Source: Gammaproteobacteria bacterium
Lineage (GTDB): Bacteria > Pseudomonadota > Gammaproteobacteria > GRL18
NCBI GenBank assembly: GCA_016744395.1
Contig: JADGEK010000044.1
Coordinates: forward strand, 1 to 34,042
Direction: 5' to 3'
Length of the DNA stretch: 34,042 nt
Shown in pieces: positions 1 to 34,042 of this stretch. The notes under the pieces are model-generated. The model saw nothing but the letters and a program-made list of their open reading frames with translations, was not told the DNA's origin and ran no database searches. Position numbers and translations under genes: made by a program. Position 1 is the stretch's first letter; every line of letters starts with the position of its first letter.

Positions 1-127
1 AATAGATGTTTTGGCCATTTGAAGAGTATCCCTAATTCAATAAATTTGAAGGTCGGTATGATAAATTTCTTTTCTATCTTAATTATAGTAAATAACTAAT
101 ATAAATCTTGATATTTTTTAAAATATC

Positions 128-334
128 TCATTTTAAATTAAGATGGTTTAGATGCGTGAGTAAAAAAATATCGAAGTAACTTGGGGGATTTTCAATGCAA
201 AGTTGACAATGTCTGCTATAAAGTGAATACAAGGTATTGTTTTTATAAGTGCTAACCAAATGGTCAAATAATTTTTTAGATCTTTGAAAATCAGCTTTTA
301 AATGGAAGGCTAAAACGGTTTTATATTCTTGCAC
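128..334 (-). pseudogene. C-terminal remnant of an adenylate/guanylate cyclase-like protein
   Basis: The 68 codons read like the tail that follows the catalytic domain in many class III cyclases: a TPR-like helical pair (FQRSKKLFDHLVSTYKNN) followed by LYSRHCQLCIENPPSYFD, which resembles the usual pattern of a short repeat, then LY..RC, then a PP-DWDG segment. The frame opens only with a GTG and is closed just upstream by two stop codons, so no catalytic domain is attached. Stretches further upstream on this strand give short cyclase-like words at best, in other frames. I read it as the end of a decayed gene. The family match is from memory of the pattern, so an unrelated small protein remains possible. 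Confidence 0.4.
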
Positions 335-763
335 TATTGAGCTAATTCACCTTCAGCTTTCCTTGAGTAATAGCCTTAAAAATGAAAGGAATATTTTTTC
401 TGTCCGCTTGAGATCTGACTATGCTCAAACCGATAGGTCAGTTACGGGTATGGATAAAATATCTGATGAACTTAACAAACAGGCTTAAGTCTTCATAATA
501 TTTATATTTGACTGTCATTATTAACCGAGTATGATGAGATTGAAACTAGATTAGAAGTTGTATGGATATCTTCTCTATCTTGCCTGGATCCTTGTTCTAT
601 CCCTGCATTATTTTTCTTAAATTTGTATATTAAGGAAATCCATTTCTGTTGTCACTCTAGAAACTGAGTTATTGCTTTTAAGATACTCATTTGCTGTATT
701 CTCCTCTTAAACCAGTGGCGTTTATCACTCTTTGTATTCAACAAAAAAACAGGTGCACCTTAA
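335..763. other. Intergenic stretch without a recognisable gene
   Basis: About 430 bases of AT-rich sequence with frequent stops in all frames. It probably holds decayed upstream parts of the cyclase remnant on the minus strand and the promoter of the hydrolase gene on the plus strand. No convincing hairpin, repeat or RNA gene was seen. An 8-bp palindrome, GGTGCACC, lies at 752-759 over the ribosome-binding region of the next gene. Confidence 0.5.
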
Positions 764-2185
764 ATGAAACGTAAAATCAATCAAACAGGCATAGAGCTGA
801 TTAAGAAGTTCGAAGGACTCCGTCTTTTATGTTATGACGATGGAGTAGGAATTGCCACAATTGGCTATGGACATACAAAAACAGTAAAGCTCTCAGATAT
901 TGGGAAAAAAAGTATCACTAAAACACGGGCTGAAGCACTGTTGAAAAAGGATGTGGGCAACTCAGAGCGTGCCGTGCAGAGATACATCAATGTTAAACTG
1001 AATGATGAACAATTTGCGGCATTGGTTTCTTTTACATTTAACCTGGGTGTTAGCAGTTTAAAAGGCAGTACACTGCGCAGGAAACTCAATGCGGGAGATT
1101 ACGATTCAGTGCCATCTGAATTAGCTCGTTGGGTTAAAGCGGGTGGTCGAACTCTGGCTGGTTTAGTGAAGCGGCGGAGTGCTGAAAGTGATTTATTTAT
1201 GTGTTCAGTTGAAGCACTTACTGAGGCTGATCAGACTTCTCCTCGCCGTCTTGATCGACCCGAAGATAATCATGAGTACATTGCCAGTGGCTATTTATCC
1301 GATAGTGGTACTGAATTAGAGCGTGGCAGTGTGGATGATAATGGTGGTGCAAAATACATTCACTTAAATCAAAATGTGCCTGATGGCTATGTCGTTGCTC
1401 TGCAAAGAGATTTAGTGGCACTGGGGTATACTGAAACCGTTGCTGATGGTGCGTTTGGAATTAATACTCGCACGACACTGATGGCATTTCAGGCTGCAGC
1501 AAAGGTGGCGGTCAGTGGAATAGTGGATGCTCATACCAAAGATGCCATTATTTTTTGGCTTAAGGAAGGCTATAGCAGAACGCACTTACCTGAAAATGAT
1601 GCTCATAAACTGGAATCTCAGCCTGGAGTGAAACAGATGATTTTTCCTCCTGTGCCCCATTTCAGTCAGGGCGATCCTCGCTGGGGTAATAAAATACTGG
1701 GTCGCAGTGCCAGTATTTCAAAACAAGGTTGTGCGATTGCCTCTATTGCTATGATTCTTCGTTTTTATGGACGTAATGTGAATCCAGGTCTTCTGGATGA
1801 CTATCTGGATATAAACGGCGGTTATAATGGGAACTCTGTTATCTGGGGGATTGCAGGTCAGTGTGAGGAACCCTCTGGAAATAAACTCAGTTATCATAGA
1901 AAAACGGGAAATAATCAAAAGCTGATTAAGATCATCAAAGCACGTATTCAACAAAATCTGCCGACTATGGCGAGAGTGGATTATGGGACAGACAGTAATT
2001 TGACTTACAATCATTTTGTTGTTTGTGTTGGTCTTTCAGATGATGGAAGCATTATTATGAATGATCCTGCGACTCGTTATGGTGATGGCTATAAAGATCC
2101 TGGTGATGATAATATCATCCAGAAAACAACACGTAAAAATAGTTATAAAATTGTCGGTGTTGATTATTATGAATCCGTCAGTTAA
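764..2185 (+). CDS. Modular cell-wall hydrolase: GH24 lysozyme, peptidoglycan-binding domain, C39-like peptidase
   Basis: Three modules are visible in 473 residues. Residues 5-145 are a phage-type (T4-like, GH24) lysozyme: the catalytic triad spacing of T4 lysozyme (E11-D20-T26) is reproduced exactly as E17, D26 and T32 around FEGLR and TIGYGHT. Residues about 200-268 form a PG_binding_1 helical domain (VALQRDLVALGY, DGAFGINTRTTLMAFQ). Residues about 297-470 look like a C39-like cysteine peptidase domain, with Q321, C323 (SKQGCAIAS), H417 (YNHFVVCVG) and D434 (MNDPA) as candidate catalytic residues. The enzyme should cleave the glycan strand and perhaps peptide bonds of murein. No signal peptide is seen, and no holin or other phage gene is nearby, so export is unexplained. 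AGGTG at 751-755 is the likely ribosome-binding site. Confidence 0.85.
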   Translation: MKRKINQTGIELIKKFEGLRLLCYDDGVGIATIGYGHTKTVKLSDIGKKSITKTRAEALLKKDVGNSERAVQRYINVKLNDEQFAALVSFTFNLGVSSLKGSTLRRKLNAGDYDSVPSELARWVKAGGRTLAGLVKRRSAESDLFMCSVEALTEADQTSPRRLDRPEDNHEYIASGYLSDSGTELERGSVDDNGGAKYIHLNQNVPDGYVVALQRDLVALGYTETVADGAFGINTRTTLMAFQAAAKVAVSGIVDAHTKDAIIFWLKEGYSRTHLPENDAHKLESQPGVKQMIFPPVPHFSQGDPRWGNKILGRSASISKQGCAIASIAMILRFYGRNVNPGLLDDYLDINGGYNGNSVIWGIAGQCEEPSGNKLSYHRKTGNNQKLIKIIKARIQQNLPTMARVDYGTDSNLTYNHFVVCVGLSDDGSIIMNDPATRYGDGYKDPGDDNIIQKTTRKNSYKIVGVDYYESVS

Positions 2186-2229
2186 TGATCATCATCAAAT
2201 AAATTATATTACTTCATAAAGGAATGAAA

Positions 2230-2396
2230 ATGGATTCATCTCAGGTTATTGATAGTGTGTCTCCCATAGTATTGAGTGATGCCATTGACAGTGAACAAAT
2301 TGATTAAGCCTCGGTAGTATTAAAAAAAGCAGATGGCCAGGGTGTATTTTTGATTGAACATAAAGTAGTAGGCAGAGAGCTAATATTGCCACCTTA
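2230..2396 (+). pseudogene. Possible short decayed reading frame with one in-frame stop
   Basis: An ATG at 2230, preceded by AAGGAATG, opens a 25-codon frame (MDSSQVIDSVSPIVLSDAID...) that ends in TAA at 2305. The same frame continues sensibly after the stop (ASVVLKKADGQGVFLIEH) until it runs into the 3' end of the converging gene. The composition on both sides of the TAA looks coding, which suggests one nonsense change in a short gene or a fragment of one. No family is recognised. It may also be a genuine 25-residue peptide or chance. Confidence 0.22.
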
Positions 2397-2819
2397 TTAT
2401 TTCTTCATACATCGATACATCGTCGTACTGATTAAAGAACGGTCTGTATTAGTATGTTGTACAACCGTTCTATCTCTATTAACAATCACTTTGATGTTTG
2501 ATTTTTCATTGAGATAAGTTTCCCAACCATTTGAATCCGTATCAATGAGGCTTAGTTTTCCTGCTCCTTTACCTGCAAATGTACCTGTATTTCCACCTTG
2601 CCAGGAGCCAGATAAGGTTCTTGGGGAAAAAAGATAATAGACTGTATCATTGGGTTGAGCTTTTACACCTTTTTCTAATAAAGTGCCGGCAAGTGTTTGT
2701 TGCTCGCGTCCATCTGTGGTGACATGGCCTGTTGGCAGACAAGCTGTTTTATCCGCTACTGCATCTAATGTGACTGATAAAAGAAGCATTGCAGTGAATG
2801 ATATTGATAAAACTTTCAT
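2397..2819 (-). CDS. Small secreted protein of unknown function
   Basis: 140 residues with a clear Sec signal peptide: a lysine near the start, a hydrophobic stretch to about residue 20 and a likely cleavage after AVA (residue 22). The mature part begins near C27 and ends near C137, so one disulfide could link the two ends. It contains a glycine-rich centre (SWQGGNTGTFAGKGAGK) and a polar C-terminal half of probable beta strands. The start is supported by a strong GGAGG eight bases upstream of ATG on the minus strand. No family is recognised. Location is most likely the periplasm. It stands alone, converging with the hydrolase region. Confidence 0.7.
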   Translation of the reverse strand: MKVLSISFTAMLLLSVTLDAVADKTACLPTGHVTTDGREQQTLAGTLLEKGVKAQPNDTVYYLFSPRTLSGSWQGGNTGTFAGKGAGKLSLIDTDSNGWETYLNEKSNIKVIVNRDRTVVQHTNTDRSLISTTMYRCMKK

Positions 2820-2982
2820 TTAAATCCTCCATTTTTCTAATCAGTATAGCACCTCATTTCAATCTTGTTTTATCTCAACTTATTTGTATTTAAGTAAACT
2901 CTGTCTATACTTAAATTAATAATATAGTGATTTGGTCAGGTATTATTGCTTGTCTAAATCTATGAATTATAGGGGAATTAAA

Positions 2983-3303
2983 ATGTATGATACTGTGAAT
3001 ATGATACGGACCATCAATGTTGATAAGCAAGAAGTTGAAGAGCGGGCCAAAAAAATAGGTGTTAATCTCACAAAAGAGCACTGGGAAACGATTAATTTTG
3101 TAAAAAAATTCTATGATTATCATGAGGATGAAGAGCTTAAAGTGGCTGATTATAGCAGTGCATTACAAGGAAAATATGCGAAAGAAGGTGGGCTAAAATA
3201 CCTATATTCTTTATTTCCTGATGGCCCAATTAATACCGTGACTCAGTTAGCAGGGATTTCTGTTAATAGTACTCGCAACAACTCTATGGGATCAGTGCAG
3301 TAA
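2983..3303 (+). CDS. DsrC/TusE-family protein lacking the redox cysteines (RspA type)
   Basis: The 106-residue protein keeps the DsrC/TusE/DsvC core: LTKEHWETINFVKKFYDYH matches the family's L-T-EHW--INF-R--Y helix, and GGLKYLYSLFPDGP matches the KYLY-LFP-GP motif before the C-terminal arm. In TusE and DsrC the arm carries one or two cysteines (in the K-Q-A/G-C segment and the penultimate position). Here the first is replaced by threonine (NTVTQLAG) and the end reads STRNNSMGSVQ, with no cysteine anywhere. It therefore cannot carry a persulfide or trisulfide like DsrC and belongs with the cysteine-less regulatory group called RspA. The ATG at 2983 follows AGGGGAA at 2971; an earlier in-frame start at 2932 lacks such a site. 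The gene stands alone. Confidence 0.82.
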   Translation: MYDTVNMIRTINVDKQEVEERAKKIGVNLTKEHWETINFVKKFYDYHEDEELKVADYSSALQGKYAKEGGLKYLYSLFPDGPINTVTQLAGISVNSTRNNSMGSVQ

Positions 3304-3311
3304 CACTGATC
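3290..3311 (+). other. Hairpin enclosing a stop codon
   Basis: GATCAGTG and CACTGATC form a perfect 8-bp stem around a 6-base loop (CAGTAA) whose last three bases are the stop codon of the DsrC-like gene. There is no run of T behind it, so it is not a classical intrinsic terminator. It may protect the 3' end of the transcript or terminate with a factor. Confidence 0.4.
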
Positions 3312-3339
3312 TAATGTGTCTGATGACAATAATCTCGTC

Positions 3340-3849
3340 TTAAACGTTCATTGAGAGGTCAGATGGTGTCCATGAAATGCCTTCCTCAGATGCTGATGGG
3401 CATTTGTTGTGAACCACTCGTTCAACGGTTGATATCTGATTTTTTGGTATATCGACCATTAAGAGAATTTCATTGTGCTCAAAAGCAGCATGAAAACCAC
3501 TTAAGTGGATGGTCGGTTTAGTTAAATAGTAATAACCTGTCCAATAAGTAGCGGCCATGACCAAAAAAGCGATGGCGCAAAGAATAAAATTGGCATTAAT
3601 AAATGAGGCTACGAAAATAATAAGGGCGGTAAAAAAGATCCCCAAATTTAAATTCCACAAAGTATCTTCTATTTTTGTGTGCATATCGCGACGTTGATTG
3701 GGTGATGGTGCAGGTAATCCTTCTAAATTGGCTCCAGGCTTGGATAGTACATGCATTTGTCTCAGGCTTATCTTAATCGACATAAGATTTTGCACTGCTT
3801 TTTGAGCATCTTCTTTGTTGGGGAAGAGGAAAAATAATCGACGGTACAT
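3340..3849 (-). CDS. Two-helix membrane protein, DUF1269-like
   Basis: The start chosen is the ATG at 3849, which has AGGAG eight bases upstream on the minus strand; the longer open frame to 3921 lacks one. The 169-residue product begins with a ferredoxin-like stretch (YRRLFFLFPNKEDAQKAV, then SLRQMHVLSKPGANLEGLP) typical of proteobacterial proteins in which a regulatory-looking N-terminal domain precedes a membrane hairpin. Two membrane segments lie at about 67-83 and 87-108, followed by a soluble C-terminal part. The arrangement resembles the DUF1269 group of small inner-membrane proteins, function unknown. It converges with the DsrC-like gene with only about 36 bases between the stops. Confidence 0.6.
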   Translation of the reverse strand: MYRRLFFLFPNKEDAQKAVQNLMSIKISLRQMHVLSKPGANLEGLPAPSPNQRRDMHTKIEDTLWNLNLGIFFTALIIFVASFINANFILCAIAFLVMAATYWTGYYYLTKPTIHLSGFHAAFEHNEILLMVDIPKNQISTVERVVHNKCPSASEEGISWTPSDLSMNV

Positions 3850-3975
3850 GATATTTTCTCCTATATCAGAATATTCATACGAGTATATAGTAAACGTAGA
3901 ATACCAGAGTGAAATAGTCAAGAATGTATTTAATAAAGTCCCATTTAGCCGTTACTTTCTTCTCATTAAAATTTA

Positions 3976-4325
3976 TTATTTCAAATCGTTAAGATGCCAG
4001 TCGTAGTCGAGAAAGTTGATTGTGATTTTATTCGACTGAATTTTCTTTTGAGCGTCATCATTATCTGCTTTTTCATCCTCTATTAGGGCATGAGCATACC
4101 TGGAAAACAACTCATTCAATGAAAAAATCCCTCGATAACCCTGAGTGAAATCTTTTTCATACCAAGCAAAAATCCTGGAGACTGACTGACCTGTTTATTG
4201 TCAGAAAAGTGAACATTCTGTTGTAGGATTAAATTCCGTAATGAGTGCTGATGATCAAAGGCATAGAGAGATAATGATGTTGAAGTCAGGTAAACAAGAG
4301 TAAATCGCTTAAAAATAATTTTCAT
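3976..4325 (-). pseudogene. DUF547 gene reduced to its N- and C-terminal ends, with a frameshift
   Basis: Reading from 4325, the frame encodes a signal peptide and the typical beginning of a periplasmic DUF547 protein (AFDHQHSLRNLILQQNV; intact members read close to FDHSHSLW-LL-KHV). Around 4165-4195 the sense changes frame: the second frame reads RIFAWYEKDFTQGYRGIF, SLNELFSRYAHALIEDE and NFLDYDWHLND before the TAA at 3976, which is the usual C-terminal end of the family (F-WY-KDF ... FLDYDW-LND). The core of roughly 150 residues, with the conserved cysteine and histidine region, is missing. So the gene has an internal deletion and its two ends are joined out of frame. No function is expected. 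The family assignment rests on both ends agreeing. Confidence 0.7.
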
Positions 4326-4491
4326 TTAAGTGGTCTTCTATGGTTCATTCATTGATAAACCAAATATTCATTGATTTTAATGAATTTTTAAACAGATTGT
4401 ATATCATTATGTTAAATGAGAGTTATACTAAATAATAAAAAAACTATTAAGACCTTTTGCCTGGACTTGATTTATAAGTGCGATATTCGTT

Positions 4492-5088
4492 ATGTTAAAC
4501 CCATTTTACCGTCATTTACCCAATACCATCAGTTTTCTTCGCATTCTGATAGTACCCGTATTAATGTATCTTGCTGTTAATCAACAACCAATGGCCTTTA
4601 TTATCGTGTTGATTTTGGCTGAATTGACCGATGCTCTGGATGGCTTTCTTGCCAGGCGTTTAGATGTGGTTTCTGAATTGGGTGCAAAATTAGACAGCTG
4701 GGGGGATTTTTTGGTCTATATTTCAATGGTCATTGGTGCCTGGCTGCTCTGGCCTGAGATTCTTTTGCGCGAACAAATCTATGTTTTTATTATGATTGCT
4801 TGTTTCACACTACCTGTTCTCGTCGGCTTATTAAAATTTAAGAAATGGACAAGTTATCATACTTTGAGCGCTAAGCTTGCTGTGGTGGTGAGTATCATTG
4901 CTTATGTGCTGTTATTTACTGGTTTATTAAGCTGGCCAATTATTGTTGCTGTGACTCTTAGTCTTTATGCTGCGATAGAGCAGATACTCATTACTCTGAT
5001 TGGTCATGAAGGCAGAACGGTGGATGTAAAAAGCATTTGGCACGCCCTTAAAGAAAAACAAGCCAGAGAAAGCTCGTCTATTGATTGA
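4492..5088 (+). CDS. CDP-alcohol phosphatidyltransferase family protein (PgsA-like)
   Basis: 198 residues with several membrane helices. The family signature D-x2-DG-x2-AR-x8-G-x3-D-x3-D is complete: D47, D50, G51, A54, R55, G64, D68 and D72. These residues bind the metal ions and the CDP-linked donor (normally CDP-diacylglycerol) and transfer the phosphatidyl group to a small alcohol, commonly glycerol-3-phosphate in the PgsA branch. The N-terminal segment PNTISFLRILIVPVLMYL is also PgsA-like. The true alcohol substrate cannot be told from sequence, and a second paralogue elsewhere would be usual, since essential pgsA normally lies near uvrC. The enzyme sits in the inner membrane. It converges with the HD-GYP gene; 46 bases separate the two stops. 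Confidence 0.8.
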   Translation: MLNPFYRHLPNTISFLRILIVPVLMYLAVNQQPMAFIIVLILAELTDALDGFLARRLDVVSELGAKLDSWGDFLVYISMVIGAWLLWPEILLREQIYVFIMIACFTLPVLVGLLKFKKWTSYHTLSAKLAVVVSIIAYVLLFTGLLSWPIIVAVTLSLYAAIEQILITLIGHEGRTVDVKSIWHALKEKQARESSSID

Positions 5089-5134
5089 ACTCGAATGATG
5101 GAACTCGAAGCTCATCAGACTTTGGGTGAATGGT

Positions 5135-7537
5135 TTAACTTAAATAGGATTTAATATCCACTTCATCAATTTGTTCCTTTTTGAGGAACTTTTCAGCATA
5201 TTCTTTATAAACGCCCGATTGTAGAAAAATGTCAAATATTTTAGCGTCAATGTGCTGATCTTTTTTCATAAAGCTCATGATGTGTAAGGCTTCTGAGAGT
5301 GTTTTACCTTTTTTATAAGGTCTATCCGATGCCGTGAGTGCTTCAAAAATATCTGCAATCGCCATGATGCGCGCAGGTATCGACAGTTGCTCTTTATTTA
5401 ACTGGCGTGGATAACCTGTGGCAATCATGGTTTCATGATGAGTGCCTGCATACTCAGGTATTTTCTGCATATGATCTGGGAAGGGGAGCAACTCAAGCAT
5501 CTTAATTGTCATAATGACATGCTCATTAATTTTAAACCGTTCCTCATTTGAAAGAGTGCCTTTTTCAATACAGAGATTGTACAGTTCTCCGTAATTGTAT
5601 AAATACTCAGGCACATCCAGTTTAAAGCCCTGTTCTATATAGGCTTGTTCATCAAAGTCTACTCGCTCAACCAGGTGCTCCTCTTTATCATTGAGCAATT
5701 GTTCAGTAACAGGTAATGGTTGCTCTTCAATTTTTTCATAGCGAAGAAGTTCAACCTCTGAAAGGCCTGCTCGATCATTAAAATGACGCAGCCAGGTACG
5801 CTGCGCAATGGCCTGGACACGTGCTTTTTTGTCAGCACTCATGAACTCCCCACCAATATTCATTTCACTGATAAAGTTGAAGTCATCCATTAACGTTTGA
5901 TGTGCCTCCTGCCTCCATTGTTCAAGTGCATCAGGGTTCGGTTCTTGTGCTAAACGTTGAAAATATTCAACATCAATGTCTCGCCAAAGAATTTCAAAGC
6001 GGGTACGAATTTCATGAATTCGATTATAAATGATTTCCAATTTAGTCGATTTATCAACGACGTATTCTGGCGTGGTCACCTTACCGCAGTCATGCAATAA
6101 AGCGCCCATCTCAAATTCACGCCAGTCATCCTCAGTTGCTAAGCTGAAAGATTTGAATTCATCGCTATCGCACTCATCGATAACTTTTGCCAACATCATT
6201 GCTACGTCTGGTACACGTTGACAATGACCGCCAGTGTAAGCGGATTTTGAGTCAATGGCTTCAGCAATAAGGCGAATAAATGAATCCATTAATTCCTGCT
6301 GTGCTTTTTGATAATCATGAATGCTCTGCGACATGGATACCATGGATTTTGAAAGGTCGAATAATTCAACAATATTCGTATCAATCAGTTTAACTTCCGT
6401 AAACTGGCGTTCCTTAATTTTATTGTTTTGTATCATCAGAGCTTTAATGGGTTTAATAATACGTGATGTCATGAATAGAATAAAAGGAATGGTAAACATT
6501 AAAAAAATAAGTGCAGTGGCGGTTGAATAATAGATATTTTTTAGGTAAGGATTGAGGATGATATCAGAGTCAATACTAATGCCAATATGTGTATCAATCT
6601 TGTGTTCTCTTGAAAGGGTGGTGATAATTAAAAATTTGTCTTCAGATAGATTGGTATAGTGGATAAACTGATTGGTTTGGCCATTTTTTATTGTGTCTAT
6701 AAAAAAGTTGCTCAGTGCTTCGCTTCTTGGTTTTACGCTATCATCATCCGTGTTTGAAGAAGCAAAGATATTGCCATAGCGATCAAACATGATCAGTTCA
6801 CTACTGGGATCCAGTTTTTCATTTCTTAAGAAACTATTCAGCTTTGATAATGTAAAATCAATGGCCAAGACGGCTTGTGAGCCATTAATCTGTTTTGCAA
6901 AGGTAATTCCTTTTTGCTGAAGGCTGGAAAATAGATAGGGATCAGTTCTTGTTGCCTCAGGATTTGCTGATGCCTGAATAAACCAGGGGCGCTGGTTAGC
7001 AAAGTAAGTCGATTGCTCTGTCTTACTGGATATACTCTTCAAATTGATATCATAAAAATCAAATTGGCGGATTCTCCCAGTCTTTTTATTGTCTGGATTG
7101 AGTACTTTTATAATGGTCCAGCGTGTTTTTTCTGGTGCATTAAAGTGTTGATGCAGTTTATTAGATGATTTCATATTAATGATTTCAAATAAGTCACCAT
7201 TTTCATGACCTACGTATATGGCATAAATATTAGGTGAGCGCTGCATGTTCAAGGTAAAACGTTTAAATGTTGTTTCAAGATGCCGAGGATGATTGGGTGG
7301 CAAACTCAGATCAGGATATAACTCGGTGAGATAGAGCATTTTTTTGGTCAGAGTATCACCCGATTGAATGTGTTGAGTTATTTTATTTGCTGTTTGAGTA
7401 AATGTTTTATAAGCTGCTGATATTGCCAATTCTTTACTAAAATAATAGCCTAAACTTAATAGTGATGCTGAAATGATGGCAATGACAATCAGAAAATGAG
7501 TGAGAATATTGGTGCGAATTGAGACAGGAGCGAGCAT
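5135..7537 (-). CDS. Membrane sensor c-di-GMP phosphodiesterase: Cache, HAMP, HD-GYP with insertion
   Basis: An 800-residue inner-membrane protein. Helix 1 is at about 11-32, a periplasmic Cache-type sensor region at 35-335, helix 2 at about 337-357, then a HAMP-like linker (RIIKPIKALM). The cytoplasmic HD-GYP domain keeps the metal-binding and signature residues: H438 (TGGHCQRV), H482-D483 in LLHDCGK, H673 (NEHV), H700-H701-E702 and G708-Y709-P710 in HHETMIATGYP. It should hydrolyse cyclic di-GMP in response to a periplasmic ligand. The segment between the HD pair and the next conserved histidine is about 190 residues, well over the usual span, because of an acidic, Glu/Gln-rich insertion at roughly 515-650. 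No partner genes adjoin it. Confidence 0.9.
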   Translation of the reverse strand: MLAPVSIRTNILTHFLIVIAIISASLLSLGYYFSKELAISAAYKTFTQTANKITQHIQSGDTLTKKMLYLTELYPDLSLPPNHPRHLETTFKRFTLNMQRSPNIYAIYVGHENGDLFEIINMKSSNKLHQHFNAPEKTRWTIIKVLNPDNKKTGRIRQFDFYDINLKSISSKTEQSTYFANQRPWFIQASANPEATRTDPYLFSSLQQKGITFAKQINGSQAVLAIDFTLSKLNSFLRNEKLDPSSELIMFDRYGNIFASSNTDDDSVKPRSEALSNFFIDTIKNGQTNQFIHYTNLSEDKFLIITTLSREHKIDTHIGISIDSDIILNPYLKNIYYSTATALIFLMFTIPFILFMTSRIIKPIKALMIQNNKIKERQFTEVKLIDTNIVELFDLSKSMVSMSQSIHDYQKAQQELMDSFIRLIAEAIDSKSAYTGGHCQRVPDVAMMLAKVIDECDSDEFKSFSLATEDDWREFEMGALLHDCGKVTTPEYVVDKSTKLEIIYNRIHEIRTRFEILWRDIDVEYFQRLAQEPNPDALEQWRQEAHQTLMDDFNFISEMNIGGEFMSADKKARVQAIAQRTWLRHFNDRAGLSEVELLRYEKIEEQPLPVTEQLLNDKEEHLVERVDFDEQAYIEQGFKLDVPEYLYNYGELYNLCIEKGTLSNEERFKINEHVIMTIKMLELLPFPDHMQKIPEYAGTHHETMIATGYPRQLNKEQLSIPARIMAIADIFEALTASDRPYKKGKTLSEALHIMSFMKKDQHIDAKIFDIFLQSGVYKEYAEKFLKKEQIDEVDIKSYLS

Positions 7538-7605
7538 ATCTTTTTCTCATATGAGGTTTATATAATTTAAGATACTTTCATTTTAGCATATTTTATTTAG
7601 TTGAA

Positions 7606-7638
7606 TAAAAAGCCCTGTTAAGGGGTGGGCTTAACAGG
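7606..7638 (-). terminator. Intrinsic terminator of the nrtABD operon
   Basis: CCTGTTAAG (7614-7622) and CTTAACAGG (7630-7638) form a perfect 9-bp stem with a 7-base loop. Read on the minus strand it is followed by GGCTTTTTATTC, a usable U-tract. It lies about 90 bases behind the stop of the ATPase gene, the last gene of the operon. Confidence 0.75.
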
Positions 7639-7728
7639 TAAATGCAGAGAAACGTCCTTAATTGACAATAGGTTTCATTGAAACGAAATTGGCTTAAGGA
7701 TTTATTATTATTATTTTTACGGGTACTA

Positions 7729-8529
7729 TCAGGCTACCTTTTCAGGCAGGGCATGGCGCTCATACAAGAATCTTAAAACCTCACTTCTATAATGATTATA
7801 TTGAGGATCATCTGCCAATTCTATTCGGTTTCTAGGGGCATCGAGATCAACACTTAGAATTTCACCAATGGTTGCTGCTGGACCATTGGTCATCATGACA
7901 ATGCGATCAGACAAAAGAACTGCTTCATCCACATCATGAGTGATCATAATAATGGTGTTACCTAAGTTATCCTGAATTTCCATTAATGAATCTTGTAGAT
8001 GTGCTCTGGTTAATGCATCCAATGCACCAAAAGGTTCATCCATTAACAAAACTTTTGGTTGCATCGCTAAAGCCCTTGCAATGCCTACTCGTTGTTTCAT
8101 CCCTCCAGAAATTTCAGAGGGTAATTTATGTATTGCATGAGACATATGGACGAGCTCAAGATTGTGCTTAATCCAATCTTTAATTTCAGCTTTGCTTTTG
8201 GTTCCCTTAAAAATTTGATCAACGGCCAACTGAACATTTTGATAAGTGCTTAACCAGGGCAAAAGTGAATGGTTTTGAAATACAACGGCACGTTCAGGCC
8301 CGGGTTCATTGACCTCTTTGCCATCTAAAATGACTCCACCCTCGGTTGCCTGATGCAGACCAGCAATGATATTTAGGACCGTGGATTTACCGCAGCCTGA
8401 GTGACCGATTAAGGAAACAAATTCCCCTTTGCTAATACTAAGATTGATTTTATCGAGTGCTCTATAAGGCCCGTTATCGGTTGGGAAGTCTATGGTGACT
8501 TCTGTTAAGACTAAATGTTCATTTTGCAT
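7729..8529 (-). CDS. nrtD: Nitrate ABC transporter ATP-binding protein
   Basis: 266 residues with all ABC ATPase motifs: Walker A GHSGCGKST at 42-50, Q-loop Q85, signature SGGMKQR at 141-147, Walker B VLLMDEP at 160-166 and switch H198. The closest pattern is the NrtD/NasD/CmpD branch (RAVVFQNHSLLPWLSTYQNV, MTNGPAATIGE). There is no C-terminal solute-binding domain as in cyanobacterial NrtC, so a homodimer of this subunit would energise uptake. It is the last gene of nrtA-nrtB-nrtD, 34 bases after the permease gene, with AGGAA upstream of its ATG. Substrate nitrate (or nitrite) is inferred from the NasT control of the operon; bicarbonate or cyanate relatives share the same fold. Confidence 0.88.
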   Translation of the reverse strand: MQNEHLVLTEVTIDFPTDNGPYRALDKINLSISKGEFVSLIGHSGCGKSTVLNIIAGLHQATEGGVILDGKEVNEPGPERAVVFQNHSLLPWLSTYQNVQLAVDQIFKGTKSKAEIKDWIKHNLELVHMSHAIHKLPSEISGGMKQRVGIARALAMQPKVLLMDEPFGALDALTRAHLQDSLMEIQDNLGNTIIMITHDVDEAVLLSDRIVMMTNGPAATIGEILSVDLDAPRNRIELADDPQYNHYRSEVLRFLYERHALPEKVA

Positions 8530-8563
8530 GATTCTATTCCTGTAATTTTAATGTGGATTCAAA

Positions 8564-9649
8564 TTATCTGAGAATGGCATTCTTATCCCAGCTGACCTTT
8601 TTTTGTAATAGCAGCATACCCTTATCCAGAATATAGCCGATGAGCCCAATGACTATAACGGCCACCATAATACGACCTAGTGAGTTTGAACTGCCATTTT
8701 GAAATTCATCCCAGACAAATTTACCTAAGCCCGGGTTTTGGGCTAACATTTCTGCGGCAATGAGAACCATCCAACCAATACCAAGCGATAAGCGTAAGCC
8801 ACCAAAAATCATAGGCATTGCAGAAGGTAAGACAATCTTTTTGACTTTAGTTGGCCAATTTAAGCGTAAAACCTGACTGACATTAAGCAGATCAGAATCA
8901 ATCTGTGAGACACCAATGGTGGTGTTAATCACAGTGGGCCATAGACTGCATAAAGTAACGGTAACTGCTGAAATAATAAATGCCTTGGGCATTATGGGAT
9001 CACTGCTCACCACTACTGCGCTGACAATGATTGTCACCAGAGGCAACCATGCCAGAGGAGAAACAGGTTTAAATACTTGAATAAGCGGGTTCATTGCAGC
9101 GTATAGACCAGCGCTCATACCACAGATTATCCCTAATGGAATTGCAATGATTGAAGCCAGCAGAAAGCCTGTCATTACAGTAATTAAACTGGTTGTTATT
9201 TGCTCAAAAAAAGTAGGGCTGCCTGTATATGGGCGAATTTTTACTTTTGCATCTGGATTGTTTGCTAATTTTTTGGCATTACGTTTTTCTTGACGTTCAT
9301 AAAATGCAGCTTCTTTTTTGCGTTCGTTTCTATGCTCTTGTATGAGTCCATCAAATTGAGTCCAGACTTGTGATGGTCCTGGTAGTGTGCCCAAAGAGGT
9401 TTCAACCTGTGATGCACCAATATGCCAGACACATAGGAAGAGCAGAATTCCTATCATAGGAATAAGCATTGTCCTAATGAAGGCCATTTTCTGGATTCGT
9501 TTGAGTTCATCATAGGGGTCTTTTCTATGCTTTATGGTTTCTATTTGGGCTTTTGATGTTTCTGCTGACACGATGGTTAACAGCTTTGGCGCCATATCAG
9601 ATTGTTCCATTTTAAGTGCTTCTGAAGGTGATAAACTGATAGAATTCAT
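8564..9649 (-). CDS. nrtB: Nitrate ABC transporter permease
   Basis: 361 residues. After a long cytoplasmic N-terminal tail comes a first membrane helix (about 59-78), then a charged, Lys/Glu-rich stretch (105-140), then the BPD_transp_1 core of five helices between about 150 and 350. The coupling loop lies near 255-280 (VSQVLRLNWPTKVKKIVLP), matching the NrtB/TauC/SsuC family, followed by GGLRLSLGIGWMVLIAAEM, typical of NrtB. It forms the channel for the substrate delivered by the binding protein. It is placed between nrtA and nrtD with a stem-loop in the preceding gap, suggesting differential expression relative to nrtA. Confidence 0.88.
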   Translation of the reverse strand: MNSISLSPSEALKMEQSDMAPKLLTIVSAETSKAQIETIKHRKDPYDELKRIQKMAFIRTMLIPMIGILLFLCVWHIGASQVETSLGTLPGPSQVWTQFDGLIQEHRNERKKEAAFYERQEKRNAKKLANNPDAKVKIRPYTGSPTFFEQITTSLITVMTGFLLASIIAIPLGIICGMSAGLYAAMNPLIQVFKPVSPLAWLPLVTIIVSAVVVSSDPIMPKAFIISAVTVTLCSLWPTVINTTIGVSQIDSDLLNVSQVLRLNWPTKVKKIVLPSAMPMIFGGLRLSLGIGWMVLIAAEMLAQNPGLGKFVWDEFQNGSSNSLGRIMVAVIVIGLIGYILDKGMLLLQKKVSWDKNAILR

Positions 9650-9683
9650 TATGATTTTCTCTCTGCGAAATTATTTTAAAAGT

Positions 9684-9708
9684 GGGAGAGATAAAAGTGG
9701 TCTCTCCC
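9684..9708 (-). other. Stem-loop between nrtA and nrtB
   Basis: GGGAGAGA and TCTCTCCC form a perfect 8-bp stem with a 9-base loop. On the minus strand the downstream side reads ACTTTTAAAATAATTT, an imperfect U-tract. Such an element after a solute-binding protein gene usually stabilises its mRNA or partly terminates transcription, which keeps the binding protein more abundant than the membrane parts. Confidence 0.6.
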
Positions 9709-9738
9709 TAAATAAAACTCTGAATAATAACTTTAGAT

Positions 9739-11154
9739 TTAAATCTTACTCTCCTCCTTCAGACCAATACTGAACTTTTCAATGTATTCATTGGGCTTTG
9801 TACCATCATAAGTAACTCCATCAATGAATTCTGTTTGTGGCGCTTTAAAGCCATCTTCTTTATCAAAATCAGGAAATTCATCCGATTTCATTTTGCCTTC
9901 AGTAATTAATTCTTTAGCAGCTAAAGCATAGATATCAGGGCGATAGACTTTTTTAGCGATGTCCATATACCAACTATCTGGTTTGTGCTCAGAAATTTGT
10001 CCCCAACGTCTCATTTGAGTGAGGTACCAGATAGCATCACTATAATAAGGGAATGTCGCGTTATAACGGAAAAATACATTGAAGTCCGGCACTGCTCGTT
10101 TATCTCCTTTTTCATATTCAAAAGTACCCGTCATACTATTGGCAATGACTTCATAGTCCGCACCAACATAGTTGCTTTGTGCAAGGTATTTAACGGCTTC
10201 AGGACGATTTTTATTATTGCCTTCATCCAACCATTTAGCAGCACGAATCATGGCTTTGACCACACGAATATGGGTGTTAGGATATTTATCTGCCCAAGCC
10301 TGACTCACACCAAACACTTTTTCAGGATTGTCTTTCCATATTTCATAGTCAGTAATGACAGGGACACCAATTTTTTTGAATACGGCCTGCTGGTTCCAGG
10401 GTTCACCAACGCAGTAACCATTAATGGTACCTGCTTCCATCGTGGCGGGCATTTGCGGAGGTGGTGTCACAGAAAGCAATACATCCGCATCGATAATGCC
10501 TGAGGTATCACCCTTGTGAGGGGCATAGTAGCCAGGGTTTAAACCACCAGCGGCTAACCAATAACGCAGTTCATAGTTATGAGTCGAAACAGGAAAAACC
10601 ATGCCCATTTTAAAAGGCTTACCATCATCTTTATATTTATCAACGACGGGTTTTAATGCTTTTGCACTGATAGGGTGGACAGGTTTTCCATCTTTTTCTG
10701 GAATGTTAGATTTCATTTGTTGCCAAATGTTATTGGATACAGTAATGGCATTACCATTTAAATCCATGCTGAAAGCCGTAATAATGTGTGCTTGCGTACC
10801 ATAGCCAATCGTTGCTCCAAGAGGCTGACCTGCTAGCATATGAGCACCATCTAATTGGCCGTCAATGACACGATCCAATAGTACTTTCCAGTTAGCCTGA
10901 GCCTCAAGGGTAACGAAAAGACCTTCATCTTCAAAAAAACCTTTTTCGTAGGCGATTGCTAATGGGGCCATATCTGTTAACTTAATAAAGCCAAATTTCA
11001 AATCTTCTTTTTCAGGTTCACCAATATCAGCTCTTACGGTGTTCATGAACATTAAACTGCTGCTTAAAGCAATCGCTGTTCCTACTGCCAAGATTGATTT
11101 CTTAAGAAAGTATCTTTTGTTTTTGGCAAATGTGTTGGTTATAAAAAAAGTCAT
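9739..11154 (-). CDS. nrtA: Nitrate ABC transporter periplasmic binding protein
   Basis: 471 residues from the ATG at 11154, which has AAAGG eight bases upstream; the open frame extends to 11208 but that part lies at the terminator of the leader. A Sec signal peptide is present ([20 protein letters not shown]), with cleavage likely after NTVRA. The mature protein is a NrtA/CmpA/NasF type binding protein: [50 protein letters not shown] and the C-terminal [18 protein letters not shown] are all characteristic. The presence of a signal peptide separates it from the cytoplasmic nitrate sensor NasS. It captures nitrate in the periplasm for NrtB-NrtD. It is the first gene of the operon and the direct target of the attenuator in its leader. 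Confidence 0.9.
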
Positions 11155-11206
11155 TGGGTTTACCTTTTGTTGTAATAGAAGTTGTAAAAAAGTCGTAAAA
11201 AAATCC

Positions 11207-11258
11207 AAAAAAAAGCGCCCATAGAGTAGGTTAATGATTTAACCATTCTATGGACGCC
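11207..11258 (-). terminator. Leader terminator (attenuator) upstream of nrtA
   Basis: On the minus strand, GGCGTCCATAGAATGGTTAA (11258-11239) pairs with TTAACCTACTCTATGGGCGC (11234-11215) around a 4-base loop, with a few mismatches, and is directly followed by eight T (11214-11207). This is a strong intrinsic terminator placed about 50 bases before the nrtA start and after the promoter, so transcription must pass it to reach the operon. Confidence 0.88.
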
Positions 11259-11304
11259 TTTGTCCTGTAAGAAGCAGTGCAAATAAAAGACGCCATTGCC
11301 TTTT
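11252..11304 (-). promoter_or_regulatory. ANTAR (NasT) target: tandem hairpins with A-N-N-G-N-N hexaloops
   Basis: Two hairpins follow each other in the leader RNA. The first (11304-11285) is AAAAGGC, loop AATGGC, GTCTTTT: seven pairs including one G-U. The second (11265-11252) is GGAC, loop AAAGGC, GTCC: four pairs. Both loops are six bases long with A in position 1 and G in position 4, the diagnostic pattern of RNA bound by ANTAR domains. The second hairpin shares 11252-11258 with the 5' arm of the terminator, so the two folds exclude each other. Binding of NasT would hold the second hairpin and let polymerase continue into nrtA. The 19-base linker fits a variable spacer. Confidence 0.78.
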
Positions 11305-11360
11305 TTGTTTACTTATCTGCTTCAGTTATCATCTGCTGATGATCAATTTGTGTTATAAAT

Positions 11361-11378
11361 TTAGCCTTCAATGGCTAA
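11361..11378 (-). promoter_or_regulatory. Third hexaloop hairpin in the nrtA leader
   Basis: TTAGCC, loop ATTGAA, GGCTAA: a perfect 6-bp stem whose 6-base loop again has A at position 1 and G at position 4. It lies about 57 bases before the tandem pair and may be an additional or alternative ANTAR contact. Chance is possible but the match to the loop rule is exact. Confidence 0.5.
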
Positions 11379-11445
11379 GCTCATAAAGTGATATAATTTC
11401 TGTTACTAATATAGTCTCTTAAATTAATTTGCTTGAAATAAGTGT

Positions 11446-11461
11446 AGCAATTGATATGCCA
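11446..11461 (-). promoter_or_regulatory. Sigma-54 (-24/-12) promoter of nrtA
   Basis: TGGCAT-ATCAA-TTGCT on the minus strand matches the consensus TGGCAC-N5-TTGCW with the required ten bases between GG and GC. Transcription would start near 11435, giving a leader of about 280 bases that contains all hairpins described here. Confidence 0.75.
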
Positions 11462-11555
11462 GTTTTATGAAATCCTTGTTTGTTCTTTATAATTTATTTT
11501 TTTGAATCTGTTTTCAATCAATATCTAATGTATTACAGGTTCTATCCTAAGCTTA

Positions 11556-11572
11556 TGCATAAAGATTGTGCA
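11556..11572. promoter_or_regulatory. Probable NtrC enhancer site
   Basis: TGCATAAAGATTGTGCA is a 17-base palindrome with TGCA ends in the exact geometry of the NtrC consensus TGCACC-N5-GGTGCA. Its centre lies about 129 bases upstream of the start expected from the sigma-54 promoter, a typical enhancer distance. This points to induction under nitrogen limitation. Confidence 0.62.
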
Positions 11573-11625
11573 TAAATTTTATACTATGATTATTTTGGTG
11601 CACCTTTTTTTGATGAGGTGTTGGA

Positions 11626-12216
11626 TCAAATGACCATTTCCATGACATCAATCAGGCTTTGAGCAATATCAGCCATACTCTTGCTTTTATCCATCGCCAT
11701 TTTTCGAATGACATTATAGGCTTCCTGTTCGTCCATATTCTTGCTCTTCATTAAAATCCCCTTGGCTTTGTCTATGAGCTTTCTATCTTCTAGTTGTTGA
11801 CGGGTTTTATGTAACTCATCAGCAATGGACTGAAAGCGCTTAAAACGGCTAATGGCTATTTCAATAATCGTTTTAATTCTTTGGGAGTTAAAACCATCTA
11901 CAATATAAGCATTGACTCCAATCTTTACTGACTTATCAATTGCATCACTACTGTCATCATTAGTAAACAATATGACAGGGCATGGTTTGCTTTGTACCCA
12001 GGACGCTATGGTATCCAGATAAAGCGTTTTAACTTGTCTGAATTGGCCAATAAGGGCGGATGCCGATTGATAATATTCCGGTGCTTCAAGACGCCCCTGT
12101 TTGATATTGATGGTTTCCAGTACATCAAAACCATTATTGACTAAAGCTTCCTGGAGTTCACAACTGTTTTCATCATCTGAATCAATGACTAAAATGACTT
12201 TTGTTTTTTCTTTCAT
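11626..12216 (-). CDS. nasT: Nitrate-responsive ANTAR antiterminator, NasT type
   Basis: 196 residues from the ATG at 12216 (a TTG at 12258 is the only earlier start; neither has a good ribosome-binding site). Residues 6-125 are a receiver-like domain, and about 140-195 an ANTAR RNA-binding domain (DRKLIDKAKGILM, DEQEAYNVIRKMAMD, ADIAQSLID). The overall order, with VNAYIVDG and AISRFKRFQ between the domains, is that of NasT. Where a receiver would carry the phosphorylated aspartate after strand 3 the sequence reads SALIGQ, so it should not be phosphorylated. NasT is normally held by the nitrate sensor NasS, which is not seen here. It lies just upstream of nrtA, whose leader carries matching RNA hairpins. 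Confidence 0.85.
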   Translation of the reverse strand: MKEKTKVILVIDSDDENSCELQEALVNNGFDVLETINIKQGRLEAPEYYQSASALIGQFRQVKTLYLDTIASWVQSKPCPVILFTNDDSSDAIDKSVKIGVNAYIVDGFNSQRIKTIIEIAISRFKRFQSIADELHKTRQQLEDRKLIDKAKGILMKSKNMDEQEAYNVIRKMAMDKSKSMADIAQSLIDVMEMVI

Positions 12217-12322
12217 TTTTAACTGGAAGCAATAACAATGCCAGTATTCAAAATTCAATATTGCTTTTATATCCTTGTTTGATATTATCTCTCATTGACT
12301 CTGGCTAATTTTAGGAATTCAC

Positions 12323-15300
12323 TTGATTAATATCTATCCCGCTAATCGATTGGAAAATCTCGTTTTTTTGCTTGAACGGATCATGCAGACGGGGAATGAT
12401 AATATTCTCAGTGAAGAAATTATACTGGTGCAAAGCACAGGGATACAGCACTGGTTGAATTTGAAACTGGCTGTGAGTCGTGGCATCAGTATGAATCTGA
12501 GTTTCAGTTTGCCTATGCTGTTTTTTTGGAATCAAATTCGGGCGGTATTGGGCAAGGAAAACGTACCAGAAAAATCAAGCTATACACGTGAGGTAATGAG
12601 TTGGCGCTTATATGACTTGCTTGCCAGTGATATGGTTGTGAATAATCCAGTCTGTCAGGAAGCCAGTCAGTATTGGTTAGCTAAAGATAACTTCAATATA
12701 CATCATTCAGGACAACTCAATTCAGAAAAAGTGAATATGGGCGATGATGAGAAACGGTTTCAATTGGCCTGCCAAATTGCCGATTTATTTGAGCAATATT
12801 TAATTTTTCGGCCTGATTGGTTATTGGATTGGGAGCAAGGTCATAGTAATTCTCAGGCAGAAAACAGTGGTGCCAAACAATGGCAGGCTTTTCTTTGGCA
12901 ACAACTTGTCGCTCAAGATCAACAGCATCCGATTTATCTGCTCAAACAAACGATGCTCAGCCTGAAAGAAAATCCATGTCATTTACCTGAACGAATCAGT
13001 CTGTTTGGCATCAATACTTTGCCCCCCTTATGGTTAAATTTTTTAAGTGAGCTGGGCGATCAGACTCAAATTCATTTTTTCCATTTGAATCCTTGTGTTG
13101 AATACTGGGGAGACTTAAAAACAGACAAGGCTCAGGCAAAAGAGCAGTTTTATCGCTGGCTAGAGAGCAGTGATGCGCCTCTATTAGATGATGAAACAAG
13201 CAATCCTCTTCTGTCAAATTTAGGTACTCAAGGTAAAGATTTCTTGTTTCTGCTACAGGAGCACACCAGTATTGAAATTCCCGTTTTTGAGTCTCCAGAA
13301 AACTCCTCAATTGAGAACGGGGAGCAAGCTACTGTTTTACAAAAAGTTCAGAGTGATATCCTTAATTTACAGGATGTCCGAGGCCTATCTCAAATTCAAA
13401 TTGATGACAGCATTTCTTTTGCTTCGGCACATAGTGCTCTGCGTGAAATTCAGGCTTTGCATGACTGGTTATTACATCAAATTAATAACGACGATAGTCT
13501 GACCCCTAAAGACATATTAGTGATGTGCCCCAATGTGGAAGATTATGCACCTTATGTGGATGCTGTTTTTGCACATGGATGGAATGACTGGAGTGAACAA
13601 GTGCCACCTTTGCCTTGTTCAATTGCCGATAGAACACTGAAAGATTCTGAACCTCTGGTTCAGGCGTTTATCGATTTGCTTGACTTACCTGATAGTCGTT
13701 TTCAGGTCAGTCAGATTCTGAGTTATCTGCGTTTACCCGCGGTACAGCAGAAGTTTTCTTTTTCAGAAGAGGATCTGGTGTTATTGGAGCGTTGGGTTAA
13801 TCATGCCTCCATTCACTGGGGACTGGATGCTAATCATAAACAAAATGTTCTTATGAGCGATTCCGCGAGTGAAACAAGCAATAACAAATTTACCTGGCAA
13901 CAAGGTCTGGATCGTCTGCTCTTAGGATTTGCTTATAGTGATCAAAATACGCTGTATCAGGAACAATTATTATTACCTGACGTTGAAGGTGATGAAGCCT
14001 TATTGTTGGGACGATATTTTTATTTATTAGAACAGTTACAATACTGTGCCAGAGAACTTTTAGTACCACGCACGCCCAATGAATGGAAACAATTTTTACT
14101 GCAAACCAAAGACAGTCTGTTCAGTGTTTTACCTGTTGATGTGAATGCTCAGCAAATTATTGAACAGGCCATTGATGATTTAGGTGAATATACCTGTCAG
14201 GCGCATTATGATAAAAAAATTCCTCTGACGATTATTAGAGATTTTTTATCCAATCATTTTAACCAGCCTGAACCTGGACGTCAGTTTATGGCAGGGCAAG
14301 TCACCTTTTGTTCCATGGTGCCTATGCGCAGTGTTCCGTTTCGAATTATTGCTGTTCTTGGACTAAATGATGGTGAGTTTCCTCGACAACGTCAACCGAT
14401 GGGCTTTGATTTAATGGCAATGGAGCCGCCACGTAAAGGTGATCGCTCTCGACGTGGAGATGATCGTTACCTGTTTCTTGAAGCGATCATTTCATGTAGA
14501 GAGAAGCTTTATCTCAGCTATCAAGGGCATGATATAAAAACCAATAACACTCGTGAGCCTTCTCTCGTGTTACAGGAGTTAATGGATTATTTGGAAAAGG
14601 GCTATGGCTGGCAATTGCAAGACTCTTCAGGATCAGCAACACAACTTTTTAAAGTGCCTATGCAGGCTTTTAGTCAAGAAAATTATCAAAATGATCCCCT
14701 GAAAGACTCTGGAGCTAAAAGTGCTTTTAAGCAAAAAAATTGGAAAAGTTTTAATGCCAACTGGTTAAAATTAAATGCACCTGGTAAGCACCGAAATAAT
14801 TTACATGAAATCAGCCACATTGACTCTGATGAATGTATTCTCTCTGCAGAGACGTTGGTACAGTTTTTTGATAACCCTTCAAAATCATTCGCTCAAAATC
14901 GCTTAGGCCTTTATTTCGAGCAGAGTGATTCAATGATCCCTGATGACAGTGAACCCTTTGTCAGTAATCACCTGGATCGATATTTGATTCAGGATGCAAT
15001 TATTAAGACAGCCCTCTGTGATGACGCTAATGAACAGAAAATGAGTGATCTTATCTCAGGTTTTCATTTGGGGGGTACGTTACCTGATACACCGAATAGC
15101 AAAGATGATTTGCTGGTTTGGCAAGAGCAGGCTGTTGATTTTGCCAATTATGTTCAATCTGAAATTCAACCGTTTAAGAAAGAGCAAGGTGTTGCTGAAG
15201 TACTCTTAAAATCGGTGACGGTGGAAATTGATGATGTGTCATTGCAAGCCGAACTGCCTTTATTAGGCAATCGTTTAATCTACTGGCGATTAGCCACACC

Positions 15301-15784
15301 TAAAGGCAAAGATGATATTCGGCTTTGGATACATCATTTGATTGCGCAACTTGTGTTTGAGAATATTACCACATTGGGTATTTTTCGGGGTGATAAAAAA
15401 AGCAGTAAAAAGGCCTCGCAAGTCAAAGTTCAAATGAGTGAAGGTGAGCAAGCCATTTCAACCATTTATTTTGAGCCTGACTCCGCTGCCTGGGCAAGAG
15501 AACAATTATCTGCACTCATTCAATGTTGGCAGGAGGGCATGAAGAAGCCTTTGTTGCTGAATGCATCCTTGGGTCAGAAGCATCTGATTTCTAAGCCATT
15601 AGATGAATATGGCTTCACTGCTTTTTGGAATGATAATTTTCAAACTCAGGGTTTGGGCAGTGATCCTTATATGCATTGGTTTTGGGGAGAACATCCTGAG
15701 GCACTTGTGTGGGAAGATAATTGGCAGCTACATATCGAGAAAATATACTCGCCACTCTATGATAAACGTAAGGACAACTCTTGA
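12323..15784 (+). CDS. recC: Exodeoxyribonuclease V gamma subunit RecC
   Basis: 1153 residues, near the 1122 of E. coli RecC. The N-terminal region INIYPANRLENL followed by EEIILVQSTGIQHWLNLKL is the RecC hallmark, and FCSMVPMRSVPFRIIAVLGLNDGEFPRQ matches the conserved inactive helicase centre. RecC holds the RecBCD complex together and reads the Chi sequence as DNA passes. The start is a TTG with AGGA at 12313-12316. It is the first gene of a recC-recB-recD operon, divergent from nasT with about 106 bases between. Its stop overlaps the recB start by four bases. Unlike E. coli, no ptrA gene separates recC and recB. Confidence 0.93.
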   Translation: MINIYPANRLENLVFLLERIMQTGNDNILSEEIILVQSTGIQHWLNLKLAVSRGISMNLSFSLPMLFFWNQIRAVLGKENVPEKSSYTREVMSWRLYDLLASDMVVNNPVCQEASQYWLAKDNFNIHHSGQLNSEKVNMGDDEKRFQLACQIADLFEQYLIFRPDWLLDWEQGHSNSQAENSGAKQWQAFLWQQLVAQDQQHPIYLLKQTMLSLKENPCHLPERISLFGINTLPPLWLNFLSELGDQTQIHFFHLNPCVEYWGDLKTDKAQAKEQFYRWLESSDAPLLDDETSNPLLSNLGTQGKDFLFLLQEHTSIEIPVFESPENSSIENGEQATVLQKVQSDILNLQDVRGLSQIQIDDSISFASAHSALREIQALHDWLLHQINNDDSLTPKDILVMCPNVEDYAPYVDAVFAHGWNDWSEQVPPLPCSIADRTLKDSEPLVQAFIDLLDLPDSRFQVSQILSYLRLPAVQQKFSFSEEDLVLLERWVNHASIHWGLDANHKQNVLMSDSASETSNNKFTWQQGLDRLLLGFAYSDQNTLYQEQLLLPDVEGDEALLLGRYFYLLEQLQYCARELLVPRTPNEWKQFLLQTKDSLFSVLPVDVNAQQIIEQAIDDLGEYTCQAHYDKKIPLTIIRDFLSNHFNQPEPGRQFMAGQVTFCSMVPMRSVPFRIIAVLGLNDGEFPRQRQPMGFDLMAMEPPRKGDRSRRGDDRYLFLEAIISCREKLYLSYQGHDIKTNNTREPSLVLQELMDYLEKGYGWQLQDSSGSATQLFKVPMQAFSQENYQNDPLKDSGAKSAFKQKNWKSFNANWLKLNAPGKHRNNLHEISHIDSDECILSAETLVQFFDNPSKSFAQNRLGLYFEQSDSMIPDDSEPFVSNHLDRYLIQDAIIKTALCDDANEQKMSDLISGFHLGGTLPDTPNSKDDLLVWQEQAVDFANYVQSEIQPFKKEQGVAEVLLKSVTVEIDDVSLQAELPLLGNRLIYWRLATPKGKDDIRLWIHHLIAQLVFENITTLGIFRGDKKSSKKASQVKVQMSEGEQAISTIYFEPDSAAWAREQLSALIQCWQEGMKKPLLLNASLGQKHLISKPLDEYGFTAFWNDNFQTQGLGSDPYMHWFWGEHPEALVWEDNWQLHIEKIYSPLYDKRKDNS

Positions 15785-18700
15785 ATTCATTCGCTTTAAG
15801 GCCTGAGTCGTTACCATTAACAGGTTGCCATTTAATAGAAGCCAGTGCTGGAACAGGTAAAACCTTTAACATTACACGAATTTATTTACGCTTATTATTA
15901 GAGCGACAGATGGATGTTAAAAATATCTTAGTGATGACGTTTACCCGAGCGGCCACTGAAGAATTGCGGGGGCGTATTGCCAAAGAAATTCGACATGCAC
16001 TGAATAATTGGGGACAGTTTGATCCAGAAGACCGTTTCTTTGCCTCATTGACTCAACAGTTTAGCCTGCAAGATGTTTATCCAGCTTTGCATAATGCTCT
16101 TTTACATCTGGATGAAGCGGCTATTTATACAATACACAGTTTCTGTAAAAGAGTATTGTCACAGCAGGCTTTTAGCAGTGGCATTGCTTTTAATATTCAA
16201 ATGGAAACGGATACTGCTGATATTGAACTTGAAGCCGTTCGGGATTGGTATCGTATCTTGGCAAAGCATCTGGAAAAACAAGAACAATACAAATTGCTGA
16301 CTCAAAGTTGGGTTTCACCAGAAAGTTTTCGTCAGGCTTTTCGCGACGTTCTATCGTCAACGACACCTGTTCAGGTCAAAAGCCCTGAACAAATTAAAGA
16401 TGATTTTCAAAAACAAAAAGCCAATTGTCTTCAGCATTTGCAAGAGAATCAAACATTGGTCTTTGCTGAACTCATTGATTCTCACAAACAAAAAGAGGTA
16501 CGAGCTGAAGAATGGAATGAATTAGTCAATTGGTTAAGCAGTAACTACTTTGCTGAGCAATCAACTGCTCAGGCAATGACTAAGTCGGCCAGCAATGTAT
16601 TTAATGGTGTTCGCTATGGAAAAAAAGCGCCTGAGATTAAAAGACAGCTTAACGAAGTGTTTGATCCCATTAAACAACTTAAATCGGATGCTACGAATAT
16701 TGAAGCATCCATAAAAAAATCTCAGAGTTATGTCATTGCAGCCCAGGGCATTGAAACCATAAGAATCAAAATTACTCAGGCTAAACAGCGCACAAAAGTC
16801 ATGAATTATGACGATCTGATCAATCAACTGGCCAGTGTGCTTTCTGTTAAAGATGGAACGAGTACTCATCCTCTGGCTGAATTAATAAAAAATCAATACC
16901 CTGTAGCATTGGTGGATGAATTTCAAGACACTGATCCCAACCAATACGCAATTCTAAAAGCCATCTATCAATCTGATGGGACAATGGATTCATGCGCTTC
17001 AGGTGGTTCTTCCTCATTGTTAGAAGAAAAGCACAAAGGGATAGCTTCAGCTCTTTATATGATTGGTGATCCCAAACAAGCCATCTATGCCTTTCGTAGT
17101 GGTGATGTTTTTACCTATCTTTCTGCAAGGTCTGACGCTGACAAACAATGGGTTATGGATACCAATTGGCGTTCCAGCACTAAAATGATCAATGCTTATA
17201 ACCGTCTTTTCTATGGCGCACCACTGGATAAAGAAGCAAGAGATATTTTTGGTTTTAATATCCAATACACGCCTGTTAAATCAGCAGGGCAAGCGGATAA
17301 AAAACCACTGACCCGTCATGTGAAGGCCAAAGAACAAAGTCATAGTGAAAATCATGCGGCATTGCAACTGATCCATTTCCCTTTCAATGAGGCATATCGT
17401 CAGGGGCGAAGCAAAAAAGAAGAAATGAATCAGACTTTTTGTACCGTGATTGCCAATTGGTGTGCCAGTGAAGTTCATAATCTCTTATTTGAGAGTGATA
17501 CTCAGATAGGCGAGAAAACTCTGCAAGAGCAAGATATTGCCATTCTTGTGAGAGATAAAAAAGAAGCCGCTTATATTCAGGATGCTTTACGATCAGCAGG
17601 TTATCCATCCGTTTATTTAAGCACGCATGATAATGTTTTTTTCAGTGAAGAAGCCATTGAACTGGAAAGAGCACTCTATGGTATCTTAGAGCTGGAAAAT
17701 GATCGTCTTTTGGTGGCAGCACTGTCTACACGATTTATGGGCTGTGATACAGAAAAGCTCTTTGCTTTACAAGAAGATGAAGAGCAATGGGAAATACATC
17801 GTGAACAAGTGTTTGATTTGCGAGAAACCTGGTTAAAGCGTGGTTTTATGGCCATGGCTTTGAAATTATTACATCAAAATTTTACCCCCCAGCCTGATCA
17901 CCATGAGCGTTCTCTGACCAATGCAATACAATTACTGGAACTGTTACAGCAGTCCAGCCAGCGTCATAGACAGCCTGAGCAGCTTCTTAATTGGCTGCGT
18001 GAACAAATAGAAGCGCAAAGTGTGGCTTCTGAAGCTGAATTACGTCTGGAAAGTGATGCTAACTTAATTCGTATTATTACTCAACATGGTTCCAAAGGTC
18101 TGGAGTATCCAGTCGTTTTTATTCCTTTTGCGACACGCTATAAAGATCCTGCAAAATTTGGCAATAAAAATCTGGACCTGTATAAATATCACGATCTGGA
18201 CGCGGATCATGACTCCTTATCAAAAGGTGTCCATGAAGCTGAGCAATCAAATCATCAGTTAAACTATTTTATTGGGCAAGATAAAAAAATCACTGATCTT
18301 TATCGCGAAGAAGCCTGGGCTGAAACTATTCGATTATTATATGTGGCTGTGACTCGTGCTGAGCATCGTTGCTATCTGTGCGCGACACCGTTTAATCAAT
18401 TTTATCTTTCCCCATTGGGAAAAACATTAAAACTATCATCCAGTGATGATTTGTTAGTTGGGCTGACTCAGCTTTTAGACACAGATATAGACACAGACTC
18501 AGAGACACAAAATATTCATTTACAAACTGTGGATGGAATTGATTTTCCAGTCATTCGTTCTGTCATCACAGAGACTTTACGTGAGGAAATCCCCGCACAA
18601 TTTTCAGGCCACATTGAACGAAACTGGTGGCTCAGTTCATTTTCAGCTTTGACTCGAAATTTACGTCATGGTGGTATTTCCACACCTGATCATGATCAAG

Positions 18701-19578
18701 ATGCATTGTTGAATCAGGACAATACTGAAACAGGCGTAGAAAATAGCATTCGATTCAGTCTGACGAAAGGTGCAGCAACAGGCAACTTATTGCATGATGT
18801 TCTGGAACATACGGATTTTTCCCAACCTCATTGGCAACGTTCACTAGAGCGACCACTGACTCGTTTTAATGAAACCCTCAATGAAGCACAACAGAGTGAA
18901 CTCATAGACTGGCTTGAAGCTTGCCTGGATACGCCTTTAGAGGCGGATAATGAGTTCAGCAGTGAGAGTTGTCTCAAGCTCAATCAATTAATGTGGTCTC
19001 AAACATTGAGAGAAACAGAATTTTATTTTCCCATGGAACAGGTTAAACCTCACTTGTTAGGACTTGTATTGGCAAAGCATCGTCAACAGAGGTTAAATCA
19101 GGATGATGTGCACACTGATCGAGTCAATCCCATACAACTGCCAGGGAATAAAGCATTACAAGGAATGATGCATGGTTTTATTGATTTAATCTTTGAGTGG
19201 CAGGATAAATTTTATATTGTTGATTATAAATCAACACATATGGGGAATCGTTTTGAAGACTATGAGCATAATGAATTAGAAAAAAATGTATGTAATAATT
19301 ATTACGATTTACAATATTTACTGTACAGTTTAGCCTTGCACCGATATTTAAAATCAAGAAAAACAGATTATGATCCTGAACAACACTTTGGTGGTATTCA
19401 CTATCTTTATTTACGAGGTATGAGTCCGGATTCAGGCTCCTCTTCAGAGTCAAAGCGAGGGATTTTCAGCACTCCTATCAGTCCTGAGTTATTGAATGAG
19501 CTGGATGTGCTCTTTTCTGAGCGCATACCTGAGCAAGCAGGGAAGAATTCCCAGATGCAGGAGGCTCAGAGTGTATAG
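15781..19578 (+). CDS. recB: Exodeoxyribonuclease V beta subunit RecB (helicase-nuclease)
   Basis: 1265 residues. An SF1 helicase comes first: Walker A EASAGTGKTFNIT with K27, motif II LVDEFQDTDPNQ with D379-E380, and the later motifs ITQHGSKGLEYPVVFIPF and RLLYVAVTRAEHRCYL. The C-terminal PD-(D/E)XK nuclease keeps H1005 (GNLLHDVLEH), D1135 (HGFIDLIFE) and D1148-x-K1150 (VDYKS); the 13-residue distance between the two aspartates equals that of D1067 and D1080 in E. coli. It is thus expected to be active in strand-break repair and in degrading foreign linear DNA. The start is TTG within TTGA, overlapping the recC stop. It overlaps recD by eight bases. Confidence 0.94.
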   Translation: MNSFALRPESLPLTGCHLIEASAGTGKTFNITRIYLRLLLERQMDVKNILVMTFTRAATEELRGRIAKEIRHALNNWGQFDPEDRFFASLTQQFSLQDVYPALHNALLHLDEAAIYTIHSFCKRVLSQQAFSSGIAFNIQMETDTADIELEAVRDWYRILAKHLEKQEQYKLLTQSWVSPESFRQAFRDVLSSTTPVQVKSPEQIKDDFQKQKANCLQHLQENQTLVFAELIDSHKQKEVRAEEWNELVNWLSSNYFAEQSTAQAMTKSASNVFNGVRYGKKAPEIKRQLNEVFDPIKQLKSDATNIEASIKKSQSYVIAAQGIETIRIKITQAKQRTKVMNYDDLINQLASVLSVKDGTSTHPLAELIKNQYPVALVDEFQDTDPNQYAILKAIYQSDGTMDSCASGGSSSLLEEKHKGIASALYMIGDPKQAIYAFRSGDVFTYLSARSDADKQWVMDTNWRSSTKMINAYNRLFYGAPLDKEARDIFGFNIQYTPVKSAGQADKKPLTRHVKAKEQSHSENHAALQLIHFPFNEAYRQGRSKKEEMNQTFCTVIANWCASEVHNLLFESDTQIGEKTLQEQDIAILVRDKKEAAYIQDALRSAGYPSVYLSTHDNVFFSEEAIELERALYGILELENDRLLVAALSTRFMGCDTEKLFALQEDEEQWEIHREQVFDLRETWLKRGFMAMALKLLHQNFTPQPDHHERSLTNAIQLLELLQQSSQRHRQPEQLLNWLREQIEAQSVASEAELRLESDANLIRIITQHGSKGLEYPVVFIPFATRYKDPAKFGNKNLDLYKYHDLDADHDSLSKGVHEAEQSNHQLNYFIGQDKKITDLYREEAWAETIRLLYVAVTRAEHRCYLCATPFNQFYLSPLGKTLKLSSSDDLLVGLTQLLDTDIDTDSETQNIHLQTVDGIDFPVIRSVITETLREEIPAQFSGHIERNWWLSSFSALTRNLRHGGISTPDHDQDALLNQDNTETGVENSIRFSLTKGAATGNLLHDVLEHTDFSQPHWQRSLERPLTRFNETLNEAQQSELIDWLEACLDTPLEADNEFSSESCLKLNQLMWSQTLRETEFYFPMEQVKPHLLGLVLAKHRQQRLNQDDVHTDRVNPIQLPGNKALQGMMHGFIDLIFEWQDKFYIVDYKSTHMGNRFEDYEHNELEKNVCNNYYDLQYLLYSLALHRYLKSRKTDYDPEQHFGGIHYLYLRGMSPDSGSSSESKRGIFSTPISPELLNELDVLFSERIPEQAGKNSQMQEAQSV

Positions 19579-21463
19579 AACCTTTCAACAATGCCAGCAA
19601 AAACTGGATAGCAGTGAAGCGATTGATTATTTTTTAGCTCGCCAAATTTGTCAGGCTATGAAACAAGATCAAAATCACTTACTTTTTCATTCTATCATGG
19701 CTACATCACAGGCTCTAAGAAATGGGCACACTTGTTTAAAGCTGGATTCAGAATCCCTAACAGACGCTGAAACAGCATTTTGGCAAAATCCGGAAGAGAA
19801 TAAAGAAGGCTATTTATTTCCAACTACCGATGACTGGCATCAGCAGTTGTTTGAAATGACACTGGCTTCAGAATGCAATCAGCCACTGGTATATGAGAAA
19901 AATCGACTTTATATCAGACGTTATTGGCACTTTGAAGAAGAGTTAGGTGAGGCAATTCATGCTTTGCTTCATAAACCTGTGACTGAAGACAATGATTCTG
20001 TGAGTGGGCAAGCCAAACAAGTTATTGAGCAGCTTTTCCCCAAATTATTGACTGATGAAAATGATAAGAATGAATTAGACTGGCAAAAAATAGCGGTTGC
20101 AAATGCACTGATTCATCCGTTTACGATCATCGCGGGTGGCCCCGGAACGGGTAAAACCTTTACCGTTACAAAAATTCTTGCCGCCTTACAGTCGTTGTCT
20201 GATACGACTTTGAGAATTGCAATGGTCGCCCCAACAGGTAAAGCCGCACAGCGACTTAATGAATCCATTCAAAAAGCAAAATCAGTGTTAATGATGAATA
20301 ATTTGATGAGTGATGAGGTTTTAAACCGTATTCCTGATACCGCCAGTACTTTACATCGTCTCTTAGGCGTCATACCTGGAACACATAATTTTCGCTACAA
20401 CGAACATCGAAAATTACCCTTTGATGTGGTTCTGGTTGATGAGATCTCAATGATTGACCTGCCTCTGATGACTCGTTTGATTCGGGCTATTGATGAACAC
20501 TGTCAAATCATCATGCTAGGTGATGCCGATCAATTACCATCAGTCGCAGCGGGCAGTATTTTAGCTGATCTTGCCCCCCGACAATTACCTGGTTATTCAT
20601 TAGACAGTAGTCAAAAGCTCTGTGATTTAACGGGCTTTGATATTCCTGTTTTAGGGGCATCAAATCAGGATTCTTATTTGAGTTTGGATCACCTCACTGT
20701 TTTGCAAAAAAGTCACCGTTTTGATGGTGGTGGTGAAATTGGTTTGCTAGCCAAAGCAGTTATCAGTGGTCATTCTGAGCAAAGCTGGAACTTACTAAAG
20801 CAAGGTAAAGAACAAATTGAATGGATTCAATCAAATTCATTCAGTCACTGGATTGAAGCGATGGTTGAGCAATATTTTGTGCCTCTTTTCCATCATAAAA
20901 TGGAGCAAAATACTTCTGATATTCAGACCATCAATGATGCTTTTCAACAGCTAAACGAGTTTCGATTTCTCGCTGCAACACGACTCGGTGATCAGGGTGT
21001 TATTGCGATCAATGACATGGTTGAACAGTCTCTACGCTCCAAGGGATTCATTACTTCAAGAAATGAATTTTATCCAGGACGTCCCATCATGGTCACTGAA
21101 AATCACTATAATGTTGGACTTTATAATGGTGATACAGGACTGCTATGGCACAATGAACAAGGAAAGTTACAAGCCGTTTTCCCAGACAATGATTCTGTTC
21201 GATGGTTGAGTTTAGGCCGTTTACCAAAAGTAGAAACGGTTTATGCTATGACCATTCACAAAACACAAGGCTCTGAATTTTCTCATGTGGGCCTTGTTTT
21301 ACCTGAAAGAGACAGTTTAATTTTATCTCGTGAATTACTGTATACAGGAATTACCAGAGCAAGTAAGCAATTGAGTCTATGGGGGAACTGGTCAATATGG
21401 AATCTTGGTGTCAGGAGAAAGATAGAACGTTATTCTGGCTTGGCAGAGCGAGTTTTTAAATAA
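19571..21463 (+). CDS. recD: Exodeoxyribonuclease V alpha subunit RecD
   Basis: 630 residues from a GTG at 19571, chosen because AGGAGG lies six bases before it; the open frame extends to 19496 but inside recB. It is an SF1B 5'-3' helicase: Walker A GGPGTGKT with K195-T196, motif II VDEISMIDL with D290-E291, motif III LGDADQLPSVAAGS, and late motifs YAMTIHKTQGSEF and TGITRASKQL. The N-terminal all-helical part is RecD1-like and binds RecC. The gene ends the operon. The sequence behind its stop changes to AT-rich accessory DNA, and no intrinsic terminator is evident. Confidence 0.93.
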   Translation: MYRTFQQCQQKLDSSEAIDYFLARQICQAMKQDQNHLLFHSIMATSQALRNGHTCLKLDSESLTDAETAFWQNPEENKEGYLFPTTDDWHQQLFEMTLASECNQPLVYEKNRLYIRRYWHFEEELGEAIHALLHKPVTEDNDSVSGQAKQVIEQLFPKLLTDENDKNELDWQKIAVANALIHPFTIIAGGPGTGKTFTVTKILAALQSLSDTTLRIAMVAPTGKAAQRLNESIQKAKSVLMMNNLMSDEVLNRIPDTASTLHRLLGVIPGTHNFRYNEHRKLPFDVVLVDEISMIDLPLMTRLIRAIDEHCQIIMLGDADQLPSVAAGSILADLAPRQLPGYSLDSSQKLCDLTGFDIPVLGASNQDSYLSLDHLTVLQKSHRFDGGGEIGLLAKAVISGHSEQSWNLLKQGKEQIEWIQSNSFSHWIEAMVEQYFVPLFHHKMEQNTSDIQTINDAFQQLNEFRFLAATRLGDQGVIAINDMVEQSLRSKGFITSRNEFYPGRPIMVTENHYNVGLYNGDTGLLWHNEQGKLQAVFPDNDSVRWLSLGRLPKVETVYAMTIHKTQGSEFSHVGLVLPERDSLILSRELLYTGITRASKQLSLWGNWSIWNLGVRRKIERYSGLAERVFK

Positions 21464-21743
21464 TATTCTTCCATGATGTTCATAATATATTATTTATCAA
21501 TCAGTTAAATTTAATAGGTGTAAAGAAAAGGTAATTTGTTTCCCATTGTAATAATGTACGTTTTTCATAAAGAATTATCATTAAATTAATTCACAAACTG
21601 GCCTAAATTGTCAGATAAGACTGACTAAAATTAATGATATTTTTATTGCAATAGACAATAATGTAAAAAATAGAAATATGGAAGCGTGTTTTTCTAATAA
21701 TCATGTTTTAGTAGATTTAACTGTTAGCTTAAAATATACAAAT
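21464..21743. other. AT-rich spacer at the border between recD and the accessory region
   Basis: No gene is recognised. An 18-base sequence at 21710-21727 recurs with one mismatch at 23222-23239, both just upstream of a gene start. No terminator with a good stem was seen behind recD. Confidence 0.4.
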
Positions 21744-22570
21744 ATGAAAAATAATGCATGGAACCCTACAAGAAGAAACAGAAATATTGGTACGGAGAAA
21801 AGTGGCTATTCTCAAAACAACAAATTTGTTGTTCCAGAACGCTGGCAGGATTTTAAAGTTTTTTGGGAAAGAATTGTTGATCCTGTCATTTTCCCAATTT
21901 GTATTAACCAGCATGAAATCACAATGTTAATAGAACCAACTTTAAAAGGTTATGTTCATGCTGTAACACCGCAAGATATAATTAGAATTCTTAATTTGGT
22001 TGAACTTGAACACCTAGAAGAAATTGAGTTAATAGTTTTAAGGCAGCCCAAAAAGAAAGAAGAAATATTAAAGCCAGCTTGGGGCGTTTTGTATATTATG
22101 CAGATTTAGGTAGATATTCCGGGCCTGCAATATACCTAGAAGCAATGCAGATTAATCGTATAATAAAATGGGACAATAAACTTAATCCTTATCAAAAAAA
22201 AGAACTTAATTCATTAGAAACAGATGGACATATAATAAAGAAAATAAAAAAAGGCTATGATGTTTGCACAAATCCAGAAACTGTGAGAAACACACAGCTA
22301 TTTCGTACTATTCCTCATGAGGTTGGCCATGCTGTTGATTATCTTAAAAACTCTCTAAAACCCTCTATTGAAGCTGAAGATGAGTACATAACAAACGCAT
22401 ACAATTCAAAACCATCACTTGACAAAGAAGAGTTTGCACATAGATATGCAAGAGAATTTTTTTCAAAATGGTCAACATGGGGGAGTTTACCATTTAAACG
22501 AATTTATAATGAAAACAAACTAAAAGAAATGGGTGTAGATCCAGAATGGTTCAATTTTAATAAAGAGTAG
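21744..22570 (+). pseudogene. Zincin-like (HEVGH) protein gene interrupted by a frameshift
   Basis: Two overlapping frames make one sensible protein of about 275 residues. The first reads from MKNNAWNPTRRNRN to KKKEEILKPAWG; at TTGGGGC (22078-22084) the sense moves back one base and continues GRFVYYADLGRYSGPAIYLE to the stop at 22568. One extra G in the GGGG run restores the frame. The second half holds HEVGHAVDY at 22316-22342, an HExxH-type zinc site, and a downstream EEFAHRYAREFF that could supply the third ligand. This suggests a metallopeptidase or peptidase-like fold; the family is otherwise not recognised. ATG 21744 is preferred over 21678 because the sequence before it belongs to a repeat. 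A sequencing error or programmed shift is possible. Confidence 0.6.
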
Positions 22571-22633
22571 CTAACAAGGAAATTCATCGGAGGAAAAAAG
22601 ACGCCCCGATGATTTTAACACTATACTTACAAA

Positions 22634-22756
22634 ATGAAACTAAAATATTTATTTCTGTTGAGTATATTATTTATCACCCATTTAAGCTATTCAAATAGAG
22701 TTAAACTATCTGTTTGTCGTTCAGAAGTTGATGAAAATAAATATCACCGCATTTAG
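22634..22756 (+). CDS. Very small exported peptide or truncated secreted protein
   Basis: A 40-residue frame begins MKLKYLFLLSILFITHLSYS, a clean Sec signal peptide with cleavage after SYS, followed by only about 20 polar residues with one cysteine (VCRSEVDENKYHRI). There is no obvious ribosome-binding site. The next gene starts nine bases after its stop. It may be a mini-protein or the beginning of a secreted protein that was cut off. No family is recognised. Confidence 0.35.
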   Translation: MKLKYLFLLSILFITHLSYSNRVKLSVCRSEVDENKYHRI

Positions 22757-22764
22757 AAAGTAAT

Positions 22765-23082
22765 ATGAATTTAGAAAATAAACCTGTTCAAATATTTATT
22801 AAAGAGGCTATGTTAAGAAGTCCGCAAGGCTTGGTAGTGTTATTTGGATTTATCACATATTGGTTGCTATCTGTTTTAATTTTAAGCAACCCTGAACTTA
22901 TACTACCAAAACCTGGAATGCAATTTGGAATTTTGTTTTTGTATTTTTCTTGGCCTTTTGTGTTACTTATGACTTTTGTTAAATTTTCTAGCCCAAATTA
23001 TACAGCAAGTTTATTTGATACTATTTTTATTTTTGGTGAATATCTTGCACCTTTGTGGTGGGTATATAAGAATAACTTTTAA
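22765..23082 (+). CDS. Small integral membrane protein, function unknown
   Basis: 105 residues with hydrophobic segments at about 20-41 and 54-73 and a third, weaker one at about 84-100 that ends in aromatic residues (LAPLWWVYKNNF). The N-terminal end is amphipathic and charged. No catalytic motif or family is recognised. It follows the small exported frame by nine bases and may be translated with it. After its stop come a 7-bp hairpin (TTGTGTT/AACACAA near 23104-23126) and a palindromic repeat. Confidence 0.5.
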   Translation: MNLENKPVQIFIKEAMLRSPQGLVVLFGFITYWLLSVLILSNPELILPKPGMQFGILFLYFSWPFVLLMTFVKFSSPNYTASLFDTIFIFGEYLAPLWWVYKNNF

Positions 23083-23160
23083 ATTTATGGGTTTAAATAA
23101 TTATTTGTGTTATAGAATGAAACACAAGAGGTTGGTTTGTATTACAGGGATGAGTAGTAG

Positions 23161-23197
23161 CGGACAGCCATTTATTATAGTAATAAATGGCTGTCCG
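23161..23197. repeat. Perfect palindromic element, copy A
   Basis: A 17-bp arm (CGGACAGCCATTTATTA) and its exact inverse flank a three-base centre. Together with the preceding AGTAG and following TAATT it matches copy B at 24288-24322, so it is a dispersed element and not just a local terminator; no T-run follows. Confidence 0.8.
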
Positions 23198-23222
23198 TAA
23201 TTGCTCAGTCCGTAATTGCTCA
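23193..23222. repeat. 15-bp tandem duplication at the edge of the palindrome
   Basis: GTCCGTAATTGCTCA occurs twice in direct succession; the first copy starts inside the right arm of the palindrome. It looks like a replication slip or a trace of insertion. Confidence 0.85.
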
Positions 23223-23264
23223 GTAGATTTAACTGATAGATTTATCACTCACAATACCGTAAAA

Positions 23265-23807
23265 ATGAATAGCATAAAATCAATAGTACTTTTGGCACTT
23301 ACATCACTCATTATTGGGTGTTCGTTTGTTCAAAGTGTCAATAAATTGGGTAAGGATGTATATATACCAATTAAAGATGATTGGGAAGGCACTTGGGTTG
23401 CTGAGGATGGAGCATTACAGCTAAAAATAATAGACCAAGCTCATGGTGAAATAGAAATCATGTTTATTGAAGATGGAAAATTACTAAAATATAAAGTGTT
23501 TCTTACAAAAAATGGCGATGATAATACATATATGAATGTTATTGGAAGAAAAGAAGAAAAATATTACCATTTTGCAAAATTCAAAAAAGATAATAATCTA
23601 ACAATTGTATGGCATATATCAACTGAAGCTTTAAAAGAAGCAATAATAAAGAAAAATTTAAATGGCAATATTATTAATAATAAATATGGTGACACAATTT
23701 TAATTAATGCCACTAAAAAAGAATTGAATAAGTTTTTTATAAATAATAGAAGACAAATGTTATTTGAGTATGAAAATCCACTTATATTAAGGCGTTTAAC
23801 AAACTAA
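23265..23807 (+). CDS. Putative lipoprotein of unknown function
   Basis: From the ATG at 23265 the 180-residue product has a lipoprotein signal peptide: a charged start, a hydrophobic core and the lipobox LIIGC with C19 as the lipidated residue. An upstream open frame to 23187 exists only because it runs through the palindrome and tandem repeat, so it was rejected. The mature part starts with DDWEGTWVAEDGALQLKI and alternates short beta strands (EIEIMFIEDGKLLKYKVF), like small lipocalin-type or YceI-like barrels that begin with G-W; the exact family is not recognised. Its last codons overlap an attC-like sequence (23794-23841), which is the arrangement seen in integron gene cassettes. The C-terminal part is rich in Asn and Lys. 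Confidence 0.6.
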   Translation: MNSIKSIVLLALTSLIIGCSFVQSVNKLGKDVYIPIKDDWEGTWVAEDGALQLKIIDQAHGEIEIMFIEDGKLLKYKVFLTKNGDDNTYMNVIGRKEEKYYHFAKFKKDNNLTIVWHISTEALKEAIIKKNLNGNIINNKYGDTILINATKKELNKFFINNRRQMLFEYENPLILRRLTN

Positions 23808-23841
23808 ACATAAATTATTTCTGCAAATATAGGCGTTGGCT
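23794..23841 (+). repeat. Possible degenerate integron attC site
   Basis: GTTTAACAA at the left fits the RYYYAAC core and GCGTTGGC at the right is close to GTTRRRY. The stop codon of the lipoprotein lies inside it and the next gene starts 43 bases after it, as in a cassette junction. Against it: it is only 48 bases long and the inner stem is poor. Confidence 0.33.
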
Positions 23842-23883
23842 TTCAAAATAATATCATCAATAAAAACATTCAAGGATAATAAA

Positions 23884-24264
23884 ATGAAATTAAAACTAGC
23901 TATTTTTTTAATTGTCTTATCGTTTGGTTCTGCTAATGCTGGTGAAAGATTAAAAGGAGATCAATTAAAAGAGTTTTGGACAGATAAAACCATTACTGGT
24001 GAACATAATAAAATGGGGGCAATAAAAACTTATCATTCTTCAGATGGTACAGTTCATAGTAAATCAAGTTTAGGTGCTGTACGAAATGGTAAATGGTGGA
24101 TTGATGAATCATCAAATAAAAAATGTATAAAGTGGGATCATAAAAACAAAAAAAGTTGTCATTATACTGAAGTTAATAAAGATGGCACTCATACTCTTGT
24201 GCATGGAAAAAAAGGAAAAAAACTAGTTGAAATAAAATCAACAGAAGAGGGGAACAAACTTTAA
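23884..24264 (+). CDS. Small periplasmic protein of unknown function
   Basis: 126 residues from the ATG at 23884, which has AAGGA ten bases upstream; an earlier in-frame codon at 23836 has none. A signal peptide (KLKLAIFLIVLSFGSANA) is cleaved before GERLKGDQL. The mature part follows a pattern common in small proteobacterial periplasmic proteins: GDQLKEFWTDKTITGEH, then a Y/F-x-DGTV segment, GKWWID, then two cysteines (KKCIKWDHKNKKSC) that can form a disulfide, and a lysine-rich end. DUF995-like proteins look similar, but I cannot assign it firmly. It forms a pair with the lipoprotein gene between two palindromic repeats. Confidence 0.6.
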   Translation: MKLKLAIFLIVLSFGSANAGERLKGDQLKEFWTDKTITGEHNKMGAIKTYHSSDGTVHSKSSLGAVRNGKWWIDESSNKKCIKWDHKNKKSCHYTEVNKDGTHTLVHGKKGKKLVEIKSTEEGNKL

Positions 24265-24287
24265 AGTTACAAGCCAACAGAGAGTAG

Positions 24288-24322
24288 CGGACCTCATTTA
24301 TTAAAGTAATAAATGGGGTCCG
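24288..24322. repeat. Palindromic element, copy B
   Basis: CGGACCTCATTTATTA and TAATAAATGGGGTCCG pair with one T-G wobble around AAG. The flanks AGTAG before and TAATTACT after agree with copy A (TAATTGCT). The remaining bases up to the EAL gene at 24546 contain no gene. Confidence 0.78.
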
Positions 24323-24545
24323 TAATTACTGTAAGATAACAGAGCTTTAAAATAGAGGACTTAAACATATCCTTCTACTTGATTTATAAAGTAAGTCATT
24401 GTTTATAATAGAATATGTTAGTTTTTTTGTGTGTGTTTTTATCATATATTTGTTGCATTAGGGTAAACCCAAAGTTACAATGTGTATTGCTTGTGAGCAT
24501 TATTAATGCTATTCACAAATTATGATCGAACAAATAGGCTATTGA

Positions 24546-26774
24546 GTGACCCTGATAAAAACTCTGTTAATTCAAATCTTTATTGCTGTTTCAGTTACTC
24601 TGGTTTGTTGGATTTCTCATTTTTATCGCTTTCCTCAACATGAAGTGCCCATGCTGGTTCTCGGCTCTGGTATTATTCTGGGGTCTTTATATCGCATGGG
24701 ATACCAGGTGATTCCTGCCTTATTTGTCGGCTTATTTGTCTGTCACTTCCAGCTTTTCGATTATCGCTTTCTTGTTTCATTCTGGTTGTCTGGTTCCATG
24801 CTGTTCTCGGGTTGGTTATCCTTACTCTACGTGCGTCATTTTTTTAGTGATGAGCTGATTGATCGACCTGTTTATAACTATCTGCACTTTTATGTCGCTG
24901 CGATACTGGTTGCTCCCATAAGTAATTTATTGCTGGATATCCCCTTAGTTTTCCTGATTGATCGTATGGATATCCTTGAGGATATTCGTCTGCTTATTTT
25001 TTCCTATACTTTGGGTCAGGCTCTGGGTGCATTGGTCTTTGCACCGGCAATTATCTTATTTGGCCAGCAATATCATCTCCGATATGCCTATGCTGATTTT
25101 TCTTCGGTCAGGATGGAGAAAGTGATCTGGCTGGTCACTGCATTGCTGTTGGTGTTATTAACTTTAACCTTAGGGGAGTATTACTCTTTTGCTGGCTTAC
25201 TGGATGCTGAACTGCTGTTATTTCCAATGATAATCTGGAGTGCATTACGTCTGGGAGTGGTCTTTACCAATATTGCTGTAGCTATTATTTCCTATACGGT
25301 GTTTACCTTTCATTTTTTTGGCCTTGCTGGTACATCAGGATATATGAATGTTCCTCAAGTTTTAGGCATGCTGCTGTTGATTATTACTCTGGCCGTATTA
25401 GGACAACTGGTGGCAGCAGCCACACTGGAGCGCCGCAAGAAAGAGCTTATGTTAGAAAAAACAGCTTTGCATGATCCGATAACTGGATTAGCCAATGTGT
25501 TGTATTTGCGTAAAAGCATGGAAGAAGTCAGCCAAATTAATCAGCCCTTAGAGAATAGTCATATGCTGGGCTATATTTCAATTTGTAACTATGAGGCATT
25601 GCTACAGGGTTATGGTATTGAAGCTCGAAATGCACTCTATTGCCAGTTTGGTGGTTTTTTACAGTTTGAAACGGGTTCAGAGATCAAAATTTACCGTGTC
25701 AGTGGTCCGGTATTTGCCCTGTTATTAGAAAATAATTCGGATGAACAAGCCCTTAAATTCATGCATCACTTGTCTGACAGGATTAATCAGTTTAATTTTA
25801 TCTGGGATGAACATCCTTTTCACATCAATGCTGTTTCTTCACTGGTGCCGGTAAATTATACTTCTGGTGAATTACATGGCCCTATTGAACATGCCAGTGC
25901 ACTCGTTGAAAATGCTTATAAACTGGGACATATTGGGCGTGTTATTGTGAATGATAAAGATAACAATAAAGCACATCGAAAAGTTCGAGCGGACTGGTTA
26001 GGAAAAATTAATGAAGCCCTGGCAAAGGAACAGTTTATCCTGGTTGGGCAACCTATCGTTCCTATTGATACCAGTGCTGGTCGTTCAGCCAGGTTTTCTT
26101 TTGAAATATTATTGCGTTTACAGGGAACTGATGGCGAGTTGGAAATGCCAGATGATTTTATACCTTATGCTGAAAGTTTTAATTTGATGCCAATTGTTGA
26201 CCGATGGGTTATCAGGCATGCATTACAATGGTTGTTATCTGATGATCTGGATTTGCAGAAAATTGGCACCTGTTCAATCAATCTTTCTGGGCAGTCTGTT
26301 GCCGATCCCAAGTTGTTTTCAGATATTAAAAAATTATTGCAAGAATATCCTGTGCCGACACACAATATATGTTTTGAAATAACAGAAACAGCTGCTATTG
26401 CCAATATGAATAATGCCACTACTCTTGTGACTCAGTTACAAGAGCTAGGTTGCTCTGTCGCTCTGGATGATTTTGGCAGTGGTTTATCATCCTTTGAATA
26501 TCTGAAAAAACTTCCAGTGAATATCCTGAAAATAGATGGTGAATTTATTCACAACATGCCGCAATCAAAAACAGATTTTGTGATTGTTGATGCTATCTGG
26601 AGAGTGGCTGAAACAATGGATCTGACCACCGTTGCCGAATATGTTGAGTCAGAAATAATTCTTAACTATTTGTCAAAAATGGGAGTCAATTATGCACAAG
26701 GTTATTATACTGGCAAGCCGATAAGCTTAGAAAAAATACAACAGCTGATAGATGAGTCAAATAGCTCGTCTTGA
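24546..26774 (+). CDS. MASE1-like membrane sensor with degenerate GGDEF and intact EAL domain
   Basis: 742 residues starting with GTG. Residues 1-290 hold about eight membrane helices with the look of a MASE1 sensor. Residues about 305-470 are a GGDEF fold (HDPITGLANVLYLRK) in which the signature is SGPVF at 386-390, so no cyclase activity is expected. The EAL domain (about 483-735) keeps the catalytic set: E520 (FEILLRL), N579 (SINLSG), E611 (EITE), D641-D642 (LDDFGSG), K662 (LKIDGEF), E698 and Q718 (QGYYTGKP). It should hydrolyse cyclic di-GMP at the inner membrane. Its codon use and longer, more even composition resemble the core genes rather than the AT-rich genes on both sides. Confidence 0.88.
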   Translation: MTLIKTLLIQIFIAVSVTLVCWISHFYRFPQHEVPMLVLGSGIILGSLYRMGYQVIPALFVGLFVCHFQLFDYRFLVSFWLSGSMLFSGWLSLLYVRHFFSDELIDRPVYNYLHFYVAAILVAPISNLLLDIPLVFLIDRMDILEDIRLLIFSYTLGQALGALVFAPAIILFGQQYHLRYAYADFSSVRMEKVIWLVTALLLVLLTLTLGEYYSFAGLLDAELLLFPMIIWSALRLGVVFTNIAVAIISYTVFTFHFFGLAGTSGYMNVPQVLGMLLLIITLAVLGQLVAAATLERRKKELMLEKTALHDPITGLANVLYLRKSMEEVSQINQPLENSHMLGYISICNYEALLQGYGIEARNALYCQFGGFLQFETGSEIKIYRVSGPVFALLLENNSDEQALKFMHHLSDRINQFNFIWDEHPFHINAVSSLVPVNYTSGELHGPIEHASALVENAYKLGHIGRVIVNDKDNNKAHRKVRADWLGKINEALAKEQFILVGQPIVPIDTSAGRSARFSFEILLRLQGTDGELEMPDDFIPYAESFNLMPIVDRWVIRHALQWLLSDDLDLQKIGTCSINLSGQSVADPKLFSDIKKLLQEYPVPTHNICFEITETAAIANMNNATTLVTQLQELGCSVALDDFGSGLSSFEYLKKLPVNILKIDGEFIHNMPQSKTDFVIVDAIWRVAETMDLTTVAEYVESEIILNYLSKMGVNYAQGYYTGKPISLEKIQQLIDESNSSS

Positions 26775-27035
26775 TGCAGACAGCTTATCAGGATTTTTTC
26801 TGAACAGGCTCTGAAGGGGCAGCAAACTTTTTTCCTGTTTAGCTGATCCTTGGTAAGAGATCGTCTTCAAGCTCTTCGAGAAAATATTTCCCACCAGCTC
26901 AGTTTTTAGTACGATACTTGCATGAGTGTAGTAATAGTAACAAGACAGCTATAATTTAAAAATCTTTAATTTATGGTTATCCATAACTGACTGCATAACT
27001 GACTAGTCAAACGAAAAAAATACCGAGAAATAATA

Positions 27036-27242
27036 ATGAGTCCAGAATTAAAATTTCACTCTATAATTGTAAGCTTAGCAACACTCATAATATTTACAAT
27101 TTGGACACAACTTACAAATTTAGTGGTGCTATATCCTGCAACATCCGTTATTGCAGCATCCTTAGTTTCGATAGGCATGTATAGATTGCTGGCAATTGTT
27201 ATTCTTTCTGCTTTTCGAAATATTACAATAGTAAAAAAATGA
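27036..27242 (+). CDS. Membrane anchor, probably the N-terminal part of a split gene
   Basis: 68 residues with two hydrophobic segments (about 8-25 and 30-60), ending FRNITIVKK at a TGA. The stop overlaps the start of the next frame as ATGA (27239-27242), directly after a run of seven A. A one-base backward shift on this run would join it to the next frame and give one protein with two membrane helices and a soluble domain of about 145 residues. Translational coupling through ATGA gives a two-protein reading instead. There is no strong ribosome-binding site before ATG 27036. Confidence 0.5.
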   Translation: MSPELKFHSIIVSLATLIIFTIWTQLTNLVVLYPATSVIAASLVSIGMYRLLAIVILSAFRNITIVKK

Positions 27243-27688
27243 TTCTTGGGGCAAGCTATATGGAGGGCACATGGGTTGGTTTTTTTATTGGGCACGATGA
27301 AACACCAAGATTCTTTATCGAAACTTTTGAGCAAAGTATAAGTGACCTGATTATTAGAGGAAAGGCATTTAAAGAAAGTGGTGAGTACCATGGATCATGG
27401 ATTGCCGAAAACACTGAAGTAAACACAAGAACTGGCAAGTTGACATATACATATGATGCGGATGTAATTGGTAACAGTCACGTCAATCCAGGCTTAGCTG
27501 TATTTACATTTGATCGGGAATCAAGAGATAAACCTCCACATGCTATGATAGGTTTCTCATCTGATTTGTTTAATCCAAAAAAACTGAAATCATTCGAAGA
27601 GAAGATGTCGGATAATACATCAATAATTATTAGTGATGCCATAGAAAAAGCAAAAGAAATATACTCGAAAAATAAGGATTGTTTCTAG
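27239..27688 (+). CDS. Soluble domain protein, probably the C-terminal part of a split membrane protein
   Basis: 149 residues beginning LGASYMEGTWVGFFIG and rich in beta strands (PRFFIETFEQ, DLIIRGKAF, GKLTYTYDADVIGN), then PPHAMIGFSSDLFNPKKL and a charged helical end. I do not know a named family for it. The absence of a ribosome-binding site before ATG 27239, the A7 run and the fitting membrane segment just before suggest that it is normally fused to the preceding frame and faces the cytoplasm. It lies in the AT-rich accessory part. Confidence 0.55.
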   Translation: MILGASYMEGTWVGFFIGHDETPRFFIETFEQSISDLIIRGKAFKESGEYHGSWIAENTEVNTRTGKLTYTYDADVIGNSHVNPGLAVFTFDRESRDKPPHAMIGFSSDLFNPKKLKSFEEKMSDNTSIIISDAIEKAKEIYSKNKDCF

Positions 27689-27708
27689 GTTATATGCTTG
27701 GTCAACTC

Positions 27709-27762
27709 TAATAACGGCATAAACGCAGGAAGCGATGATTAAAATATTCCTAAGTGTTGGAG
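27709..27762 (+). repeat. Weak attC-like sequence
   Basis: TAATAAC at the left, AGGAA and TTCCT as an inner stem, and GTGTTGGAG at the right give the outline of an attC site about 20 bases behind a stop codon. The core boxes are not well complementary, so this is only a candidate. Confidence 0.22.
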
Positions 27763-27801
27763 CAACATATAAGGAATGAAATTATGGTGGTCCTGTAATG
27801 T

Positions 27802-27942
27802 CACTTGAACTTATTCGATCAACAAAAAGGTAATGTTGAAGCACAGCATCATTAAGGTTATCTCTATTTTGGTGGAGACTTTGAAATGACTTCTAAAGAA
27901 TCAAATTATTGCTATAATAAAGCCGTTAAAGAAGGGATGTAA
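27802..27942 (+). pseudogene. Remnant of a Sel1-repeat protein
   Basis: One frame reads FDQQKGNVEAQHH, stop, GYLYFGGDFEMTSKESNYC then YNKAVKEGM before a TAA. This follows the Sel1 pattern G-x-x-x-A-x-x-x-L-G-x-x-Y-x-x-G ... A-x-x-Y-x-x-A-x-x-x-G, with a stop where the family has the helix residue before LG. Only about one and a half repeats remain and there is no start signal. It is a fragment, with no function expected. Confidence 0.5.
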
Positions 27943-28096
27943 ATGATGGGTGTTTGTAATATGACACTTATGACAGTGATGATGAGATCATCCATGTACG
28001 GTTTAACTAATTTCATTAATGATATTGGGTTGGCTTTTGTTTGTTCATTAAGTAGGACATTTTCTTCTTTATCCAGTAAATAAATGTAAAATATTT

Positions 28097-28342
28097 GTGT
28101 ATGTAGGAGCATTCTGCAGTAATATTGGTGCTTTTGGATGTAAAATTACATTGGATCTTCTCCTTTTAATTATCTGTCTTTTATCATTTTCTGTTAATGC
28201 AAGTCAAAGAGCTGTAACTGATGAAGGAAATATTGTCATATTAAACTCAAATGGAACTTGGGAATATAATAGTCCTTCTACATTAGAGAAAAAAGAAATA
28301 AAAACAAATCCAATAACATTCAAAAAATCACCTGAATCTTAA
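28097..28342 (+). CDS. Small secreted protein, probably truncated at the C-terminus
   Basis: The 81-codon frame contains a signal peptide (LDLLLLIICLLSFSVNAS) followed by QRAVTDEGNIVILNSNGTWEY, a pattern seen at the start of many small exported gammaproteobacterial proteins (A-TDEG-VILN-DGTW-Y). Those I recall continue for another 100 residues or so after an F-KS motif; here the frame stops right after FKKSPES. The frame opens with GTG, but a TTG at 28151, directly before the hydrophobic stretch, may be the real start; neither has a clear ribosome-binding site. The product would be periplasmic if made. Confidence 0.45.
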   Translation: MYVGAFCSNIGAFGCKITLDLLLLIICLLSFSVNASQRAVTDEGNIVILNSNGTWEYNSPSTLEKKEIKTNPITFKKSPES

Positions 28343-28574
28343 ATACGTTATTTTAATTGGCATTGTATATATAATATTTTCAGAGCCATTTTTTCTGTAG
28401 GTGTTGAATATTCTTCCGTGGATTTTATTAATCTTCTTGTTACATTTATTATCCCAAAAGGAATTACAAGCTATTGAGCTCATTCTTGAGAAATGAACTA
28501 AATTGGAGTATAACTGAACAGAACTAGTCAACAACTTGTTACAAACGATAATAACTAAAATATGGAAGTACTTA

Positions 28575-29417
28575 ATGAATTGGGAAAGATTCCATTACAT
28601 ATGTAGAAGAACTCTAAAAGAGTTAAATGACAATGAAACGATTAATGAATGTATTGAACGCATTGAACACTCTACTGGGAGTGATTGTTACGGTGAGTCT
28701 GTAACAAATAATTCAATTTCTAAACACTTATTAATAAAAATCAAAAATAAATCAGAACGTACAGAAGCGGTAAAAGCTTTACATATTTATAGTGAAATAG
28801 ACTTTTCAAACCTTTTGACTGAGCCAATGCATTTTAAAAGAGTAATTATCTATTTACTGCTCGTTTTTATCGTATTTATCTGTATCAGTGGCATATATCA
28901 TTTCATGGTTACTCCAGCATTTTTAGATGCATTCAAATCATTTGAGTTAACTATGCCATCAGAGCTGGTATTTTATCAAGATTACTGGATACATATTATA
29001 AGTGTCATATTAATATTGATGCTACTATCACTTTATATTGGATATATTTTAAAAAGCATACTTACTTTTAAAATAAATCAACTTGATAGTACTGTTGTTC
29101 GATTTTTTTTATTTAAACAAATAAAATCATCTTATTCCAAAATTTTAGATGCTATTTCTTATCCTGTTTCAGTTACAAAATCTAATAGTCAATTATCTAG
29201 CATTGATGAACATTTAAATGGTGTAGAAAAAATAGGAATGAATCTAGCAACAGAAATATATTCAATTGTTGAGTTTGAAAGAAAGAGGTTAGTTTTACAA
29301 AGCGAACGGTTGATGCGTATTTTATCAGTATTAATAGCAATAGCAGTAATATCTGTAATATTTAATTTTGTGGCTAGTGCTTACTCACCAATGTTTGTTT
29401 TAGGAGAAATAATGTGA
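28575..29417 (+). CDS. Short PilC/GspF-like inner-membrane protein
   Basis: 280 residues from the ATG at 28575 (GGAAG at 28564-28568; the TTG at 28536 is less likely). Three membrane helices at about 90-112, 138-160 and 248-275 reproduce the topology of the type II secretion F domain. [20 protein letters not shown] fits the conserved P-x-F-x-x-x-F-x-x-x-x-x-x-LP loop after the first helix, and the end [14 protein letters not shown] fits the last helix and short tail. Full PilC proteins have about 400 residues and two such domains; this one has the equivalent of one and a helical N-terminal part. It overlaps the pilin gene (ATGTGA), so the two are translated together. A dedicated platform for that pilin is the natural inference. 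Confidence 0.6.
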
Positions 29418-29899
29418 ATAAAAAGAAGGGATTTACATTAATAGAATTGATGGTTGTTGTGGCAATCATTGGTATATTGGCTTCTGTTGCACTACCAGCA
29501 TATCAGGTTTATGTGCAGAGAAGTGAAGTTGTTGAAGCTCTCAGTATGGCAAGTACAATAAGAGAAAACATTACTAACTATTATGTCGAGAATCTTGACT
29601 TTCCATCTAATAACGACAAAGCTGGTGTGCCTGCCCCAAACCTACTAATCGGGAACAGAATAACAAGTGTTATAGTTGAGGGCGGTGCAATACATATAAC
29701 ATTGGGAAACAAAGCATCTAAGCCGCTGCAAGGTAAAATTCTTACTTTCCGCCCTGCAGTTGTTACTGGTAGTCCAAAAAGTCCAATTGCTTGGTTATGT
29801 GGTTATGATTATCCAGTGAAGGGCATGGAAGCTATCGGTAATAACAATACAAATTTAGATAATGTTTTTTTACCTTCTGCCTGTAGAAATAGAACATAA
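29414..29899 (+). CDS. Type IV pilin (PilA-like)
   Basis: 161 residues starting with GTG inside the end of the preceding gene, with AGGAG at 29402-29406. The class III signal is perfect: MNKKKG, cleavage before F7, [20 protein letters not shown], with E11 as the conserved glutamate at position 5 of the mature protein. The first helix continues to about residue 55. C129 and C157 form the typical C-terminal disulfide loop. The size fits a type IVa major or minor pilin. It needs a prepilin peptidase and assembly ATPases encoded elsewhere. Hairpins behind the stop may stabilise its mRNA. Confidence 0.9.
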
Positions 29900-29913
29900 A
29901 ATTGCTATAAGAT

Positions 29914-29956
29914 GTCGCTAAGTATCATCAGGGCTTAGCGACTAATTAAATTTTGG
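29914..29956 (+). terminator. Stem-loop behind the pilin gene
   Basis: GTCGCTAAG (29914-29922) and CTTAGCGAC (29934-29942) form a perfect 9-bp stem with an 11-base loop, followed by TAATTAAATTTT, a weak U-tract. Likely a terminator or 3' stabiliser of the two-gene pilin unit. Confidence 0.5.
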
Positions 29957-29991
29957 AGAATAACGAAAGGATTTCCCTTCTCAATTCTCCA
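29954..29991 (+). other. Second stem-loop before the Nudix gene
   Basis: TGGAGAAT and ATTCTCCA pair (8 bp) and enclose a smaller imperfect stem GAAAGG/CCCTTC. It follows the first hairpin directly. Its role is unknown; it could be the leader of the next gene. Confidence 0.4.
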
Positions 29992-30041
29992 CAGGAAGCT
30001 CTGGTGAAAATTGAATACAACGATATGTGTAGAGGTAGTTG

Positions 30042-30443
30042 ATGGCCTATAACGATAAATACAGATTAAGCAGTCATGCGGTAATAATAAATGAAGAAAA
30101 TGAAGTTCTTCTTTTAAAAGCGACTTATGGAACTAAAGGTTGGGGTTTACCTGGTGGTGCGTTAGAACCAGGAGAAACCATACATGATGCTCTATTTCGT
30201 GAATGCTTTGAAGAGTTGGGAGTAAAGGCTGAAGTAAAATATTTAAGTGGTGTTTATTATCACTCTGTATATGAATCACAAGCTTTTATATTTCGGGCTG
30301 AATTAAAATCTTCAAATATTGTTCTTAGCGAGGAACATTCAGAATATAAATACACAAAAATTACTGAACTCTCTGATATTCAAAAGCAAAGAGTTAATGA
30401 GTGTATTAATTTCAATGGAGTCGTTCAAAGTGACAAGTTTTAA
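30042..30443 (+). CDS. Nudix hydrolase
   Basis: 133 residues from ATG 30042 (TTG at 30039 also possible; AGAGGT at 30031). The Nudix box G-x5-E-x7-RE-x2-EE-x-G is complete: GALEPGE, TIHDALF, RECFEELG at residues 39-60, including the two metal-binding glutamates. The domain is minimal, without extra N- or C-terminal modules, so the substrate (a nucleoside diphosphate linked to X) cannot be told. The start of the fold, HAVIINEENEVLLLKATYG, and WGLPGGALEPGE are typical. Small Nudix enzymes are common cargo of integron cassettes, and an attC-like hairpin follows it. Confidence 0.88.
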   Translation: MAYNDKYRLSSHAVIINEENEVLLLKATYGTKGWGLPGGALEPGETIHDALFRECFEELGVKAEVKYLSGVYYHSVYESQAFIFRAELKSSNIVLSEEHSEYKYTKITELSDIQKQRVNECINFNGVVQSDKF

Positions 30444-30505
30444 ATCACGTATAGCCAGTGTGATCTGCTGGATAGAAAAGCAGTCACTGTTTTAAGACGT
30501 TAGTG
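30437..30505 (+). repeat. Attc-like hairpin behind the Nudix gene
   Basis: CAGTG-CTGC (30456-30468) pairs with GCAG-CACTG (30480-30489) with unequal bulges, as in attC stems, and GACGTTAGTG stands at the right end near where a GTTRRRY core is expected. The left end GTTTTAA overlaps the stop codon but lacks AAC. It may be a degenerate cassette junction or merely a terminator-like hairpin. Confidence 0.3.
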
Positions 30506-30531
30506 AAAGAAGTGGCAACTAAGGGTAGTTA

Positions 30532-31105
30532 ATGAATTTATTTAATATTCCATTATGGTTTGGAAATCTTTATCCAGCGAGGCAGTATATTCATCAGAGA
30601 GCAATTAATTGTTTTTTCTTACCATGTTACTGAAATTCTTTCAAATGCTCAGCGAACCTATAATATCTCAAATGATATATCTATTTAAGGCTTATACATA
30701 GGCCTGCCTTTCGGTAGCCAGTTCTTATATAGATTTTCCTTTGAAAATGTTTATGGTTTAGGAACAGCGATTTAGGTGTGTATTCTAAAGAATACATTTG
30801 GGATTCTTTAATCGATCTCTCATTACATATTTCAAGAGCAGTTCGAGAAAGGCTGGCCCCAACTTCAGCCACTCAATAAGAGTTTGGCATGATTCTGGGT
30901 ATAATAGTTGGGTTGAATGGAAAAAAGATGACTCAATTATTGTTAATATTGATCCACTGCGATCAGAGATGGCTTTTTTCTTGTGGGGTTCGATTATACA
31001 ATAACAACTGGTGATCACTTTAATGTAGCTTCCAGAATGAAAGGACTAGAATTCTTTAATGTTATGACTCGCTCAAATGATTTATATGGTCTAGGTAATG
31101 CATAA
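30532..31105 (+). pseudogene. Decayed gene of unknown family, ending inside an attC site
   Basis: Coding-looking pieces lie in different frames: MNLFNIPLWFGNLYPARQY at 30532, then SSSRKAGPNFSHSIRVWHDS continuing to RSEMAFFLW (about 30837-30984), then FDYTITTGDHFNVASRMKG to DLYGLGNA and a TAA at 31103. The last two join by a frameshift near 30985. Stops interrupt the N-terminal half. No family is recognised. The final stop falls in the first bases of the attC site at 31100, exactly as in a gene cassette, so this looks like an old cassette gene under decay. Confidence 0.45.
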
Positions 31106-31175
31106 CAAAGCAATTAACTTCGTGCACAAAAATATGTATTGGACGGGAAACATGACCCTTAATAGTGCGTTGGAT
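31100..31175 (+). repeat. Integron attC site
   Basis: GCATAACAAAGC at the left and GCGTTGGAT at the right; the latter contains GTTGGAT, a perfect GTTRRRY core. Between them GCA-ATTAA (31110-31117) pairs with TTAAT-AG-TGC (31159-31168) with unpaired bases on one side, and GGACGGG with ACCC closes an inner stem around AAACATG. Length 76 and the order core, imperfect stem with bulges, core are those of attC recombination sites of the marine gammaproteobacterial type. Confidence 0.62.
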
Positions 31176-31486
31176 TTTTGGTGTGGATAACTGAGCACAA
31201 GTGATTCAAAGTGGCCATAATTTGAAATTAAAAGTTAGTTAAGTTTTCAAAGACTTCCACAATTTAAGAAATTGAAATCATATTTGTTTACAGAGTATCA
31301 TGGATATAAATCATGGGTGTCTGTAATTTGACTATTGATTATCTATATCACAAAAAAATATAAATTTTATGATCATTATGCTTTCTAAATCATTTTTTTG
31401 ATTGATGAGAAGTATTGTTTGCAACTACAGCTCTTATTATCTACTCTTATACTGGCAACTGAAAATATTATTAAAGGAATATAGAA
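31176..31486. other. Gap between attC and lipase gene, with a degenerate palindrome
   Basis: No gene is recognised. At 31290-31324 ACAGA...CATG...CATG...TCTGT forms an imperfect palindrome whose right side (ATGGGTGTCTGTAATTTG) resembles the right end of copies A and B and also a sequence at 27945-27962 (ATGGGTGTTTGTAATATG). The promoter of the lipase gene must lie here. Confidence 0.4.
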
Positions 31487-32284
31487 ATGAAATTTAATGT
31501 GAAAGCTTTTGGTTTTTCTCTTGAAAATGCACAGTTTTTGGCCAAGTCTGCTAATATTTCTTATCAAAATTTTGAAGACGATGATGTGATCAATAAGATT
31601 AAAAGTTTGGGCTTTGAGAAATCAAATATTAAATTTTTTGATTCTCAGGAAACTCAGGCTTTTTTAGCAGTGGATAAAGAAAAAATCATCATTTCTTTTC
31701 GAGGGACAGAGCCAAAAAAATTAAAAGATTGGGTAACAGATGCTAAAGTTAGAAAAACATCAGGACCTTATGGTGATGTTCACCGTGGCTTTGCAAAAGC
31801 ATTAAGTCATGTCTGGACAGATATTGAAGACACTATTGATGAAGTCAGAGATAATAATCAATCCATTTGGTTAACGGGACATAGCTTAGGGGCTGCTCTT
31901 GCTACTTTAGCAACTGGGCTTATTCAAACGAATGAACAAGCTTTAACCGTGAGCGGTTTATATACCTTTGGTTCACCCAGAGTGGGTAGTCATTATTTTG
32001 CAAAACAGTTTAATTGGGATAATCGTAATGTTTTTCGATTTGTTAATAATAATGATGTGGTGACTAGGGTCCCTCTTAGTCTGACCTATTCTCATGTTGG
32101 CACTTTAATGTATTTTGATAAAGAGGGTGATTTTTTTAAGGATGATGAACTTAAATGGTGGAATATATTTTGGGATGGTGTCGAGGGTAACATAGACAGT
32201 TTTTTGAATCGTAATCCTGCTGATGCCATCACTGATCATAGTATGGATAATTATGAAAGAAATATTATGAATATAACATCTTAG
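31487..32284 (+). CDS. Class 3 (alpha/beta-hydrolase) lipase family protein
   Basis: 265 residues with the Lipase_3 layout. KIIISFRGTEPKKLKDWVTD is the strand and oxyanion region, GDVHRGFAKAL follows, and the nucleophile elbow is GHSLGAA with S133. D190 (NNNDVVTRVP) and a histidine near the end (H251 in DHSMDNY; H203 is an alternative) complete the triad. LYTFGSPRVG is the family's conserved strand after the elbow. The enzyme should hydrolyse acyl esters such as triglycerides or phospholipids. No signal peptide is seen, so it is cytoplasmic or exported by another route, perhaps as an effector; no chaperone or secretion gene adjoins. AAGGA lies nine bases before the ATG. Confidence 0.85.
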   Translation: MKFNVKAFGFSLENAQFLAKSANISYQNFEDDDVINKIKSLGFEKSNIKFFDSQETQAFLAVDKEKIIISFRGTEPKKLKDWVTDAKVRKTSGPYGDVHRGFAKALSHVWTDIEDTIDEVRDNNQSIWLTGHSLGAALATLATGLIQTNEQALTVSGLYTFGSPRVGSHYFAKQFNWDNRNVFRFVNNNDVVTRVPLSLTYSHVGTLMYFDKEGDFFKDDELKWWNIFWDGVEGNIDSFLNRNPADAITDHSMDNYERNIMNITS

Positions 32285-32337
32285 TGTCTACTACTGTAAG
32301 GGATTAAAATTTTAATTCTAGGTGTGAAACGGACTGA

Positions 32338-32631
32338 TATGCTTCTCCTGAAATTATGGATTTAGATGATAATGGTCAGTCTGAAGTAATTATTAGTGAT
32401 AATATTGATGCTGATCCTGATTTGAAAGTTGTGTTAACAACTTTGCACTCAGGAATTATTGCTTATGAGCTACCAAATACGGCAAAGGAAAAGTATTTTT
32501 GGAGTGCTGGCTCTGGCTATTCAGTGAATGCATTAGAAAACGTTAAGTCTATTATAATAAAATCATCCATTTTAGGGAGAGAGGAAAATCTTGAATTTTT
32601 AATGGTGAATAGAAAGGTCAGTCAACATTGA
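32338..32631 (+). pseudogene. Fragment of an FG-GAP/VCBS-type repeat protein
   Basis: The frame reads YASPEIMDLDDNGQSEVIIS, the calcium-binding D-x-D-x-DG-x-x-E pattern of FG-GAP/VCBS propeller blades, then VLTTLHSGIIAYELPNT and KYFWSAGSGYSVNALE. A TGA lies directly before it, and the only inside start (ATG 32356) would cut the motif and has no ribosome-binding site. It is therefore a C-terminal piece of a larger surface or secreted protein, displaced here without its beginning. Confidence 0.45.
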
Positions 32632-32725
32632 TGCCGTATTGAAGGGCTGGTGTGAATTTGTTATGGTTAATTATTGTTTTAAAGTAGCTTTCTATAATAA
32701 TTGATTTAAATAAAGGACATTTAGT

Positions 32726-33286
32726 ATGGCTGAAGAATCAAAAGGATTCTGGGCTTCATTACAGGGAATTTTGACTGGTATTGCGGCTATTATTACTGCG
32801 GTTACAGGTCTTTACATTGCGGCTAATAGTGATGGAAACTCGAATGACACTAAGGCTTCAACAGTTGAAACTGTGTCTGAAGTGTCATCTTCAACTCAGA
32901 CAAATGAAGCGGAGATAATTGAGCCAATCCCAATGAGTTCTGGAGCAAAGCCTGTTGATGTTGCTGTCATTATTGAAAATGAAACAAAAAAATACGAACA
33001 ACTGCCAGATTCTGGTTTGGCTGCTTTGGTGGACTGCCAACAATTTCCAACGGTAAATAGTGTTGGGACTTTGATGAGTTGGTCAAATAACTACCATCAA
33101 AAAATCATTGATGCGGGTGATATGGATAAAGATGAATCGCTTAGATCATGCGAAAAGGCAATTGACTATCGTGGTATGGCGCATTGTCAGGCACCTAATG
33201 ATATAGGAATACGTCAGGCGCTCTTTGAAACTCTGAACCTTTGCCGTACAGCTGGCATTGAATGGACTGATGTGAAGAAAAAATGA
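32726..33286 (+). CDS. Membrane-anchored protein of unknown function with four cysteines
   Basis: 186 residues. After a short polar start a single membrane helix lies at about 14-33 (ILTGIAAIITAVTGLYIAA), followed by a Ser/Thr/Glu-rich linker to about residue 90 and a small soluble domain with C104, C142, C154 and C173, enough for two disulfides, which suggests a periplasmic domain. AAAGGA lies ten bases before the ATG. The N-terminal segment KGFWASLQGILTGIAAIITA recurs in otherwise different proteobacterial membrane proteins. No function is recognised. It stands 51 bases before the cytochrome gene on the same strand. Confidence 0.6.
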   Translation: MAEESKGFWASLQGILTGIAAIITAVTGLYIAANSDGNSNDTKASTVETVSEVSSSTQTNEAEIIEPIPMSSGAKPVDVAVIIENETKKYEQLPDSGLAALVDCQQFPTVNSVGTLMSWSNNYHQKIIDAGDMDKDESLRSCEKAIDYRGMAHCQAPNDIGIRQALFETLNLCRTAGIEWTDVKKK

Positions 33287-33337
33287 AGTAAAAGAATACT
33301 GTTTTTTTTAAAACTTATATAAAAATGAGAGCTAACA

Positions 33338-34042
33338 ATGGAAAACATCAACCTTAAAGAATACAAAGTTTGGGATCTGCCCGTTAGAATTTTTCACTGG
33401 ATTAATTTTACTGCCGTGATCAGCCTTATTTTTGTCGGCTTGATTATGCTATACAAGAAAGAATTGGGTATTAGTGCAATTGATGCCAAAATTGCCTTAA
33501 AAGAACTGCATATTATTATTGGCTATGTGTTTGCTGTGAATCTACTGGTTCGGATACTCTGGGGGTTCATTGGTAATAAATATTCTCGATGGTCTTATAT
33601 TTTTCCTGGTAAAGGTTTTATGGAAGAAGTGAAGACTTATAAAGCCTCAATCAAACAAGGTGAAGCGCAACAGTTTATTGGACACAACCCAATGGGGCGT
33701 CTTGCCATAACATTCATTGTATTATTACTGATTACTCTTGGGGTCTCAGGGCTGATTCGAGCGGGTACTGATGTCTATTATCCCCCTTTTGGTTCTTATG
33801 TGGCTCAATACATAGCTGAGCCTGGAGTCGATCCTGATACAATTGTTCCATATAATCCTGCGGGCACAAACACGCAAAAAGCAAATGAGTTGAAGGCATT
33901 TAAAGGGCCATTTGGAAAAGTTCATTTGTATTCTGCTTACGCTCTGATGTTTATTATTCTTCTGCATATTTTCTTTGTTGTTATGACTGAAGTTCGAGAA
34001 GGCGGGGGACTGATCACTGCCATGTTTACAGGTAAAAAAATA
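33338..34042 (+). CDS. Cytochrome b561-type diheme membrane protein (3' end outside the window)
   Basis: 235 codons are open to the end of the window. The product starts KVWDLPVRIFHWINF, typical of cytochrome b561 / Ni-Fe hydrogenase-type b subunits. Four histidines suitable for two b hemes are placed in helices: H20 (RIFHW), H58 (ELHIIIGY), H196 (GKVHLYSA) and H210 (LLHIFFV). Membrane helices lie at about 19-38, 57-76, 122-140 and 198-217. Between helices 3 and 4 is a periplasmic or cytoplasmic loop of about 55 residues. It would carry electrons between the quinone pool and a soluble partner, probably a c-type cytochrome encoded next. Start ATG 33338; no strong ribosome-binding site. Confidence 0.85.
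   Translation, partial: MENINLKEYKVWDLPVRIFHWINFTAVISLIFVGLIMLYKKELGISAIDAKIALKELHIIIGYVFAVNLLVRILWGFIGNKYSRWSYIFPGKGFMEEVKTYKASIKQGEAQQFIGHNPMGRLAITFIVLLLITLGVSGLIRAGTDVYYPPFGSYVAQYIAEPGVDPDTIVPYNPAGTNTQKANELKAFKGPFGKVHLYSAYALMFIILLHIFFVVMTEVREGGGLITAMFTGKKI

Follow-up and report, generated by a model that had tools for sequence, protein, structure and literature searches.

Organization of the nasT-nrtABC locus

The DNA analysed here (the window, 34,042 nt of a gammaproteobacterial contig) carries a nasT-like regulator gene followed by a leader and three genes of the nrtABC type. The leader and these genes read on the minus strand, with the leader placed between the nasT-like gene and nrtA. 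The genes and promoter-type elements are as follows:

11626-12216, minus strand: nasT-like gene, pseudo-receiver plus ANTAR domain (Pfam ANTAR PF03861, 72.8 bits, E 1.9e-20)
11591-11602, minus strand: presumed NtrC-like half site TGCACCAAAATA (from sequence; by eye also in the related leaders L003 and L005)
11446-11461, minus strand: presumed sigma-54-type -24/-12 element TGGCATATCAATTGCT (TGGCAT and ATTGCT invariant in four leaders)
9739-11154, minus strand: nrtA-like gene for a nitrate-binding protein with signal peptide (PF13379, 337.6 bits)
8564-9649, minus strand: nrtB-like permease gene (ntrB TIGR01183, 153 bits, under the model cut-off)
7729-8529, minus strand: nrtC/D-like ATPase gene, 266 aa (ntrCD TIGR01184, 351.8 bits, over the cut-off)

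By their domain matches, the nrtA, nrtB and nrtC products form an ABC transporter of the nitrate type. The ATG of nrtA at 11154 is preceded by AAAGGT, and an alternative TTG at 11208 falls inside the terminator described below. For nasT, the start is the ATG at 12216; a TTG at 12258 opens a longer reading frame. An initial annotation of this DNA had placed nasT directly upstream of the leader, and the ANTAR domain match bears this out. A gene for a dCache/HD-domain protein (5135-7537) is found 3' of nrtC and also in the closest relative, G004. It was considered as a part of the system and set aside, since it is a neighbour in G004 only and is absent from that place in G005 and G014.

By its expected design, this operon responds to nitrogen limitation through its promoter and to NasT through its terminator. 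This two-level design follows from the presence of the sigma-54-type element and the NtrC-like half site upstream, both of which we assign from general knowledge of such sites. In the related leader L004 the half site reads TGCACTAAAATA (by eye).

Architecture and predicted folding of the leader

Known ANTAR dual-hexaloop RNAs, namely the eutP, nasF and amiE leaders recognized by EutV, NasR and AmiR, have in common with the window leader a pair of hexaloops with A in the first and G in the fourth position (A1/G4), C-G closing pairs, a second hairpin that overlaps the terminator, and an ANTAR regulator encoded adjacently. In contrast to these leaders, the window leader has, in addition, an A1/G4 hexaloop further upstream, a spacer hairpin of its own and, beneath P1, a basal helix that covaries. 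Its elements are:

11355-11385, minus strand: P0, third hexaloop hairpin, loop AUUGAA at 11372-11367, C-G closing (folding, conservation)
11328-11343, minus strand: Px, spacer hairpin AUCAUC-AGCA-GAUGAU between P0 and P1, not ANTAR-like (four-leader alignment)
11271-11323, minus strand: P1, basal helix GAAGCAG/CUGCUUC, apical stem-loop 11304-11285, loop AAUGGC (folding, covariation)
11252-11265, minus strand: P2, antiterminator hairpin GGAC-AAAGGC-GUCC (-4.0 kcal/mol; invariant in four leaders)
11207-11261, minus strand: intrinsic terminator, 15 bp plus inner stem plus U8 (-26.4 kcal/mol, z -8.9 versus shuffles; conserved)

The three hexaloop hairpins described in the initial annotation are all present, each with A1/G4 and a C-G closing pair, and the overlap that it had reported between the second hairpin and the terminator is likewise found, as the 5' arm of the terminator contains the P2 loop and the P2 3' stem. 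Its limits for the leader (11207-11378) are correct except at one end, where 11378 trims the lower stem of P0, which reaches 11385. It had missed Px, the covarying basal helix of P1 and the conserved sigma-54-type promoter. Px was considered as a fourth ANTAR hairpin and rejected, since its loops are of 4-5 nt and lack A1/G4.

In an attenuator of this type, P2 and the terminator are expected to exclude each other. In partition functions the closing pair of P2 has a probability of 0.99 before the terminator 3' arm is made and of 0.00 afterwards, and P0 (1.00) and P1 (0.92) are folded with and without that arm. The 221-nt leader as a whole folds at -65.6 kcal/mol (z -7.3), which was equalled by none of 200 shuffles. 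The apical stem of P1 (7 bp) and the stem of P2 (4 bp) both exceed the 3-bp minimum for ANTAR targets. The linker between P1 and P2, which measures 19 nt linearly from the P1 apical stem and 5 nt once the basal helix forms, fits the range of 2-25 nt given for dual-hexaloop targets (PMC8164766). The leader thus combines the tandem A1/G4 hexaloops, C-G closing and P2/terminator exclusivity by which ANTAR dual-hexaloop RNAs of the antitermination class are recognized. A search of Rfam 15, which apparently holds no ANTAR model, gave no match at the gathering score and chance-level matches below it.

In a one-mismatch P2 scan of the window genome, a P1/P2 pair was found at the nrtA locus only. On contig 115 of the same genome (G000; L160, 182-2917), a gene for a NasA/formate-dehydrogenase-like protein, whose C-terminal region is BFD-like, is divergent from one for an MFS transporter. 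Common control of this reductase gene by NasT was considered and rejected, as the region upstream of it carries no hexaloop pair.

Conservation of the leader within the genus

A protein search identified three relatives, all from one genus, in which the order nasT-leader-nrtABC is identical to that of the window; their leaders, L003, L004 and L005, lie on contigs of genomes G004, G014 and G005, respectively. P1, P2 and the terminator are conserved nearly letter for letter in the three relatives, and the C-G closing pair is invariant for P0, P1 and P2 across the four leaders. The initial annotation had named loss of the loop A and G, or of the overlap with the terminator, in homologous leaders as the observation that would count against it. 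L003, L004 and L005 keep both, with A1 and G4 retained in all three hairpins. Three pairs of the P1 basal helix are altered on both sides among the four sequences, i.e. the helix covaries, and Px has a constant stem with a variable loop.

P0 is conserved in position and loop type while its stem sequences have diverged. Its loop reads AUUGAA in the window and AAUGAU, AAUGUU and AAUGAC in the relatives, and the spacing from the P0 loop to the P1 loop is 75 nt in the window and 76 nt in the three relatives. In the four-leader alignment, one apical pair of P0 (183-192, CG/UA) is changed on both sides. The lower stem is paired in 60.5% of alignment cells of the four sequences, and pair counts give it no support. 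A weak A1-U6 pair could close the loop further in L003 and L004.

Its anatomy, its conservation and the ANTAR gene next to it give good support to a reading of the leader as a transcription attenuator of the ANTAR type for nrtABC. On these grounds the initial designation as a NasT-type attenuator stands, with the caveat that NasS was not found (see below). Among 16 genomes searched in the genus, the nasT-nrtABC unit was found in only 4, and this patchy distribution suggests gain or loss by transfer.

A third hexaloop in other families

Leaders beyond the genus were collected from Gammaproteobacteria and other Pseudomonadota with a P1/P2-core pattern that requires AANGGC loops and misses divergent leaders. 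The survey comprised 49 leaders with a terminator; removal of one whose terminator was not convincing left 48 from 20 families, the family labels being those assigned by the search tool. A third loop was scored when an A-N-N-G-N-N hexaloop with C-G closing and a stem of at least 4 bp occurred within 130 nt upstream of P1.

Such a loop is found in 14 of the 49 leaders, against a mean of 0.98 and a maximum of 6 leaders in shuffles; any other class of first and fourth bases is found in at most 2. Because leaders inside one family are related, counts were also made at the level of families. An upstream C[ANNGNN]G is present in 6 of the 20 families versus 0.87 expected, a number reached in 0 of 1000 shuffles, and the other 15 loop classes occur in 0-2 families each. 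One of the six families (f65) has a weak third hexaloop that may be due to chance (ACGGAT, 4 bp). When stems of at least 5 bp are required, five families retain an A-N-N-G-N-N loop, compared with one for the other 15 classes combined. In family f64 the third loops lie at one spacing and read AAAGGC, ACUGGC, ACCGCU and AUUGGC; positions 2, 3, 5 and 6 vary, and exactly A1 and G4 are fixed.

As judged from these sequences, third hexaloops recur across families, and the majority of families are without one. The three-loop form is therefore recurrent, and the idea that three hairpins might be special to the window leader does not hold. The open-licence literature searched describes no ANTAR leader with a third A1/G4 hexaloop, which is weak evidence of novelty. 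The three-hairpin leader looks like a recurrent form of a known RNA switch that has apparently gone undescribed. Search models built on two hairpins miss part of these three-loop elements.

The NasT regulator and NasS

The NasS-NasT systems of Azotobacter, Paracoccus, Pseudomonas and Bradyrhizobium share with this locus a NasT with receiver-like and ANTAR domains, an attenuator of a nitrate operon and NtrC-type control. The window NasT is nevertheless distant from those proteins: it is 79, 67 and 64% identical to the NasT of the three relatives and 31-32% identical to other NasT, and where the receivers of other NasT have the phosphoacceptor Asp, the four clade members all carry Gln. Its ANTAR domain resembles by sequence those in the PdtaR, EutV and NasR structures. 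Residues R142, E160, Y164 and M172 of EutV, as well as K143 and K147, contact G4 or are essential (PMC8934654), and in the alignment their equivalents are retained in the window NasT. The EutV backbone-contact residues N173, R175 and R177 are replaced by D, S and S.

These genomes differ from the known systems also in that no NasS, a cytoplasmic sensor resembling NrtA, was found. In the window genome (96.6% complete) the sole strong PF13379 (NMT1_2) protein is the signal-peptide-bearing NrtA, and a PF13379 search gave the same result, NrtA as the sole strong match and no NasS, in the nasT-bearing relatives G004 and G014 (99% complete) and G005 (95%). By comparison, NasS proteins encoded next to nasT in other genomes score 254-287 bits with this model. 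Other solute-binding proteins (L043, L042, L007, L008 and L141) were considered as NasS and rejected because of signal peptides or other transporter-like loci. NasS was also not found in 8 of 12 further genomes examined (G025, G044, G176, G360, G408, G417, G311 and G051). All eight have an nrtA attenuator, and their sole strong NMT1_2 protein is a signal-peptide-bearing NrtA beside the leader.

In Paracoccus, loss of NasS results in constitutive nas expression (PMC3795266). In the window genome NasT may be modulated by its own level or by another partner, or there may be no control by nitrate at all. More generally, wherever NasT occurs and NasS is not detected, the nitrate signal itself calls for an explanation.

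Possible roles of the third hairpin

How an ANTAR dimer uses its two hexaloops is unsettled, and the older view holds that both are bound simultaneously. In contrast, the structure of EutV with RNA suggests that the hexaloops are bound one after the other: binding needs no more than one hexaloop, and P1 recruits the dimer and hands it to P2 (PMC8934654). In that model P1 of the EutV target already serves for recruitment, and a hexaloop further upstream would fit as another such hairpin. P0 is probably a third docking loop for NasT. The initial annotation had suggested that the third hairpin might be a second docking site, and the enrichment of A-N-N-G-N-N hexaloops across families, a sequence-level result, supports this. 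On balance, we favor an attenuator in which P0 docks NasT and acts, most likely, as a further hairpin for recruitment, located 5' of P1.

Under this model, transcription would start at the sigma-54/NtrC promoter, and when active NasT is absent the terminator (11261-11207) would form. Active NasT would dock on the A1/G4 hexaloops of the nascent RNA and hold P2, thereby blocking the terminator. P0 would load NasT onto the RNA ahead of P1 and P2 synthesis and so raise the local NasT concentration, while Px and the P1 basal helix would act as folded spacers that bring the hexaloops nearer each other. P0 would be dispensable for the mechanism as such, because the majority of the surveyed leaders are without it. 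Whether P0 could hand NasT directly to P1 in the window is doubtful, because 75 nt exceeds the linkers that are known to work in EutV leaders. Leaders found in nature, whose hexaloops number two or three and lie close together or far apart, offer a ready series for testing the binding mode of ANTAR proteins.

The main rival to extra recruitment arises because P0 and P1 outlast termination as an intact pair: the terminated leader, with P2 buried, might keep NasT in trans through P0 and P1, giving a threshold or feedback. Partition functions show P0 and P1 folded in the terminated RNA for 16 of 16 three-loop leaders, and the P0 and P1 loops of family f64, whose spacing of 24 is close to the 21 of P1-P2, make up a standard-looking dual motif by themselves. 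In the window clade, however, 75 nt and the Px hairpin separate the two loops, and only one NasT-type target was found in the window genome. The EutX/Rli55 RNAs sequester EutV in a like manner (PMC5821096) and have in common with the leader ANTAR docking hairpins able to act in trans as a sink; they differ in that the window hairpins are part of a cis leader, and no Rfam match to a cobalamin riboswitch was found in the window. With no NasS found, titration of the regulator could set its activity. Taken as the role of P0 in the window, retention in trans appears unlikely to us, if worth serious attention.

A more speculative extension is that three-hexaloop leaders form a recurrent class in which a NasS-free NasT is governed by RNA dosage, with the leader setting a threshold that replaces the sensor. 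Nascent leaders would pre-load NasT, and terminated leaders would retain it, by way of the extra hexaloop. We give this broader proposal a rather small chance.

P0 could also be a product of chance, or a relic, whose loop merely fits the loose A-N-N-G-N-N rule. About 1% of dinucleotide shuffles of the upstream segment of the window leader yield a P0-like hexaloop hairpin, and in three of the four leaders P0 has just 2-3 apical bp before a mismatch or bulge. Against this, P0 is present in 4 of 4 leaders at fixed spacing, and its loop class is strongly enriched across families relative to the 15 control classes and to shuffles, which makes coincidence quite improbable. The initial annotation had also suggested a switch partner. 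Such a role, in which P0 would fix the default state by pairing with P1 or P2, is scarcely credible: GCCAUUG in the window P0 is a perfect 7-nt complement of CAAUGGC in P1, but this complementarity is not conserved (at most 5 nt in L003, L004 and L005), and predicted ensembles show P0 and P1 as separate hairpins.

Other candidate regulators

In family f22 (L064, L065, L093 and L095), a membrane protein gene neighbors nasT. One genome of this group (G429; L093, contig 27) has two NasT-type leaders about 1.2 kb apart, at 1519 and 2677, and one of the two precedes the membrane protein gene itself. This membrane protein could be a replacement sensor. The window genome also encodes a second ANTAR response regulator, which lies beside a PAS-type histidine kinase (G000 contig 212; L002, 1-1689).
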